Shown here piece after piece: positions 1 through 64,000 of a DNA stretch of 64,000 bases (positions within the stretch are counted from its first letter, which is position 1; each line of letters opens with the position of its first letter). Below the pieces are notes generated by a model. The model made no database searches. It was not told the origin of the DNA and worked only from the letters and a program-made list of their open reading frames with translations. Location: positions 6,200,001-6,264,000 of the forward strand of contig NZ_CP130720.1 of NCBI RefSeq assembly GCF_035984415.1, in the 5' to 3' direction. This DNA comes from Streptomyces sp. NBC_01296. GTDB taxonomy: Bacteria; Actinomycetota; Actinomycetes; Streptomycetales; Streptomycetaceae. The translations under genes and the position numbers were made by a program.

Positions 1-1
1 G

Positions 2-1906
2 GGCGCCACCGTCGACGGCAAGCACGTCGACGCCGGCGGCGAGATCGCCAGGAAGCTCCACGACAGCAAGACCTTCGACTGGCGCGAGGTCAGCGCCGAA
101 GAGGCGGCCAAGGGAGTGGAGAAGGGGACGTACTACCTCTCCCTCACCATGCCCGCCGACTTCAGCACGAAGATCGCCTCCAGTGCCGGTGACGACCCCG
201 CCACCAGCGCCCTGCAGGTCCGTACGAACGACGCGAACAACTACATCGTCGGGTCGATCTCGCGCACCGTCTTCTCCGAGGTCCGCTCCGCAGCCTCAAC
301 CAACGCCTCCCGCGGCTTCCTCGACAAGATCTTCGTCTCCTTCTCCGACCTCCACGACAAGACCGCCGAGGCCGCCGACGGCGCCGACAAGCTCAAGGAC
401 GGCGCGAGCAAGGCCCAGGAGGGCGCGAAGGAGATCGCCGACGGCCTCGACACGGTCGAGGAGAAGAACGGCGAGCTGACCGGCGGACTGAAGAAGCTCA
501 ACTCGGCCTCGGGCAAGCTGGCCACCGGTTCGAAGGACATCGCCGCCGGCACCCAGCAGATCGCGGACAAGGTCAACGGCACCGCCTCCCAGGTCCGTCC
601 CTACCTGGACAACCCCAAGCAGCTCGCCGACACGGCGCTGCTCGTCGCGGACACCGCCCGGGTCGTCAACAACCACCTCGACACCTTCGCCAAGAAGGCC
701 CCCGCCGCGGCCAAGGTCAGCAAGCAGGCCGCGGCCCTGGCCGCCGACACGTACACCCGCACCTGCACGGGCGCCGCGGCCAAGCCGCTGCCGGCAGTCT
801 GCGCCGACATGAAGAAGCTGAAGGACGCCACCGCCGAGGCCGCCCAGCTCACCGGTGACGTAGACACCCTGGTCAAGGACTCCGACGCCGACCTGAGCGC
901 GTTGCGGGGGCAGCTCACCGACCTGGAGAAGCAGGCCCGCAAGCTCGCCGCGGGCGCCCCCGGCCTCGCCGGCAGGCTCGACCAGGCCGTCGCCGACGCC
1001 AACGCCCTCAACACCGGCGCCCAGAAGGTCGCCACCGGCATGGCCCAGCTCCACACCGGCCTGGGCAAGGCCACCGACGGCTCCGAGGCCATCGGTGCGG
1101 GAGTCGGCAAGATCGGCGACGGGGCACACAGCCTCGACGGCGGCATCTACAAGCTCGTCGACGGCAACGGAGCCCTGGCCGGCGGCCTGCACGAGGGCGT
1201 CGACAAGATCCCGGACTACGACCAGCAGCAGCGCGACGCCCGCACCCAGGTCATGGCCGACCCGGTGAAGCTCGCCAACCAGTCCCTGCACAAGGCGCCC
1301 AACTACGGCACCGGCTTCGCGCCGTACTTCATCCCGCTCTCCCTCTGGGTCGGCGCGATGGTCGCCTACATGCTCATCGCACCGCTGAACCGGCGCGCCC
1401 TGGCCGCCGGCGCCTCGCCCTGGCGGATCGCCTTCGCCGGCTGGCTGCCCGTGGTGGGCATAGGGGTCCTGCAGGTGCTCGCGCTGATGTCCGTACTCCA
1501 CTGGGCCCTCGGCCTGGAGATGGCCCGCCCCGCGCTCGCCATCGGCTTCCTCGCGCTGGCCACCGCCTGCTTCGCGGCGATGGTCCAGTGGCTCAACGCG
1601 AAGTTCGGGGCGGCCGGGCGGATCCTGGTTCTCGTCGTGCTGATGCTGCAGCTGACCTCGGCGGGCGGTACGTACCCCGTGGAGACCAGTCCCGCCTTCT
1701 TCAACTGGATCCACCCGTACCTGCCGATGACGTACATCGTCGAGGGGCTGCGCCGCCTCATCTCCGGCGGCGACCTCACCCGGGTCTGGGTGGGCTGCGC
1801 GGTCCTGGTGGCCTTCACGGCGGGCTCCCTGCTCCTCACCTCGCTCGCCGCCCGCGGCAAGCAGGTGTGGACGATGGACCGGCTGCACCCGGAACTGAGC
1901 CTGTAG
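2..1906 (+). CDS. YhgE/Pip family membrane protein (5' truncated)
   Basis: The reading frame is open from base 2, so the N-terminus lies outside the window; 634 residues are visible. The first two thirds form a long Ala/Gly/Asp/Lys-rich coiled region with heptad-like blocks such as DGADKLKDGASKAQEGAKEI, typical of the large extracytoplasmic domain of YhgE/Pip proteins. The last 200 residues hold about five membrane segments and the family-like stretch GGTYPVETSPAFF...LPMTYIVEGLR, which resembles ABC-2 permeases. Homologues include phage-infection proteins and ESX/type VII-associated membrane proteins; the substrate is unknown. A TetR gene follows within 30 bp and is probably its own regulator. 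Family confidence is good, function is not known. Confidence 0.88.
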   Translation, partial: GATVDGKHVDAGGEIARKLHDSKTFDWREVSAEEAAKGVEKGTYYLSLTMPADFSTKIASSAGDDPATSALQVRTNDANNYIVGSISRTVFSEVRSAASTNASRGFLDKIFVSFSDLHDKTAEAADGADKLKDGASKAQEGAKEIADGLDTVEEKNGELTGGLKKLNSASGKLATGSKDIAAGTQQIADKVNGTASQVRPYLDNPKQLADTALLVADTARVVNNHLDTFAKKAPAAAKVSKQAAALAADTYTRTCTGAAAKPLPAVCADMKKLKDATAEAAQLTGDVDTLVKDSDADLSALRGQLTDLEKQARKLAAGAPGLAGRLDQAVADANALNTGAQKVATGMAQLHTGLGKATDGSEAIGAGVGKIGDGAHSLDGGIYKLVDGNGALAGGLHEGVDKIPDYDQQQRDARTQVMADPVKLANQSLHKAPNYGTGFAPYFIPLSLWVGAMVAYMLIAPLNRRALAAGASPWRIAFAGWLPVVGIGVLQVLALMSVLHWALGLEMARPALAIGFLALATACFAAMVQWLNAKFGAAGRILVLVVLMLQLTSAGGTYPVETSPAFFNWIHPYLPMTYIVEGLRRLISGGDLTRVWVGCAVLVAFTAGSLLLTSLAARGKQVWTMDRLHPELSL

Positions 1907-1935
1907 AGATCGGTTGACCTGTGAGAATCAGCCCC

Positions 1936-2562
1936 ATGGACACCAGCAACACCGGTACCGGCGGCGGCCGCCGCCAGGCAACGCGCCAGAAGCTCTACGA
2001 GGCGGCCGTCACGCTCATCGCCGAACAGGGATTCTCCGCGACCACGGTCGACGAGATCGCCGAGCGGGCGGGGGTCGCGAAGGGCACCGTCTACTACAAC
2101 TTCGCGAGCAAGAACGAACTCTTCGAGGAGCTGCTGCGCCACGGCGTCGGCCTGCTGACGGTCTCGCTGCGCACCGCGGCCGAGGAGACGGAGCAGCGGG
2201 GCGGCAGCCGGGTCGAGGCGCTCGACGCGATGATCCGGGCCGGCCTCGTCTTCATCGACCGGTACCCGGCCTTCACCCAGCTGTACGTCGCCGAACTGTG
2301 GCGGACGAACCGGGCGTGGCAGTCCACGCTGATGGTGGTCCGGCAGGAGGCGGTGGCCGTCGTGGAGACGGTCCTGCGGGAGGGCGTGGAGCGGGGGGAG
2401 CTCAGCGCGGAGATCGACGTGCCGCTGACGGCTGCCGCGATGGTGGGCATGGTGCTGGTGGCCGCGCTGGACTGGCAGTCGTTCCAGAGCGAGCGGTCGC
2501 TGGACGACGTGCATTCGGCGCTGTCGCTGCTGCTGCGGGGCCGGGTCAGCGGGAACCGCTGA
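1936..2562 (+). CDS. TetR/AcrR family transcriptional regulator
   Basis: A 208-residue protein with an N-terminal TetR DNA-binding domain at about residues 15-65: RQATRQKLYEAAVTLI, then FSATTVDEIAERAGVAKGTV and YYNFASKNELF. The C-terminal helical ligand domain is divergent, as usual. The gene begins 29 bp after the YhgE-like gene, so the two are probably cotranscribed and the regulator likely controls that membrane protein in response to a small ligand (inference from context). I chose ATG at 1936; an in-frame GTG at 1921 would add five residues, and neither has a strong Shine-Dalgarno sequence. Confidence 0.9.
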   Translation: MDTSNTGTGGGRRQATRQKLYEAAVTLIAEQGFSATTVDEIAERAGVAKGTVYYNFASKNELFEELLRHGVGLLTVSLRTAAEETEQRGGSRVEALDAMIRAGLVFIDRYPAFTQLYVAELWRTNRAWQSTLMVVRQEAVAVVETVLREGVERGELSAEIDVPLTAAAMVGMVLVAALDWQSFQSERSLDDVHSALSLLLRGRVSGNR

Positions 2563-2946
2563 GAGCCCCGCCATGACCCCCGATCGGCGGTGCCGCGGGC
2601 CCGCGGGACGGCGTAGAACTGGTGGCGCCACCGCCGCCTGAGTACGTGTACCTAGGTGTGGAAATGAGTACGCGGGCGGATGGCCCCCACCTGCGCGGAC
2701 GCCAGACTGGGGACAACGGACGGGGACCCGGTCCGGACCGCCGACACGGGGCGGCCGGTGCGGGCCGGGTACCTTCGCCGTGAGCGGGGGCGCAACCCAG
2801 CGCGGCGGGGCTCGGGGGGATCGAGCCTCGCCGCGCTGTTGCGTTCGCGCTTCCTGCCGGTGCCGTACCGCGGCGCCGTTGCGGGGGCGCTGACCCCGAT
2901 CGGCTTCAGCCCCGGGCGGGGAGAAGCCGCCCGCAGGGCCTCCGCC
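2563..2946. other. 384-bp convergent gap, no convincing gene
   Basis: The gap separates the TetR gene from the convergent transglutaminase gene. A 107-codon plus-strand frame at 2680-3003 runs into the transglutaminase gene. Its product is Arg/Gly/Pro-rich without domain character, and I see no ribosome binding site. An ATG at 2664 opens a 38-codon frame beginning MSTRADG. The stretch 2640-2675 contains two GAGTACG words and an AT-richer core, which could be a promoter for a short transcript. I do not call a gene here. Confidence 0.4.
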
Positions 2947-5382
2947 TCAGCTCCGGCCCCGGAGGGGGAGGCGGGAGAGGAGGGCCGAGGCTCGGGTCAG
3001 TGAAGGGGTGGCGCGGGCCTTCAGGGCGGTCCACCGGGCCGATGCCGCCCAGCGGAGGCGGACCGCCGAGCGCGGCAGGAGCAGCGCGCGCAGGCGCGAC
3101 CCGCGGCTCACCGAGCCGAGGAGGGCCGCCCGGGCCAGCAGGACGTCCGCCGCCAGGGTCTCGTACGAGACCTCCTCGCCGGGCGGGGCGTACAGCGCAC
3201 GCTCCACCGCCCCCGCAACCCGGTGCACCGCATCCGCCGCGTCCTGCTCCAGCCGGCCCAGTACCACCACGCGGCCCGCCGCCCGCCGCGGCGACAAGGC
3301 CTCGTCGGGGGCGATGCCCACGTCCCACGCGGCGTCGCCCAGCTCCTCCCAGGCCGCCAGAACCGCTCCGCCCGACAGACGGCGTGCGCGGACCCGCCTG
3401 CGCCACAGCAGGGGGAGCAGGGGGAGGGCCAGCACGACCAGCAGGGACAGGGTCCACGTCAGGACCGTGGCCGGCGACGGGCCGCCGCCACCCGAACCCG
3501 CGTTCTGCTGCGCCGCCGCAGCCCCGCACTCGCCGAGCTTCTTCAGCTCCGGCGGGCAGTCCTCGGCCTTGGACGGAGCCGCCGACGGCTGCGCCGCACC
3601 CTGCGAGGGCAGCGCCGTCGGCGCGGACGGCTGGGCCGCGGGGGTCTCGGCCCGGGAGTAGTCCGGGATCGTGATGCCCTGGCGCGGCGTCGGCTCGAAC
3701 CGGGTCCAGCCCACGCCCTCGAAGTACAGCTCGGGCCACGCGTGCGCGTCCCGCATCGACACGTTCACGCTGCCGTCCGACTGCTTCTCGCCGGGCGTGA
3801 ACCCCACCGCGACCCGCGCCGGGATCCCGAGCGAGCGCGACATCGCCGCCATCGAGAACGCGAAGTGGATGCAGAACCCCTCCTTGTCCGCGAGGAACCG
3901 GGCGATGGCCTGCGGCCCCGTACCCGAGGCCACCTTCGTGTCGTAGCGGAAGCCGCCGTTCACGGCGAAGTAGTCCTGCAGCTTCACCGCCCGCGTGTAG
4001 TCGTCCTTCGCACCCTTCGTGACCTGGCGGGCGGTATCGGCGACCACGGCAGGCAGATTGTCCGGAAGCTTCGTGTACTCGGCCTTGATCGCCGGATTCG
4101 CCTCCGGCGCCGCCTGCAGCTCCACCGCCGTCGGCCGCAGCAGCAGGCTGCGCACCGTGTACATGGCGCCCTGGACGTTCTGGAACTTGTCCTTGCCCAG
4201 CTGGTCGCCGACCAGGGTCCGGCCGGCCGGCTCGAACCGCCACTTGCCGGGGATGTCCACGCCCGTCGCCGGGTACGGCATCGGCAGGTAGCGCTGCGCG
4301 TACGTGTCCGCCGCCGAGATGCTCGTCCGTACCTCGGTCCCGGTCGCCCGGACCTGCTCGCTCAGCCCCGGCGGGGCCGGCATCCGCTCCGGCACGTCGG
4401 TCAGGGCGCGCCCGGAGGCCTCCCACTTGACGCCGTTGAACTCGTCCAGCGCCAGGATCCGCAGGTACTGCTCGCCGAGCTGCGGGCTGTCCGTGCGGTA
4501 CTTCAGCACGACCCGGTTGTCCTGCGCGTTCAGGCTGCCCTGCAGGGAGACCAGCGGGTTGACCGCCGAGATCGTCCCGCCGACGCCCGTGCCGCCGCCC
4601 TCGGCCTCGCCCTGCGCGCCCAGCAGCCCGCCGCCGAGCGCCGGCAGCGCCGCCGGCACCGCCAGCGCGATCCCGAGCGCCACCGCGCCGATCCGCCGCC
4701 CCGTGCGTACGGGCGCCAGCGCCTGGCCCGTGCCCGCGCCGCCGCCCCCGTACCCCGAGGCCGCCGACACCCGCCCGCTCGGGGCCGCGCCGAAGACCCG
4801 GCCCCACTGCGCGAGCCGGTCGCGGCCCTCGGCCAGCAGCAGCAACAGGTAGCCGCAGCCGGCCAGCAGGAAGGAGACCGCGGAGGCCCCGGCGCCGCCG
4901 GAGAGACCCGCGGCGACCGAGTACAGCGCGAGCAGCGGCAGCCCGGCCGCGGCAGCGGTCCGCAGGGTCACCGCCAGCAGGTCCACCAGCAGCCCGATCA
5001 GCAGCACCCCGGCCAGCAGGAGCAGCCGGATGCCGTCCGTCAGCGGCGCCGGGATCGCGAACTCGCCGACGTCCTGCACGCCCCGCCGGAACAGGGCGCC
5101 GAAGTCCGTCACCAGGTAGGCCATCGGCCCGGTCCCGGTGGATTCGCCCTTGCCCGCGAACAGGAACATGAGCACCAGCAGCGACACCAGGACCTGCGAG
5201 GCCACGGTCAGCGTGCGCCCCAGCGGCAACCGCCGGGCCCCGGCCCCCACCCCGCTCTGCACGGCCAGCAGCACCGCGGCCTGCAGCAGCCAGCCCGCCG
5301 AGTCCACCAGCGAGGCCAGCGACCACGAGGTGAGCAGGCTCGCCAGCATCGCGAAGAGCGTCACGCGCGCTCGCCCGCTCAT
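2947..5382 (-). CDS. TgpA-like membrane transglutaminase
   Basis: An 811-residue protein. Residues 1-250 contain six to seven hydrophobic segments (DUF3488/TgpA N-terminal type), followed by an extracytoplasmic transglutaminase-like domain, one more membrane segment and a cytoplasmic basic tail with a DUF4129-like look. The catalytic Cys504 lies in EGFCIHFAF and His547 in RDAHAWPEL. The third position, usually Asp, appears as Glu563 in RFEPTP. ATG at 5382 overlaps the end of the DUF58 gene as ATGA, so the longer frame starting at 5436 is rejected. With the DUF58 and MoxR genes upstream it forms the common MoxR-DUF58-transglutaminase operon, which probably acts in assembly or processing of envelope proteins; the substrate is unknown. 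Confidence 0.9.
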   Translation of the reverse strand: MSGRARVTLFAMLASLLTSWSLASLVDSAGWLLQAAVLLAVQSGVGAGARRLPLGRTLTVASQVLVSLLVLMFLFAGKGESTGTGPMAYLVTDFGALFRRGVQDVGEFAIPAPLTDGIRLLLLAGVLLIGLLVDLLAVTLRTAAAAGLPLLALYSVAAGLSGGAGASAVSFLLAGCGYLLLLLAEGRDRLAQWGRVFGAAPSGRVSAASGYGGGGAGTGQALAPVRTGRRIGAVALGIALAVPAALPALGGGLLGAQGEAEGGGTGVGGTISAVNPLVSLQGSLNAQDNRVVLKYRTDSPQLGEQYLRILALDEFNGVKWEASGRALTDVPERMPAPPGLSEQVRATGTEVRTSISAADTYAQRYLPMPYPATGVDIPGKWRFEPAGRTLVGDQLGKDKFQNVQGAMYTVRSLLLRPTAVELQAAPEANPAIKAEYTKLPDNLPAVVADTARQVTKGAKDDYTRAVKLQDYFAVNGGFRYDTKVASGTGPQAIARFLADKEGFCIHFAFSMAAMSRSLGIPARVAVGFTPGEKQSDGSVNVSMRDAHAWPELYFEGVGWTRFEPTPRQGITIPDYSRAETPAAQPSAPTALPSQGAAQPSAAPSKAEDCPPELKKLGECGAAAAQQNAGSGGGGPSPATVLTWTLSLLVVLALPLLPLLWRRRVRARRLSGGAVLAAWEELGDAAWDVGIAPDEALSPRRAAGRVVVLGRLEQDAADAVHRVAGAVERALYAPPGEEVSYETLAADVLLARAALLGSVSRGSRLRALLLPRSAVRLRWAASARWTALKARATPSLTRASALLSRLPLRGRS

Positions 5383-6743
5383 CCCCAACCTCCGGAAGTA
5401 CCCGTGCCGAGCGGAGCGTTCCCGGCCTGCCGCCACAGCTCCCCGAACGCCACCCCGGGCGGTGCGGCCAGTGCCGTCCAGCCCGCGTCGCGCAGCCTGC
5501 GCACCCGCGCCTCCACGCGCGAGGGCTGCCCGGACCAGAGCGCGGAGTCCAGTACGAAGGCCACCGCGCCGCCGCAGCGCACGCGCATCTTGGCTGCCAC
5601 TTCCGTCTGTACGTCGTCCAGGTCCCCGAAGAAGGCGATGAGGAGCCCGTCACCGCCGGCTCCGCCGAAGCCCCCGCCCGAGCCGCCGCCGCTGCGCACC
5701 GCGTCGTACGCGCGCGAGAGGCCGGCGCCGTCGGAGTGCCCGACGACCGCGAGGGTGTCCATCATCAGCCCGGCGGCCTCCACGGACTCCTGCCCGCCGG
5801 AGGAGAAGCCGCCGCCGTCGCCGGGCACCGAGGTCCCGGTGTCCGTCAGCAGCCGTACCGAGAACCCCTGCTCGAGCAGGTGCACCAGGGACGAGGCCGC
5901 CCCGGACACCGCCCACTCGAACGCGGAGTCCGGTCCGGCGCCCTCGAAGGCGACGCCGCGGGTGTCCAGCAGGACCGTGGCCCTGCTGCGCTGCGGCTGC
6001 TCCTCGCGGCGCACCATCAGCTCGCCGTAGCGGGCGGTGGAGCGCCAGTGCACCCGGCGCAGGTCGTCGCCGCGCCGGTAGCCGCGCGGGATCACGTCGT
6101 CGTCGCCGGCCAGGGCCAGGGAGCGGCGGCTGCCGTCGCCGTAGCCGGAGGTCTCGCCGGCCAGCCGCACCACGGGCAGCACCTCGGTGCGGGGGATGAC
6201 GGTGAGGGTGTCGTACGTGCTGAACGAGCGGGTCAGCTCGACCAGCCCGAAGGGGTCGGTCAGCCGCAGCTGGAGCGGGCCCAGAGGGTAGCGGCCGCGC
6301 AGGTCGGAGCGGACCCGGTAGGACACCTCGCGGCGCCCGCCGGGCTCGACCCGGTCCAGGACGAAGCGGGGCCGGGGCCCGAGGACGTACGGCACCCGGT
6401 CCTGGAGCATGAGCAGCCCGGTGGGCAGCCGGGAGACGTTCTCCATGCGCAGCTGGACCCGCGCCTCGGAACCCGCGGGCACCCGCATCGGGGTCAGCCG
6501 GCGGCTGCCGGAGACCCGGTGGCGGGTGCGGTGCAGGGCGAGGACGCAGACCAGCGGCAGCACGGCGAGCAGCAGCCCGACCCGGAGCAGTTCGCCCTGG
6601 CCGAGTACGTACGCGCACAGGGCGGCGGCGACCCCGGCGGCCAGGAAGGACCGGCCGCGGGTGGTCAGCCCCGCCAGCGAGGCGCGCAGCCCGCCGGCGC
6701 CCCGGCCCTCGCCGCCGGCGCCGCGCGGGGCACCGGCGCTCAT
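5379..6743 (-). CDS. DUF58 domain protein
   Basis: A 454-residue protein with two hydrophobic segments near residues 28-65, then a beta-rich part and the hallmark DUF58 block around residues 215-250: VIPRGYRRGDDLRRVHWRST, followed by YGELMVRREE. The C-terminal part has a von-Willebrand-A-like layout (TVLLDTRG). Its ATG at 6743 overlaps the moxR stop by one base, and its own stop overlaps the transglutaminase start, so the three genes are translationally coupled. DUF58 proteins are regular partners of MoxR AAA+ ATPases; the molecular role is unknown. The gap between the two conserved blocks is Gly/Ser-rich (residues about 335-365). Confidence 0.9.
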   Translation of the reverse strand: MSAGAPRGAGGEGRGAGGLRASLAGLTTRGRSFLAAGVAAALCAYVLGQGELLRVGLLLAVLPLVCVLALHRTRHRVSGSRRLTPMRVPAGSEARVQLRMENVSRLPTGLLMLQDRVPYVLGPRPRFVLDRVEPGGRREVSYRVRSDLRGRYPLGPLQLRLTDPFGLVELTRSFSTYDTLTVIPRTEVLPVVRLAGETSGYGDGSRRSLALAGDDDVIPRGYRRGDDLRRVHWRSTARYGELMVRREEQPQRSRATVLLDTRGVAFEGAGPDSAFEWAVSGAASSLVHLLEQGFSVRLLTDTGTSVPGDGGGFSSGGQESVEAAGLMMDTLAVVGHSDGAGLSRAYDAVRSGGGSGGGFGGAGGDGLLIAFFGDLDDVQTEVAAKMRVRCGGAVAFVLDSALWSGQPSRVEARVRRLRDAGWTALAAPPGVAFGELWRQAGNAPLGTGTSGGWG

Positions 6744-7753
6744 CAGAAGCTCCGGATGCCCGCGCCGGGCGGCATCTCGCCGCGGGCGTGCGCGGCGGGG
6801 ACGGGGGTGCGCTGGAGGATGTCGTGGACGACCTGCTCGGCGGTGCGCCGGTTCAGCTGGGCCTGCGCGGTGGGCAGCAGCCGGTGCGCGAGGACGGGGG
6901 CGGCCAGCGCCTGTACGTCGTCGGGCAGCACGTACTCGCGGCCGGACAGGGCGGCCGAGGCCTTCACGGCGCGCAGCAGGTGGAGCGTGGCACGGGGCGA
7001 GGCGCCCAGGCGCAGGTCCGGGTGGCTGCGGGTGGCGGAGACCAGGTCGACGACGTAGCGGCGGACGGGCTCGGCGACGTACACCTCGCGCACGGCCTCT
7101 ATCAGCTTGACGATGTCGTGGGCGTGCGCGACGGACTGGAGGTCGTCGAGCGGGGAGATCCCGCCGTGTACGTCGAGCATCTGCAGCTCGGCCTCGGGGC
7201 TCGGGTAGCCGACGGAGACGCGGGCCATGAAGCGGTCGCGCTGGGCCTCGGGGAGGGGGTAGGTGCCCTCCATCTCCACCGGGTTCTGGGTGGCGACCAC
7301 CATGAACGGGCTCGGCAGCGTGTACGTCGTGCCGTCGATGGTGACCTGGCGCTCCTCCATCGACTCCAGCAGCGCGGACTGCGTCTTCGGCGAGGCGCGG
7401 TTGATCTCGTCGCCGATGACGATCTGCGCGAAGATCGCGCCCGGCTTGAACTCGAACTCGCGGCGCTGCTGGTCGTAGATGCTGACACCGGTGATGTCGG
7501 AGGGCAGCAGGTCCGGCGTGAACTGGATGCGCTGCACCGAGCAGTCGATGGACTTCGCGAGCGTCTTGGCGAGCATGGTCTTGCCCACGCCCGGGACGTC
7601 CTCGATCAGCAGGTGCCCCTCGGCGAGCAGCACGGTCAGCGCGATGCGTACGACCTCGGGCTTGCCCTCGATCACGCTCTCGACCGAGCGGCGCACCCGC
7701 TCCGCGGTGCTCGTCAGATCCGCGAGGCTCGCTCGGTCGTCATACGTCGTCAC
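6743..7753 (-). CDS. MoxR-family AAA+ ATPase
   Basis: A 336-residue AAA+ ATPase: Walker A GVGKTMLAK, Walker B with the MoxR sequence GDEINRASPKTQSALLESME, sensor 1 in VVATQNP, and the C-terminal lid domain. MoxR proteins act as chaperones that use ATP to assemble or activate partner complexes, here probably the DUF58 protein and the membrane transglutaminase downstream. I chose GTG at 7753 because GAGGAG stands seven bases upstream; the frame is open for 45 more codons but that part is Arg/Pro-rich. A GGCCCT-N6-AGGGCC stem lies at 7766-7783, immediately upstream of the ribosome binding site, and could affect translation. Confidence 0.93.
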   Translation of the reverse strand: MTTYDDRASLADLTSTAERVRRSVESVIEGKPEVVRIALTVLLAEGHLLIEDVPGVGKTMLAKTLAKSIDCSVQRIQFTPDLLPSDITGVSIYDQQRREFEFKPGAIFAQIVIGDEINRASPKTQSALLESMEERQVTIDGTTYTLPSPFMVVATQNPVEMEGTYPLPEAQRDRFMARVSVGYPSPEAELQMLDVHGGISPLDDLQSVAHAHDIVKLIEAVREVYVAEPVRRYVVDLVSATRSHPDLRLGASPRATLHLLRAVKASAALSGREYVLPDDVQALAAPVLAHRLLPTAQAQLNRRTAEQVVHDILQRTPVPAAHARGEMPPGAGIRSF

Positions 7754-7888
7754 CTGGTTCTCCTCGGCCCTTTCTGCAGGGCCGACGCCCTCGGCGCACT
7801 TCGGCCCACCCCGACAAGGACGCCGGCCCGGACGGTTTTCCGGGTGGCGTCTTCCCGCATTCTTGACGGCGTTGTGGCCTTGTGTCAC

Positions 7889-8440
7889 TCACGAGGCGGG
7901 ATCGATCTCCCTCAGGAGTCCGGTGTGCACGTCGAAGACGAAGCCTCGCACATCGTCGCGGTGCGGCAGGAAGGGGTTCGTCCGGACCCGCTGCATGGAC
8001 TGGCGGACGTCCTGGTCCACGTCCCGGAAGGCCTCGACGGCCCAGGCGGGGCGCTGGCCGACCTCGTCCTCGAGTTCGTGCCGGAAGTCCTCGGTCAGGC
8101 TTTCGAGACCGCAGCCGGTGTGGTGGATGAGTATCACCGTGCGGGTGCCGAGGGCGCGCTGGCTGATGGTGAGTGAGCGGATGGTGTCGTCGGTGACCAC
8201 GCCGCCCGCGTTGCGGATGGTGTGGCAGTCGCCGAGCTCGAGGCCGAGGGCCTTGTGCAGGTCGAGGCGGGCGTCCATGCAGGCCACGACGGCCACGTGC
8301 AGCACGGGGCGGGCGTCCATGCCGGGGTCCGCGAATTCCGCGGCGTACTGCCGGTTCGCCGCAACCAGCCGGTCCGTGACGGAGTCGCCGCTGGATGCCT
8401 GGGGGGTGGACTCTGCGGGCAGGGATGCGGAAGTCGTCAT
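7889..8440 (-). CDS. Beta-carbonic anhydrase
   Basis: A 183-residue zinc enzyme that interconverts CO2 and bicarbonate. The zinc ligands and catalytic dyad of beta-class enzymes are visible: CMDAR (Cys, with the Asp-Arg pair) and HHTGCG (His and Cys). It resembles the short Rv1284-type enzymes of actinobacteria. ATG at 8440 opens at MTTSASLPAES; the frame extends upstream to 8551 but that part has no conserved character. The gene lies 135 bp upstream of moxR on the same strand and is divergent from rsmH. It could supply bicarbonate for carboxylations, but the neighbours give no further clue. Confidence 0.92.
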   Translation of the reverse strand: MTTSASLPAESTPQASSGDSVTDRLVAANRQYAAEFADPGMDARPVLHVAVVACMDARLDLHKALGLELGDCHTIRNAGGVVTDDTIRSLTISQRALGTRTVILIHHTGCGLESLTEDFRHELEDEVGQRPAWAVEAFRDVDQDVRQSMQRVRTNPFLPHRDDVRGFVFDVHTGLLREIDPAS

Positions 8441-8751
8441 GCATACGACGTTAGTGGTCACCGCGGGTAAAGGCATGGAGTGAGGGTGGACAAAGAAGGT
8501 CAACCGGCGTTGTTGTGAGCTAACCCACAGGGGTGAGGCGAGGGAGGCCATTCAGGTGATTCGCGGCTTTTGGGGGTTCCGTGCGAGAGGGGCGCACGGC
8601 GCGCGGGGCGGTTCGTTGACCGCGGCGACCGTTGCACTAAAGTGACGCGAACCGGCCGGAGCCCGGCCCTGACCGGCCGCCCGGCCCCCTGGTAACACTC
8701 CGCGTGCGCGGCGCGGCGTATGCCTGCCGCGCCGTTATCTGAGAGGGCGCT
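8441..8751 (+). promoter_or_regulatory. Divergent cah/rsmH intergenic region with rsmH promoter candidate
   Basis: The 311-bp gap carries no gene. On the plus strand TTGACC at 8616-8621 and TAAAGT at 8638-8643 (16-bp spacer) make a plausible vegetative promoter that would drive the whole dcw cluster with a leader of about 100 bases. GAGAGGG at 8741-8747 is the ribosome binding site for rsmH. In the opposite direction TAACGT, 7 bp before the carbonic anhydrase ATG, could be a -10 element for a nearly leaderless message. mraZ, which begins many dcw clusters, is not present here. Confidence 0.5.
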
Positions 8752-9711
8752 TTGACTAGCGAGTCCCGACATGTCCCGGTGATGCTCCAGCGGTGCCTGG
8801 ACCTGTTGGCCCCGGCGCTGGAGAGGCCCGGGGCCGTCGTCGTCGACTGCACCCTCGGCCTCGGCGGCCACAGCGAGGCCCTGCTGACCCGGTTCCCCGA
8901 GGCGCACCTGATCGGCCTCGACCGCGACAAGGAGGCCCTGCGGCTCTCCGGCGAGCGGCTCGCGCCCTTCGGCGACCGGGCCACGCTCGTCCACGCGATC
9001 TACGCCGACATCGCGGAGGTGCTCGACGGCCTGGGCATCCCGGCCGTCCAGGGCATCCTCTTCGACCTGGGCGTCTCCTCCATGCAGCTGGACGAGGCCG
9101 ACCGCGGGTTCGCGTACGCGCAGGACGCGCCGCTGGACATGCGGATGGACCAGACGACGGGCATCAGCGCGGCGGAGGTCCTCAACACGTACGCGCCCGG
9201 CGAGCTGGTGCGGATCCTGCGCCAGTACGGCGAGGAGAAGCAGGCCAAGCGGATCGTGTCGGCGGTCGTGCGCGAGCGGGACAAGGAGCCCTTCAGCAAC
9301 AGCGCGCGGCTGGTCGAGCTGATCCGGGACGCGCTGCCGCAGGCGGCGAAGCGGACGGGCGGCAACCCGGCGAAGCGGACCTTCCAGGCGCTGCGCATCG
9401 AGGTCAACGGCGAGCTGTCGGGTCTGGAGCGGGCGATCCCGGCCGCGGTGGACCGGATCGCGGTGGGCGGCCGGATCGCGGTGCTGTCGTACCACTCGCT
9501 GGAGGACCGGCTCGTCAAGCAGGTCTTCGCGGCGGGCGCGGCCTCGACGGCCCCGGCCGGGCTGCCGGTGGTCCCGGAGAAGTACCAGCCCAAGCTGAAG
9601 CTGCTCACCCGTGGCGCGGAGCTGCCCACGGAGGAGGAGATCGCCGAGAACCGGCGGGCCGCTCCGGCCCGCTTCCGCGGAGTCGAGCGCATCCGGGAGG
9701 CGCGGCTGTGA
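8752..9711 (+). CDS. rsmH: 16S rRNA (cytosine1402-N4)-methyltransferase
   Basis: RsmH (formerly MraW) methylates N4 of C1402 in the 16S rRNA decoding centre using S-adenosylmethionine. The 319 residues show the SAM motif [14 protein letters not shown] at about residues 30-43, the signature [14 protein letters not shown], and LDMRMD, at the usual family length. The start is TTG at 8752 ([12 protein letters not shown]); the next ATG would remove the conserved HVPVML, and a good Shine-Dalgarno sequence precedes the TTG. First gene of the dcw cluster; its stop overlaps the GTG of ftsL. Confidence 0.96.
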
Positions 9712-10334
9712 GCAAAGCCGGGGGACTGGGGCGGCTGCGCGGCGGCCCTCCGGGGCAGGCGGCGCGCACGCCGTTCGTGCTGCTGGTGGTGGCGCTGCTC
9801 GCGGGCGGGCTGATCAGCCTGCTGCTCCTGAACTCGGCGCTCAACCAGGGCTCCTTCCAGCTGAGCAGGCTGAAGAAGGAGACGACCGCGCTCACCGACG
9901 AGGAACAGGCGCTGCAGCGGGACGTGGACGGGTACTCGGCGCCTGACGCGTTGCAGCGGCGGGCGCACGAACTGGGCCTGGTCCCGGGCGGCAGCCCGGT
10001 CTTCATCGGCCCGGACGGCAAGGTCGCGGGGACGGCAGCGGTGGCGGAGCCCCCGCCCCCGACCCAGTCCGCAGCCCCGGGCCCGTCCCAGCCCGCCGCC
10101 CCCGGCACCGCCCCGGGAGGCACCGCGGGCTCCGCCCCGGGCGGCGCTCCGCCCGGCGGCGCAGGCGCTGCCCAGGCCGGCACGCAGGGCTCTGCCTCAG
10201 GCGGCCCCCAGGCTCCCGCCCAGACGGGCGGCCCGGCCGGCACCCCGGGTTCCGCCCCGGTGGGCGGCGCACCGCAGACCGGCCAGTCCGTGCCGGGCGG
10301 AGCCCCTCAGTCCAACCCGACCCCCGGAAGGTGA
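9708..10334 (+). CDS. ftsL: Cell division protein FtsL
   Basis: A 208-residue bitopic protein: a short basic cytoplasmic tail, a membrane helix at about residues 22-42 ([19 protein letters not shown]), and a coiled coil ([20 protein letters not shown]) that in this family pairs with the FtsB/DivIC type partner. It ends with [12 protein letters not shown] and then about 105 residues of Pro/Gly/Ala/Gln low-complexity tail, longer than in most FtsL proteins. GTG at 9708 overlaps the rsmH stop (GTGA). It belongs to the FtsQLB complex that regulates FtsWI. The assignment rests on topology, position and the coiled coil, since FtsL sequences diverge strongly. Confidence 0.9.
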
Positions 10335-10338
10335 CGTC

Positions 10339-10542
10339 GTGACGCCTCCCCCTGCGGGACGCTGCACCGGATTGCCCGCCCCCGCCCCCGCCCGGCCCGA
10401 CGGGCTGCCGCTGCGCGGAGCCGTCCCCCGCCCGCCCTTCCCCCTGACTCCGTCCGGCAGGGACCCCCGCCCGGGCTCGGCCCGGACCCCCCGGAGCTGT
10501 TCGGGCCCGGTGGCGGTACAGCCCCTCGGGGTGGTGGCGTGA
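10339..10542 (+). CDS. Possible 67-codon ORF between ftsL and ftsI
   Basis: GTG at 10339 lies four bases after the ftsL stop, and the frame closes with a GTGA overlap on the ftsI start, exactly the spacing of real genes in this operon. Third codon positions are about 88 % G/C, higher than in the ftsI frame over the same bases (about 75 %). Against it: the product is Pro/Arg/Gly-rich with no hydrophobic segment or recognisable domain, second positions are also very GC-rich, and there is no good ribosome binding site. It may be only an untranslated spacer. Low confidence. Confidence 0.25.
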   Translation: MTPPPAGRCTGLPAPAPARPDGLPLRGAVPRPPFPLTPSGRDPRPGSARTPRSCSGPVAVQPLGVVA

Positions 10543-12548
10543 GGGGGCAGGAAGGGCGGCGACGGGTGCCCGGGCCCGGACGGGCGCGGCCCGGAGGCGG
10601 TGAGCGGGCGCGGGCCAATTCGCGGCCCGCGACCCGGCGGCCCGCCCCCGCGCGGCAGGCGCACGCCATCCGCCTCGGCAGCCCCAAGCCCCGCCTTCGC
10701 CTCGTCAGCGTCGGGCTGACCCTCGTCATGCTCGCCTTCGTCGTGCGGCTGCTCCAGGTGCAGGCCGTCGACGCCTCCGCGTACTCCGCCAAGGCCTCCG
10801 AGAACCGCTTCGCGAGCTACACCCTGGCCGCCGAGCGCGGCGAGATCACCGACCGCAAGGGCGTCGCGCTCGCGACCAGCGTCGACGCGTACGACATCAC
10901 CGCCGACCCGAAGATGTTCACCCCGCAGGACAGCAAGGCCCCGGACGCCCCCGAGCAGGCCGCCGCCCTCCTCGCGCCGATCCTCGGCAAGGACGCCAAG
11001 GAGATCGCCGCCCGCCTGAAGACCAAGAACACCCGCTACGTCGTCCTCGCCCGCCGCCAGACCCCCCAGGTCTGGAACCAGATCAAGGACCTCAAGCGGG
11101 TCTTCGCCGACAAGGCCGCCGCCGACAAGAAGAACAACGGCCCCGGCGCGAACGTCCTCGCCGGCGTGTTCAACGAGGACAGCAGCAAGCGCGTGTACCC
11201 GGGCGGGGACCTGGCCGCCGGGATACTGGGCTACGTCAATGCCGAGGGCAAGGGCGCCGGCGGCCTCGAGTCCTCCCTCGACAAGAAGCTGTCCGGCAAG
11301 GACGGCGCCATCACGTACGCCCAGTCCGGCGGCCGCCGCGTGCCCACGGCCGGATCCAGCGAGAAGCCCGCCGTGCCCGGCGAGGACATCGAGCTGACCA
11401 TCGACCGCGACATCCAGTGGGCGGCGCAGAGCGCCATCACCGAGCAGGTCGCCAAGTCCGAGGCCGACCGCGGCTACGTCATCGTCCAGGACACCCGCAC
11501 CGGAGAGGTGCTGGCCATGGCCAACGCCCCCGGCTTCGACCCCAACGACCTGTCGAAGGCCAGCTCCGCCGCCATGGGCAACGCAGCCCTCCAGGACGTC
11601 TACGAGCCCGGCTCCACCGCCAAGGTGATGTCGATGGCCGCCGTACTGGAGGAGAAGAAGGCCACGCCCGAGACCCACGTCGAGGTGCCCAACCGGCTGC
11701 ACCGCGGCGACCGGCTGTTCAAGGACGACATCGACCACCCGACCTGGTACCTGACCCTCAACGGGGTCCTCGCCAAGTCCTCCAACATCGGCACCATCCT
11801 GGCCACCGGCCAGCTCGGCGCCACCCAGCCCGAGTCCAACCGGGTCCTCTACTCCTACCTGAACAAGTTCGGCATCGGGCAGCCCACCGGCCTGAACTAC
11901 CCGGGCGAGTCCCGCGGCATCCTCGCCCGGCCCGAGGCCTGGTCCACCTCCCAGCAGTACACGATCCCTTTCGGCCAGGGCCTCTCCCTCAACGCCATGC
12001 AGGCGGCCTCCGTGTACTCGACGATCGCCAACGGCGGAGTCCGGATCGCGCCCACCCTGGTCCGCGGCACCAAGGGCCCCGACGGCCGCTTCACCCCGGC
12101 GCCGGCTCCCGAGCAGACCCGCGTGATCAGCCCGGAGACCGCCAAGGCGCTGTCCGAGATGCTCGAGTCGGTCGTCGACGACCAGGAGGGAACCGGCACC
12201 AAGGCCCGCATCCCCGGCTACCGGGTCGGCGGCAAGACCGGTACCTCCAACCGGGTGGATCCGGCCACCGGCCGCTACAAGGGCTACACCGCCTCCTTCG
12301 CCGGCTTCGCGCCGGCCGACAGCCCGCGGATCACCGTCTACTGCGCCATCCAGAACCCCACCAAGGGCAGCTACTTCGGCGGTCAGATCTGCGGCCCGAT
12401 CTACAAGAAGGTCATGGAGTTCGCCCTCAAGACCCTCCAGGTCGCCCCGACCGGAGGCGCCCCCGCCGGGCTCCCGGTCACCTTCGACGCCGGTCCCCAG
12501 CCCGCCGCACAGCCCGCCCCCCAGCCCACCCCGCAGCCCGGCCAGTGA
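10539..12548 (+). CDS. ftsI: Penicillin-binding protein, division transpeptidase FtsI (PBP3)
   Basis: A 669-residue class B PBP that cross-links septal peptidoglycan together with the glycosyltransferase FtsW. A basic tail of about 50 residues precedes a membrane helix (LVSVGLTLVMLAFVVRLL, about 54-71). The PBP-dimer domain follows, then the transpeptidase domain with Ser359-Thr-Ala-Lys362, Ser414-Ser-Asn416 and Lys566-Thr-Gly568. The end is a Pro/Ala/Gln tail. GTG at 10539 keeps the basic N-terminal segment ending RQAHAIRLGSPKPRLRL, which I recall as common in Streptomyces FtsI. It sits in the same frame as ftsL, separated only by the ftsL TGA. Confidence 0.96.
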   Translation: MRGQEGRRRVPGPGRARPGGGERARANSRPATRRPAPARQAHAIRLGSPKPRLRLVSVGLTLVMLAFVVRLLQVQAVDASAYSAKASENRFASYTLAAERGEITDRKGVALATSVDAYDITADPKMFTPQDSKAPDAPEQAAALLAPILGKDAKEIAARLKTKNTRYVVLARRQTPQVWNQIKDLKRVFADKAAADKKNNGPGANVLAGVFNEDSSKRVYPGGDLAAGILGYVNAEGKGAGGLESSLDKKLSGKDGAITYAQSGGRRVPTAGSSEKPAVPGEDIELTIDRDIQWAAQSAITEQVAKSEADRGYVIVQDTRTGEVLAMANAPGFDPNDLSKASSAAMGNAALQDVYEPGSTAKVMSMAAVLEEKKATPETHVEVPNRLHRGDRLFKDDIDHPTWYLTLNGVLAKSSNIGTILATGQLGATQPESNRVLYSYLNKFGIGQPTGLNYPGESRGILARPEAWSTSQQYTIPFGQGLSLNAMQAASVYSTIANGGVRIAPTLVRGTKGPDGRFTPAPAPEQTRVISPETAKALSEMLESVVDDQEGTGTKARIPGYRVGGKTGTSNRVDPATGRYKGYTASFAGFAPADSPRITVYCAIQNPTKGSYFGGQICGPIYKKVMEFALKTLQVAPTGGAPAGLPVTFDAGPQPAAQPAPQPTPQPGQ

Positions 12549-12594
12549 CCCGGGCCGCCCCGCCGGCCCGCCAGAAATCCGTGAGGCACCATCA

Positions 12595-14301
12595 GTGACA
12601 ACGATCACCCCGAAACCCGGGAACCCGACGGCCGCCGGTGGCACGGCCGGGCCCTCACTTCGCGAGCGGCCCGCCGAGCCCGGTACGCTCACCGCCGTGC
12701 CCCACGCTGATCAGCCCAGAACCGCCCAGAAAGCCGCCCCGGCAACGCCGCCGGGAGCGCCCCGGCCCCAGGCCGTGCGACCGATCCCGCTGCCCGAGCT
12801 CGCGCACCTGGTCGGCCTCGAGGCCGCGGACGAGCCGACCGGACCGCAGATCACCGGGATCACGCACGACTCCCGTGCCGTGCGCCCCGGAGACCTGTAC
12901 GCGGCCCTGCCCGGCGCCAAGCTGCACGGCGCCGACTTCGCGGCCCAGGCGGCCGCACTCGGCGCCGCGGCCGTGCTCACCGACCCGGCGGGCGGCGAGC
13001 GCGCGGCCGCGACCGGCCTGCCGGTCCTCGCCGTCGACGGCCCGCGCGGCCGGATGGGCGAGCTCGCCGCCGCGATCTACGGCCGTCCCGGCGAGGGCCT
13101 GCTCCAGATCGGCATCACCGGCACCTCCGGCAAGACCACCACGGCGTACCTCGTCGAGGGCGGTCTGCGCGGGGCCGGACGCAGCACCGGACTGGTCGGC
13201 ACCGTCGAGATGCGCATCGGGGACGAGCGCATCAAGTCGGAGCGCACCACCCCCGAGGCCACCGACCTCCAGGCCCTGTTCGCGGTCATGCGCGAACGCG
13301 GGGTCGAGGCCGTCGCCATGGAGGTCTCCAGCCACGCCCTGGTGCTCGGCCGGGTCGACGGATGCGTCTTCGACGTCGCCGTCTTCAACAACCTGAGCCC
13401 GGAGCACATGGAGTTCCACTCCGACATGGAGGACTACTTCCAGGCCAAGGCGCAGCTCTTCACCGAGCGCCGCGCCCGCCTCGGGGTGGTCAACATCGAC
13501 GACGAGTACGGCCGCCGCCTCGCCAAGGAGGCCGCGATCCCGGTGGTCACCTTCTCCGCCGCGGGCGATGCGGCCGCCGACTGGCGCGCCGAGGACGTGG
13601 TGTTCGGGCACATGGACTCCACGCTGACCCTGGTCGGCCCGGAGGGGCAGCGCGTACGGGCCACGGCCCCGCTGCCCGGCCCGTTCAACGTCGCCAACAC
13701 CGTCGCCGCGATCGTCACGCTCGCCGCCGCCGGCCTCGACCCGCAGACCGCCGCCGACGGCGTCGCCGCGGTCCCCGGGGTCCCCGGCCGGCTGGAGCGG
13801 GTGGACGCGGGCCAGCCGTACCTGGCCGTCGTCGACTACGCGCACAAGACGGACGCCGTCGAATCGGTGCTGCGCGCACTGCGCGAGGTCACCACCGGCA
13901 AGCTGCACATCGTGCTCGGCTGCGGCGGCGACCGCGACACCACCAAGCGCGCCCCGATGGGCGCAGCGGCCGCCCGGTTCGCCGACACGGCCGTGCTGAC
14001 CTCCGACAACCCGCGTTCCGAGGACCCCCTCGCGATCCTCGCCGCGATGTTCGAGGGCGCCGTCTCCGTACCCGCCGAAGAGCGCGGCACGGTCCTCGTC
14101 GACGCCGACCGGGCCGCGGCCGTCGCAGCAGCAGTCGCCCGCGCCGAGCCCGGCGACACGGTGCTGGTGGCCGGCAAGGGCCACGAGCAGGGCCAGGAAA
14201 CCGCGGGCGTCGTACGGCCCTTCGACGACCGTGCGGTGCTCCGCGCCGCGATCGAACGCCAGCAAGGCAGCAACGTCCGACAGGCCGAGGTGAACCAGTG
14301 A
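12595..14301 (+). CDS. murE: UDP-MurNAc-L-Ala-D-Glu:diaminopimelate ligase
   Basis: MurE adds the third stem-peptide residue to UDP-MurNAc-L-Ala-D-Glu in the cytoplasm. The ATP loop GTSGKTT has Lys180; the diaminopimelate-recognition motif Asp471-Asn-Pro-Arg474 is intact, so the substrate is diaminopimelate (LL-DAP in streptomycetes, from general knowledge) rather than lysine. At 568 residues it carries a Pro/Ala-rich N-terminal extension of about 60 residues. GTG at 12595 has GAGG eight bases upstream. A GTG at 12697 (VPHADQP) is an alternative start, and TACGCT just upstream of it resembles a -10 box. GTGA overlap with murF. Confidence 0.95.
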   Translation: MTTITPKPGNPTAAGGTAGPSLRERPAEPGTLTAVPHADQPRTAQKAAPATPPGAPRPQAVRPIPLPELAHLVGLEAADEPTGPQITGITHDSRAVRPGDLYAALPGAKLHGADFAAQAAALGAAAVLTDPAGGERAAATGLPVLAVDGPRGRMGELAAAIYGRPGEGLLQIGITGTSGKTTTAYLVEGGLRGAGRSTGLVGTVEMRIGDERIKSERTTPEATDLQALFAVMRERGVEAVAMEVSSHALVLGRVDGCVFDVAVFNNLSPEHMEFHSDMEDYFQAKAQLFTERRARLGVVNIDDEYGRRLAKEAAIPVVTFSAAGDAAADWRAEDVVFGHMDSTLTLVGPEGQRVRATAPLPGPFNVANTVAAIVTLAAAGLDPQTAADGVAAVPGVPGRLERVDAGQPYLAVVDYAHKTDAVESVLRALREVTTGKLHIVLGCGGDRDTTKRAPMGAAAARFADTAVLTSDNPRSEDPLAILAAMFEGAVSVPAEERGTVLVDADRAAAVAAAVARAEPGDTVLVAGKGHEQGQETAGVVRPFDDRAVLRAAIERQQGSNVRQAEVNQ

Positions 14302-15722
14302 TCGCCCTTTCCCTCGCCGAGATCGCCGACATCACCGGCGGGCGGCCCCACGACATACCGGATCCGTCCGTGCGGATCACCGGGCCCGTCGTCATCGACT
14401 CCCGCCAGGTGGAGGCCGGCAGCCTGTTCGCCGCGTTCGCCGGCGAGCACGTCGACGGCCACGACTACGCCGAGCGCGCGGTCGCCTCCGGAGCCGCGGC
14501 CGTCCTCGCCGCCCGGCCCGTCGGCGTCCCCGCGATCGTCGTCGCCGATGTCGAGAAGGCCCTCGGCGCCCTCGCCCGAGCGGTCGTCGAACGGCTCGGC
14601 ACCGACGTGGTGGCCCTGACCGGCTCCGCCGGCAAGACCTCCACCAAGGACCTCATCGCCCAGGTGCTCCAGACCCACGCACCCACCGTGTGGACCCCGG
14701 GCTCCCTCAACAACGAGATCGGCCTGCCGCTCACCGCGCTGCGCGCCACGGAGGAAACCCGGCACCTGGTGCTGGAGATGGGCGCCCGCGGCATCGGGCA
14801 CATCGACTACCTCACCGGCCTGACCCCACCGCGCATCGGACTCGTCCTCAACGTCGGGACCGCCCACATCGGCGAGTTCGGCGGCCGCGAGCAGATCGCC
14901 CAGGCCAAGGGGGAGCTGGTCGAGGCCCTGCCGTCCGAGGCCGAGGGCGGAGTCGCCGTCCTCAACGCCGACGACCCGCTGGTGCGCGCGATGTCCGCCC
15001 GGACCAAGGCCCGTACGGTGCTCTTCGGCGAGGCCGACGACGCCGAGGTGCGGGCCACCGAAGTCCGGATGACACCGGCAGGACAACCCTCCTTCACACT
15101 CCACACACCCACCGGGTGCGGCGAAGTGACCTTGCGCCTGTACGGTGAGCACCACGTGTCGAACGCGCTCGCCGCGGCCGCCGTCGCCCATGTACTGGGC
15201 ATGTCCGTGGAGGAGATCGCCACCGCGCTCTCCGAGGCGGGCACCTTGTCCCGGTGGCGGATGGAGGTCACCGAGCGGGCGGACGGCGTGACGATCGTCA
15301 ACGACGCCTACAACGCGAATCCCGAGTCCATGCGGGCCGCTCTGCGCGCGCTTGCCGCGATGGGCGGCGCCGCCAAGGCCGACGGGGGACGTACGTGGGC
15401 GGTGCTCGGTCCCATGGCCGAGCTCGGGGACGCATCGTTGGCCGAGCACGATGCGGTGGGACGGCTTGCCGTCCGGCTCAACGTGAGCAAGCTCGTCGCA
15501 GTCGGGGGCAGGGAAGCGTCCTGGCTGCAACTGGGCGCATATAACGAGGGTTCGTGGGGTGAGGAGTCGGTGGTCGTGTCCGACGCGCAGGCGGCGATCG
15601 ACCTGTTGCGCAGTGAACTGCGCCCGGGTGACGTCGTGCTGGTGAAGGCTTCCAGGTCGGTCGGCCTGGAGCGGGTCGCTCTGGCGCTGCTGGCCGGCGG
15701 GGGCGAGGTCGCCGACCGATGA
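14298..15722 (+). CDS. murF: UDP-MurNAc-tripeptide:D-Ala-D-Ala ligase
   Basis: MurF attaches D-alanyl-D-alanine to the UDP-MurNAc tripeptide, the last cytoplasmic step before MraY. The 474 residues show the Mur-ligase N-domain, the ATP loop GSAGKTSTKD with Lys113, the central stretch EMGARGIGHI, and the C-terminal motif VNDAYNANPESM. GTG at 14298 overlaps the murE stop and the stop overlaps the mraY ATG (ATGA), so translation is coupled through the three genes. Confidence 0.96.
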   Translation: MIALSLAEIADITGGRPHDIPDPSVRITGPVVIDSRQVEAGSLFAAFAGEHVDGHDYAERAVASGAAAVLAARPVGVPAIVVADVEKALGALARAVVERLGTDVVALTGSAGKTSTKDLIAQVLQTHAPTVWTPGSLNNEIGLPLTALRATEETRHLVLEMGARGIGHIDYLTGLTPPRIGLVLNVGTAHIGEFGGREQIAQAKGELVEALPSEAEGGVAVLNADDPLVRAMSARTKARTVLFGEADDAEVRATEVRMTPAGQPSFTLHTPTGCGEVTLRLYGEHHVSNALAAAAVAHVLGMSVEEIATALSEAGTLSRWRMEVTERADGVTIVNDAYNANPESMRAALRALAAMGGAAKADGGRTWAVLGPMAELGDASLAEHDAVGRLAVRLNVSKLVAVGGREASWLQLGAYNEGSWGEESVVVSDAQAAIDLLRSELRPGDVVLVKASRSVGLERVALALLAGGGEVADR

Positions 15723-16789
15723 GGCAGATCCTCTTCGCCGGTGTCATCGGCATGTTCCTGACCGTGGTCGGCACCCCGCTGCTGATCAAGCTGCTGGCCC
15801 GCAAGGGCTACGGCCAGTTCATCCGCGACGACGGCCCGCGCGGGCACGCCGGGAAGAAGGGCACGCCCACCATGGGCGGCATCTCCTTCATCCTGGCGAC
15901 GATCATCGCGTACGCCCTGACGAAGGTGATCACGGGCAGCCCGGCCACGTTCTCCGGCGTGCTGGTGCTCTTCCTGATGTCCGGCATGGGCCTCGTCGGC
16001 TACCTCGACGACTACATCAAGATCGTCAAGCGTCGCTCGCTCGGTCTGCGGGCCAAGGCCAAGATGGCCGGCCAGCTGATCGTCGGCATCGCCTTCGCGG
16101 TGCTCGCGCTGCAGTTCAAGGACATGCGCGGCAACGCCCCGGCCTCCACCAAGCTGTCGTTCGTCACGGACTTCGGCTGGTCGATCGGCCCGGTGCTGTT
16201 CGTCGTCTGGGCGCTGTTCATGATCCTGGCCATGTCCAACGGCGTGAACCTGACGGACGGTCTGGACGGCCTGGCCACCGGCGCCGCGGTGATGGTCTTC
16301 GGCGCCTACACCTTCATCGGCGTCTGGCAGTTCCAGGAGTCGTGCGCCAACGCGCAGACCCTGACGAACCCCAACGCGTGCTTCGAGGTACGAGATCCGC
16401 TGGACCTCGCGATCGTCGCCTCCGCGCTGATGGGCGCCTGCTTCGGCTTCCTGTGGTGGAACACCTCGCCCGCCAAGATCTTCATGGGTGACACCGGCTC
16501 GCTGGCCCTCGGCGGCGCCCTCGCCGGTCTCGCGATCTGCTCCCGCACGGAGTTCCTGATCGCCCTCCTCGGCGGCCTCTTCGTCCTCATCACCATGTCG
16601 GTCGTCATCCAGGTCGGCTCCTTCAAGCTCACCGGGAAGCGCGTCTTCCGGATGGCCCCGCTGCAGCACCACTTCGAACTGAAGGGGTGGTCCGAGGTCC
16701 TGGTGGTGGTCCGGTTCTGGATCATCCAGGGCATGTGCGTGATCGTGGGTCTCGGACTCTTCTACGCGGGATGGGCAGCGGACAAGTGA
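15719..16789 (+). CDS. mraY: Phospho-MurNAc-pentapeptide translocase MraY
   Basis: MraY (MurX) transfers phospho-MurNAc-pentapeptide to undecaprenyl phosphate in the membrane, making lipid I. The 356-residue protein has about ten membrane segments. The catalytic loops are recognisable: GYLDDYIKI with the Asp pair, NLTDGLDGLATG, MGDTGSLALGG and the HHFELKG block near the end. ATG at 15719 overlaps the murF stop, and its stop overlaps the murD GTG. Confidence 0.97.
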   Translation: MRQILFAGVIGMFLTVVGTPLLIKLLARKGYGQFIRDDGPRGHAGKKGTPTMGGISFILATIIAYALTKVITGSPATFSGVLVLFLMSGMGLVGYLDDYIKIVKRRSLGLRAKAKMAGQLIVGIAFAVLALQFKDMRGNAPASTKLSFVTDFGWSIGPVLFVVWALFMILAMSNGVNLTDGLDGLATGAAVMVFGAYTFIGVWQFQESCANAQTLTNPNACFEVRDPLDLAIVASALMGACFGFLWWNTSPAKIFMGDTGSLALGGALAGLAICSRTEFLIALLGGLFVLITMSVVIQVGSFKLTGKRVFRMAPLQHHFELKGWSEVLVVVRFWIIQGMCVIVGLGLFYAGWAADK

Positions 16790-18219
16790 CCTCCTGGCCG
16801 GGCAAGAACATCACCGTCGCCGGTCTCGGCGTGAGCGGCATCAGTGCCGCCCGCGCCCTGGCCGGCCTCGGCGCCGTTGTGACGGTCGTCGACAACGGGG
16901 ACGGCGACGCGCACCGCGCGCGGGCCGCTGAGCTCGCGGAGCTGGGCGTCGAGGTCCGCCTCGGACACCTGGCCGACGGCGCACGCGCCGGCGACGTCTT
17001 GCCCGAGGGCACCGACTTGGTGGTCACCTCGCCCGGCTGGAAGCCGGACAGCCCGCTCTTCGCCGCCGCCGCGGCCGCCGGTGTGGACGTCGTCGGCGAT
17101 GTCGAGATCGCCTGGCAGCTGCGCGGCCCGGATGCCGCCCCCTGGCTGGCCATCACCGGCACGAACGGCAAGACGACCACCACCCAGATGCTCGCGTCGA
17201 TCCTGAAGGCCGCGGGCCTGAAGACCGCGGCCGTCGGCAACATCGGCACCCCGATCATCGACGTGGTGCTCGGCGAGGAGCAGTACGACGTACTCGCCGT
17301 CGAACTCTCCAGCTACCAGCTGCACTGGGCACCCTCGCTGCGCGCCCACTCGGCCGCCGTGCTCAACCTGGCCCCCGACCACCTCGATTGGCACGGCTCC
17401 ATGGAGGCGTACGCCGCCGACAAGGGCCGGATCTACGAGGGCAACACGGTCGCCTGCGTCTACAACGTCGCCGACCCGGCCACCGAGGCCCTGGTCGTCG
17501 AGGCGGACGTCGAGGAGGGCTGCCGGGCGATCGGCTTCACCCTCGGCGCCCCCGGCCCCTCCATGCTCGGCGTCGTCGACGGCATCCTCGTCGACCGCGC
17601 CTTCGTCGAGAACCGGCAGAAGAACGCCCAGGAGCTCGCCGAGGTCAAGGACGTCAACCCGCCGGCCCCGCACAACATCGCCAACGCGCTCGCCGCGGCC
17701 GCCCTGGCCCGCGCCTTCGGCGTCGAGCCGCGCGCGGTCCGCGACGGACTGCGCGACTTCCGCCCCGACGCGCACCGCGTCGCCCACGTGGACGAGGTCG
17801 CGGGGGTCACGTACGTCGACGACTCCAAGGCCACCAACACGCACGCCGCCGAAGCCTCCCTGGCGGCCTTCGAGCCCGTCGTGTGGATCGCCGGCGGCCT
17901 CGCCAAGGGCGCGACCTTCGACGAGCTCGTCCAGCGGTCGGTCAAGCAGCTGCGCGCCGTGGTGCTGATCGGCGCCGACCGGGCGCTGATCGCCGAGGCG
18001 CTGGCGCGACACGCCCCCGAGGTCCCTGTCGTCGACCTCGAGCGGACCGACACTGGGGCGATGCTCGCAGCGGTCCGGGAAGCGGCCCGGCTCGCAGAGC
18101 CCGGCGACACGGTTCTGCTGGCCCCGGCCTGTGCCTCGATGGACATGTTCGCGAACTACAACAAGCGCGGGGACGCATTCGCGGACGCGGTGCGCGAACT
18201 GGCCGCCGAGAGCGCGTAG
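16786..18219 (+). CDS. murD: UDP-MurNAc-L-Ala:D-Glu ligase
   Basis: MurD adds D-glutamate to UDP-MurNAc-L-alanine. A Rossmann-like N-domain (VAGLGVSGISAARAL), the ATP loop GTNGKTTTTQ (Lys129), SSYQLHW and DDSKATNTHA are all present; 477 residues from GTG at 16786, whose GTGA overlaps the mraY stop. An in-frame ATG at 16771 would add MGSGQ and is an equally possible start. 78 bp separate it from ftsW. Confidence 0.95.
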   Translation: MTSWPGKNITVAGLGVSGISAARALAGLGAVVTVVDNGDGDAHRARAAELAELGVEVRLGHLADGARAGDVLPEGTDLVVTSPGWKPDSPLFAAAAAAGVDVVGDVEIAWQLRGPDAAPWLAITGTNGKTTTTQMLASILKAAGLKTAAVGNIGTPIIDVVLGEEQYDVLAVELSSYQLHWAPSLRAHSAAVLNLAPDHLDWHGSMEAYAADKGRIYEGNTVACVYNVADPATEALVVEADVEEGCRAIGFTLGAPGPSMLGVVDGILVDRAFVENRQKNAQELAEVKDVNPPAPHNIANALAAAALARAFGVEPRAVRDGLRDFRPDAHRVAHVDEVAGVTYVDDSKATNTHAAEASLAAFEPVVWIAGGLAKGATFDELVQRSVKQLRAVVLIGADRALIAEALARHAPEVPVVDLERTDTGAMLAAVREAARLAEPGDTVLLAPACASMDMFANYNKRGDAFADAVRELAAESA

Positions 18220-18297
18220 GTCCGGCCGGTCCGTTCTCAGGCCGGCGAGTCCTCCCCGACCGGCTGCTCGTCGTACGAGTGGAGGGGAAGGTCACAC

Positions 18298-19713
18298 ATG
18301 CCGGCCAAGCAAGTGCTGCCGGGGCGGCGGCCGTCCGCCGTGAAGGCCGTCAAGTCCGTCAAGAACGCGAATCCCGCCAAGTCCGCCAGGACGGTCAAGG
18401 CGCAGGGCCGCAGGCGTCCGACGGCGGGTGTGCGGCGGCCCGCCGGGCGCGGGCCGCTGGAGCGCATCCGGCGTACGCAACGGCAGTTGCGCAAGGCCTG
18501 GGACCGGCCCCTCACCGCGTATTACCTGATTTTCGGCAGCTCGCTGCTCATCACCGTGCTCGGCCTGGTGATGGTCTACTCGGCCTCGATGATCAAAGCG
18601 CTCCAGCTGGGCCTGGGAGACGCGTACTTCTTCAAGAAGCAGTTCCTGGCCGCCCTGATCGGCACCGGGCTGCTCCTGGTCGCCTCCCGGATGCCGGTCA
18701 AACTGCACCGGGCGCTGTCCTATCCCGTGCTCGCAGGAACCTTGTTCCTGATGGTCCTGGTCCAGGTCCCCGGGATAGGGGTGGCGATCAACGGCAACCA
18801 GAATTGGATCTCCCTTGGTGGTCCGTTCATGCTCCAGCCCAGTGAGTTCGGCAAGCTGGCCCTGATCCTCTGGGGCGCCGACCTGCTGGCCCGCAAGGGC
18901 GACAAGGAGCTGCTGAGCCAGTGGAAGCACCTGCTGGTGCCGCTGGTCCCGGTGGCCTTCCTGCTGCTCGGGCTGATCATGCTGGGCGGGGACATGGGCA
19001 CCGCGATGATCCTCGGAGCCATCCTGTTCGGCCTGCTGTGGCTGGCGGGAGCCCCAACGCGGATGTTCGTCGCGGTGCTGGCGTTCGCGGGTGTGATCGT
19101 CGCACTGCTGATCAAGACCAGCCCGCACCGGATGGACCGGATCGCCTGCATCGGCGCGACGGATCCCGGCCGGAACGACCTGTGCTGGCAGGCCGTGCAC
19201 GGGATCTACGCCCTCGCATCCGGCGGATGGTTCGGTTCCGGTTTGGGTGCCAGTGTGGAAAAATGGGGGCAACTGCCCGAAGCCCATACCGACTTCATCT
19301 TCGCCATCACCGGGGAGGAACTGGGTCTGGCAGGGACGCTGTCGGTACTCGCCCTGTTCGCGGCTCTAGGCTATGCGGGTATCCGCGTGGCCGGACGCAC
19401 GGAGGACTCCTTCGTACGGTATGCCGCGGGAGGCGTGACCACCTGGATCACGGCGCAGGCCGTGATCAACATCGGTGCGGTGCTCGGTCTGCTGCCGATC
19501 GCCGGAGTCCCGCTCCCGCTGTTCTCGTACGGAGGGTCCGCGCTGCTGCCGACGATGTTCGCGGTCGGACTGCTCATCGCCTTCGCGCGGGAGGAGCCGG
19601 CGGCGCGCGCGGCGCTCGCGATGCGCCAGCCGAAAACCGGCTGGAAGCGGACCGGGCAGAGATGGAAGTCGATGAGACGGAGCGTCAAGAGGCGTCCGTC
19701 CGGAGAGCGGTGA
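18298..19713 (+). CDS. ftsW: Septal peptidoglycan glycosyltransferase FtsW
   Basis: A SEDS-family polymerase of lipid II and the partner of FtsI. The 471-residue protein has ten predicted membrane segments starting at about residue 78, preceded by an unusually basic cytoplasmic tail rich in Lys/Arg (VKAVKSVKNANPAKSA). Conserved SEDS features include MLQPSEFGKLALI, the extracellular loop ending AHTDFIFAITGEELG and PLFSYGGSAL. ATG at 18298 has GGAGGGG ten bases upstream. It is one of the few genes here with a real gap (78 bp) in front, so an extra promoter is possible. Confidence 0.95.
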   Translation: MPAKQVLPGRRPSAVKAVKSVKNANPAKSARTVKAQGRRRPTAGVRRPAGRGPLERIRRTQRQLRKAWDRPLTAYYLIFGSSLLITVLGLVMVYSASMIKALQLGLGDAYFFKKQFLAALIGTGLLLVASRMPVKLHRALSYPVLAGTLFLMVLVQVPGIGVAINGNQNWISLGGPFMLQPSEFGKLALILWGADLLARKGDKELLSQWKHLLVPLVPVAFLLLGLIMLGGDMGTAMILGAILFGLLWLAGAPTRMFVAVLAFAGVIVALLIKTSPHRMDRIACIGATDPGRNDLCWQAVHGIYALASGGWFGSGLGASVEKWGQLPEAHTDFIFAITGEELGLAGTLSVLALFAALGYAGIRVAGRTEDSFVRYAAGGVTTWITAQAVINIGAVLGLLPIAGVPLPLFSYGGSALLPTMFAVGLLIAFAREEPAARAALAMRQPKTGWKRTGQRWKSMRRSVKRRPSGER

Positions 19714-19719
19714 ATTTCG

Positions 19720-20814
19720 GTGCATGTCGTACTCGCCGGTGGGGGGACCGCCGGCCACATCGAGCCGGCGCTGGCCCTCGCGGACGCCCTGCGTAGGCAG
19801 GACCCTTCCGTGGGCATCACCGCCCTCGGCACGGAGCGCGGGCTCGAAACCCGCCTCGTGCCGGAGCGCGGCTATGAGCTGGGGCTGATCCCCGCCGTCC
19901 CGCTGCCCCGCAAGCCCACCCCCGAGCTGATCACCGTCCCCGGACGGCTGCGCGGCACGATCAAGGCCGCCGAGGAGATCCTGGAGCGCACCAAGGCCGA
20001 CTGCGTCGTCGGCTTCGGCGGCTACGTGGCCCTGCCCGGCTACCTCGCCGCCAAGCGGCTCGGGGTGCCGATCATCGTCCACGAGGCCAACGCCCGGCCC
20101 GGACTGGCCAACAAGATCGGCTCCCGCTACGCGCACGCCGTCGCGGTCTCCACCCCCGACAGCAAGCTGCGCGGCGCCCGCTACGTGGGCATCCCGCTGC
20201 GCCGCAGCATCTCGACCCTGGACCGGGCCGCGGTCCGACCGGAGGCGCGCGCCGCCTTCGGCCTGGACCCCAACCTGCCGACCCTGCTGGTCTCCGGCGG
20301 CTCGCAGGGCGCCCGCCGCCTCAACGAGACCATCCAGCAGGTCGCTCCGACCCTCCAGCGCTCCGGGATCCAGATCCTGCACGCGGTCGGCCCGAAGAAC
20401 GAACTGCCGCGTGTCGACAACATGCCCGGGATGCCGCCGTATGTGCCGGTACCGTACGTGGACCGGATGGATCTCGCGTACGCCGCCGCCGACATGATGC
20501 TGTGCCGCGCGGGCGCGATGACCGTCGCCGAACTCTCCGCCGTCGGGCTGCCCGCCGCGTACGTCCCGCTGCCGATCGGCAACGGCGAACAGCGGCTCAA
20601 CGCCCAGCCGGTGGTCAAGGCAGGCGGCGGCCTGCTCGTCGACGACGCGGAGCTGACGCCCGAGTGGGTGCTCAGCCAGGTCCTGCCGGTGCTCGCCGAC
20701 CCGCACCGCCTGTACGAGATGTCCCGCGCCGCCGCCGAGTTCGGCCGCCGCGACGCCGACGACCTGCTCGTCGCGATGGTGTACGAGGCGATCGCCGCAC
20801 ACAGGAACCGCTAG
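19720..20814 (+). CDS. murG: UDP-GlcNAc:lipid I N-acetylglucosaminyltransferase MurG
   Basis: MurG makes lipid II on the cytoplasmic face of the membrane. The 364 residues form two Rossmann domains: [18 protein letters not shown] (glycine loop), [25 protein letters not shown] and the UDP-GlcNAc-binding region [17 protein letters not shown] followed by GNGEQRLNA. The glycine loop has Ala where E. coli has Gly (GGTAGH). GTG at 19720 gives MHVVLAGGG; the alternative upstream frame is closed. A second MurG homologue lies at 37120-38304. Confidence 0.95.
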
Positions 20815-20830
20815 CGCAGGAGGCACAGGA

Positions 20831-21691
20831 GTGGCCGGAGCGACGACCGCACAGCGCGGCAATCCCGGGTCCGCCCGGAAGGGCAAGGGCTCCGGCTCTC
20901 CCAAGCCGCCCAAGCCGCCCAGGTCGTCGGGGCCGTCAGGGGGGTCCGGCCCGCGAGGCCCCGGTCTGCAGCGCCTCGTCCGGCGCCTGCGGAACCGGGG
21001 CCCCGTGCTGCTCTGCTTCCTCGCCGCGGTGTTCCTCGTCGGGGGCGGCAGCTGGGTGCTCTACGGCTCCTCCTGGCTCCGGGTCGAGCAGGTGACGGCG
21101 GGCGGAACCCAGGTGCTGACCCCCGAGCAGGTGCTGGCCGCCGCGGCCGTACCGGTCGGGGCGCCGCTGGTGACCGTGGACACCGACGAGATCGCGGCAA
21201 GGGTCCGCAGCCGGCTGCCCCGTGTCGATTCGGTCGACGTGGTGCGCGCCTGGCCGCACGGGATCGGGCTGAAAGTGACGGAGCGCAAACCCGTCCTGCT
21301 CATCAAAAAGGACGCCAAGTTCGTGGAAGTGGACGCATCGGGTGTGCGATTCGACACGGTTCCGAAAGCACCCGCGGGCGTTCCGGTCCTCGAATTGTCC
21401 GCCGGGCAGTCGCCGAGCGGCCGCCGCTTCGACGAGGAGCGGCTGCTGCACGAGGCGGTGGGCGTCGCCGGAGACCTCCCCGAGGCGGTCGCCAAGGAGA
21501 CCGTGCAGGTCAAGATGGGGTCGTACGACTCGGTCGTACTGGAGTTGACCCGGGGCCGCACCGTGGTGTGGGGGAGCGGCGAACAGGGCGAGGCAAAGGG
21601 CCGTGCGCTGACCGCCCTGTGGAAAGCGGCGCCCAAGGCTGACCACTTTGACGTGAGCGTCCCCACCGCCCCTGCCGTGTCCGGGAGTTGA
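20831..21691 (+). CDS. ftsQ: Cell division protein FtsQ (POTRA domain)
   Basis: A 286-residue bitopic protein. The cytoplasmic tail of about 55 residues is Gly/Pro/Lys/Arg-rich, the membrane helix is near residues 57-78 (VLLCFLAAVFLVGGGSWVLY), and an extracytoplasmic POTRA domain follows (LRVEQVTAGGTQVLTPEQVL) with the FtsQ/DivIB beta domain. FtsQ recruits FtsL and its partner and regulates FtsWI. GTG at 20831 has AGGAGG seven bases upstream. It is the last gene before the promoter region of ftsZ. Confidence 0.94.
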   Translation: MAGATTAQRGNPGSARKGKGSGSPKPPKPPRSSGPSGGSGPRGPGLQRLVRRLRNRGPVLLCFLAAVFLVGGGSWVLYGSSWLRVEQVTAGGTQVLTPEQVLAAAAVPVGAPLVTVDTDEIAARVRSRLPRVDSVDVVRAWPHGIGLKVTERKPVLLIKKDAKFVEVDASGVRFDTVPKAPAGVPVLELSAGQSPSGRRFDEERLLHEAVGVAGDLPEAVAKETVQVKMGSYDSVVLELTRGRTVVWGSGEQGEAKGRALTALWKAAPKADHFDVSVPTAPAVSGS

Positions 21692-21971
21692 CGTCGGGTC
21701 GAACAGCGACGCACCCTGGTTGGCCACCGATACGGGTGATCACATAGGGTGAAAAGAAAAACGGGAGGTTCGGCGTGTTCGTTGAACACGCGCTACTTGT
21801 CGACTTAGTGTCCTGTTCGGAAGAGTCCAGGGAACAGACACACCCCCAACCCTAAACTTCAGGGTTAGGGTTCGGGTCGGCGTGTACGGACCGTCCCAAT
21901 TTCGGCATCAGTCGTCGCACCGCAGGCCTGCGAGGCGAACGACACGTAACTCGAGGCGAGAGGCCTTCGAC
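21692..21971 (+). promoter_or_regulatory. ftsZ promoter/leader region with nested inverted repeats
   Basis: The 280-bp gap, large for this operon, holds three symmetric elements. (1) GCGTGTTC-N3-GAACACGC at 21773-21791. (2) GTGTCCTGTTC at 21808-21818 opposite GAACAGACAC at 21832-21841, a 10-bp stem with one bulged C and a 13-base loop. (3) AACCCT at 21848-21853 against AGGGTT at 21861-21866, with a second AGGGTT directly after. TTGAAC at 21782-21787 and TAGTGT at 21806-21811 (18 bp apart) make a promoter candidate inside this array. GTGTC (21808-21812) and GACAC (21837-21841) match the core word I recall for WhiA binding. GAGAGG near 21956 is the ftsZ ribosome binding site. Confidence 0.6.
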
Positions 21972-23177
21972 GTGGCAGCACCGCAGAACTACCTCGCAGT
22001 CATCAAGGTCATCGGTGTCGGCGGCGGTGGTGTCAATGCCATCAACCGAATGATCGAGGTCGGTCTCAAGGGCGTCGAGTTCATCGCCATCAACACGGAC
22101 GCCCAGGCGCTGTTGATGAGCGACGCCGACGTCAAGCTCGACGTCGGCCGGGAACTCACCCGGGGTCTCGGCGCCGGCGCCAACCCGGATGTCGGTCGCA
22201 AGGCGGCAGAGGACCACCGCGAGGAGATCGAGGAGGTCCTCAAGGGGGCCGACATGGTCTTCGTCACCGCCGGCGAGGGCGGCGGCACCGGAACGGGCGG
22301 CGCACCCGTCGTCGCCAACATCGCGCGCTCGCTGGGCGCCCTGACGATCGGTGTGGTCACCCGGCCGTTCACCTTCGAGGGCCGGCGCCGCGCGAACCAG
22401 GCCGAGGACGGCATCGCCCAGCTCCGCGAGCAGGTCGACACCCTCATCGTCATCCCCAACGACCGCCTGCTGTCCATCTCGGACCGCCAGGTCAGCGTGC
22501 TCGACGCCTTCAAGTCGGCGGACCAGGTCCTGCTGTCCGGCGTCCAGGGCATCACCGACCTCATCACCACCCCGGGTCTGATCAACCTCGACTTCGCGGA
22601 CGTCAAGTCCGTCATGTCCGAGGCCGGCTCGGCCCTCATGGGCATCGGCTCGGCCCGCGGCGACGACCGCGCGGTGGCCGCCGCCGAGATGGCGATCTCC
22701 TCGCCGCTGCTGGAGGCGTCCATCGACGGCGCCCGCGGTGTGCTGCTCTCCATCTCCGGTGGCTCGGACCTCGGCCTCTTCGAGATCAACGAGGCCGCGC
22801 AGCTGGTCAGCGAGGCCGCCCACCCCGAGGCGAACATCATCTTCGGCGCCGTCATCGACGACGCGCTGGGCGACGAGGTACGGGTCACCGTCATCGCCGC
22901 CGGGTTCGACGGCGGACAGCCCCCGGCCCGCCGGGACAACGTCATCGGCGCCGCGTCCACCAAGCGCGAGGAGCCGGCCCCGGCGCCGGTCCGCGCTGCC
23001 GAGCCGGTGCGTCCGGCCTTCGGCGGACTGGGCACGGTCACCCCGCGCGAGGAGCCCCCGGCCCCGGTCGAGGCGGTTCCGGCCGAGGCCGCGGCTCCCT
23101 CGCCGCAGGTCCCGACGGCCCGGCCGTACCAGGACAGCCCGGCCGAAGAACTGGACGTTCCGGACTTCTTGAAGTGA
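21972..23177 (+). CDS. ftsZ: Tubulin-like cell division GTPase FtsZ
   Basis: FtsZ polymerises into the Z ring (ladders in sporulating hyphae). The 401 residues include [17 protein letters not shown], the tubulin signature [10 protein letters not shown] near residue 105, the T7 synergy loop [11 protein letters not shown] near 205-215 with its catalytic Asp, a variable linker of about 60 residues, and the conserved C-terminal tail LDVPDFLK. The start is GTG at 21972 ([15 protein letters not shown]). The frame is open 30 codons upstream, but that part lies in the leader. The last bases overlap pgeF (GTGA). Confidence 0.98.
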
Positions 23178-23962
23178 CGCTGGACCAGCACATCGAGAAC
23201 GGCGCCCACTTCGCCTTCACCGACCGGTGGGGCGGGGTGAGCGCCGTTCCGTACGAGGAGCTCAATCTCGGCGGCGCGGTCGGAGACGACCCCACCGCCG
23301 TTCTCGCGAACCGGGCCGTCGCGGCCGGGGCCCTGGGCATCGAGCCGGACCACGTGGTCTGGATGAACCAGGTGCACGGCAAGGACGTGGCGGTGGTCCC
23401 CGGACCCTGGGGCCCCGCCGCCGACGTCCCGGCGGTGGATGCGGTGGTGACCGCCCGCCGGGGGCTCGCCCTCGCGGTGCTCACCGCGGACTGCACCCCG
23501 GTCCTGCTGGCCGACCCCGTCGCCGGGGTCGCGGGAGCGGCCCACGCGGGGCGGCCCGGACTGGTCGCGGGAGTCGTGCCCGCCGCGGTGGAGGCGATGC
23601 TCTCCCTCGGGGCCGAGCCGGGGCGGATCATCGCCCGTACCGGCCCCGCGATCTGCGGCCGCTGCTACGAGGTGCCGGCCGAGATGCGGGACGCGGTCGC
23701 CGAGGCAGTACCGGCCGCCTACGGCGAGACGAGTTGGGGGACGCCGTCCGTCGACGTGGTCGCCGGGGTGCACGCCCAGCTCGCGGAGGCGGGGGTGGTG
23801 AACCTGCACCGTTCGCCGGTCTGCACACTGGAGTCGCGGGACCACTTCTCGTACCGCCGCGACCGGGTGACCGGGCGGCTTGCCGGATATGTCTGGTTGA
23901 CAGAGCTTTCCCGGGGGCAAACCCCCGGACCGCCGGGGGAAAAGAAGAATGACGGATCGTAA
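23174..23962 (+). CDS. pgeF: YlmD/YfiH-family peptidoglycan editing factor
   Basis: A 262-residue protein of the multicopper-oxidase-like DUF152 family, now known as PgeF, which hydrolyses wrongly incorporated L-Ser from peptidoglycan precursors (family knowledge). The metal-site motifs are in place: [23 protein letters not shown] and CYEVP. The motif after the last His reads [12 protein letters not shown] rather than AHAGWRG. GTG at 23174 overlaps the ftsZ stop, and the end overlaps yggS by 14 bp. The ylmD-ylmE-sepF-ylmG order is conserved in Gram-positive division clusters. Confidence 0.9.
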
Positions 23963-24668
23963 GTCGGAGCTCGCGGAGAACCTCGCGCGGGTGGAGGAAC
24001 GTATCTCGTCCGCCTGCGCGGCCGCGGGACGCGGACGGGACGAGGTGACGCTCATCGTCGTCACCAAGACCTACCCCGCGAGCGACGTACGACTGCTGGC
24101 GGACCTGGGGGTCCGTCATGTGGCGGAGAATCGCGACCAGGATGCCGCCCCCAAGGCTGCGGCCTGCGCGGATCTGCCGCTCAGCTGGCATTTCGTGGGT
24201 CAGTTGCAGACGAACAAAGTCCGTTCCGTGGCGGGATACGCGCATGTGGTGCAGTCGGTCGACCGGCCGAAGCTCGTCACCGCGCTCTCGGCGGCGGCGG
24301 AGGCGGCCGGCCGCGAACTCGGCTGCCTCGTACAGATCGCCCTCGACGCCGAGTCGGGGGAGCGCGGCACCCGGGGCGGCGCCGCTGCGGAGCAGCTCGC
24401 CGAACTCGCGGACCTCGTGGCCGGGGCGCCCGGACTGCGGATCGACGGTCTGATGACCGTGGCTCCGCTGGCCGGGCCCTACGCGGGACGCGAACAGGCC
24501 GCTTTCGAGCGGCTGGTGGAATTGTCATCCCGCCTGCGCGCGGACCATCCGACTGCCACGATGGTGTCGGCCGGGATGAGTGCAGACCTGGAACAGGCCG
24601 TTGCGGCCGGTGCGACACATGTACGCGTCGGCACTGCGGTACTCGGCGCGAGACCCCGGCTCGGGTAA
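23949..24668 (+). CDS. YggS-family pyridoxal-phosphate homeostasis protein
   Basis: A 239-residue single-domain TIM-barrel PLP protein (YggS/YlmE/PROSC). The PLP lysine is in VTKTYP (about residue 38), followed by GVRHVAENRDQDA where many homologues read GENRVQE, then WHFVGQLQTNK and GLMTVAPL. ATG at 23949 lies inside the end of pgeF. The family keeps free PLP low and affects amino-acid pools; no catalytic activity is established. The following 151 bp to sepF may hold a promoter. Confidence 0.93.
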   Translation: MTDRKSELAENLARVEERISSACAAAGRGRDEVTLIVVTKTYPASDVRLLADLGVRHVAENRDQDAAPKAAACADLPLSWHFVGQLQTNKVRSVAGYAHVVQSVDRPKLVTALSAAAEAAGRELGCLVQIALDAESGERGTRGGAAAEQLAELADLVAGAPGLRIDGLMTVAPLAGPYAGREQAAFERLVELSSRLRADHPTATMVSAGMSADLEQAVAAGATHVRVGTAVLGARPRLG

Positions 24669-24819
24669 CGTCGCGAAGAAAGTCGGACCACAGCAGAAAA
24701 TATGGTCATTACCGCTGATGGGCGGACGGACCACGTGGATCGCGGGCAGTTGGTGACTTTGGTGACACAGCGACACACCTGCGACAGGGCGATCCACCAC
24801 AGAGCGGAGGACTCAGAGA

Positions 24820-25428
24820 ATGGCCGGCGCGATGCGCAAGATGGCGGTCTACCTCGGCCTCGTGGAGGACGACCGGTACGACAACCCGGGGTACGACCCC
24901 GACGACGAGTTCGAGCCCGAGCCGGAACCGGAGCGGGATCGCCGGCGCCAGCAGCCCGTGCACCAACCGCCCGTAACGGACGAACCGGTACGAGTTACCC
25001 AGCCTCCGGCGCAACGGGAACCCATCCCATTGCCGCTGGAAAACGGACGTCCTGCGCGAATTGCCCCCGTGGCATCCATCACACCTGAACGCTCGAACCT
25101 GGAGAAGAACGCCCCCGTGATCATGCCCAAGGTCGTCTCCGAGCGGGAGCCGTACCGCATCACGACGCTGCACCCCCGGACCTACAACGAGGCCCGTACC
25201 ATCGGGGAACACTTCCGTGAGGGCACTCCGGTGATCATGAACCTCACGGAGATGGACGACACGGACGCGAAGCGACTTGTCGACTTCGCGGCCGGCCTCG
25301 TCTTCGGCCTGCACGGCAGCATTGAACGCGTGACACAGAAGGTGTTCCTGCTGTCGCCTGCTAACGTCGATGTCACGGCGGAGGACAAGGCCCGCATCGC
25401 GGAGGGCGGGTTCTTCAACCAAAGCTAG
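24820..25428 (+). CDS. sepF: Cell division protein SepF
   Basis: SepF anchors FtsZ to the membrane, which matters here because no ftsA was found. The 202 residues begin with an amphipathic, membrane-targeting segment ([18 protein letters not shown]), followed by an acidic/Pro/Arg linker. The conserved beta/alpha SepF domain follows at about 108-195 ([51 protein letters not shown]). ATG at 24820 has GGAGG nine bases upstream. Confidence 0.96.
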
Positions 25429-25488
25429 ACCGATCCGTCAGACACGGGGCCGGGGACAGAGCGAGAGCAGGGGAGAGGGAAGCGCGGG

Positions 25489-25785
25489 ATGGGCGTCGCA
25501 CTGCAGGTGGTCTACATCGCGCTGATGTGCTTCCTTATCGTGCTGATCTTCCGACTGGTGATGGACTACGTCTTCCAGTTCGCACGTTCATGGACACCCG
25601 GCAAGGCGATGGTGGTCGTCCTTGAGGCCACCTACACTGTCACCGATCCACCGCTCAAGCTTCTCCGGCGATTCATTCCGCCGTTGCGTCTCGGGGGCGT
25701 GGCACTCGACCTGTCCTTCTTCGTTCTGATGATCATCGTTTACATCCTCATCAGTTTCGTGAGCACCGCTGCGAGAAGCGTGTGA
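25489..25785 (+). CDS. ylmG: YggT/YlmG family membrane protein
   Basis: A 98-residue protein with two membrane helices (VVYIALMCFLIVLIFRLVMD and LSFFVLMIIVYILIS) separated by a cytoplasmic loop with DPPLKLLRRFIPPLRLGG, the typical YggT sequence. It lies 60 bp after sepF and 82 bp before divIVA, in the same order as in Bacillus and other actinobacteria. The role is unsettled; the family is linked to envelope or division protein placement. Confidence 0.93.
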   Translation: MGVALQVVYIALMCFLIVLIFRLVMDYVFQFARSWTPGKAMVVVLEATYTVTDPPLKLLRRFIPPLRLGGVALDLSFFVLMIIVYILISFVSTAARSV

Positions 25786-25867
25786 ACGATGAGCTTCCCC
25801 GCAGGCGCGGGGACAGTCCCGATACGGTCCTGCCGACTGCCGACGACTACGTAGAGGTGAAGAAGAC

Positions 25868-27145
25868 ATGCCGCTGACTCCCGAGGACGTGCGGAACAAG
25901 CAGTTCACGACCGTCCGCCTCCGAGAAGGCTATGACGAGGACGAGGTCGATGCCTTCCTCGACGAGGTCGAGTCCGAACTGACGCGCCTGCTGCGCGAGA
26001 ACGAGGACCTGCGCGCCAAGCTGGCCGCCGCCACGCGTGCCGCCGCGCAGAACCAGCAGCAGCAGGGCATGCGCAAGCCGGAACCCCAGGACCAGCGCGG
26101 CCCCGGCGGCCCGGGTTCCCCTGTGCCCGCGGCCATATCCGGCCCGCCGGCGCAGCAGGGCCCGCCGCAGATGGGCCCGCCGCAGCTGCCGGGCGGCCAG
26201 CCGCAGCTTCCGGCCGGCCCCGGTGGACACGGACCGCAGGGTCCGGGCGGCCCGGGCCCGATGGGCGGCCCCATGCACACCATGGGCGGCCAGCAGCAGA
26301 TGGGCCAGCAGGGCATGGGCCAGCAGGGCATGGGCCAGCAGGGCATGGGCCAGCAGGGCATGGGCCAGCAGTCCATGGGCGGCCAGAACCAGCTCGGCCA
26401 GCAGATGCAGCCCATGGGCCAGCAGATGCAGCCGATGGGCCAGCAGATGCAGCCGATGGGGCAGCAGATGCAGCAGCAGATGCAGCAGCCGCAGCTCCCG
26501 CAGCAGGGCCCCGGCGGCGACAGCGCCGCCCGTGTCCTGTCGCTGGCGCAGCAGACCGCCGACCAGGCGATCGCGGAGGCCCGCTCCGAGGCCAACAAGA
26601 TCGTCGGCGAGGCTCGCAGCCGTGCCGAGGGCCTGGAGCGGGACGCCCGTGCCAAGGCCGACGCGCTGGAGCGGGACGCGCAGGAGAAGCACCGCGTCGC
26701 GATGGGCTCCCTGGAGTCCGCCCGTGCCACGCTGGAGCGCAAGGTCGAGGACCTGCGGGGCTTCGAGCGTGAGTACCGTACGCGTCTGAAGTCCTACCTG
26801 GAGTCGCAGCTGCGCCAGCTCGAGACCCAGGCGGACGACTCCCTGGCCCCGCCGCGCAACCCGGCCGGCCCGGCGCTGCCGCCGTCGCCGACTCCGTCGA
26901 TGGCTCCGGCCGGAGCGATGGGCCACTCGATGAGCAACCCGTCGATGGGCGCTCCGTCGCCCATGGGCGGTCCCTCGCCGATGGGTGGCCCGTCCCCGAT
27001 GGGCGGCCCCTCGTACGGTGGTCAGCAGCAGATGTCGCCCGCGATGACGCAGCCGATGGCTCCGGTGCGGCCGGCCGGTCCGCAGCCGATGCAGCAGGCG
27101 CCGTCGCCGATGCGGGGCTTCCTGATCGACGAGGACGACAACTAG
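25868..27145 (+). CDS. divIVA: Polar growth protein DivIVA (Wag31)
   Basis: DivIVA marks hyphal tips and recruits the wall-synthesis machinery. The 425 residues have the membrane-binding N-domain (MPLTPEDVRNKQFTTVRLRE...VDAFLDEVESELTRLL). A 130-residue Gln/Gly/Met/Pro insert follows, then a long coiled coil (about 220-320: ADQAIAEARSEANKIVGEA) and a Pro/Met/Gly tail. The insert contains four MGQQG plus one MGQQS, and three QMQPMGQ repeats (see the repeat entry). GGTGAAGAAG precedes the ATG. A strong hairpin follows the stop. Confidence 0.96.
   Translation: MPLTPEDVRNKQFTTVRLREGYDEDEVDAFLDEVESELTRLLRENEDLRAKLAAATRAAAQNQQQQGMRKPEPQDQRGPGGPGSPVPAAISGPPAQQGPPQMGPPQLPGGQPQLPAGPGGHGPQGPGGPGPMGGPMHTMGGQQQMGQQGMGQQGMGQQGMGQQGMGQQSMGGQNQLGQQMQPMGQQMQPMGQQMQPMGQQMQQQMQQPQLPQQGPGGDSAARVLSLAQQTADQAIAEARSEANKIVGEARSRAEGLERDARAKADALERDAQEKHRVAMGSLESARATLERKVEDLRGFEREYRTRLKSYLESQLRQLETQADDSLAPPRNPAGPALPPSPTPSMAPAGAMGHSMSNPSMGAPSPMGGPSPMGGPSPMGGPSYGGQQQMSPAMTQPMAPVRPAGPQPMQQAPSPMRGFLIDEDDN
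26300..26463 (+). repeat. Tandem coding repeats in divIVA
   Basis: Five 15-bp units beginning ATGGGCCAGCAGGGC run from 26300 to 26374; four are identical and the fifth ends GTCC. They encode MGQQG x4 and MGQQS. After a 26-bp break, three 21-bp units encoding QMQPMGQ follow at 26401-26463, differing at one or two bases. Identical DNA units point to recent slippage or unequal exchange, so the copy number probably varies between strains. A third Pro/Met/Gly repeat (SPMGGP) lies near 26955-27010. Confidence 0.9.
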
Positions 27146-27176
27146 GCGGTTCGCCCTACGGGCGGCGTCAGCAGTC

Positions 27177-27221
27177 ACGGGCCGGGCCCGGTTCCCCTTC
27201 GGGGTGCCGGGCCCGGCCCGT
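27177..27221. terminator. Hairpin between convergent divIVA and ileS
   Basis: A 15-bp perfect inverted repeat: arms at 27177-27191 (ACGGGCCGGGCCCGG) and 27207-27221, with a further CCCC/GGGG pair in the loop. It lies 32 bp after the divIVA stop. There is no T-run, as is common in streptomycetes. Probably ends the dcw transcript. Confidence 0.8.
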
Positions 27222-27292
27222 TCCCGTATCCGGGCGGTGGCGGGGCCGCCGGTGCCCGGGGCGCCGGCTGCCGCTGCGGGGAGAGGAAACGG

Positions 27293-27328
27293 CTGTGGCC
27301 CGGCCCCCGTGCGGGGACCGGGCCACAG
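27293..27328 (-). terminator. ileS terminator hairpin
   Basis: CTGTGGCCCGG at 27293-27303 pairs with CCGGGCCACAG at 27318-27328, with an inner CCCC/GGGG extension. It starts 13 bp beyond the ileS stop on the minus strand. Confidence 0.75.
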
Positions 27329-27341
27329 CAGCAGCTCGTGC

Positions 27342-30488
<3,147 letters not shown>

Positions 30489-30500
30489 GAGGCTGAACTC

Positions 30501-30750
30501 TTCCTCCGGCGGGATGTCACTTCCGTCCGGAGGGACGAGAGCCACTCCTGAGAATCCAGGACGCCTGCTCCCGCGGTACCACCCTCCTTGGCCGCCGGAC
30601 GGATCCGGTGGCCCCCTCATTGGGGTGCGAAGCCGGTTCTACTGGCCCCACGGGAATCCGTGCGGGCTTTCTTCCGGCGGCTCAGGGGTGATCCTTCACA
30701 TCGCGCTCGCCCCCGGGCTCTCACCGTCCCCGGGTCGCTCCTGGCTGCGT
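30501..30750 (-). promoter_or_regulatory. T-box riboswitch of ileS (translational type)
   Basis: Reading the minus strand, the T-box core AGGGTGGTACCGCGG is at 30585-30571. An antisequestrator can be drawn exactly: GGAGGG (30587-30582) with CCCTCC (30534-30529), a TGGTACC bulge (30581-30575), and GCGGGAG (30574-30568) with CTCTCGT (30541-30535). The alternative helix pairs CCTCCGG (30533-30527) with CCGGAGG (30509-30503), which is the ileS ribosome binding site. So an uncharged tRNA(Ile) bound to TGGT would free the site. The specifier is probably ATC (30692-30690) in the usual context GAAGG-ATC-ACCCCTGAG. AGTAG (about 30622-30618) resembles the stem III conserved word. I see no terminator T-run. 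Confidence 0.93.
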
Positions 30751-31094
30751 ACGAAGCTACTCGTCCCCGTCCATGCCTTTCGCTGGGCCCAGTGTACGGG
30801 GCGGGGGCCCGCTCGGCAGACCGGTTTACGGGGGGTCGGCGCGGGGGTTGCGTCGGGCCTCGCAGCGGGGTGCGGGGCGGCGGCCGGGCGGGTGCGCGGC
30901 ATGACCCGAACGGGCTGATGGGCCGGTCCGGGCTCCGGTGTGACGGGTGGGGCGGATTACCGGGCTCCCTGATGGGCACAACGGATGCAGGTTGGCATCG
31001 ATGGACGCGTGCCCCGTTGCCGCGAGGCCGGAGTCGATTTATCGTTCCGGCACGATTCGCGCGCAAGATCACAGTATGTGAAGGGGCCGCGGCC
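30751..31094. promoter_or_regulatory. ileS / dksA-like divergent promoter region
   Basis: On the minus strand TACACT at 30796-30791 is a good -10 candidate for the T-box transcript, though no clear -35 stands at the right distance. The rest, up to the ATG at 31095, holds no convincing gene. AGTATG at 31071-31076 and GAAGGGG just before the start may serve the dksA-like gene. Confidence 0.4.
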
Positions 31095-32009
31095 ATGGTG
31101 GCGAAGAAGACCGCCGACAGAACTGCCGAGAAGGCTGTCGGGAAGGCCGCCGGGAAGGCGACGGCGGCCGAGAATGCGGCTCCGGCCCGGAAGGCGACCG
31201 CTGTCGGGAAGAAGGCCGCGAAGCCCGTGGCCGGGACGGCCGTGAATTCGGTGAAGTCGGTGAAGCCGGTGACGCCGGTGACCGGAGCGACCACGGCGGC
31301 GGCCAAGAAGGCGGCGGCGAAGAAGACGGTGGCCAAGAAGGCGGCTGCCGGGAAGAGCCCGGCCAAGAAGACCTCGGCCGTGAACACGGCGGCCGTCGAC
31401 AAGGTGGCCGCGAAGAAGGCGACCGGCGTCGGGAAGACGACCGCGAGGAATGCCACGGCCAAGGCGGCCGGGGCCGAGGGGGCGGCGCACGCCGCGCAAC
31501 AGACGGGAGCCCGGAAAGTGGTTGCCAAGAAGAGCACCGGCACGGCCAGGAAGACGGCTGCGGCCGCCACCAGCGGCCTGCCGAAGGCCAGGGCCACGGC
31601 GGGCCTGGCGCCGGGCGAGCTGGCCGTACGGCCCGGCGAGGACCCCTGGACCCCGGCGGAGGTCGCCGAGGCGCGCAGCGAGCTGCAGAGCGAGGTCCTG
31701 CGGCTGCGGCACGAGCTGCAGGCCTCCGACGAGGCCATCTCGGGGCTGATGCGGGACTCCGGCGACGGCGCGGGCGACGACCAGGCCGACACGGGCACCA
31801 AGAACATCACCCGGGAATCCGAGCTGGCCCTCGCCGCGAACGCCCGCGAGATGCTCGAACAGACCGAGCGGGCCCTGGAGCGGCTCGACGCGGGTACGTA
31901 CGGGCTCTGCGAGAACTGCGGCCAGCCCATCGGCAAGGCCAGGATGCAGGCCTTCCCGCGGGCGACGCTGTGCGTGGACTGCAAGCAGAAGCAGGAGCGG
32001 CGGCACTGA
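31095..32009 (+). CDS. Histone H1-like / DksA zinc-finger fusion protein
   Basis: A 304-residue protein of two unlike halves. Residues 1-165 are a Lys/Ala/Thr/Val low-complexity region with repeated AAKK/AKKTV-type units ([19 protein letters not shown]), like the tails of histone H1 or HupS. Residues about 185-304 are a DksA/TraR domain: a helical hairpin ([18 protein letters not shown]) and a four-cysteine zinc finger [20 protein letters not shown] then CVDCKQ. It probably binds DNA or polyanions through the tail while the DksA part may contact RNA polymerase (inference). The acidic coiled-coil tip typical of DksA is not obvious. ATG at 31095 is preceded by GAAGGGG; longer upstream frames are rejected. 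It lies between ileS and lspA, as I recall for other streptomycetes. Confidence 0.88.
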
Positions 32010-32050
32010 GCGGGCGCTGAGACGGCACGGGCCGGGCTGCCGCCGCGGGC

Positions 32051-32095
32051 GGACCCTGACGTACTCTCGTGTCTCGTCAGGGTCCAGGGACCTGG
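32051..32095. promoter_or_regulatory. Double inverted repeat upstream of lspA
   Basis: GGACCCTGACG at 32051-32061 and CGTCAGGGTCC at 32075-32085 form a perfect 11-bp inverted repeat with a 13-base loop. CCAGG-GA-CCTGG at 32084-32095 overlaps its end. The first loop contains TACTCT, a possible -10 box. It lies 42 bp after the dksA-like gene and 56 bp before lspA, so it may be a terminator, an operator, or a structured leader. Confidence 0.55.
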
Positions 32096-32151
32096 CAGGG
32101 CTGTAGGGCTGTGTCGTCGGCAACCTGGTTCGAGCTAGTCGAGGGACTCAC

Positions 32152-32712
32152 GTGGCAGAGGCGGAGAGCATCATCGGTACGCCGGAGGTCGGGGACGACG
32201 CCCAGCCGGAGTCCGTCGGGCCCAAGGGGCGTCGGCGGATCGTGGCGCTGCTCGTCGTCGCCCTGCTCGCCTACCTGCTCGACTTCGGCAGCAAGATGCT
32301 GGTCGTCGCGAAGCTGGAGCACCAGCCGCCGATCCGGATCATCGGAGACCTGCTGAAGTTCGAGGCGATCCGCAACCCGGGTGCCGCCTTCGGCTTCGGC
32401 GAGGCCTTCACCATCATCTTCACCTGCATCGCGGCCACCGTGATCATCGTGATCGTGCGGCTGGCCCGGAAGCTCTACAGCCTGCCGTGGGCGATCGCGC
32501 TGGGCCTGCTGCTGGGCGGTGCGCTGGGCAATCTCACCGACCGCATCTTCCGTTCGCCGGGGATGTTCCGGGGGGCCGTCGTCGACTTCATCGCGCCCGC
32601 CCACTTCGCGGTCTTCAACCTCGCGGACTCGGCGATCGTGTGCGGCGGCATCCTGATCGTGCTGCTGTCGTTCAAGGGGCTGGACCCGGACGGCACGGTC
32701 CACAAGGACTGA
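32152..32712 (+). CDS. lspA: Lipoprotein signal peptidase (signal peptidase II)
   Basis: LspA removes lipoprotein signal peptides after lipid modification. The 186-residue protein has a 30-residue cytoplasmic start, four membrane helices and the family motifs [20 protein letters not shown] (first catalytic Asp) and VVDFI...[11 protein letters not shown] (second Asp). GTG at 32152 gives [11 protein letters not shown]. The N-terminal extension before the first helix is usual in streptomycetes. The RluA-family gene follows 63 bp later, the common lspA-rluD arrangement. Confidence 0.96.
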
Positions 32713-32775
32713 TCGCGCACCGGCCGGGCACCGAACGCGGGAAAGCTGCGCTGCCGAGTCCTGCATACTCGACAG

Positions 32776-33717
32776 GTGAGTACGATTCCCGAGATCCGCA
32801 CCCTGCCCGTTCCCGATGGCCTCGAGGGCGAGCGCGTCGACGCCGCCATCGCCCGTATGTTCGGTTTTTCCCGGACGAAGGCGGCCGAGCTCGCCGCCGC
32901 GGGGAAGGTGTCGGTCGACGGCAGCGTCGTCGGGAAGTCCGAGCGCGTGCACGGCGGCGCCTGGCTCGAAGTCGAGATGCCCGCGCCGCCGCGGAAGGTC
33001 GAGGTCGTCGCCGAACCCGTCCCGGGCATGGAGATCGTCCATGACGACGACGACATCGTCGTCATCATGAAGCCGGTGGGCGTCGCCGCCCACCCGAGCC
33101 CCGGCTGGACCGGCACCACCGTCATCGGCGGCCTCGCCGCCGCCGGCTACCGGATCTCCACCTCCGGCGCGTCCGAGCGCCAGGGCGTCGTGCACCGCCT
33201 CGACGTCGGCACGTCCGGCCTGATGGCCGTCGCCAAGTCCGAGCGCGCGTACACCTCGCTGAAGAACCAGTTCCGCGAGCGCGTCGTGGACAAGCGCTAC
33301 CACGCGCTGGTGCAGGGGCACCCGGACCCGATGAGCGGCACGATCGACGCGCCGATCGGGCGGCACCCCAGCGCCGACTACAAGTGGGCCGTGACCCAGG
33401 AGGGCAAGCCCTCCGTCACCCACTACGACCTGATCGAGGCCTTCCGTGCGGCCTCGCTGCTCGACATCAAGCTCGAGACCGGGCGTACGCACCAGATCCG
33501 CGTGCACATGTCCGCGCACCGGCACCCCTGCGTCGGCGACCTCACGTACGGCGCCGACCCGACCGTCGCGAAGCGGCTGGGCCTGACCCGGCAGTGGCTG
33601 CACGCGGTGCGGCTCGGCTTCGAGCACCCGTCGGACGGCCAGTGGGTGGAGTTCGAGAGCACCTACCCGGCGGACCTGCAGCACGCGCTGGACGTGATCC
33701 GGGCCGAGAGCGAGTGA
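32776..33717 (+). CDS. RluA-family 23S rRNA pseudouridine synthase (RluD-like)
   Basis: A 313-residue protein with an N-terminal S4 RNA-binding domain ([22 protein letters not shown]) and the RluA catalytic domain. The nucleophile Asp143 is in [27 protein letters not shown] is the second signature. The position next to lspA suggests RluD (helix 69 of 23S rRNA), but the exact target cannot be read from sequence. GTG at 32776; the stop overlaps the following GNAT gene (GTGA). Confidence 0.93.
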
Positions 33718-34190
33718 CGTCCGGCGAGGCCTTCGCCGTCCGGGTGGCCGCCTCCGAGGCGGACACGGCGGCGTGCTTCGCGGTACGGACCGAGGTGTTC
33801 GTGGTCGAGCAGTCCGTGCCGGAGTCGATCGAGTACGACGCGTACGACGCGGTCGCGGTGCACGTGCTGGCCGTGGCGCCGGACGGGGAGCCGTTGGGCA
33901 CCGGGCGGCTGCTGTACGGGCCCGCGGCGCTGGGCAAGACGGGCGGCGACCTGACGGTCGGCTCGCTGGGGCGGCTGGCCGTACGCAAGGCCGCGCGCGG
34001 GCTGGGCGTGGGGGTCGCGCTGGTGCGGGCCATCGAGGCGGAGGCCCGGCGGCTGGGGCTGTCGGCCGTGGACTTGGGCGCGCAGACGCATGCGCTGGGC
34101 TTCTACGCCGGGCTGGGGTACGTGGCCTACGGGCCGGAGTTCGAGGACGCGGGCATTGCGCACCGGGCGATGAGGCGCCACCTGCCGTAG
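33714..34190 (+). CDS. GNAT-family N-acetyltransferase
   Basis: A 158-residue protein. The start [28 protein letters not shown], and the acetyl-CoA loop [22 protein letters not shown] with the R/Q-x-x-G-x-G/A type turn, mark a GNAT domain of the ElaA type; [16 protein letters not shown] is its C-terminal block. GTG at 33714 overlaps the RluA-family stop. Substrate unknown. Confidence 0.9.
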
Positions 34191-34212
34191 CCGGGCTGTG
34201 AGATCCCGCTGC

Positions 34213-34231
34213 GCGGGGCTTCCCGCCCCGC
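34213..34231 (+). terminator. Hairpin after the GNAT gene
   Basis: GCGGGG (34213-34218) and CCCCGC (34226-34231) around a seven-base loop, 23 bp after the stop. Short but GC-only. Confidence 0.4.
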
Positions 34232-34250
34232 CCGTGCCCGGAGGACGACT

Positions 34251-34280
34251 CCAGCCCCGCCGGCGTTTGAGGCGCGGGGT
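34251..34280. repeat. Streptomyces-type intergenic stem-loop repeat
   Basis: The stretch contains AGCCCCGCCGGCGTTTGAGG followed by CGCGGGG. From memory, close variants of this word occur many times between genes in Streptomyces chromosomes. CCCCGC and GCGGGG arms flank a GGCGTTTGAG-like loop. It probably acts as a terminator or transcript end; here it sits between the GNAT and antiporter genes. Confidence 0.6.
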
Positions 34281-34388
34281 CCGGGGCTTCGCGGGCCGCC
34301 CCCGCGGCAGGGGCGTGGCACCCGCCAGGCGGGCGAGGCTTCGACGGGGCGTGGGTTTCCGCGGGCGGCGGTACGGCAGGGTGGGGGA

Positions 34389-35981
34389 GTGGATCAGCTT
34401 GCTCTGCTGTTCGTGCTGTTGCTCGGGGCCGTGGTCTCCGTGCCGCTCGGGGATCGGCTCGGGCTGCCCGCGCCCGTCCTGATGACCATCGGCGGGGTCG
34501 CGCTCGCGCTGGTGCCGGTCGTGCCGAATGTCGACATCCCGCCCGAGTTCATCCTCCCGCTCGTGCTGCCCCCGCTGCTCTACGCCTCGGCGCAGCGCAC
34601 CTCGTGGCGGCAGTTCGCCGCCAACGTCCGGCCGATCCTCCTGCTCGCCGTGGCCCTCGTCTTCGTCACGACCGCCGCCGTCGGCGCCGTCGCGTACGCC
34701 GTCGTCCCCGGGCTGCCGCTGGCCGCGGCCCTTGCGCTCGGCGCGCTCGTCGCCCCGCCCGACCCCGTCGCCGCGACCGCCGTCGCCGGATCGCTCGGGC
34801 TGCCGCGCCGCATGGTGTCGATCCTCGAGGGCGAGGGCCTGTTCAACGACGTCACCGCGATCGTGCTGTACCACGTGGCCATCGCCGCGGCCGTCAGCGG
34901 CAGCTTCTCCTGGCCGGACGCGCTGGGGGAGTTCGTGCTCTCCGCCGTGGTCGCGATCGGCGTCGGGCTCCTGCTGGGCTGGGCCACCACTGCGCTCATG
35001 GGGCGGCTCGGCGACGCCACGCTCCAGATCGGGCTGACGCTGCTCGTGCCGTTCGTGTCGTACGTACTGGCCGAGGAGCTCAAGGGGTCGGGGGTGCTGG
35101 CCGTGCTGACCACGGCCCTGTTCCTCGCCGAGTACGCGAGCGACGCGGACGACGTGCTGGGGCGGCTCGCCGGGCACACGTTCTGGGAGGTCGTGGACAT
35201 GCTGGTCACGGGCGTGGCCTTCGGGCTGATCGGGCTGGAGCTGCACAACGTGTTCGGTGTCGCGGCCGGCCGCGAGTGGGAGATGGCGGGGTGGGCGGCC
35301 ACCGTGACCGCGGTGGTGGTCGCCGTACGGCTGATGTGGCTGCTGCCCGCCGGATGGCTGGCCAAGCGGCTGCACACGCTGCGCGACTACGACGAGGAGA
35401 TCCCGCTGAGCTGGCGGGAGAGCGTGGTGATGTGGTGGGCCGGGATGCGCGGGGTGGCCTCGGTGGCACTGGCGCTGGCCATTCCGCTGAGGGTCGAGGG
35501 CGGGGCGCCGTTCCCGGGGCGGGACCAGATCATCTTCATCGCCTTCGCCGTGATCATGGTGACGCTGGTGTGCCAGGGGCTGACGCTGCCGTGGCTGGTG
35601 CGGATGCTGGGCGTGGAGGCCGATGAGGACGCCGAGCGGGAGACGGAGCGAAAGCTGGCGATCCGCGCGGCGAAGGCCGCTAAGCGGCGGCTCAAGGAGA
35701 TCGAGGAGGTGGAGGACCTTCCGGAGGACCTGGTGGAGGTGCTGTACCGGCGGGCGTACGACGTGGGGGCGAGGATCAGCCCCGACATGGTGGACGAGGA
35801 GCGGCGCGAGGCGTACGCGAAGCGGGTGGAGCGGATCCGGGACGTCCAGCGGATCCAGCGGGAGATGATGTCGGCGGCGCGGCACGAGGTGCTGGCCGCA
35901 CGCAGCGAGCCGGGCGCGGACCCGGAGATCGTGGACCGGGTCCTGCGCCACCTGGACGTCCGCAGCCTCCGCAGCACCTGA
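34389..35981 (+). CDS. Na+/H+ antiporter, CPA1/NhaP family
   Basis: A 530-residue protein with about twelve membrane helices. The CPA1 active-site motif is GEGLFNDVTAIVLYHVA, with the Asn-Asp pair; the first helices read LLFVLLLGAVVSVPLGDRLG. PPDPVAATAVAG and WAGMRGVASVALALAIPL are further family blocks. The last 130 residues are a charged cytoplasmic helical tail (RETERKLAIRAAKAAKRRL). It exchanges Na+ or K+ for protons across the membrane. GTG at 34389 has only GGGGGA close upstream, so the start is slightly uncertain. Confidence 0.92.
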   Translation: MDQLALLFVLLLGAVVSVPLGDRLGLPAPVLMTIGGVALALVPVVPNVDIPPEFILPLVLPPLLYASAQRTSWRQFAANVRPILLLAVALVFVTTAAVGAVAYAVVPGLPLAAALALGALVAPPDPVAATAVAGSLGLPRRMVSILEGEGLFNDVTAIVLYHVAIAAAVSGSFSWPDALGEFVLSAVVAIGVGLLLGWATTALMGRLGDATLQIGLTLLVPFVSYVLAEELKGSGVLAVLTTALFLAEYASDADDVLGRLAGHTFWEVVDMLVTGVAFGLIGLELHNVFGVAAGREWEMAGWAATVTAVVVAVRLMWLLPAGWLAKRLHTLRDYDEEIPLSWRESVVMWWAGMRGVASVALALAIPLRVEGGAPFPGRDQIIFIAFAVIMVTLVCQGLTLPWLVRMLGVEADEDAERETERKLAIRAAKAAKRRLKEIEEVEDLPEDLVEVLYRRAYDVGARISPDMVDEERREAYAKRVERIRDVQRIQREMMSAARHEVLAARSEPGADPEIVDRVLRHLDVRSLRST

Positions 35982-36035
35982 CGGGGCCTGCGCCCCCGCC
36001 GCCACCGCACGGGAGCCCCGGCTCCGCCCGGCCGC

Positions 36036-36052
36036 CCGGGGCGCCGCCCCGG
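36036..36052. terminator. Hairpin between antiporter and LegB-like genes
   Basis: CCGGGGC-GCC-GCCCCGG is a perfect 7-bp stem with a three-base loop, in the 125-bp gap between two convergent genes. The gap is otherwise GC-rich and featureless. Confidence 0.55.
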
Positions 36053-36106
36053 CCCCGCGCCTCACATGTCGGCGGGGCCGGATTCGGCCGGGCGGCGCCG
36101 GGGGAG

Positions 36107-37123
36107 TCAGACCTGGTAGCGGGACGGGGCGAAGAGGGCCGGGTTCGAGGCGACCCAGGCGGAGGTGCGGGTCAGGCCCTCCTGGAGGGAGGTCTTCGGG
36201 GTCCAGCCGGCCCAGTCGCGGGCCCGGGAGTTGTCCGACAGGAGGCGCTGGACCTCGCTGCCCGCAGGGCGCAGGCGGGTCTCGTCCACCACGATCCGGG
36301 CTTCGCGGCCCGATGCCCGGATCAGGGCCTGCGCCAAGGCCCCGATGGAGATCTCCTGGCCCGTGCCGAGGTTGACCACCTCGCCCAGGGCCCGGTCGCA
36401 CTCCGCCACGGAGAGGAAGCCCTCCGCCGTGTCCGTCACGTACGTGAAGTCCCGGGTGGGGGACAGGGAGCCCAGGCGGATTTCCCGCGCCCCCGCGTGC
36501 AGCTGCGCCAGGATCGTCGGGATCACGGCCCGCGCCGACTGGCGGGGGCCGTAGGTGTTGAACGGCCGGACCACCGTCACCGGCAGCTCGAACGCATGGT
36601 GGAACGACAGCGCCATCATGTCCGCGCCGATCTTCGACGCCGAGTACGGGGACTGCGGCTGGAGCGGGTGCGATTCCGCTATCGGGGCCGTCAGCGCCGT
36701 CCCGTAGACCTCGCTCGTGGAGGTGTGCACGAGGCGCCGCACCCCGTGCCGCCGGCAGGCCTCCGCCATGTTCTGCGTACCGGTCACGTTGGTCTGGACG
36801 TACGCGCCCGGCGAGGCGTAGCTGTACGGGATCCCGATCAGCGCCGCCAGGTGGAACACCGTGTCGCAGCCCTCCACCGCGTCGCTGACCCGGCCCGCGT
36901 CGCGGATGTCGCCCGCCCACATCTCGACCGGGCCGTCGGGGTCGGCGAGGTACCGCGCCAGGTGGCCCTTCTCCGCGTACGGCTTGTAGTGGACGAAGGC
37001 GCGGACCCGGGCGCCCCGCTCCACCAGCAGGTCGACCAGGGTGGACCCGATGAACCCCTCGGCTCCGGTGACGAGGACCGTACGGCCGGTCCAGGGGTTC
37101 ACGGTGTTCGTGTGGGTGTTCAT
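36107..37123 (-). CDS. LegB-like NAD-dependent nucleotide-sugar 4,6-dehydratase
   Basis: A 338-residue extended SDR. The NAD loop is GAEGFIGSTLV; the catalytic Tyr-x3-Lys is in SPYSASKIGAD; TSTSEVYGTA gives the catalytic Thr and acidic residues. The stretches HLAALIGIPYSYASPGAYV, RPFNTYGPRQSARAVIPTI and GTGQEISIGALAQAL match what I remember of LegB-type dehydratases, which make a 4-keto-6-deoxy sugar from UDP- or GDP-GlcNAc. The exact substrate is not proven, and GDP-mannose or dTDP-glucose dehydratases are alternatives. ATG at 37123 overlaps the stop of the MurG paralogue (ATGA), so the two are coupled. No nonulosonate synthase (NeuB-like) gene is in the window. Confidence 0.85.
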   Translation of the reverse strand: MNTHTNTVNPWTGRTVLVTGAEGFIGSTLVDLLVERGARVRAFVHYKPYAEKGHLARYLADPDGPVEMWAGDIRDAGRVSDAVEGCDTVFHLAALIGIPYSYASPGAYVQTNVTGTQNMAEACRRHGVRRLVHTSTSEVYGTALTAPIAESHPLQPQSPYSASKIGADMMALSFHHAFELPVTVVRPFNTYGPRQSARAVIPTILAQLHAGAREIRLGSLSPTRDFTYVTDTAEGFLSVAECDRALGEVVNLGTGQEISIGALAQALIRASGREARIVVDETRLRPAGSEVQRLLSDNSRARDWAGWTPKTSLQEGLTRTSAWVASNPALFAPSRYQV

Positions 37124-38304
37124 ATCCGCTCCAGGGTGGGAAGGGGGACGCCGGCCACGCGGAGGACCTCCGCCGCCAGCAGTTCGGCGGCCCGGGCGTG
37201 CGGGCCGGGGTCGGCGGCGCCGGCCATCGCGGCCAGCCGGGCCGGGTCGGCCAGCAGCGGGCCGAGCAGCGCCGCCAGCCGGTCGGCGGTGGTCTCGGCA
37301 TCCGGCAGCAGCAGGCCCGCGCCCGCGTCGCCGAGGACCCGGGCGTTGTGGGTCTGGTGGTCGCCGGGGGCGTGCGGGTACGGGACGAGCAGGGCCGGGA
37401 CCCCGGTCGCCGCCAGCTCCGCCACCGTCGCGGAACCGGCCCGGCACACCACCAGGTCGGCGGCCGCGTACACGAGGTCCATCCGGTCCAGGTAGGGCAC
37501 GGCCCGGGCGATCCGCTGCCCGCCGCAGGCCGCGAGATCGGCGGCGGTGTCCGGCAGCGCCTGCGGACCCGTCTTGATCAGCAGCTGTACGTCGTCCCGC
37601 CCCTGCCAGAGCCCGGCCAGCCCGACCGCGGCCGCGGTGAGCCGGACCGCGCCCAGGCTGCCGCCGTTGAAGACGACCAGGCGGCGGCCGTCGGGGACGT
37701 GCAGGGCCCGCCGGGCCTCGGCGCGCAGGGCCGCCCGCTCGGGCCGGGTCAGCCCGGCCAGCCGCGCGAGGGCCGCCGAGATCGGCATTCCGGTGGTCAG
37801 GGCATGCGCCCCGCCCGCCAGATGGGCCCGGCTGCGGTCGAAGGCCACCGCGATGTGCGGGGTGAGCCGGGCCGCGAACCGGTTGGCGCGGCCCGGCACC
37901 GCGTTGGACTCGTGGATCACGGCCGGCAGCCCCGCCATCTTGGCCCCCAGCACGGCCGGCGCGCTCGGGTAGCCGCCCATGCCGACGACGGCGTGCGCGC
38001 CCTGGGCCCGGATCACCGAGCGCGCCTGCCCGGCCGAGCGCAGGAGCGCGGCCGGGAGCAGATAGCGCTTCGCGCCGAGCGAGGGGTCGAAGGGGATCAT
38101 GTCGACGGTGTGCAGGCGGTAACCGGCGCCCGGAATCAGCTCGGTCTCCAGGCCCCGCTCGGTCCCGACGAACGAGACCACGGCATCCGGGACGGCCGTG
38201 CGCAGCGCCTCGGCGAGGGCGAGCCCGGGGTAGATGTGGCCGCCGGTGCCGCCCGCGCCGATCACCACGGACAGGGGCCGGAGAGAGGTGCGTCGTGTGG
38301 TCAT
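37120..38304 (-). CDS. MurG paralogue (GT28-family glycosyltransferase)
   Basis: A 394-residue second MurG-type protein. It has the glycine loop GAGGTGGHIYPGLALAEAL, HESNAVPGRANRFA, GGSLGAVRLTAA and the UDP-GlcNAc site CRAGSATVAELAATGVPALL followed by APGDHQTHNARVL. Its GGTGGH loop and DHQ(T)xNA end look closer to classical MurG than the dcw copy does ([15 protein letters not shown]). It probably transfers a GlcNAc-like sugar to a lipid-linked acceptor on the cytoplasmic face of the membrane. Coupled to a nucleotide-sugar dehydratase, it may use a modified sugar or serve a different polymer (inference). ATG at 38304; the gene is divergent from a two-component system. Confidence 0.9.
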   Translation of the reverse strand: MTTRRTSLRPLSVVIGAGGTGGHIYPGLALAEALRTAVPDAVVSFVGTERGLETELIPGAGYRLHTVDMIPFDPSLGAKRYLLPAALLRSAGQARSVIRAQGAHAVVGMGGYPSAPAVLGAKMAGLPAVIHESNAVPGRANRFAARLTPHIAVAFDRSRAHLAGGAHALTTGMPISAALARLAGLTRPERAALRAEARRALHVPDGRRLVVFNGGSLGAVRLTAAAVGLAGLWQGRDDVQLLIKTGPQALPDTAADLAACGGQRIARAVPYLDRMDLVYAAADLVVCRAGSATVAELAATGVPALLVPYPHAPGDHQTHNARVLGDAGAGLLLPDAETTADRLAALLGPLLADPARLAAMAGAADPGPHARAAELLAAEVLRVAGVPLPTLERI

Positions 38305-38377
38305 GGGCGCAGACTTCCGGTGCGCCCTAAGAACGTTCTAAGAGGTTCTCTCAGAACTGTTTGGCAGGCTTTGGCCC
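38305..38377. promoter_or_regulatory. Divergent promoter region of murG2-legB and the two-component system
   Basis: In 73 bp there are AGAACGTTCT (38330-38339, a perfect palindrome), two direct GTTCT words exactly 10 bp apart (38335-38339 and 38345-38349), and GTTCT-CTC-AGAAC (38345-38357). Ten-bp direct repeats are typical of OmpR-type regulator sites. Placement between the operon and its adjacent regulator suggests autoregulation and control of the MurG2 operon (inference). Confidence 0.6.
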
Positions 38378-39085
38378 ATGAGCAGCACGAGTACGCACAC
38401 GAGTGGGCAGCGGATCCTGGTCGTGGACGACGAGCCCGAGGTACGGGCCGCCGTCCAGGACGGGCTGGCCGTCGAGGGGTACGAGGTACGGGGAGCCGCC
38501 GACGGGCTCGCCGCGCTGTCGGAGGTGGCCGGCTGGCAGCCCGACGCGGTGGTGCTCGACGTCATGATGCCGGTACTGGACGGGCTCGGGGTCTGCCGGC
38601 AGCTGCGCGCGCTGGGCGACCGTACGCCCGTACTCGTCCTGACCGCGTTGGACTCGGTGAGCGAGCGGGTCGACGGCCTGGAGGCGGGCGCCGACGACTA
38701 CCTGGTCAAGCCGTTCGCGCTGGACGAGCTGGTGGCCCGGGTCCGGGCCCTGCTGCGGCGGGCCGCGCCCGATCCGGCCGGTGCGGCCGTGCTCGGGTTC
38801 GCGGACCTGGTGCTCGATCCCGAGACGCGCACCGGAAGGCGCGGCGGGCGGCCGCTGGAGTTCAGCCGTACCGAGGCGGCCCTGCTGGAGCTGCTGCTGC
38901 ACCACCCCGGGCAGGTGCTGCCGCGGGAACTGATCCTGGAGCTGGTGTGGGGGCGGGACTTCGGGCCGGACTCCAACTCGCTGGCCGTCTACGTCGGCTA
39001 CCTGCGGCGGAAGCTGGAGGCCGGCGGCGAGCCGCGGCTGGTGCACACCGTCCACGGGGTCGGGTACCGGCTGGGTACGGCGTGA
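38378..39085 (+). CDS. OmpR/PhoB-family response regulator
   Basis: A 235-residue regulator. The receiver domain has the acidic pair Asp17-Asp18, phosphoacceptor Asp61 in VVLDVMMP, Thr89 and Lys111 in LVKPF. A winged-helix domain follows (residues about 140-235: [48 protein letters not shown]). It resembles MprA/CutR-type regulators. ATG at 38378; the stop overlaps the kinase GTG (GTGA). Probable targets include the divergent MurG2 operon. Confidence 0.93.
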
Positions 39086-40494
39086 GCGGCGGCGGGCCCG
39101 GGAGGGGACGGCGCAGGCTCGGGGCGCGCTGGCGCAGACGGCGACCGCTGCGGACCCGGCTGGCGCTGGCGGTCACCGCGGCGGTGGCGCTGGTCGCGGT
39201 CGGGGTGTGCACGGCGGCGTTCTTCGTCGTACGCGGCGCCCTGTACGAGCAGCTGAACCTGAGCCTCACCCAGTCCGCCCGGCTCGCGGCGCAGCGCAAC
39301 CCGGACTCCGGGCCGGGGACCCTGGCCGGGGAGTGCCGGTTCCTGGCGGCGCCCGCCTGCGCGGAGGTGGTGCCGGCCGACCCGGCGGACGACCCGGCCG
39401 CGCCGTACCTGCTGCCGGTGGACGCGGCGGCGCGGGCGGTGGCCGCCGGGCGCCGCGCGCCCTACTACACGGACATCGTGCACGCGGGGCACCCGACGCG
39501 GATGCTCACCACCGACTACGCGAAGGGGCGGGCGCTGCAGGTGGCGCTGCGGGCCGACACCGTCGAGGACGGGATCGAGGAGGCGGCCTGGTGGCTGGCG
39601 CTGATCGGCGCGGCCGGGGTGCTGCTGGCTGCCGGGCTCGGGTACTGGGTGTCGCGGACCGGGCTGGCCCCGGTGACCCGGCTCACGGCCACCGCCGAGC
39701 GGATCGCGGCGACGCGGGATCCGCGCCACCGGATCGAACTGCCGCCGCCGGGCCCGCCGGGGCGGGAGGACGAGATCACCCGGCTCGCCGGGAGCTTCAA
39801 CACCATGCTGGGCGAGCTGGAGCAGTCGGTGACGGCGCAGCGGCGGCTGGTCGCGGACGCCTCGCACGAACTGCGGACCCCGCTGACGGCGCTGCGGACG
39901 AACGCGGAGCTGCTGGCGCGGGGGGAGCGGCTGACGGCGGAGCAGCGCGAGCGGGCCTCGCTCGCGCTGGGGCGGCAGCTGCGGGAGGTGACGGGGTTGG
40001 TGAACGACCTGATCGAGCTGGCCCGGGACGAGGAGCCGCAGCCGCTGGTGGAACAGGTCCGGCTGGCTCCGCTGGTGGAGCACTGCGCGGAGGCTGCGCG
40101 GGCGCACTGGCCGTCGGTACCGGTCCTCGTCCGCGTGGGCGGGGAGGAGGCGGTGGTGGTGCCGGGGGTGCCGGCGCGGCTGACGCGACTGGTGTCGAAC
40201 CTGCTGGACAACGCGGCGAAGTTCAGCCCCGCGGGGGCGCCGGTGGAGGTGGAGCTGGTGTCGCGGGGCGGTGGTGGCGGGGCCGAGCTGACGGTACGGG
40301 ACCACGGGCCGGGCATTGCGGCCGAGGATCTGCCGTACGTTTTCGACCGGTTCTACCGGGCGGGGGCGGCGCGCGCCCTGCCGGGGTCGGGGCTGGGGCT
40401 CGCGATGGCTCGCCAGATCGCCCGGGCGCACGCGGCCGAGTTGGTCGCGGAGCCGGCTCCGGGCGGCGGGGCCCTGTTCCGCCTGACCTTCTGA
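39082..40494 (+). CDS. Sensor histidine kinase
   Basis: A 470-residue membrane kinase paired with the regulator upstream. It has a basic N-terminus and TM1 at about 27-50 ([20 protein letters not shown]). A 120-residue extracytoplasmic domain with two cysteines ([15 protein letters not shown]) follows, then TM2 at about 171-192. HAMP comes next, then the HisKA box [17 protein letters not shown] with phosphoacceptor His262, and the ATPase domain [23 protein letters not shown] and GSGLGLAM. The two cysteines close together outside the membrane could form a disulfide relevant for sensing. GTG at 39082. The signal is unknown. Confidence 0.93.
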
Positions 40495-40531
40495 CCCGGC
40501 AACGGCGCCCTTCCCCCGGCCGGGCCCGGGA

Positions 40532-41581
40532 TTACGGCCCCGGCCGCGGGTCCGCCGGGGACGTGGCGATGCGGGGGAGGGCGTACGGGTGGTGGGTCAG
40601 GAGCCAGGTGATCAGGCGTTCGCGGACCTGGCAGCGGACCGTCCAGATGTCGGTGGCGTCCTTCGCCGTGACCACCGCCCGGACCTGGATCGTGTGCGGG
40701 GTCGTGTCCGTGACCGCCAGGCTGCCGGTGCGGCCGTCCCATTCCGGGATCTCCTGCAGGATCCGCTTCAGCTGCTCCCGCAGCAGGTCCAGCGGTGCGC
40801 TGTGGTCCAGGTGCCAGAACACCGTCCCGGTCATCTGAGCGCCGCCGCGCGACCAGTTTTCGTACGGCTTGCCTGTGAAATACGACACAGGCATGGTGAT
40901 CCGGCGCTCGTCCCAGGTGCGCACCACGAGGAAGGTCAGGGTGATCTCCTCGACCGTGCCCCACTCCTCGTCCACGACCACCGTGTCCCCGATCCGCACC
41001 GTGTCGCCGAAGGCGATCTGCAGTCCGGCGAACAGGTTGCCCAGCGAGGACTGTGCGGCGATGCCCGCCACGATGCCGAGGACGCCCGCCGAGGCCAGCA
41101 TCGATGCGCCGAGCGCCCGCATCGGCGGGAACGTCAGCAGCATCGCCGCCACCGCGACCACCACGACCACCGCCGTGACCGCCCGGTGGATCAGCGTCAC
41201 CTGGGTGCGGACCCGGCGCACCCGTGCGTCGTCCGGGTTCCGGTCCGCGTAGCGGGCGTACGAGGAGTCCACGACCGCCGTCGCGATGCGCACCAGCAGC
41301 CAGGCCGCCGAGGCGATCAGTACGAGGGTCAGGGTGCGGCCCACGGCGAACACGTAGTCCGCGGGGATCCCGGCCCGGAGGTGGGAGCCGTACAGCAGCG
41401 TCGTGCACAGGACGAGTTGGAACGGCAGGCGGCAGTGGCGCAGCAGTCCCCACAACGGGGTCTCGCTGTGTCGGGCGTCGGCGCGGCGCAGCAGCAGGTC
41501 CAGCAGCCACCCGGCGAGCAGGGTGACGACCAGTGAGCCGCCGAGGACCGCGATCGGGCGCAGAACGGTGTCCGTGTCCAT
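40532..41581 (-). CDS. MscS-family mechanosensitive channel
   Basis: A 349-residue membrane protein with four hydrophobic segments. The pore helix and beta-domain entry are typical of MscS: GVLGIVAGIAAQSSLGNLFA then GLQIAFGDTVRIGDTVVV and WGTVEEITLTFLVVRTWDER. Such channels open on membrane tension to release solutes during osmotic downshift. ATG at 41581 (MDTDTVLRPIAVLGG). It ends with TAA, convergent with the kinase gene 37 bp away. The gap to the divergent hydrolase gene is 66 bp. Confidence 0.9.
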   Translation of the reverse strand: MDTDTVLRPIAVLGGSLVVTLLAGWLLDLLLRRADARHSETPLWGLLRHCRLPFQLVLCTTLLYGSHLRAGIPADYVFAVGRTLTLVLIASAAWLLVRIATAVVDSSYARYADRNPDDARVRRVRTQVTLIHRAVTAVVVVVAVAAMLLTFPPMRALGASMLASAGVLGIVAGIAAQSSLGNLFAGLQIAFGDTVRIGDTVVVDEEWGTVEEITLTFLVVRTWDERRITMPVSYFTGKPYENWSRGGAQMTGTVFWHLDHSAPLDLLREQLKRILQEIPEWDGRTGSLAVTDTTPHTIQVRAVVTAKDATDIWTVRCQVRERLITWLLTHHPYALPRIATSPADPRPGP

Positions 41582-41647
41582 GGACTTCAACGTAACCGGA
41601 ACGCGGGCTCGGGCCCCGGCCATCCGACGAATGGCACGATGGGGTGC

Positions 41648-42217
41648 ATGAACATCATGCTTTTCCACTCGACGTACGGGCTGCGGCCCGCGGTGCACGC
41701 GGCGGCCGACCGGCTGCGCGCGGCCGGTCACCAGGTCCAGGTGCCGGATCTCTTCGAGGGGCGCACCTTCGAGACCGTCGAAGAGGGCATGGCGCACCGG
41801 GACGAGATCGGCCGCGACGAGCTGCTCAAGCGCGCGGTGCTGGCCTCCGCCCCCTACTCCGACCAGGGCCTGGTCTACGCCGGCTTCTCCTTCGGCGGTT
41901 CCGTCGCCCAGCACCTCGCGCTGGCCGACGCGAAGGCGCGCGGGCTGCTGCTCCTGCACGGGACGGCGGACCTGGAGGAGGACACCGCGGTCGACGAGCT
42001 GCCGGTGCAGCTGCACATCGCGGATCCGGACCCGTTCGAGACGCACGACTGGCTGACCGCCTGGTACCTGCGGATGCAGCGCGCGGGTGCGGACGTGGAG
42101 GTGCACCGCTACCCGGGTGCCGGGCACCTGTTCACGGACCCGGAGCTCGACGACTACGACGCGGAGGCCGCGGAGCAGACCTGGCGGGTCGCGCTCGCCT
42201 TCCTCGACGGTCTGTAG
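41648..42217 (+). CDS. Dienelactone-hydrolase-family protein
   Basis: A 189-residue alpha/beta hydrolase. The nucleophile elbow reads GFSFGGSVAQ, so Ser would be the nucleophile rather than the Cys of classical dienelactone hydrolases. Asp is likely in LHIADPDPFE and His in YPGAGHLFTD, in the order expected. ATG at 41648; another in-frame ATG at 41639 would add MGC. Substrate unknown. Confidence 0.85.
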   Translation: MNIMLFHSTYGLRPAVHAAADRLRAAGHQVQVPDLFEGRTFETVEEGMAHRDEIGRDELLKRAVLASAPYSDQGLVYAGFSFGGSVAQHLALADAKARGLLLLHGTADLEEDTAVDELPVQLHIADPDPFETHDWLTAWYLRMQRAGADVEVHRYPGAGHLFTDPELDDYDAEAAEQTWRVALAFLDGL

Positions 42218-42235
42218 GAGCAGGGGAAACGAAAC

Positions 42236-42269
42236 GAGGGGCAGGGCACCGATGCGTGCCCTGCCCCTC
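42236..42269. terminator. Bidirectional terminator after the hydrolase and M43 protease genes
   Basis: GAGGGGCAGGGCAC (42236-42249) pairs fully with GTGCCCTGCCCCTC (42256-42269) around six bases. It stands between two convergent genes. Confidence 0.85.
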
Positions 42270-42275
42270 ATTCGC

Positions 42276-42295
42276 TTCAGTTCAGTTCAGTTCAA
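42276..42295. repeat. Short TTCAG tandem repeat
   Basis: Three TTCAG units and one TTCAA directly follow the terminator hairpin, 8 bp before the protease stop. AT-rich for this chromosome; probably a slippage product. Confidence 0.7.
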
Positions 42296-42302
42296 TTCGT
42301 GA

Positions 42303-43289
42303 CTAGCCGCGGTACGCGCTCCACATGCTCTTCATGCGGGACACCTGACCCGCCGTGAACTGGTACATGCAGGAGTCGTACGTGTAGTCCATGAAGTTGT
42401 GGATCGGGTCGACGCCCGTCTTGTTGGTGCAGCTGTCGCGGCCGGTCGGGCACTCGAACGCCGCGGTCTTCTCGGCCGGGGTGTCGGAGACGGAGTCACC
42501 GCTGCCCGAGCAGCCGCCCTGGAAGGTGTGGTACAGACCCATCCAGTGGCCGACCTCGTGGGTGCCGGTGTCGCCCTCGTTGTAGTTGGCGGCGGAGCCG
42601 CCCGGCAGCGAGGTGTTGAGGATGACCACGCCGTCCATCTTCGGCTGCGAGGCGTAGGAGCTCGGGAAGGTCGCCCAGCCGAGCAGGCCGCCGCCGAGGT
42701 TGGCGGTGTAGAGGTTCAGCGCGTTCGCGCCGCCCTTGCGCAGGGCGTTCTTCATGTCCTTCTCGGCCTGGGTGCCGTCCGAGACGTTGTACCAGGAGGC
42801 GTTGTCGGTGTAGTCGGTGGAGACCAGCGAGAACTGGTAGCCCGAGTCGACGTTGCCGGTGCCCTTGCCGCTGTAGGCGGAGTTGAGGACCGCGATCTGG
42901 TTGTTGATGTCCGTGGCGGTCAGCTTGCCGGCGGTGCCGGAGGTGATGACGTGGACGTAGACCGGGATGGTCGTCGCGGCGGTCACCTCGGCGGCGCGCA
43001 TCTGGCGCTGCGGGCCCAGCTCGGCGCTCTTCTTGGCCAGGTCGGCGTCCATGGCCTTGACCTGGGCGTCCGTCACCTCGTTGGGGTCGGCCGCGTGGTT
43101 GTCCTTCGGGCGGGCGACCCGGGCGTTGGCGGAGATGCCGGCGTCGGCACAGGCCTCGGAGCCGGTCTTGGGGGCCGCGGCCACGGTCGTGGGGGCCGTG
43201 AGCGGGGCGAACGCCAGGGTTCCGGCCAGAACGGCCGTGCCCATGAGGCGGCGTCGGAGCATGGGGGATATGCGGGCGGAAGCGCGCAC
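42303..43289 (-). CDS. Secreted zinc metalloprotease, M43 family
   Basis: A 328-residue exported protease. The N-terminus is a signal peptide (basic [12 protein letters not shown], then hydrophobic [15 protein letters not shown], cleavage near AAAPKT). The zinc site His244-Glu-x2-His248-x2-Gly-x2-His254 ([13 protein letters not shown]) and the later Met-turn [13 protein letters not shown] mark the pappalysin-like M43 family. Several Cys residues probably form disulfides. GTG at 43289 has GAGGAG eight bases upstream; the upstream extension to 43364 is rejected. Expected to be a general extracellular protease. Confidence 0.9.
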
Positions 43290-43344
43290 GTTGACTCCTC
43301 GCGAAGCGTGGTGGGGGGTGAGGGTTTTCCTCACGCTGGCGCGA

Positions 43345-43389
43345 ATCTTATGTGTCCATGTCATGCACTGAGCAAGCCCTTTACGTAAA
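43345..43389 (-). promoter_or_regulatory. Promoter and palindrome upstream of the M43 protease
   Basis: On the minus strand TAAGAT (43350-43345) and TTGCTC (43375-43370) make a weak promoter with a 19-bp spacer. TTTACGTAAA at 43380-43389, a perfect AT-rich palindrome, lies just upstream and could be an operator or activator site. Confidence 0.4.
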
Positions 43390-43412
43390 AGATTTGTTGC
43401 TTCTGATGCCGA

Positions 43413-43442
43413 AGGGGCTCCTGGTCTGCACCAGGAGCCCCT
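43413..43442 (-). terminator. phoD terminator
   Basis: AGGGGCTCCTGGT (43413-43425) pairs fully with ACCAGGAGCCCCT (43430-43442), with a four-base loop, 35 bp beyond the phoD stop. Confidence 0.85.
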
Positions 43443-43477
43443 CTGAACAGGAGAATTGACAGAGCGTCAGAAGATCG

Positions 43478-45142
43478 TCAGCTGACCGGCTGGTACGACC
43501 GCTCCACCTTCTGCGTGCCGTTCGGCGTGCGGTACGAGCGGGCCCACGCGGCCGTCGCGGCCGGATTCCGCTTGTCGGACACGACGAAGTAGTCCATCTG
43601 CGAACGCTCGGCCGTCACGTCCAGCACCCCGTAGCCGTGGGAGTCCATGTCCAGCCACTTCACGTGCCAGTTGGCCGCCTTGATCGCCGCTTCCGCTACG
43701 AGCGACGCGGTGTCCGCCGGCACGTGCAGGAGGTCGTCGATGTTGTCGGAGGTCACCGACGTCACCACGAACTCGGTGGCCGCCGTACCCGAGCCCGGGT
43801 ACGTCGCCATGTTCATCGGGACCTCGTTCGCCCACGCCATGTGGATGTCGCCCGTGAGGAAGACCGTGTTCTTGATCTTCTGGTCCTTGAGGTGGTTCAG
43901 CAGCTCCTTGCGGTCGTCCGTGTAGCCGTCCCACTGGTCCACGTTGATCGCGAGGCCGCCCTCGGGCAGGCCCAGCAGCTTCGCCAGCGGGGCCAGCAGG
44001 TGCGCGGGCAGCGAGGCGAAGGCCACCGGCGAGATCATCACCGAGGTCCCGACCAGCTTCCAGGTCGCGTTCGAGCTCGCGAGGCCCGACTTGAGCCAGT
44101 CCAGCTGGGCGCGCCCGGTGATGGTGCGCTCCGGGTCGTCCACCGAGCCGCTGCCTATCTTGGCCTGCTGGGAGCGGAAGGTGCGCAGGTCCAGCAGGTG
44201 CAGGTCGGCGAGGGTGCCGAAGCGCAGCCGCCGGTAGACGGTGCCGGCGGTGGAGGTGCGCACCGGCATCCACTCGAAGTACGCCTGCTTGGCGGCGGCC
44301 GCGCGGGCCGCCCAGTCGCCCTCGGTGCCCGGGGTGTGGTTCTCCGCGCCGCCCGACCAGGCGTCGTTGGCGAACTCGTGGTCGTCCCAGATCGCGACGA
44401 TCGCGTGCGCGGCGTGCAGGGCCTGGAGGTCGGCGTCGGTCTTGTACTTGCCGTGCCGGGTCCGGTAGTCGGCGAGGGTGAGGATCTCGTGCTTCGGCTC
44501 GTGCGCGCGTACGACGTACTTCGCCTCGGGGTAGGCCCCGTTCGCGTACTCGTAGATGTAGTCGCCGAGGTGCAGGATCGCGTGCAGGTCGGTGCGGGCG
44601 GCCAGGTGGCGGTACGCCGAGAAGTAGCCGGACTCCCAGTTGGCGCAGGAGACCACGCCGAAGCGGACCCCGGGGGTGCTCGCGTCGTGGCCCGGGGCGG
44701 TCAGGGTGCGCCCGACCGGGGAGACGGCGCCGCCGGCGGAGAACCGGTAGAAGTACGGGGTCTGCGGCCGCAGTCCGCGGACGTCCGCCTTGACGGTGTG
44801 GTCGGTGGCGGCGGTCGCCGTGACCGAGCCGCTCACGACGATCCGGGAGAAGACCTTGTCCTCGGCGACCTCCCAGGCCACCTCGGTGGCCGGGCCGGCG
44901 CCGGAGCCGGGCACGGCCTCGGGGGTGGGGGTCACGCGGGTCCACAGCAGGATCCCGTCGGGCAGCGGGTCACCGGAGGCGACGCCGTGCAGGAAGGCAG
45001 GCCCGTTCGAGGCCGCCGAAGCGGGGGAGATGCCCAGTGCGGCCGTCGCGAAGGGCGCGAGGGCGGCGGTGGCCGCAGCGGCCTTGACGACCGTACGGCG
45101 GCGCGGAGTTGCCGCGGTGGGGGAGGGGAGATGACTGGTCAC
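43478..45142 (-). CDS. phoD: PhoD-type alkaline phosphatase/phosphodiesterase
   Basis: A 554-residue exported metallophosphatase. The Tat signal is [20 protein letters not shown], with a twin-arginine start and Ala-rich core ending at PASAAS. Metal-binding motifs of the PhoD family are present: [30 protein letters not shown] and LTGDIHMAW. It releases phosphate from esters outside the cell and uses Ca2+/Fe3+ in the studied Bacillus enzyme. Streptomycete phoD genes are usually under PhoP control; I see no clear GTTCACC repeats here. GTG at 45142, with TAATAT (45156-45151) as a -10 candidate that would give a nearly leaderless mRNA. Confidence 0.93.
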
Positions 45143-45194
45143 GGGCGGTCATATTACTGATGGGTATAACCGCCGGTACACCCCTTACAAAGCA

Positions 45195-45229
45195 ACAGGC
45201 AGGCGAACTCTGGGAGTTCGCCTGCCTGT
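45195..45229 (-). terminator. Terminator of the DsbA-like gene
   Basis: A perfect 16-bp stem: ACAGGCAGGCGAACTC (45195-45210) and its complement at 45214-45229 around TGG. It lies 18 bp beyond the stop of the DsbA-like gene and also follows the phoD promoter region. Confidence 0.88.
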
Positions 45230-45247
45230 CCGGCTCGATATGTCCGA

Positions 45248-46042
45248 TCAGCCCGCGATGGCCTTGTCGACCGCGGCCGTGAACTCCTCCGGCGCCATCT
45301 TGATCTCGATCTTCTTGCCGTCCATCTTCAGCGACGGGGTGCCCTCGAGGCCGCTCTTCTCGAACAGCTTCGACATCTCGAGCGCCCAGCGGTTGTACGT
45401 ACCGTCCTCGACGGCCTTCTTGAAGTCGGCGTTGCCCTTGAGCGCCGGCACCTGGTCCGCGACCTTCAGCAGGTAGTCGTCCTTGCCGAACTTGTCGTCG
45501 CGCTCCTCCGGGTGGTTCTCCTTGGAGTACAGGGCGCTCTTGTACTCGAGGAACGCCTCGGGGCTGACGTTCAGCGCCGCGCCCAGCGCGCTCAGCGCGT
45601 TCTTCGAACCGCTGCCGCCGAAGCCCTTGTCGAGGAAGGTGGCGCCGACGTACTGGATCTTGTACTTGCCGGCGTCCAGGTCCTTCTTGATCTGCGGGCC
45701 CACGCTCTGTTCGAACTGGGAGCAGATCGGGCAGCGCGCGTCCTCGTAGAGCTCGAGGGTCTTCTTGGCGTCGGCCTTGCCTATGACCACGGTGGTGCCG
45801 TTGTCGCCCGTGGTGTTCTTCGGGGCGACCAGCGTGGCGTCGGCGGCCTTGTCCCACTCACCCGGCTGGTTGGCCTGCACGACCGCGTAGCCGATGCCGC
45901 CGGCCAGCGCGAGGACGGCGACGACGGCGCCGGCCACCAGCACCTGGCGGCGCACCTTGTCCTTCTTGGCCTGCTTCTCGCGCTCGGCACGCAGCCGGTC
46001 GCGGGCCGCTGCCTTGTTCGCCTGGCTGTTGCGTGAACTCAT
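45248..46042 (-). CDS. Membrane-anchored DsbA-like thiol oxidoreductase
   Basis: A 264-residue protein: a very basic cytoplasmic start (ARDRLRAEREKQAKKDKVRR), one membrane helix at 34-55 and an extracytoplasmic thioredoxin-fold domain with Cys104-Pro-Ile-Cys107 (EDARCPICSQFEQ) and the helical DsbA insert. The cis-Pro lies in LEGTPSLKMDG. It likely forms or isomerises disulfides in exported proteins. ATG at 46042 with GGAGA upstream. A membrane protein with two extracytoplasmic-type cysteines lies directly upstream and may be its redox partner (inference). Confidence 0.9.
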   Translation of the reverse strand: MSSRNSQANKAAARDRLRAEREKQAKKDKVRRQVLVAGAVVAVLALAGGIGYAVVQANQPGEWDKAADATLVAPKNTTGDNGTTVVIGKADAKKTLELYEDARCPICSQFEQSVGPQIKKDLDAGKYKIQYVGATFLDKGFGGSGSKNALSALGAALNVSPEAFLEYKSALYSKENHPEERDDKFGKDDYLLKVADQVPALKGNADFKKAVEDGTYNRWALEMSKLFEKSGLEGTPSLKMDGKKIEIKMAPEEFTAAVDKAIAG

Positions 46043-46093
46043 GGTGATCTCCGTGGGATGTGACACAAGGAAAGGGGGGACGTCCGTACGGGG

Positions 46094-46783
46094 TCAGGCG
46101 CAGCCGAGCGCGCCGCGTACGGGAGGTCCCCGGCGTCCCACGGAGTGGGCGGGGAAGCGGGTACGGGCCCCCGCGCCCGGAAGGGCCGGGCGCGGCGCCC
46201 GCCGCACCGGGCCGACGGCGGCCGCCGCCGAGGCCGCCACCAGCAGCAGCGGCCGGAACGCGAAGGCGGCCACGGCGCGCAGCAGCTGGCCCAGGGCGCG
46301 CTCCCCGTACCGCAGCCAGGCCGCGGCGAACAGCCCGACCGAGACGTGCGCGCCGAGCAGCAGCCACGGGGTCCAGGGCCCGGGCGAGGCCAGCAGGGCC
46401 ACCGCGTCGGGGACGGCTCCGGGCACCTCGGCCAGCGGCCCGCCCAGCGGCGGGCCGCCGCACAGTTCGTCCAGGCCCAGTGCCCGCAGCGGCCCGGCGA
46501 CGGGCCCGCCGGCCGGGCCGTAGCAGACGTGCTGGCCTGCGGTGAAGACCGTGTCGGCGGCCAGCTCCAGCGGAACCAGCAGCCCGGCGATGGGACCGAA
46601 GCCCCGCTCGCGGCCCGCCAGCGCGTACGCGAGCAGGAACACGCCCGTGAAGGCCCCGGCCACCAGCGCGGGCGGCATAGGGACCCGGGACATCAGGACG
46701 TGCGAGCCGGCCGAGAGCAGCACGACGAGTGCGCTGAACAGCGCGGCCCGCAGCCCCCGGAGTCCTGCCCTCGATATGTCCAT
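46094..46783 (-). CDS. Unrecognised membrane protein beside the DsbA-like gene
   Basis: A 229-residue protein with about four membrane helices (AALFSALVVLLSAGSHVLM, LVAGAFTGVFLLAYALA, LLLGAHVSVGLFAAAWL and one near 173-192) and a basic Pro/Arg tail. A loop between helices contains Cys87 (TAGQHVCYGP) and Cys108 (LDELCGG). I do not recognise the family. The gene ends 51 bp before the DsbA-like start and is probably cotranscribed with it. ATG at 46783 lacks a clear ribosome binding site. Confidence 0.75.
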   Translation of the reverse strand: MDISRAGLRGLRAALFSALVVLLSAGSHVLMSRVPMPPALVAGAFTGVFLLAYALAGRERGFGPIAGLLVPLELAADTVFTAGQHVCYGPAGGPVAGPLRALGLDELCGGPPLGGPLAEVPGAVPDAVALLASPGPWTPWLLLGAHVSVGLFAAAWLRYGERALGQLLRAVAAFAFRPLLLVAASAAAAVGPVRRAPRPALPGAGARTRFPAHSVGRRGPPVRGALGCA

Positions 46784-46855
46784 CGCCGCGAGTCTGCCAC
46801 GTGTCCCTGTGAAAACGGGTCCCCGGTCCCGTCCGGCCCGGGGCCCGCGGCCGAA

Positions 46856-46940
46856 AGTGCTCAATGAACGACAGCGCTCAATGAACGACAGCGCTCAATG
46901 AACGACAGTGCTCAATGAACGGCAGTGCTCAATGCATGAT
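46856..46940. repeat. Five 17-bp direct repeats
   Basis: Five consecutive units of the type AGTGCTCAATGAACGAC run from 46856 to 46940. Units 1-3 differ at one base (GTG/GCG), unit 4 at one more, and the fifth is degenerate at its end. The last unit runs over the stop codon (46929-46931) and final codons of the DUF2252 gene. Read on the minus strand each unit contains GTTCATTGAG. No spacers, so it is not a CRISPR array. Probably a variable-number repeat or a multi-site protein target. Confidence 0.92.
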
Positions 46941-48254
46941 GCGGCCGTTGCGGAACAGGTCCACGAAGATCTGGTGGTCGGCGCGCGCCCGGGCGCCGTA
47001 CGCGTGCGCGAAGTCGACCAGCAGCTCCGCGAAGCCCTTCTCGTCCGCGGCGATCGCCGCGTCGATGGCCCGCTCGGTGGAGAACGGGACCAGCGAGTGC
47101 CCGCTCTCGGCCTCGTCGGCCGCCGCGTGCATGGTCGCCGTCGCCCGGCCCAGGTCCGCGACCACGGCCGCGATCTCCTCCGGGTCGTCCAGGTCCGACC
47201 AGTCCAGGTCCACCGCGTACGGGGAGACCTCGGCCACCAGCTGCCCGGAGCCGTCCAGCTCGGTCCAGCCCAGCCACGGGTCGGCGTGCGCCTGGAGGGC
47301 GCGCTGGGAGATCACCGTGCGGTGCCCCTCGTGCTGGAAGTAGTCCCGTACCGCCCGGTCGGTGATGTGCCGGGACACCGCGGGGGTCTGCGCCTGCTTG
47401 AGGTAGATCACGACGTCGTTCTCCAGGGCGTCGCTGTGCCCCTCCAGCAGGATGTTGTACGAGGGCAGGCCGGCCGAGCCGATCCCGACGCCGCGGCGGC
47501 CCACCACGTCCTTGACCCGGTAGGAGTCCGGCCGGACGAGGGACTCGTCGGGCAGGGTCTCCAGGTAGCCGTCGAAGGCGGCGAGCACCTTGTAGCGGGT
47601 GGCCGCGTCCAGCTCGATCGAGCCGCCGCCGGAGGTGAAGCGGCGCTCGTAGTCGCGGATCTCGGTCATCGAGTCCAGCAGGGAGAAGCGGGTGCGGGAG
47701 CGGGCCGAGCGCAGGGCCGTCAGCAGCGGGCCCTCGGCGGTGTCCAGGGTGAAGGAGGGCACCTCCTCGTGCTTGGCACCCGCCGCGAGGCGGTGGATCC
47801 GCTCCCGGTAGGCGCCCGCGTAGGTCCGCACCAGCTCGCCGATCTGCTCGTCGCTGAGCGCCTTGGTGTAGCCGATCAGGGCGACGGAGGCCGCGAAGCG
47901 CTTGAGGTCCCAGGTGAAGGGTCCGACGTACGCCTCGTCGAAGTCGTTGACGTTGAAGATCAGCCGGCCGTTGGAGTCCATGTACGTGCCGAAGTTCTCG
48001 GCATGCAGATCGCCGTGGATCCAGACCCGGCCGGTGCGCTCGTCCAGGTAGGGCCCGCCGTGCCGGTCCCGCTCCAGGTCGGCGTAGAAGAGGCAGGCCG
48101 TGCCCCGGTAGAAGGCGAACGCCGAGGCGGCCATCTTGCGGAATTTGACCTGGAAAGCCGCGGGGTCGGCGGCGAGCAGCTCACCGAATGCGGTGTCGAA
48201 CACATCGAGTATCTGCTCGGCGCGCTGCTCGTTCGTCGTCTCGGGGACCGCCAT
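46929..48254 (-). CDS. DUF2252 protein (kinase-fold-like)
   Basis: A 441-residue protein of the DUF2252 family. The block HGDLHAENFGTYMDSNGRLI then NVNDFDEAYVGPFTWDLKR resembles the HGDxHxxN...DFD motifs of aminoglycoside phosphotransferases and related small-molecule kinases, so a phosphotransfer role is possible but unproven. It starts MAVPETTNEQRAEQIL at ATG 48254 with AGGAGG eight bases upstream. It is divergent from dnaE across 170 bp. Its last codons lie in a 17-bp tandem repeat. Confidence 0.88.
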   Translation of the reverse strand: MAVPETTNEQRAEQILDVFDTAFGELLAADPAAFQVKFRKMAASAFAFYRGTACLFYADLERDRHGGPYLDERTGRVWIHGDLHAENFGTYMDSNGRLIFNVNDFDEAYVGPFTWDLKRFAASVALIGYTKALSDEQIGELVRTYAGAYRERIHRLAAGAKHEEVPSFTLDTAEGPLLTALRSARSRTRFSLLDSMTEIRDYERRFTSGGGSIELDAATRYKVLAAFDGYLETLPDESLVRPDSYRVKDVVGRRGVGIGSAGLPSYNILLEGHSDALENDVVIYLKQAQTPAVSRHITDRAVRDYFQHEGHRTVISQRALQAHADPWLGWTELDGSGQLVAEVSPYAVDLDWSDLDDPEEIAAVVADLGRATATMHAAADEAESGHSLVPFSTERAIDAAIAADEKGFAELLVDFAHAYGARARADHQIFVDLFRNGRIMH

Positions 48255-48424
48255 GGCGGGTGCCTCCTGGTGCACGGGCTGGTACAGGTTCTGACCGACT
48301 GGACGTCGGGTGGGTCTTCCTGGTTCTGCAACGCCCGACCGTACCCTCCGGTGCCGGTGATCTGTCACTCCCGGGACGTAGGATTCATAGCTGCCGCCGC
48401 CCCCACCGTCAGGAGCCTCCCGCC

Positions 48425-51400
48425 GTGACCAAGCCGCCGTTCACGCACCTGCACGTCCACACCCAGTACTCGCTGCTGGACGGTGCCGCGCGGCTGAAGG
48501 ACATGTTCAACGCGTGCAACGAGATGGGCATGACGCACATCGCCATGTCCGACCACGGCAACCTGCACGGGGCGTACGACTTCTTCCACACCGCCCAGAA
48601 GGCGGGGGTCACGCCGATCATCGGCATCGAGGCGTACGTGGCCCCCGAGTCGCGGCGCAACAAGCGGCGCATCCAGTGGGGCCAGCCCCACCAGAAGCGC
48701 GACGACGTGTCCGGTTCCGGCGGCTACACCCACAAGACGATCTGGGCGGCGAACGCCACCGGGCTGAACAACCTCTTCAGGCTGTCCTCCGACGCCTACG
48801 CCGAGGGCTGGCTCACGAAGTGGCCGCGCATGGACAAGGAGACCATCTCCAAGTGGTCCGAGGGGCTCATCGCCTCCACCGGCTGCCCCTCCGGCGAGCT
48901 GCAGACGCGCCTTCGCCTCGGCCAGTTCGACGAGGCCCTGAAGTCGGCCGCCGAGTACCAGGACATCTTCGGCAAGGAGCGGTACTTCCTGGAGCTGATG
49001 GACCACGGCATCGAGATCGAGCGCCGGGTCCGCGACGGGCTGCTGGAGATCGGCAAGAAGCTCGGCATCCCGCCGCTGGTGACGAACGACTCGCACTACA
49101 CGTACGCGAGCGAGGCCGGCGCGCACGACGCCCTGCTCTGCATCCAGACCGGCAAGAACCTCTCGGACCCGGACCGCTTCCGCTTCGACGGCACCGGCTA
49201 CTACCTGAAGTCGACCGACGAGATGTACGCGATCGACTCCTCGGACGCCTGGCAGGAGGGCTGCGCCAACACCAAGCTGGTCGCGGACCAGGTCGACACC
49301 GAGGGCATGTTCAAGTTCCGGAACCTGATGCCGAAGTTCGACATCCCGGACGGCCACACCGAGGTCAGCTGGTTCCGCGAGGAGACCATGCGCGGCATGC
49401 ACCGCCGTTACCCCGGGGGCATTCCGGAGGACCGGATGAAGCAGGCCGAGTACGAGATGGACACGATCATCTCGATGGGCTTCCCGGGCTACTTCCTCGT
49501 GGTCGCCGACTTCATCATGTGGGCCAAGAACCAGGGCATCGCGGTGGGCCCGGGCCGAGGCTCCGCGGCCGGCTCGATCGTCGCGTACGCCATGGGCATC
49601 ACCGACCTCGACCCGATCACGCACGGCCTGATCTTCGAGCGCTTCCTGAACCCCGAGCGCGTCTCCATGCCCGATGTCGACATCGACTTCGACGAGCGTC
49701 GGCGCGTCGAGGTGATCAGGTACGTGACCGAGAAGTACGGCGCCGACAAGGTCGCCATGATCGGCACGTACGGCACCATCAAGGCCAAGAACGCGATCAA
49801 GGACTCCGCGCGCGTCCTGGGCTACCCGTACGCCATGGGCGACCGGCTCACCAAGGCCATGCCCGCCGACGTCCTCGGCAAGGGCATCCCGCTCTCCGGC
49901 ATCCTCGACTCCAGCCACCCCCGCTACAGCGAGGCCGGCGAGATCCGCGCGATGTACGAGAACGAGCCGGACGTGAAGAAGGTCATCGACACCGCCCGCG
50001 GCGTCGAGGGCCTGGTCCGCCAGATGGGCGTGCACGCCGCCGGCGTGATCATGTCCAGCGAGACGATCACCGACCACGTGCCCGTCTGGGTGCGGCACTC
50101 CGACGGCGTCACCATCACCCAGTGGGACTACCCGAGCTGCGAGTCGCTCGGCCTGCTGAAGATGGACTTCCTCGGCCTGCGCAACCTCACGATCATGGAC
50201 GACGCCGTCAAGATGGTGAAGGCCAACAAGGGGATCGACATCGATCTCCTGGGCCTCCCGCTCGACGACCCCAAGACCTTCGAACTGCTCGGCCGCGGCG
50301 ACACTCTCGGTGTCTTCCAGTTCGACGGCGGGCCCATGCGCTCCCTGCTGCGCCTGATGAAGCCCGACAACTTCGAGGACATCTCCGCCGTCTCGGCCCT
50401 GTACCGGCCGGGCCCGATGGGCATGAACTCGCACACGAACTACGCCCTGCGCAAGAACAAGCAGCAGGAGATCACCCCGATCCACCCGGAGCTGGAGGGG
50501 CCGCTCGAAGAGGTGCTCGCGGTCACCTACGGCCTGATCGTCTACCAGGAGCAGGTCCAGAAGGCCGCCCAGATCATCGCCGGGTACTCGCTCGGCGAGG
50601 CCGACATCCTGCGCCGCGTGATGGGCAAGAAGAAGCCCGAGGAGCTGGCGAAGAACTTCGTCATCTTCGAGGAGGGCGCCAAGAAGAAGGGCTTCAGCGA
50701 CCAGGCGATCAAGGCCCTGTGGGACGTCCTGGTCCCCTTCGCCGGCTACGCCTTCAACAAGGCCCACTCGGCCGCGTACGGCCTGGTCTCCTACTGGACC
50801 GCCTACCTCAAGGCGAACTTCCCGGCCGAGTACATGGCGGGCCTGCTCACCTCGGTCAAGGACGACAAGGACAAGTCCGCGATCTACCTGAACGAGTGCC
50901 GGCGCATGGGCATCAAGGTGCTCCCGCCGAACGTGAACGAGTCCGAGCCGAACTTCGCGGCCCAGGGCGACGACGTGATCCTCTTCGGCCTCACCGCGGT
51001 GCGCAACGTCGGCAGCAACGTCGTCGAGTCGATCATCAAGACCAGGAAGGCCAAGGGGAAGTACTCCTCCTTCCCCGACTTCCTGGACAAGGTCGAGGCC
51101 GTCGTCTGCAACAAGCGGACCGTCGAGTCGCTGATCAAGGCCGGCGCCTTCGACGAGATGGGCCACACCCGCAAGGGCCTGGTCGCCCACCACGAACCGA
51201 TGATCGACAACGTCGTCGCGGTCAAGCGCAAGGAGGCCGAGGGGCAGTTCGACCTCTTCGGCGGAATGGGTGACGAGAGCGCGAGCGACGAGCCCGGCTT
51301 CGGGCTCGACGTCGAGTTCTCGGACGTGGAGTGGGAGAAGTCCTACCTGCTCGCCCAGGAGCGCGAAATGCTCGGCCTGTACGTCTCCGACCACCCGCTC

Positions 51401-51967
51401 TTCGGCCTGGAGCACGTGCTCTCCGACAAGACGGACGCCGGCATCTCCCAGCTGACCGGCGGCGAGCACTCCGACGGCGCCGTCGTCACCATCGGCGGCA
51501 TCATCTCGGGCCTCCAGCGCAAGATGACCAAGCAGGGCAACGCCTGGGCCATCGCCACCGTCGAGGACCTCGCCGGATCCATCGAGTGCATGTTCTTCCC
51601 CGCGACCTACCAGCTCGTCTCCACCCAGCTGGTCGAGGACACCGTCGTCTTCGTCAAGGGCCGCCTCGACAAGCGCGAGGACATCCCCCGGCTCGTCGCC
51701 ATGGAGATGATGGTCCCCGACCTCTCCTCGGCCGGGACGAACGCGCCCGTCGTCCTCACCATCCCGACGGTCAAGGTCACTCCTCCGATGGTCACCCGGT
51801 TGGGCGAGATCCTTCGCCACCACAAGGGCAACACCGAGGTCCGGATCAAGCTCCAGGGACCGCGGTCCACCACCGTGCTGCGCCTCGACAAGCACCGGGT
51901 CCAGCCCGACCCGGCGCTCTTCGGCGACCTCAAGGTGCTCCTCGGGCCGTCCTGCCTGGCCGGCTGA
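48425..51967 (+). CDS. dnaE: DNA polymerase III alpha subunit
   Basis: The 1180-residue replicative polymerase of the DnaE1 class. The N-terminal PHP domain begins THLHVHTQYSLLDGAARLKD. The polymerase active site shows GPGRGSAAGSIVAYAMGITD and the Asp motif MPDVDIDFDERRR. Helix-hairpin-helix and OB-fold regions follow at the end (VVTIGGIISGLQRKMTKQGN). In PHP, several His/Asp residues are kept, consistent with a proofreading-competent site. GTG at 48425 with GGAG upstream. TAGGAT at 48379-48384 is a -10 candidate. Followed by a 30-bp perfect palindrome. Confidence 0.97.
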   Translation: MTKPPFTHLHVHTQYSLLDGAARLKDMFNACNEMGMTHIAMSDHGNLHGAYDFFHTAQKAGVTPIIGIEAYVAPESRRNKRRIQWGQPHQKRDDVSGSGGYTHKTIWAANATGLNNLFRLSSDAYAEGWLTKWPRMDKETISKWSEGLIASTGCPSGELQTRLRLGQFDEALKSAAEYQDIFGKERYFLELMDHGIEIERRVRDGLLEIGKKLGIPPLVTNDSHYTYASEAGAHDALLCIQTGKNLSDPDRFRFDGTGYYLKSTDEMYAIDSSDAWQEGCANTKLVADQVDTEGMFKFRNLMPKFDIPDGHTEVSWFREETMRGMHRRYPGGIPEDRMKQAEYEMDTIISMGFPGYFLVVADFIMWAKNQGIAVGPGRGSAAGSIVAYAMGITDLDPITHGLIFERFLNPERVSMPDVDIDFDERRRVEVIRYVTEKYGADKVAMIGTYGTIKAKNAIKDSARVLGYPYAMGDRLTKAMPADVLGKGIPLSGILDSSHPRYSEAGEIRAMYENEPDVKKVIDTARGVEGLVRQMGVHAAGVIMSSETITDHVPVWVRHSDGVTITQWDYPSCESLGLLKMDFLGLRNLTIMDDAVKMVKANKGIDIDLLGLPLDDPKTFELLGRGDTLGVFQFDGGPMRSLLRLMKPDNFEDISAVSALYRPGPMGMNSHTNYALRKNKQQEITPIHPELEGPLEEVLAVTYGLIVYQEQVQKAAQIIAGYSLGEADILRRVMGKKKPEELAKNFVIFEEGAKKKGFSDQAIKALWDVLVPFAGYAFNKAHSAAYGLVSYWTAYLKANFPAEYMAGLLTSVKDDKDKSAIYLNECRRMGIKVLPPNVNESEPNFAAQGDDVILFGLTAVRNVGSNVVESIIKTRKAKGKYSSFPDFLDKVEAVVCNKRTVESLIKAGAFDEMGHTRKGLVAHHEPMIDNVVAVKRKEAEGQFDLFGGMGDESASDEPGFGLDVEFSDVEWEKSYLLAQEREMLGLYVSDHPLFGLEHVLSDKTDAGISQLTGGEHSDGAVVTIGGIISGLQRKMTKQGNAWAIATVEDLAGSIECMFFPATYQLVSTQLVEDTVVFVKGRLDKREDIPRLVAMEMMVPDLSSAGTNAPVVLTIPTVKVTPPMVTRLGEILRHHKGNTEVRIKLQGPRSTTVLRLDKHRVQPDPALFGDLKVLLGPSCLAG

Positions 51968-52007
51968 CGCCGCCCGCAGGAGCCTGCGTACGCAGCCGCA
52001 CGGAAGA

Positions 52008-52037
52008 AGGGCGCGCCCAGAGCTCTGGGCGCGCCCT
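52008..52037. terminator. 30-bp perfect palindrome after dnaE
   Basis: The sequence AGGGCGCGCCCAGAG is followed at once by its full complement, with no loop base to spare, 40 bp after the dnaE stop and 23 bp beyond the stop of the convergent small gene. Likely a bidirectional terminator. Confidence 0.85.
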
Positions 52038-52060
52038 CGTGCGCGGTGCTCGCGGAGGCG

Positions 52061-52228
52061 TCAGTTGTGGCCGAACTTCTTCTGCTTGCCCTTGCGGGCC
52101 ATGTCCATCGGACTAGGGCTGCTGCCGGACGGCTCCGACACGGATTCCGTCGAGCTCTTCGACGGATCCTGCGACGACGAGCGGGGCTGCTGCTTCTGTT
52201 CGTGCTGGCGGTTCTTGTTCTTGGCCAT
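52061..52228 (-). CDS. Small basic/Ser-rich hypothetical protein (55 aa)
   Basis: A 55-residue protein MAKNKNRQHEQKQQPRSSSQ...MARKGKQKKFGHN. Both ends are rich in Lys/Gln/Arg, the middle in Ser/Pro/Asp. GGAGG stands seven bases before the ATG at 52228. Highly charged and probably unstructured, it could bind nucleic acid or ribosomes, but there is no recognised domain. Convergent with dnaE. The ATG, ribosome binding site and terminator together make it likely real. Confidence 0.75.
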   Translation of the reverse strand: MAKNKNRQHEQKQQPRSSSQDPSKSSTESVSEPSGSSPSPMDMARKGKQKKFGHN

Positions 52229-52460
52229 GGTGGAGCCTCCGTGAGGGTCTAGGGGCCAGGACCGCCTTCACCCTCACACGCCACCACAAACCGCGCATTT
52301 TGGATCTTTACTGCGCGTAGCCGGGAACCCCGGTTCCGCGCACGCCCGGAGGATCCGCCACGCCGATGATCGAGTTCCGGCCGTCAACACCCTTGCGGTC
52401 GGGCAGACTCGGGGAACCCGCGACAAACACAGAGGATCCCCAGGGAAGAGGGTGGTACGC

Positions 52461-53759
52461 GTGGACCGCTGCGTCGTCCTGGTGGACGCCGGCTATCTGC
52501 TGGGCGCCGCCGCCAGTCTTCTCGCCGGAGAGCCCTCCCGCTCCCGCATCACGGTCGACCATGCCGCCCTCATCCAGGGCCTGCGCGAGCGGGCCGAGGC
52601 CGACACCGAGCAGCCCCTCCTGCGCATCTACTGGTTCGACGGGGCACCCGACCGGGTCCCCCAGCCCGAGCACCGGCGGCTGCGCGTCATGCCCCGCGTC
52701 ACCGTCCGCCTCGGTGCCCTGACCCGCAGCGACGGCCGCTGGGCGCAGAAGGGCGTGGACGCCGCCATGCACGCCGAGCTCACCGAGCTGGCCCGCAACC
52801 GGGCCTGCTCCGACGTCGTACTCGTCACCGGCGACGGGGACCTGCTGCCCGGCCTGATGTCCGCCAAGGAGCACGGGGTCGCCGTCCACCTGTGGGCCGT
52901 CCAGGCCGCCGACGGCGACTACAACCAGTCCGAGGACCTCGTCGCCGAGGCCGACGAGCGCCGCGTCCTGGACCGGGCCTGGATCACCCGGGCCGTCCGC
53001 GCCAAGGACCTCGCCGGACTGTGCGCACCGCCTCCCGCGCCGCGCCCCGAGATCGCCGCGATCCTCTCCGCCCCGCTGCCCGAGGCGGCCCTCGCCGAGG
53101 CCGCCCGCAGCGCCGGCGGCAACGGCGCCGGAGCCCCCGCCGCCGCACCCGAGGGCAACGGCGCCCCCGTGCCCGCCCCCGCCGCCGGGGGCAAGGCCGT
53201 CCCCACGCCCAAGGACCTCGCCGGCTCGCTGCGTGCCCCCGGCCAGCAGCCCGGCCCCGCCGGAGCCCACGGCGCCGCCGCCCAGCAGCCCCCGGCCGGC
53301 AGCGCCCTGCGCTGGTCCTCCGACAAGGGCTGGATCGACCGGGCCGGGCCGCTCGGCGAACCCGCCGAGACCGCCTCGCTGCCCACCCTCGCCCAGCTCA
53401 CCAGCGCCGAGCAGCGCTGGGCCGACCGCGAGGAGGACATCACCACCGTCGGCGGCGACCCCTTCGAGGTCGGCCAGGTCTTCGCCCGGCGCTGGATGGA
53501 ACGCCTCCCGGAAACCGTCCACCTGCAGAAACTCGCGACGATGTACCCGCGGATCCCGCACCGCATCGACGGGGAGCTGCTGCGCTACGCCGCCCGGTTC
53601 GGGCTGCTCGCCCACAAGGACGACCAGATCGACGAGCACGACCGCTACGCCATCCGCGCCGGGTTCTGGCGGGAGATCGACGTCCGCGCGGCCGCCGAGC
53701 ACGTGGCCGTCACACCCTCCATCGTGCCCGCGGGGCCGCCGACCCCGGCAGCGGAGTAG
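52461..53759 (+). CDS. NYN-domain (PIN-like RNase) protein
   Basis: A 432-residue protein. The N-terminal NYN domain (about 1-170) has the acidic motifs of PIN-like RNases: VVLVDAGYLLGAA, YWFDGAP, KGVDAAMHAEL and VLVTGDGDLLPGL. A Pro/Ala/Gly-rich linker (about 185-285) leads to a C-terminal helical domain (PFEVGQVFARRWMERLPETV, IPHRIDGELLRYAARFGLL). NYN proteins are metal-dependent RNases or RNA-binding proteins; the target is unknown. I chose GTG at 52461 because GAGGG lies at a good distance; GTG at 52452 would add MVR. Confidence 0.88.
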   Translation: MDRCVVLVDAGYLLGAAASLLAGEPSRSRITVDHAALIQGLRERAEADTEQPLLRIYWFDGAPDRVPQPEHRRLRVMPRVTVRLGALTRSDGRWAQKGVDAAMHAELTELARNRACSDVVLVTGDGDLLPGLMSAKEHGVAVHLWAVQAADGDYNQSEDLVAEADERRVLDRAWITRAVRAKDLAGLCAPPPAPRPEIAAILSAPLPEAALAEAARSAGGNGAGAPAAAPEGNGAPVPAPAAGGKAVPTPKDLAGSLRAPGQQPGPAGAHGAAAQQPPAGSALRWSSDKGWIDRAGPLGEPAETASLPTLAQLTSAEQRWADREEDITTVGGDPFEVGQVFARRWMERLPETVHLQKLATMYPRIPHRIDGELLRYAARFGLLAHKDDQIDEHDRYAIRAGFWREIDVRAAAEHVAVTPSIVPAGPPTPAAE

Positions 53760-53787
53760 GGGCCGAAGCCGCGTAGGCTGCTCCCTC

Positions 53788-54828
53788 GTGAGTACGGGCA
53801 CAGCATCAGCACGACCGAGTACGGCAGCGGCCGCGGACGCGGCCTCCGACGTGGTCTGCGTGGTGCGTGACCTGGTCAAGACGTATCCCGCGGTACGGGG
53901 CCGGCGTGGGGCGCCCGCCCTGCCCGAGACCCGGGCCACCGACGGGATCTGCCTGGACGTCCGGCGCGGCGAGATCTTCGGCCTGCTCGGCCCCAACGGC
54001 GCCGGCAAGTCCACCCTGGTCCGCCAGCTCACCGGCCTGCTGCGGCCCGACTCCGGCGCCGTGACCCTGCTCGGCCACGACCTCGTACGCCACCCCGAGC
54101 GGGCGGCCCGGCTGCTCGCCTACCTGGGGCAGGAGTCCACCGCCCTCGACGAGCTCACGGTGGCGCTGGCCGCCGAGACCACGGGACGGCTGCGCGGGCT
54201 CGACGTACGGACGGCGCGGGCCGAGCGGGACGCCGTACTCGAGGAACTCGGGCTGACCCCGATCGCCGGGCGGCCCCTGAAGAAGCTTTCCGGCGGGCAG
54301 CGGCGTCTCGCCTGCTTCGCCGCCGCACTGGTGGGGGAGCGGCCCGTACTGGTCCTCGACGAGCCCACCACCGGCATGGACCCCGTGGCCCGGCGGGCCG
54401 TGTGGGCGGCCGTGGACCGGCGCCGCGCGCAGTACGGGGCCACCGTCCTGCTCGTCACGCACAACGTCATCGAGGCCGAGACCGTCCTGGACCGGGTCGC
54501 CGTCATCGACCAGGGCCGGGTCATCGCCTGCGACACCCCGGCCGGGCTGAAGGCCCGCGTCTCCGGCGAGGTCCGGCTCGAGCTGGTGTGGCGCACCGCG
54601 CCGCCGCTGGACGTACCGGAGGTCGCGGCGCTCGCGCCGGCGGCCGCCGAGGCCGGGCGCCGGTGGGTGCTGCGGCTGGAGCCCGACGAGGCGCGCGCCG
54701 CGGTGGCCGCGGTGACGGGCGGGCCGGCCTTCGCCGCCCTCGACGACTTCACGCTGGCGACCCCGAGCCTGGAGGACGTCTACCTCGCGCTGGGCGGGCG
54801 TACGACGAAGGGTCTGGTGAAGTCGTGA
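53788..54828 (+). CDS. ABC transporter ATP-binding protein
   Basis: A 346-residue ATPase: Walker A GPNGAGKSTL, signature KLSGGQRRLA, Walker B VLVLDEPTTGMDP and a C-terminal extension of about 90 residues as in drug/antibiotic export ATPases. It forms a transporter with the permease that overlaps its stop (GTGA). GTG at 53788; TAGGCT at 53774-53779 would be a -10 box for a leaderless message. Substrate unknown. Confidence 0.92.
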   Translation: MSTGTASARPSTAAAADAASDVVCVVRDLVKTYPAVRGRRGAPALPETRATDGICLDVRRGEIFGLLGPNGAGKSTLVRQLTGLLRPDSGAVTLLGHDLVRHPERAARLLAYLGQESTALDELTVALAAETTGRLRGLDVRTARAERDAVLEELGLTPIAGRPLKKLSGGQRRLACFAAALVGERPVLVLDEPTTGMDPVARRAVWAAVDRRRAQYGATVLLVTHNVIEAETVLDRVAVIDQGRVIACDTPAGLKARVSGEVRLELVWRTAPPLDVPEVAALAPAAAEAGRRWVLRLEPDEARAAVAAVTGGPAFAALDDFTLATPSLEDVYLALGGRTTKGLVKS

Positions 54829-55616
54829 GCACCACTGCTGTCGGGGCTGTCGGGACCGCTGTCGGGGTGCTCGCACCGCGGGCGCGGCTCTTCCCGTCGC
54901 TGGCCGCCGTGTACCGGGCGCAGCTCTCCCGGGCCCGCGTGTCCCGGATCCCGCTGCTGTTCGTCGCCACCTTCCAGTCCGTCGGGATCATGATCCTGAT
55001 GCGGGGCGTGGTGGACGGGGGCTCGGAGGCCCGGGCCGTGGTCGCGGGCTCGTCCGTGCTGGTCGTCGCCTTCGTCGCGCTGAACCTGCTCGCGCAGTAC
55101 TTCGGGCAGCTGCGGGCCAGCGGCGGGCTGGACCACTACGCCACGCTGCCCGTGCCGCCCGCCTCGGTGGTGCTGGGCGCGGCCGCCGCGTACGCCTCCT
55201 TCACACTGCCGGGCACGCTGGTGACGGCGGTGTTCGGATGCCTGCTGTTCGGGCTGCCGATGGGCGGGCTGTGGATCCTGGCCGCGGTGGTGCCGCTGGC
55301 CGGGGCCGCGCTGGCCGGGCTGGGCGCGGCGCTCGGGCTGCTGGCACCGCGGCAGGAGCTGGCCACGCTGGCCGGGCAGCTCGGCATGTCGGCCGCGCTG
55401 CTGCTGGGAGTGCTGCCGCCGGAGCGGATGCCGGACGTGATCGTGTGGGCGCGGGACCTGCTGCCGTCGACGTACGGGGTGGAGGCCTTCGCGCGGACCT
55501 TCGCGCCGCATCCGGACTGGGCGGCGGTCGGGCTGGACCTCGGGGTGTGCGGGGCGGTGGGGGTCCTCTCGCTGGCCGCGGCGACGTGGGCGTACCGGCG
55601 GGCGTCGGTCCGCTGA
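54825..55616 (+). CDS. ABC-2 type transporter permease
   Basis: A 263-residue membrane protein with six hydrophobic segments, e.g. IPLLFVATFQSVGIMILM, SSVLVVAFVALNLLAQYF, GLWILAAVVPLAGAALAGLG and AVGVLSLAAATWAY. YFGQLRASGGLDHYATLPVP and LLPSTYGVEAFARTF match ABC-2 permeases. GTG at 54825 overlaps the ATPase gene. Likely an exporter of drugs or lipids (inference from family). Confidence 0.9.
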   Translation: MSTTAVGAVGTAVGVLAPRARLFPSLAAVYRAQLSRARVSRIPLLFVATFQSVGIMILMRGVVDGGSEARAVVAGSSVLVVAFVALNLLAQYFGQLRASGGLDHYATLPVPPASVVLGAAAAYASFTLPGTLVTAVFGCLLFGLPMGGLWILAAVVPLAGAALAGLGAALGLLAPRQELATLAGQLGMSAALLLGVLPPERMPDVIVWARDLLPSTYGVEAFARTFAPHPDWAAVGLDLGVCGAVGVLSLAAATWAYRRASVR

Positions 55617-55664
55617 GCCGAAGCCGCTGACGCCGACGCGCCGGGCACCTGGCACGATGTGGGG

Positions 55665-56327
55665 GTGACCGAAGCCGTGACCACGCCGTCCCCGTTCGAA
55701 CCGCCGCTGCCGCCCGGGAAGCCGGGCGGCTCCGCCGCGGGCATCACCCCGGGGGACATCCGCGACGGGGCCGCCGTGGCCCTGGTGACCGGGGTGGCGG
55801 GGGTGCTGCTCGGACTGCTGTGGATGTGGCTGGCGCCGAGGGCGCAGTACGTGTCGAACGGCGAGGCCGTCTTCCTGCGGAGCAGCGAGAGCGAGGCCCG
55901 GATAGGGGCCGACGGGACGTTCTTCCTGCTGTCGCTGGGGTTCGGCGTGCTGAGCGCGGTGCTCGTGTTCCTGTGGCGGCGCCGGGGCGGTGTCCCGCTG
56001 GTCGTGGGCCTGGCGATCGGGTCCGGCTTCGCCGCGCTGGTGGGGTGGCGGCTGGGGCTGTGGCTGGGGCCGTCGGCGGACGTGGCCGCGGCTGCGCTGA
56101 AGGCGGGGAAGGCAGTGCCGTTCGATGCGCCCCTGCAGTTGCTGGCGCGCGGGGTGCTGCTGGTCTGGCCGATGGTCGCCGTGGCCGTCCACCTCGGCCT
56201 GACGGCCCTGTGGTCCCCCCAGGACCCGGACCCGGCCGCGGACGAGGCCTGGGAGGCCTACCCCCCGCCCCACGTCCACGGGCCGACCCCGTCGGACCCC
56301 TCCACCCCCGAGCCCCCGCGAGGCTGA
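55665..56327 (+). CDS. Four-helix membrane protein (possibly DUF2567)
   Basis: A 220-residue protein with four membrane helices (about 40-60, 85-105, 115-132 and 160-185) and a Pro/Asp-rich C-terminus. The pattern recalls DUF2567 proteins of actinobacteria, but I am not certain. GTG at 55665 follows CACGAT at a distance fitting a leaderless start; GTG at 55659 would add two residues. It is 48 bp after the permease gene but need not belong to the transporter. Confidence 0.75.
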   Translation: MTEAVTTPSPFEPPLPPGKPGGSAAGITPGDIRDGAAVALVTGVAGVLLGLLWMWLAPRAQYVSNGEAVFLRSSESEARIGADGTFFLLSLGFGVLSAVLVFLWRRRGGVPLVVGLAIGSGFAALVGWRLGLWLGPSADVAAAALKAGKAVPFDAPLQLLARGVLLVWPMVAVAVHLGLTALWSPQDPDPAADEAWEAYPPPHVHGPTPSDPSTPEPPRG

Positions 56328-56364
56328 CCCTCGGACCGGTCGGGGGGCCGGGCCGCTGCGCGGG

Positions 56365-56856
56365 CTACGGGCGGGCGATGGGGGCCAGGGTGGCGCCCGT
56401 CAGGGTCGTCAGGGTGGCGGGCGGGAGCTCGACCTCCAGGCCGCGGCGGCCGGCCGAGACGCAGATCGTGGCATGGGCCTGCGCCGACTCGTCCACCACC
56501 GTGCGGAGCCGCTTGCGCTGACCCAGCGGGGAGATGCCGCCCAGCACGTACCCCGTCGTGCGCTCCGCCAGCGCCGGGTCGGCCATCGACGCGCGCTTCC
56601 CCGCGACCGCCGCCGCCAGCGCCTTCAGGTCGAGGCTGCCCGACACCGGGACAACCGCCACCGTCAGCACGCCGTCCACGTCCGCGACCAGCGTCTTGAA
56701 GACCCGGTCCGGGGAGACCCCCATGGCCTGCGCCGCCTCCTCGCCGTACGAGGGGTGCGCCGGGTCGTGCTCGTACGCGTGCACCGTGAACTCCGCCCGG
56801 GCGGAGGTCAGGGCCACGATCGCCGGCGTACCCGCCGGGGGTTTCTTCTTCGCCAT
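56365..56856 (-). CDS. YbaK-type aminoacyl-tRNA deacylase
   Basis: A 163-residue single-domain protein of the YbaK/ProX editing family, which hydrolyses mischarged tRNA, typically Cys-tRNA(Pro). The essential lysine is in RVFKTLVADVDG, and GYVLGGISPLGQRKRL is the family signature. ATG at 56856; the LON-like gene ends 13 bp upstream on the same strand, so the two form a short operon. The precise mischarged tRNA is not determined. Confidence 0.92.
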   Translation of the reverse strand: MAKKKPPAGTPAIVALTSARAEFTVHAYEHDPAHPSYGEEAAQAMGVSPDRVFKTLVADVDGVLTVAVVPVSGSLDLKALAAAVAGKRASMADPALAERTTGYVLGGISPLGQRKRLRTVVDESAQAHATICVSAGRRGLEVELPPATLTTLTGATLAPIARP

Positions 56857-56869
56857 CGGTCCTTCGCGA

Positions 56870-57610
56870 TCAGTTCGGGCTCGTCGGCGCGCGCGTCAGG
56901 TCCACCGCCGGGAGCGACGGGAGGTGGCGGATGACCGCCGTCTCCGCGCGCAGCAGCTTCAGTTCCTCCGCGAGCCGCGTCGCCGTGTCCGGCGCCTGAA
57001 GCAGCCGCTGCTTCGCCGGGATGTCCAGTACGGCCGCCGCCGCCACCAGGTACGAGACCACCGACGGCTCGTCCGGCAGGTCCGCCGGCGAGGACAGGGA
57101 CCGCTCCCGGGCTCCGGCCAGCCGCTTCTGGTAGTTCCGGAAGGCCCGCAGGACCCCCTCCGCCAGCGCGCCCGCGCCCTCGCCCCCGTCCTCCGGGAGC
57201 TCCTCCAGCTCCGCGACCAGGTACGGGCCCGAGGAGTCCACCGACAGCAGGCGGACCCGGGCCGTACCGGTCGCGAGGACCTCGAAGCTGCCGTCCTCCC
57301 GCTCCCGGATCGTCGCCGCGTCCGCGATGCAGCCCACCCGGTGGAAGGCCTGGATCGGGTCCGCGCCGAAGCCGGCCGTCGGGCCGCGCTCGGGCAGGGC
57401 CGTCTGGTCCGGCAGGCCGGGCGCGGTCGGCGCGACCTCCCGGCCGTCGCGGATCGCGACGACCGCGAAGCGGCGCGGTTCGTCGTCGCCCGTCTTCAGC
57501 AGCTCCCGCATCATGGCGCGATAACGCTCCTCGAAGACGTTCAGCGGGAGGACGAGTCCCGGGAACAGCACCGAGTTCAAGGGGAAGAGGGGCAGGCGAA
57601 CGGTGGTCAC
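56870..57610 (-). CDS. Lon N-terminal-like (LON substrate-binding) protein
   Basis: A 246-residue stand-alone LON substrate-binding domain without the protease. LPLFPLNSVLFPGLVLPLNV, FEERYRAMMRELL and GCIADAATIREREDGSFEVL are typical. Such proteins are common in actinobacteria, with unknown role. GTG at 57610. It reads toward the YbaK gene. Confidence 0.9.
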   Translation of the reverse strand: MTTVRLPLFPLNSVLFPGLVLPLNVFEERYRAMMRELLKTGDDEPRRFAVVAIRDGREVAPTAPGLPDQTALPERGPTAGFGADPIQAFHRVGCIADAATIREREDGSFEVLATGTARVRLLSVDSSGPYLVAELEELPEDGGEGAGALAEGVLRAFRNYQKRLAGARERSLSSPADLPDEPSVVSYLVAAAAVLDIPAKQRLLQAPDTATRLAEELKLLRAETAVIRHLPSLPAVDLTRAPTSPN

Positions 57611-57671
57611 GAGGCACAGGGTAGTGGCCGCGGGCCAGGGCCTGTCACCTCAGTTGTTCTCCGCCTTCCCG

Positions 57672-59270
57672 TCATCCCCGCCTCAGCAGACGCGAGGCTC
57701 CCGCCGCCACCGTCGTCGCAAGGATCCAGCCCAGCAGGACGAGGGCCGCCGAGCCCCACTGCCAGCCGCCCTCCACCTTCCACTGGCCCTCCTGGCCGAG
57801 ATCGATGACCGGGAGCAGCAGGTCCAGCGCGTACAGCGCCGCCTCCCAGTGCGGGTGCTCGTCCGCCTTGATCGGCGGCGGCTCGTGCCGGGAGAAGAGC
57901 AGCGCGCCCGCCGCCCACAGCACCGCCATCCACAGCGCGGCCCGGCCCGGGCGGTACCCGTACGCCACCGTCCAGTCCTGGAGGTACCCCCACGCCTTGA
58001 GCGCCGGAGGCAGGGTGGCCCGGCGCCGCCGCTGCTTGGCGAGCAGCACCTCGCGGGCGTCCGCGTCCTCGCCGCTGGCGCGCAGTACGGCGGCCAGCCG
58101 CTCGTACGGCTCCGGCGAGTACTCCGCAGTGGCCGCCTCCACCCACGCCAGCCGGCGCGGCAGCGGGAAGTGGCCGCGGGGCGCGAGGTTCTCGTACGCG
58201 AACCCCTCCATCGACACGCCGCCCCGGCCGGGCCAGCTGGTGGAGGTGTCGACCAGCTTGACGACCTTCGCCCCCGACAGCACCACCCGCCCCCGCTCCG
58301 GCCGCTCGCCGACGAACCGCAGCTCCGGCGTCTGGATCCGGCGCAGCGAGACCTCCTGGTCCTCGGTCAGCGTGAACCGGGCGCCGTAGAAGTCGACCGC
58401 GTCGCCGAAGCGGCCGTCGTCCAGGCGCAGCCCGCCCCGGCATTCGAACCGCTGGGCCCGCTGCCCGCGCGTCGGGGTCTGGCCGAGCCCGTACGGGGGA
58501 GTGGAGGAGCCGGAGTCGCCGAGGACGTAGTCGAGGGCGATCGACGTCAGGTACAGGGTCCGCTCGACGGTCAGCTGCGGGGCGTTCAGCGCGCGCCGCC
58601 CGTACGGGTTGCGCAGCCGCGCCCCGCGCAGGTTCATCGACACGCCGACCTTCGCGCCGCGCAGACTCACCTCCCCGTACGTCTCCAGCAGCTCGCCCTG
58701 GAAGTCCTGCGCGACGGACATCCCGTCCGCGGCGATGGCCCGGCCCTTGTTGTCCCGCTGCACCACGGCCTGGCTGATCAGCAGGTCGGTGCCGATCTGC
58801 GCGTCGGTCAGCCGGATCCCGCGGGCCACCCGGCAGCGCGGCAGGTGCAGATCGCCCTCGGTGTGCAGCCGGGAGGCGTCCAGCCGGGGTATCGCGCAGT
58901 TGACCAGGCGCAGGGTGACGCACCGGGTCTCGGACAGCTGGATCTCGCTGTCGAAGCGGCAGGACTGGAGTTCGACGTAGGGCTGCACGAGGCCGCCGGA
59001 CAGGTCGAGCCGCCCGGTGATCCGTACGCCGCGCAGCTTCAGCGAGGCCACCCGGCCCGGCACCGGCGGCGGCCCGTGGAGCAGCAGCAGCGCCACCACC
59101 TGGGCTCGGACGCTGCGCCCGGCGTCCCAGGCCCGGTCGCCGTGCGGATCGTCCTCGTCGGCGGCGCGGGCGCTGAGATCGCACACGCTGCCCGTCCGGA
59201 ACGCCTGCCACATACGGCGTTCGGGACCGGTGAGATCCGCGGGTTCCTCGCCCGGCCGTGCCTCCGCCAT
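57672..59270 (-). CDS. Beta-helix-like membrane-anchored protein of unknown function
   Basis: A 532-residue protein. Residues about 75-330 form many short beta-type repeats with regularly spaced Leu and polar residues (SLKLRGVRITGRLDLSGGLV, EVSLRGAKVGVSMNLRGARL), reminiscent of pentapeptide-repeat or right-handed beta-helix folds. The C-terminus has two membrane helices (ALWMAVLWAAGALLFS and LVLLGWILATTVAAG). Homologues are often labelled membrane-associated oxidoreductase, but I see no cofactor motif. ATG at 59270 has GGAGGGG upstream. Its stop lies 61 bp from the LON gene start. Confidence 0.8.
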   Translation of the reverse strand: MAEARPGEEPADLTGPERRMWQAFRTGSVCDLSARAADEDDPHGDRAWDAGRSVRAQVVALLLLHGPPPVPGRVASLKLRGVRITGRLDLSGGLVQPYVELQSCRFDSEIQLSETRCVTLRLVNCAIPRLDASRLHTEGDLHLPRCRVARGIRLTDAQIGTDLLISQAVVQRDNKGRAIAADGMSVAQDFQGELLETYGEVSLRGAKVGVSMNLRGARLRNPYGRRALNAPQLTVERTLYLTSIALDYVLGDSGSSTPPYGLGQTPTRGQRAQRFECRGGLRLDDGRFGDAVDFYGARFTLTEDQEVSLRRIQTPELRFVGERPERGRVVLSGAKVVKLVDTSTSWPGRGGVSMEGFAYENLAPRGHFPLPRRLAWVEAATAEYSPEPYERLAAVLRASGEDADAREVLLAKQRRRRATLPPALKAWGYLQDWTVAYGYRPGRAALWMAVLWAAGALLFSRHEPPPIKADEHPHWEAALYALDLLLPVIDLGQEGQWKVEGGWQWGSAALVLLGWILATTVAAGASRLLRRG

Positions 59271-59338
59271 GGCGGCCCCCCTCCGCTGTGCATACGTGTA
59301 CGGGGAACGCTAGTGGGCGGCAGTGACATCCGGGGCGT

Positions 59339-59355
59339 GTATCAGCCAGTGATAC
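59339..59355 (+). promoter_or_regulatory. Palindromic operator candidate upstream of hisD
   Basis: GTATCA-GCCAG-TGATAC is a perfect 6-bp inverted repeat 40 bp before the hisD start. GAGAAT, about 10 bp before the GTG, could be a -10 box, placing the palindrome near the -35 position. A repressor site is the simple reading; no histidine-rich leader peptide is visible. Confidence 0.5.
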
Positions 59356-59395
59356 AGGCGGACGGTGGCGGGAGACGGTCTGAGAGAATTGGGAG

Positions 59396-60718
59396 GTGAT
59401 CTCTCGTATCGACCTGCGCGGTGACGCCCTCCCCGAGGGCGGCGCCCTGCGCGATCTGCTGCCCCGTGCCGAGTTCGACGTAGAAGCTGCCCTGGAGAAG
59501 GTGCGGCCCATCTGCGAGGACGTCCATCATCGTGGCACGGCGGCGCTGATCGACTACGCGCGGAAGTTCGACGGCGTGGAACTCTCGCAGGTCAGGGTGG
59601 ATGCCGCGGCGCTCAAGACCGCGCTCGACGAGCTCGACCCGGCCGTCCGTGCCGCCCTCGAGGAGTCCATCCGGCGCGCCCGGATCGTGCACCGCGAGCA
59701 GCGCCGCACCGAGCACACCACCCAGGTGGTCCCGGGCGGCACCGTGACCGAGAAGTGGGTTCCGGTCGAGCGCGTGGGCCTGTACGCGCCCGGCGGCCGC
59801 TCCGTGTACCCGTCGTCCGTCGTCATGAACGTCGTACCGGCGCAGGAGGCGGGCGTCGAGTCGATCGCGCTCGCGTCCCCGCCGCAGGTCGAGTTCGGCG
59901 GACTGCCGCACCCGACGATCCTCGCCGCGTGCGCGCTGCTCGGCGTGGACGAGGTCTACGCGGCCGGCGGAGCGCAGGCCGTCGCGATGTTCGCGTACGG
60001 CACCGAGGAGTGCGCCGCCACGAACATGGTGACGGGCCCCGGCAACATCTGGGTCGCCGCCGCCAAGCGCTACTTCACCGGGAAGATCGGCATCGACACC
60101 GAGGCCGGCCCGACGGAGATCGCGGTCCTCGCGGACTCCACGGCCGACCCGGTGCACGTGGCCGCCGACCTGATCAGCCAGGCCGAGCACGACCCGCTGG
60201 CCGCCGCCGTGCTCGTCACGGACTCCGAGGAGCTCGCGGCCGCCGTCGAGCGGGAGCTGGAGCCGCAGGTCGCGGCCACCAAGCACGTCGAGGACCGGAT
60301 CAAGCCGGCGCTCGCGGGCAGGCAGTCCGCGATCGTGCTGGTCGACAGCCTGGAGGACGGCCTCAAGGTCGTCGACGCGTACGGCGCCGAGCACCTGGAG
60401 ATCCAGACCGCCGACGCCGCGGCCTGGGCCGCCCGCGTCCGCAACGCCGGTGCGATCTTCGTCGGCCCGTGGGCCCCGGTCTCGCTCGGCGACTACTGCG
60501 CCGGGTCGAACCACGTACTGCCCACCGGCGGCTGCGCCTGCCACTCCTCCGGCCTGTCCGTGCAGTCCTTCCTGCGCGGCATCCACATCGTCGACTACAC
60601 GCGGGACGCCCTCGCCGAGGTCACCCACCACGTGGTGACGCTGGCCGAGGCCGAAGACCTGCCCGCGCACGGCGCGGCCCTCAAGGCCCGCTTCGGTTGG
60701 AAGGTGCCCACCCCGTGA
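59396..60718 (+). CDS. hisD: Histidinol dehydrogenase
   Basis: HisD oxidises L-histidinol to L-histidine in two NAD-dependent steps and needs Zn2+. The 440 residues contain [54 protein letters not shown] and [20 protein letters not shown] at 59396 directly follows GGAG with almost no spacing, so a leaderless transcript is possible. First gene of hisDCB; the stop overlaps hisC (GTGA). Confidence 0.97.
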
Positions 60719-61833
60719 CCTCCGGACCCATCGGGATCGACGACCTCCCCATCCGGGACGAGCTGCGCGGCAAGACCCCGTACGGCGCCCCGCAGCTCGA
60801 CGTGCCCGTCCAGCTGAACACCAACGAGAACCCGTACGAGCTCCCCGAGGAGCTGGTCCGGCGGATCGCCGAGCGCGTCGCCGCCGCCGCCCGCACCCTC
60901 AACCGCTACCCCGACCGGGACGCGGTCGAGCTGCGGACCGCCCTGGCCGCCTACCTCACCCGTACGGGCAAGCACCCGGTCGCGCGGGAGAACGTATGGG
61001 CCGCCAACGGCTCCAACGAGGTCATCCAGCAGCTGCTGCAGACCTTCGGCGGCCCGGGCCGCACCGCGATCGGCTTCGAGCCCTCGTACTCCATGCACGC
61101 GCTGATCGCCCGCGGCACCGGGACGGGCTGGATCTCCGGCCCGCGCCGGGAGGACTTCCGCGTGGACGTGGAGGCGGCCGAGCAGGCCATCGCCGAGAAC
61201 GCCCCCGACGTCGTCTTCATCACCTCGCCCAACAACCCCACGGGTACCGCGGTCGAGGCGGAGACCGTCCTCGCGCTCTACGAGGCCGCGCAGGCGGCCA
61301 AGCCCTCGCTCGTCATCGTGGACGAGGCGTACGTGGAGTTCAGCCACCGGGACTCGCTCCTGCCGCTGATCGAGGGCCGCCCCAACCTGGTGGTCTCCCG
61401 GACCATGTCCAAGGCCTTCGGCGCCGCCGGACTGCGCCTGGGCTACCTGGCCGCGCACCCGGCCGTGGTCGACGCCGTCCAGCTCGTACGCCTGCCGTAC
61501 CACCTGTCGGCCGTCACCCAGGCGACCGCGCTGGCCGCCCTGGAGCACACCGACACCTTGCTCGGCTACGTCGAGCAGCTCAAGGCCGAGCGGGACCGCC
61601 TCGTGACCGAGCTGCGGGCGATGGGCTGCGAGGTCACCGAGTCCGACGCGAACTTCATCCAGTTCGGGAAGTTCGAGGACTCGCACACCGCCTGGCAGAA
61701 GATCCTCGACCAGGGTGTCCTGGTCAGGGACAACGGCGTACCGGGCTGGCTGCGGGTCACCGCCGGCACCCCGGCCGAGAACGACGCGTTCCTGGAAGCG
61801 GTTCGCGCACTGAAGAAGGAGCAGCACGCATGA
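60715..61833 (+). CDS. hisC: Histidinol-phosphate aminotransferase
   Basis: A PLP fold-type I aminotransferase of 372 residues that converts imidazole-acetol phosphate to histidinol phosphate. It shows [55 protein letters not shown] and the PLP lysine in [20 protein letters not shown] at 60715 overlaps hisD, and the stop overlaps the hisB ATG. Confidence 0.97.
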
Positions 61834-62423
61834 GCCGCATCGGACGGGTCGAACGGACCACGAAGGAGACTTCGGTCCTCGTCGAGATAAACCTCGACGG
61901 CACCGGCAAGGTCGACGTCTCGACGGGCGTGGGCTTCTACGACCACATGCTCGACCAGCTCGGCCGCCACGGCCTCTTCGACCTCACGGTCAAGACGGAC
62001 GGCGACCTGCACATCGACAGCCACCACACCATCGAGGACACCGCCCTCGCGCTCGGCGCCGCCTTCAAGCAGGCCCTCGGCGACAAGGTCGGCATCTACC
62101 GCTTCGGCAACTGCACCGTGCCGCTCGACGAGTCCCTCGCCCAGGTGACCGTCGACCTGTCCGGCCGCCCGTACCTCGTGCACACCGAGCCCGAGAACAT
62201 GGCGCCGATGATCGGCGAGTACGACACGACGATGACCCGGCACATCTTCGAGTCGTTCGTCGCGCAGGCCCAGATCGCCCTGCACATCCACGTCCCGTAC
62301 GGCCGCAACGCCCACCACATCGTGGAGTGCCAGTTCAAGGCCCTCGCGCGCGCCCTGCGCTACGCGGCCGAGTTCGACCCGCGCGCCGCCGGAATCCTGC
62401 CCTCCACGAAGGGCGCCCTCTAG
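61830..62423 (+). CDS. hisB: Imidazoleglycerol-phosphate dehydratase
   Basis: A 197-residue monofunctional IGPD (no phosphatase domain). The metal-binding His/Glu motifs [28 protein letters not shown] and [20 protein letters not shown] are present, and it ends with [20 protein letters not shown] at 61830 overlaps hisC by ATGA. A 55-codon membrane gene follows after two bases. Confidence 0.97.
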
Positions 62424-62425
62424 CC

Positions 62426-62593
62426 GTGAACGGCCTCAACACCATCCTGATCGTCTTCGGCCTCTTCTTGGCCGGAGGCGTCTACTCCTTCCAGAAGCAG
62501 CAGATGCCCAAGTCGGTCATCATCCTGCTCGCCATCGGCTCCGCGATGTGCCTCGCCGCCGGAGTCCTGCGGATCCAGGGGATTTGGGAATGA
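62426..62593 (+). CDS. Small two-helix membrane protein inside the his operon
   Basis: A 55-residue protein [20 protein letters not shown]...[10 protein letters not shown] with two helices (about 5-21 and 30-47) and a basic hinge [13 protein letters not shown] at 62426 starts two bases after hisB and its stop overlaps the hisH ATG, so it is tightly coupled. It is not an enzyme of histidine synthesis. I recall an annotated small membrane protein here in other streptomycetes, but no function. It reads as a real gene on spacing and hydrophobic pattern. Confidence 0.8.
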
Positions 62594-63240
62594 GCGCAGC
62601 CCGTCCGACCAAGACGGTCGTGGTCTTCGACTACGGCTTCGGAAACGTCCGTTCCGCCGAGCGTGCTCTCGCGCGCGTCGGCGCGGACGTCGAGATCACC
62701 CGCGACTACGACAAGGCGATGGACGCCGACGGGCTCCTCGTCCCCGGTGTCGGCGCCTTCTCCGCCTGCATGCAGGGCCTGAAGGACGCCCGCGGCGACT
62801 GGATCATCGGCCGCCGGCTCTCCGGCGGCCGCCCCGTCATGGGCATCTGCGTCGGCATGCAGATCCTCTTCGAGCGCGGCATCGAGCACGGCGTGGAGAC
62901 GGAGGGCCTCGACGAGTGGCCCGGCACCGTCGAGCCGCTGCGCGCCCCGATCGTGCCCCACATGGGCTGGAACACCGTGGACGCCCCGGCCGACAGCCAG
63001 GCCTTCAAGGGCCTGGACGCCGACTCCCGGTTCTACTTCGTGCACTCGTACGCGGTCCGCAACTGGAGCCTGGAAGTCACCAACCCCGCGATCCGCGCTC
63101 CCAGGGTCACCTGGGCCACGCACGGCGAACCCTTCGTCGCGGCGGTGGAGAACAGGGCCCTGTGGGCCACCCAGTTCCACCCCGAGAAGTCCGGCGACGC
63201 CGGAGCCCAGCTCCTCACCAACTGGATCGAGACCCTTTGA
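62590..63240 (+). CDS. hisH: Imidazole glycerol phosphate synthase, glutaminase subunit
   Basis: HisH supplies ammonia to HisF. The class I glutamine amidotransferase triad is visible: Cys87 in [11 protein letters not shown] and His-Pro-Glu in QFHPEKSG. The N-terminal [17 protein letters not shown] is typical. ATG at 62590 overlaps the small membrane gene; its TGA overlaps the priA ATG (TGATG). hisF is probably farther downstream, outside the window. 216 residues. Confidence 0.96.
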
Positions 63241-63974
63241 TGCCCGTCAACAAGCTGGAACTCCTCCCCGCGGTCGACGTCCGCGACGGGCAGGCCGTCC
63301 GCCTCGTGCACGGGGTGTCCGGCAGCGAGACCTCCTACGGCTCCCCGCTCGATGCGGCCCTCGCCTGGCAGGCCTCCGGCGCGGAATGGCTGCACCTCGT
63401 CGACCTGGACGCCGCCTTCGGCACCGGCGACAACCGCGCCCTGGTCGCCGAGATCACCGGCGCCATGGACATCAAGGTCGAGCTGTCCGGCGGCATCCGC
63501 GACGACGCCTCGCTCGCCGCGGCCCTCGCCACCGGCTGCACCCGCGTCAACCTCGGCACCGCCGCCCTGGAGACCCCCGAGTGGGCCGCCAAGGCCATCG
63601 CCGAGCACGGCGACAAGATCGCCATCGGCCTCGACGTACGCGGCACCACCCTCAAGGGCCGCGGCTGGACCAGCGAGGGCGGGGACCTCTACGAGACCCT
63701 CGCGCGCCTGGACTCCGAGGGCTGCGCCCGGTACGTCGTCACCGACATCGGCAAGGACGGCACGCTGACCGGCCCCAACCTGGAGCTGCTGAAGAACGTC
63801 TGCGCCGCCACCGACCGGCCGGTCGTGGCCTCCGGCGGGATCTCCTCGCTGGACGACCTGCGGGCGCTGTCCGGGCTGGTGCCGCTGGGCGTCGAGGGCG
63901 CGATCGTGGGCAAGGCCCTGTACGCCAAGGCCTTCACCCTGGAAGAGGCCCTCCAGGTGGTGTCCGGCTCATGA
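63240..63974 (+). CDS. priA: Bifunctional phosphoribosyl isomerase (HisA/PriA)
   Basis: A 244-residue TIM barrel catalysing the ProFAR isomerisation. In actinomycetes the same enzyme, PriA, also replaces TrpF. It shows [18 protein letters not shown] with the catalytic base Asp, [12 protein letters not shown], and the general acid in [20 protein letters not shown]. Streptomyces lack trpF (general knowledge), so PriA is the better name. ATG at 63240. The stop overlaps the next start. Confidence 0.95.
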
Positions 63975-64000
63975 GCAGTGCTGGTGAGGTCCGCCGCATC
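63971..64000 (+). CDS. Start of an unidentified gene (3' truncated)
   Basis: ATG at 63971 overlaps the priA stop (ATGA), and the first ten codons read [10 protein letters not shown]. Too short to identify. From the order in other streptomycetes I expect a small RidA-like gene between priA and hisF, but the sequence does not prove it. Confidence 0.5.

Follow-up and report, generated by a model that had tools for sequence, protein, structure and literature searches.

The window analysed here, a 64,000-nt stretch of contig NZ_CP130720.1 of Streptomyces sp. NBC_01296, carries on its minus strand the isoleucyl-tRNA synthetase gene ileS (27342..30488), whose product scores 902.7 bits against TIGR00392 (cut-off 621) and whose start codon, AUG, is located at 30488-30486. 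All of the leader features described below are on the same strand. The closest ileS proteins, at 92-97% identity, are found in S. virginiae, S. katrae, S. lavendulae and their near relatives. Among IleRS chains, the protein is best matched by Thermus 1ile and by a group whose members are 1032 aa long, and the MupA model gives it 766 bits; its sequence suggests that the IleRS encoded at 27342-30488 is of the eukaryote-like, mupirocin-tolerant type.

The T-box leader upstream of ileS

As judged by covariance-model matching, the approximately 300 nt upstream of ileS are a T-box leader. The T-box model RF00230 matches the minus strand from 30782 to 30554 over its full length (model positions 1-219) with 50 bits, corresponding to an E-value of 4.5e-10 over the 501 nt searched and 2.1e-9 genome-wide, and a covariance search of the whole genome returned this leader as its sole T-box match. 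The initial annotation had placed an ileS T-box within 30501-30750 and had suggested such a search as a check. Both the identity of the element and that of its gene are upheld; the span given, however, leaves out 27 nt at the 5′ end of Stem I, on its 5′ strand.

The score of 50 is below the RF00230 gathering score of 93, and a default Rfam search therefore misses the element: at the gathering threshold no match was found in the window, and the T-box is seen only with an E-value threshold. T-box matches are present in all 61 sampled Streptomyces and in all 99 sampled genomes of the order, yet none of them reaches the curated cut-off, a shortfall that the group as a whole shares. At the class level 101 of 198 genomes have a match, the filters losing weak ones, and all three counts are of T-boxes in general, with some matches not being ileS leaders. 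The same discriminator was found upstream of ileS in each of the 80 named Streptomyces relatives retrieved by their ileS protein. The fold of the leader has a z-score of -2.94. Weak Rfam matches close to the leader (sR60, 5S and H19) were below threshold and were ignored.

A likely -10 promoter element, TACACT (30791..30796), is conserved in the aligned leaders (TACAAT in three relatives), and the leader is expected to start near 30784; a promoter scan found no sigma-70 consensus pair at the leader. Further upstream, a few tens of bases from TACACT and at about 30830-30815, most Streptomyces conserve the block AAACCGGTC.

In the RF00230 alignment, Stem I (30777-30679) is of the long form, with a K-turn-like base, the S-turn AGUA and helices that covary; its distal helix is 100% paired with three compensated pairs. 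The aligned leaders place an AG bulge, AGGAGCGA, at 30742-30735 and a distal loop, GGUGAGA, at 30725-30719, whereas T-boxes of the short and ultrashort Stem I subgroup have neither. The specifier codon AUC (Ile; 30690..30692) is followed by an A and stands in a loop of the pattern GAA-n-AUC-A; it is invariant in 44 aligned ileS leaders, while the bases just 5′ of it vary. AUC is complementary to the anticodon GAU of the tRNA-Ile found in this genome (L205, located by a whole-gene DNA query), and the discriminator of this tRNA, A, is complementary to the U of UGGU in the T-box bulge.

Stem II (30632..30678) contains the S-turn motif GAAGAAA / AGUAGAA and shows compensatory changes, with 100% pairing in its outer helix and 92% in its inner helix. 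It is followed by CCCC-AAUGA-GGGG (30613..30625), which is conserved in relatives and is probably the Stem IIA part of a Stem IIA/B element, and by Stem III (30590..30613), where both partners have changed in 8 of the 9 pairs. In the aligned leaders AAGGAGGGUGGUACCGCG stands 3′ of Stem III, completing the full T-box anatomy. In 26 sequences, standard pairs account for 94.1% of the pair cells in Stems I, II and III and in helices A1 and A2 (see below), and 22 pairs have changes on both sides. The leader helices contain 88 both-side cells compared to 25.6 in shuffled alignments, a value reached in none of 500 shuffles, which ignore relatedness.

Two pairings of one CCCUCC strand

The initial annotation had written out two alternative structures base by base, and all of the strings that it quoted were located on the minus strand. 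In the first, the antisequestrator, the 5′ strand of helix A1, GGAGGG (30582..30587), pairs with CCCUCC (30534-30529), and the 5′ strand of helix A2, GCGGGAGC (30567..30574), pairs with GCUCUCGU (30535..30542), both strands of A2 showing covariation. Helix A2 is topped by a variable insert (30543..30566) that differs in length among relatives and holds a decoy, CGUCCU. The T-box bulge UGGUACC (30575..30581), invariant in the A1 alignment, is flanked by A1 and A2 and is complementary to the acceptor end of tRNA-Ile(GAU), its UGGU standing opposite the 3′ ACCA of the tRNA and the discriminator being A. The two helices around the bulge are 98.1% paired in the alignment. Both-side changes occur in 4 of the 8 A2 pairs; A1 is almost invariant, and its support thus comes from conservation and not from covariation. 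This evidence supports the antisequestrator as it was drawn.

In the second structure, the sequestrator, CCUCCGG (30533-30527) pairs with CCGGAGG (30509-30503), which contains the Shine-Dalgarno (SD) sequence GGAGG (30507-30503). We found that this helix runs three pairs further than had been annotated, with CGG 30525-30523 pairing with CCG 30512-30510 past a bulged A30526, so that the full arms are CCUCCGG-A-CGG (30523..30533) and CCG-CCGGAGG (30503..30512). The last five bases of the A1 3′ strand, CCUCC (30533-30529), are common to both structures.

Within the Streptomycetales the sequestrator is 95.4% paired, with two compensated positions. The class-wide comparison comprised 38 distinct arm pairs, for which CGUCCC and the SD served as anchors without regard to pairing; seven leaders that could not be anchored were left out, and the SD anchor is off by some bases in a few leaders, which weakens rather than creates covariation. 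Changes on both sides are found at 5 of 9 positions, one of which has six pair types, and they recur in different families. In total there are 33 both-side cells against 12.8 in shuffled arms (0 of 1000 shuffles, which ignore relatedness). Examples of compensated arms are CCUUCACGC/GCGUGGAGG, CCUCCAAGA/UCUUGGAGG, CCUCCGUGG/CCACGGAGG and CCUCCGACG/CGUUGGAGG. Covariation thus bears out the annotated sequestrator, including its hold on the SD, and extends it.

An arm-swap energy test was taken as support only. Own arms pair at -14.8 kcal/mol vs. -11.7 kcal/mol for foreign arms, and for 31% of the foreign 3′ arms the pairing is as good as with the own arm; the separation is modest because CCUCC and GGAGG are common to all. 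Start codons were misassigned in L016, L070, L092, L100, L121 and L124, resulting in short false partners in this test.

The spacer between the SD and the AUG (30502-30489) is 14 nt long, and in the S. virginiae/lavendulae clade it has the nearly fixed sequence AAGAGUUCAGCCUC. Most other Streptomyces have a spacer of 6-9 nt; the length of 14 nt is long by comparison and was counted against a translational reading. In addition, the CCUC that directly precedes the AUG offers GAGG of the SD a weak pairing partner.

Switching model and alternative readings

In these predicted structures CCCUCC (30534-30529) has two mutually exclusive pairings. Both predicted states contain helix A2, and the switch is therefore A1 against the sequestrator; of the two alternative structures as annotated, the exclusion between A1 and the sequestrator holds, while A2 fits both states. 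The whole unbound leader is predicted to fold into the sequestrator form. For the 3′ domain without tRNA, the predicted energies are -48.6 kcal/mol for the OFF state and -42.1 kcal/mol for the ON state, favouring OFF by about 6.5 kcal/mol.

Because CCUCC is common to both states, OFF is preferred without tRNA and a terminator is absent, we infer that the leader follows the established T-box scheme. Uncharged tRNA-Ile would pair through its anticodon GAU with AUC and through its 3′ ACCA with UGGU. Binding would stabilize A1 (GGAGGG/CCCUCC) atop the standing helix A2, and the formation of A1 would withdraw CCCUCC from the SD and allow ileS to be translated. With the tRNA charged or absent, CCUCCGG would pair with CCGGAGG, the SD would be hidden and the translation of ileS would be lowered. 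In our assessment the leader very probably controls ileS as a translational T-box riboswitch that responds to tRNA-Ile. A build-up of uncharged tRNA-Ile would then most likely lead such a switch to open the ribosome binding site; that the tRNA binds and that access to the SD changes are both expected from the behaviour of the T-box family.

Transcription is the target of most known T-boxes (PMC7583486), and hiding of an SD can expose an RNA to Rho. The switch between A1 and the sequestrator could accordingly govern Rho-dependent or weak intrinsic termination, with SD occlusion as a secondary effect. We consider this improbable. There are no terminator-like sites in 30300-30950, in agreement with the initial annotation, which had seen no terminator in the leader. 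Moreover, in most of the relatives examined, from many actinomycete families, the alternative helix has a 3′ arm that overlaps the SD, with compensatory changes; this overlap counts against control of transcription since a terminator would not require it.

The low RF00230 score, being below threshold, would also be expected of a T-box that has decayed and lost its response to tRNA, in which the SD hairpin serves as a constitutive attenuator of ileS translation. However, the aligned relatives retain the T-box bulge, which is invariant, as well as Stem III, the specifier, the S-turn, the AG bulge and the distal loop, and they show compensatory changes, which makes decay very unlikely. Least credible of all is an antisequestrator formed with the nearer CGUCCU (30564-30559) in place of the distal CGUCCCUCC, which would make the annotated switch wrong: the Rfam covariance model does align this pairing, and AGG/CCU and GCG/CGU can be written for it, but CGUCCU sits in the variable insert that most relatives lack, and 42% of cells show the pairing, which does not exceed the level in shuffles, compared to 98% for the distal pairing.

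Known translational T-boxes and related actinomycete leaders

The translational T-box that we favour for ileS belongs to a class that is already known, as the initial annotation had said. Seliverstov et al. 2005 (PMC1262725) predicted SD-sequestering ileS T-boxes in several Actinobacteria; their study took in the S. coelicolor and S. avermitilis genomes and may already contain a drawing of the Streptomyces element. Biochemical proof of translational ileS T-boxes came from Sherwood, Grundy and Henkin in 2015, according to the review PMC7583486, which also cites ileS T-box structures from Nocardia farcinica and Mycobacterium tuberculosis. A small number of translational T-boxes retain a long Stem I (PMC7583486); the ileS leader is therefore a recognised variant, and it fits the known translational class as its long-Stem-I form. 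Inserts such as the one atop A2 are often carried by that helix in translational T-boxes (PMC7583486).

With the actinobacterial translational ileS T-boxes the leader shares the gene, the Ile specifier, A1 and A2 around UGGUACC, the SD-sequestering hairpin and the lack of a terminator. Most translational T-boxes, in contrast, have an intermediate or ultrashort Stem I and no tRNA-elbow-binding motif, whereas the long Stem I of this leader includes both an AG bulge and a distal loop. The long Stem I, the Stem II with S-turn, Stem III and the T-box bulge are those of the canonical transcriptional T-boxes of Firmicutes (RF00230), from which the ileS leader differs in having no terminator, an alternative helix that hides the SD and a variable insert atop A2. 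As in SD-sequestering metabolite riboswitches, an anti-SD strand hides the ribosome binding site in the OFF state, but the ligand is a tRNA, read by codon-anticodon and acceptor-end pairing.

The same searches yielded about 20 other T-box leaders, of a second type, around the motif GGUGG[UC]ACC (L002-L007, L031-L033, L035-L039, L046, L077, L101, L114, L118 and L122). These Asp-type leaders are found in Streptomyces and a further family of its order as well as in other actinomycetes. Eighteen of the 19 Asp-type leaders examined have the specifier GAC, and the bulge is UGGC or UGGU. Their A1 helix is paired at 7 of 7 positions and covaries (AGUGCGG/CCGCACU, GGCGUGG/CCACGCU, GGUGUGG/CCACACC). In many of them the SD lies inside a helix, CCCAAGGG/CCCUUGG, and the Asp-type leaders therefore look translational. 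The genes 3′ of L002, L003, L036 and L077 encode AspRS of the aspartate--tRNA(Asn) ligase type; the remaining downstream genes were assigned by similar coding starts, and Asp-type leaders are judged from these sequences to precede second AspRS genes. tRNA-Asp is expected to have the discriminator G. Eight Asp-type leaders (L031-L033, L036-L039 and L046) have UGGU in place of UGGC, which would need a U-G pair. A further leader, L040 (about 1500-1750, minus strand), has the specifier UCC (Ser) and a UGGC bulge and precedes a seryl-tRNA synthetase gene (TIGR00414, over cut-off). We found no report of Asp or Ser leaders in the literature searched, from which most subscription papers were missing.

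On balance we lean towards long-Stem-I translational T-boxes being the rule in the order to which Streptomyces belongs, Streptomyces itself included, and towards their also occurring in actinomycetes, with an SD-hiding helix, before second AspRS genes (GAC) and at least one second SerRS gene (UCC). If true, the Asp and Ser leaders extend the translational T-boxes of actinomycetes beyond isoleucine. The ileS leader itself is an example of a translational T-box that keeps the tRNA-elbow-binding Stem I, and its switching unit is small: a single strand, CCCUCC, would pair with either A1 or the SD, each of them a GGAGG-like partner. For Streptomyces, which are major antibiotic producers, this provides a base-by-base and comparatively supported model of how the translation of IleRS may be adjusted to the charging of its tRNA.
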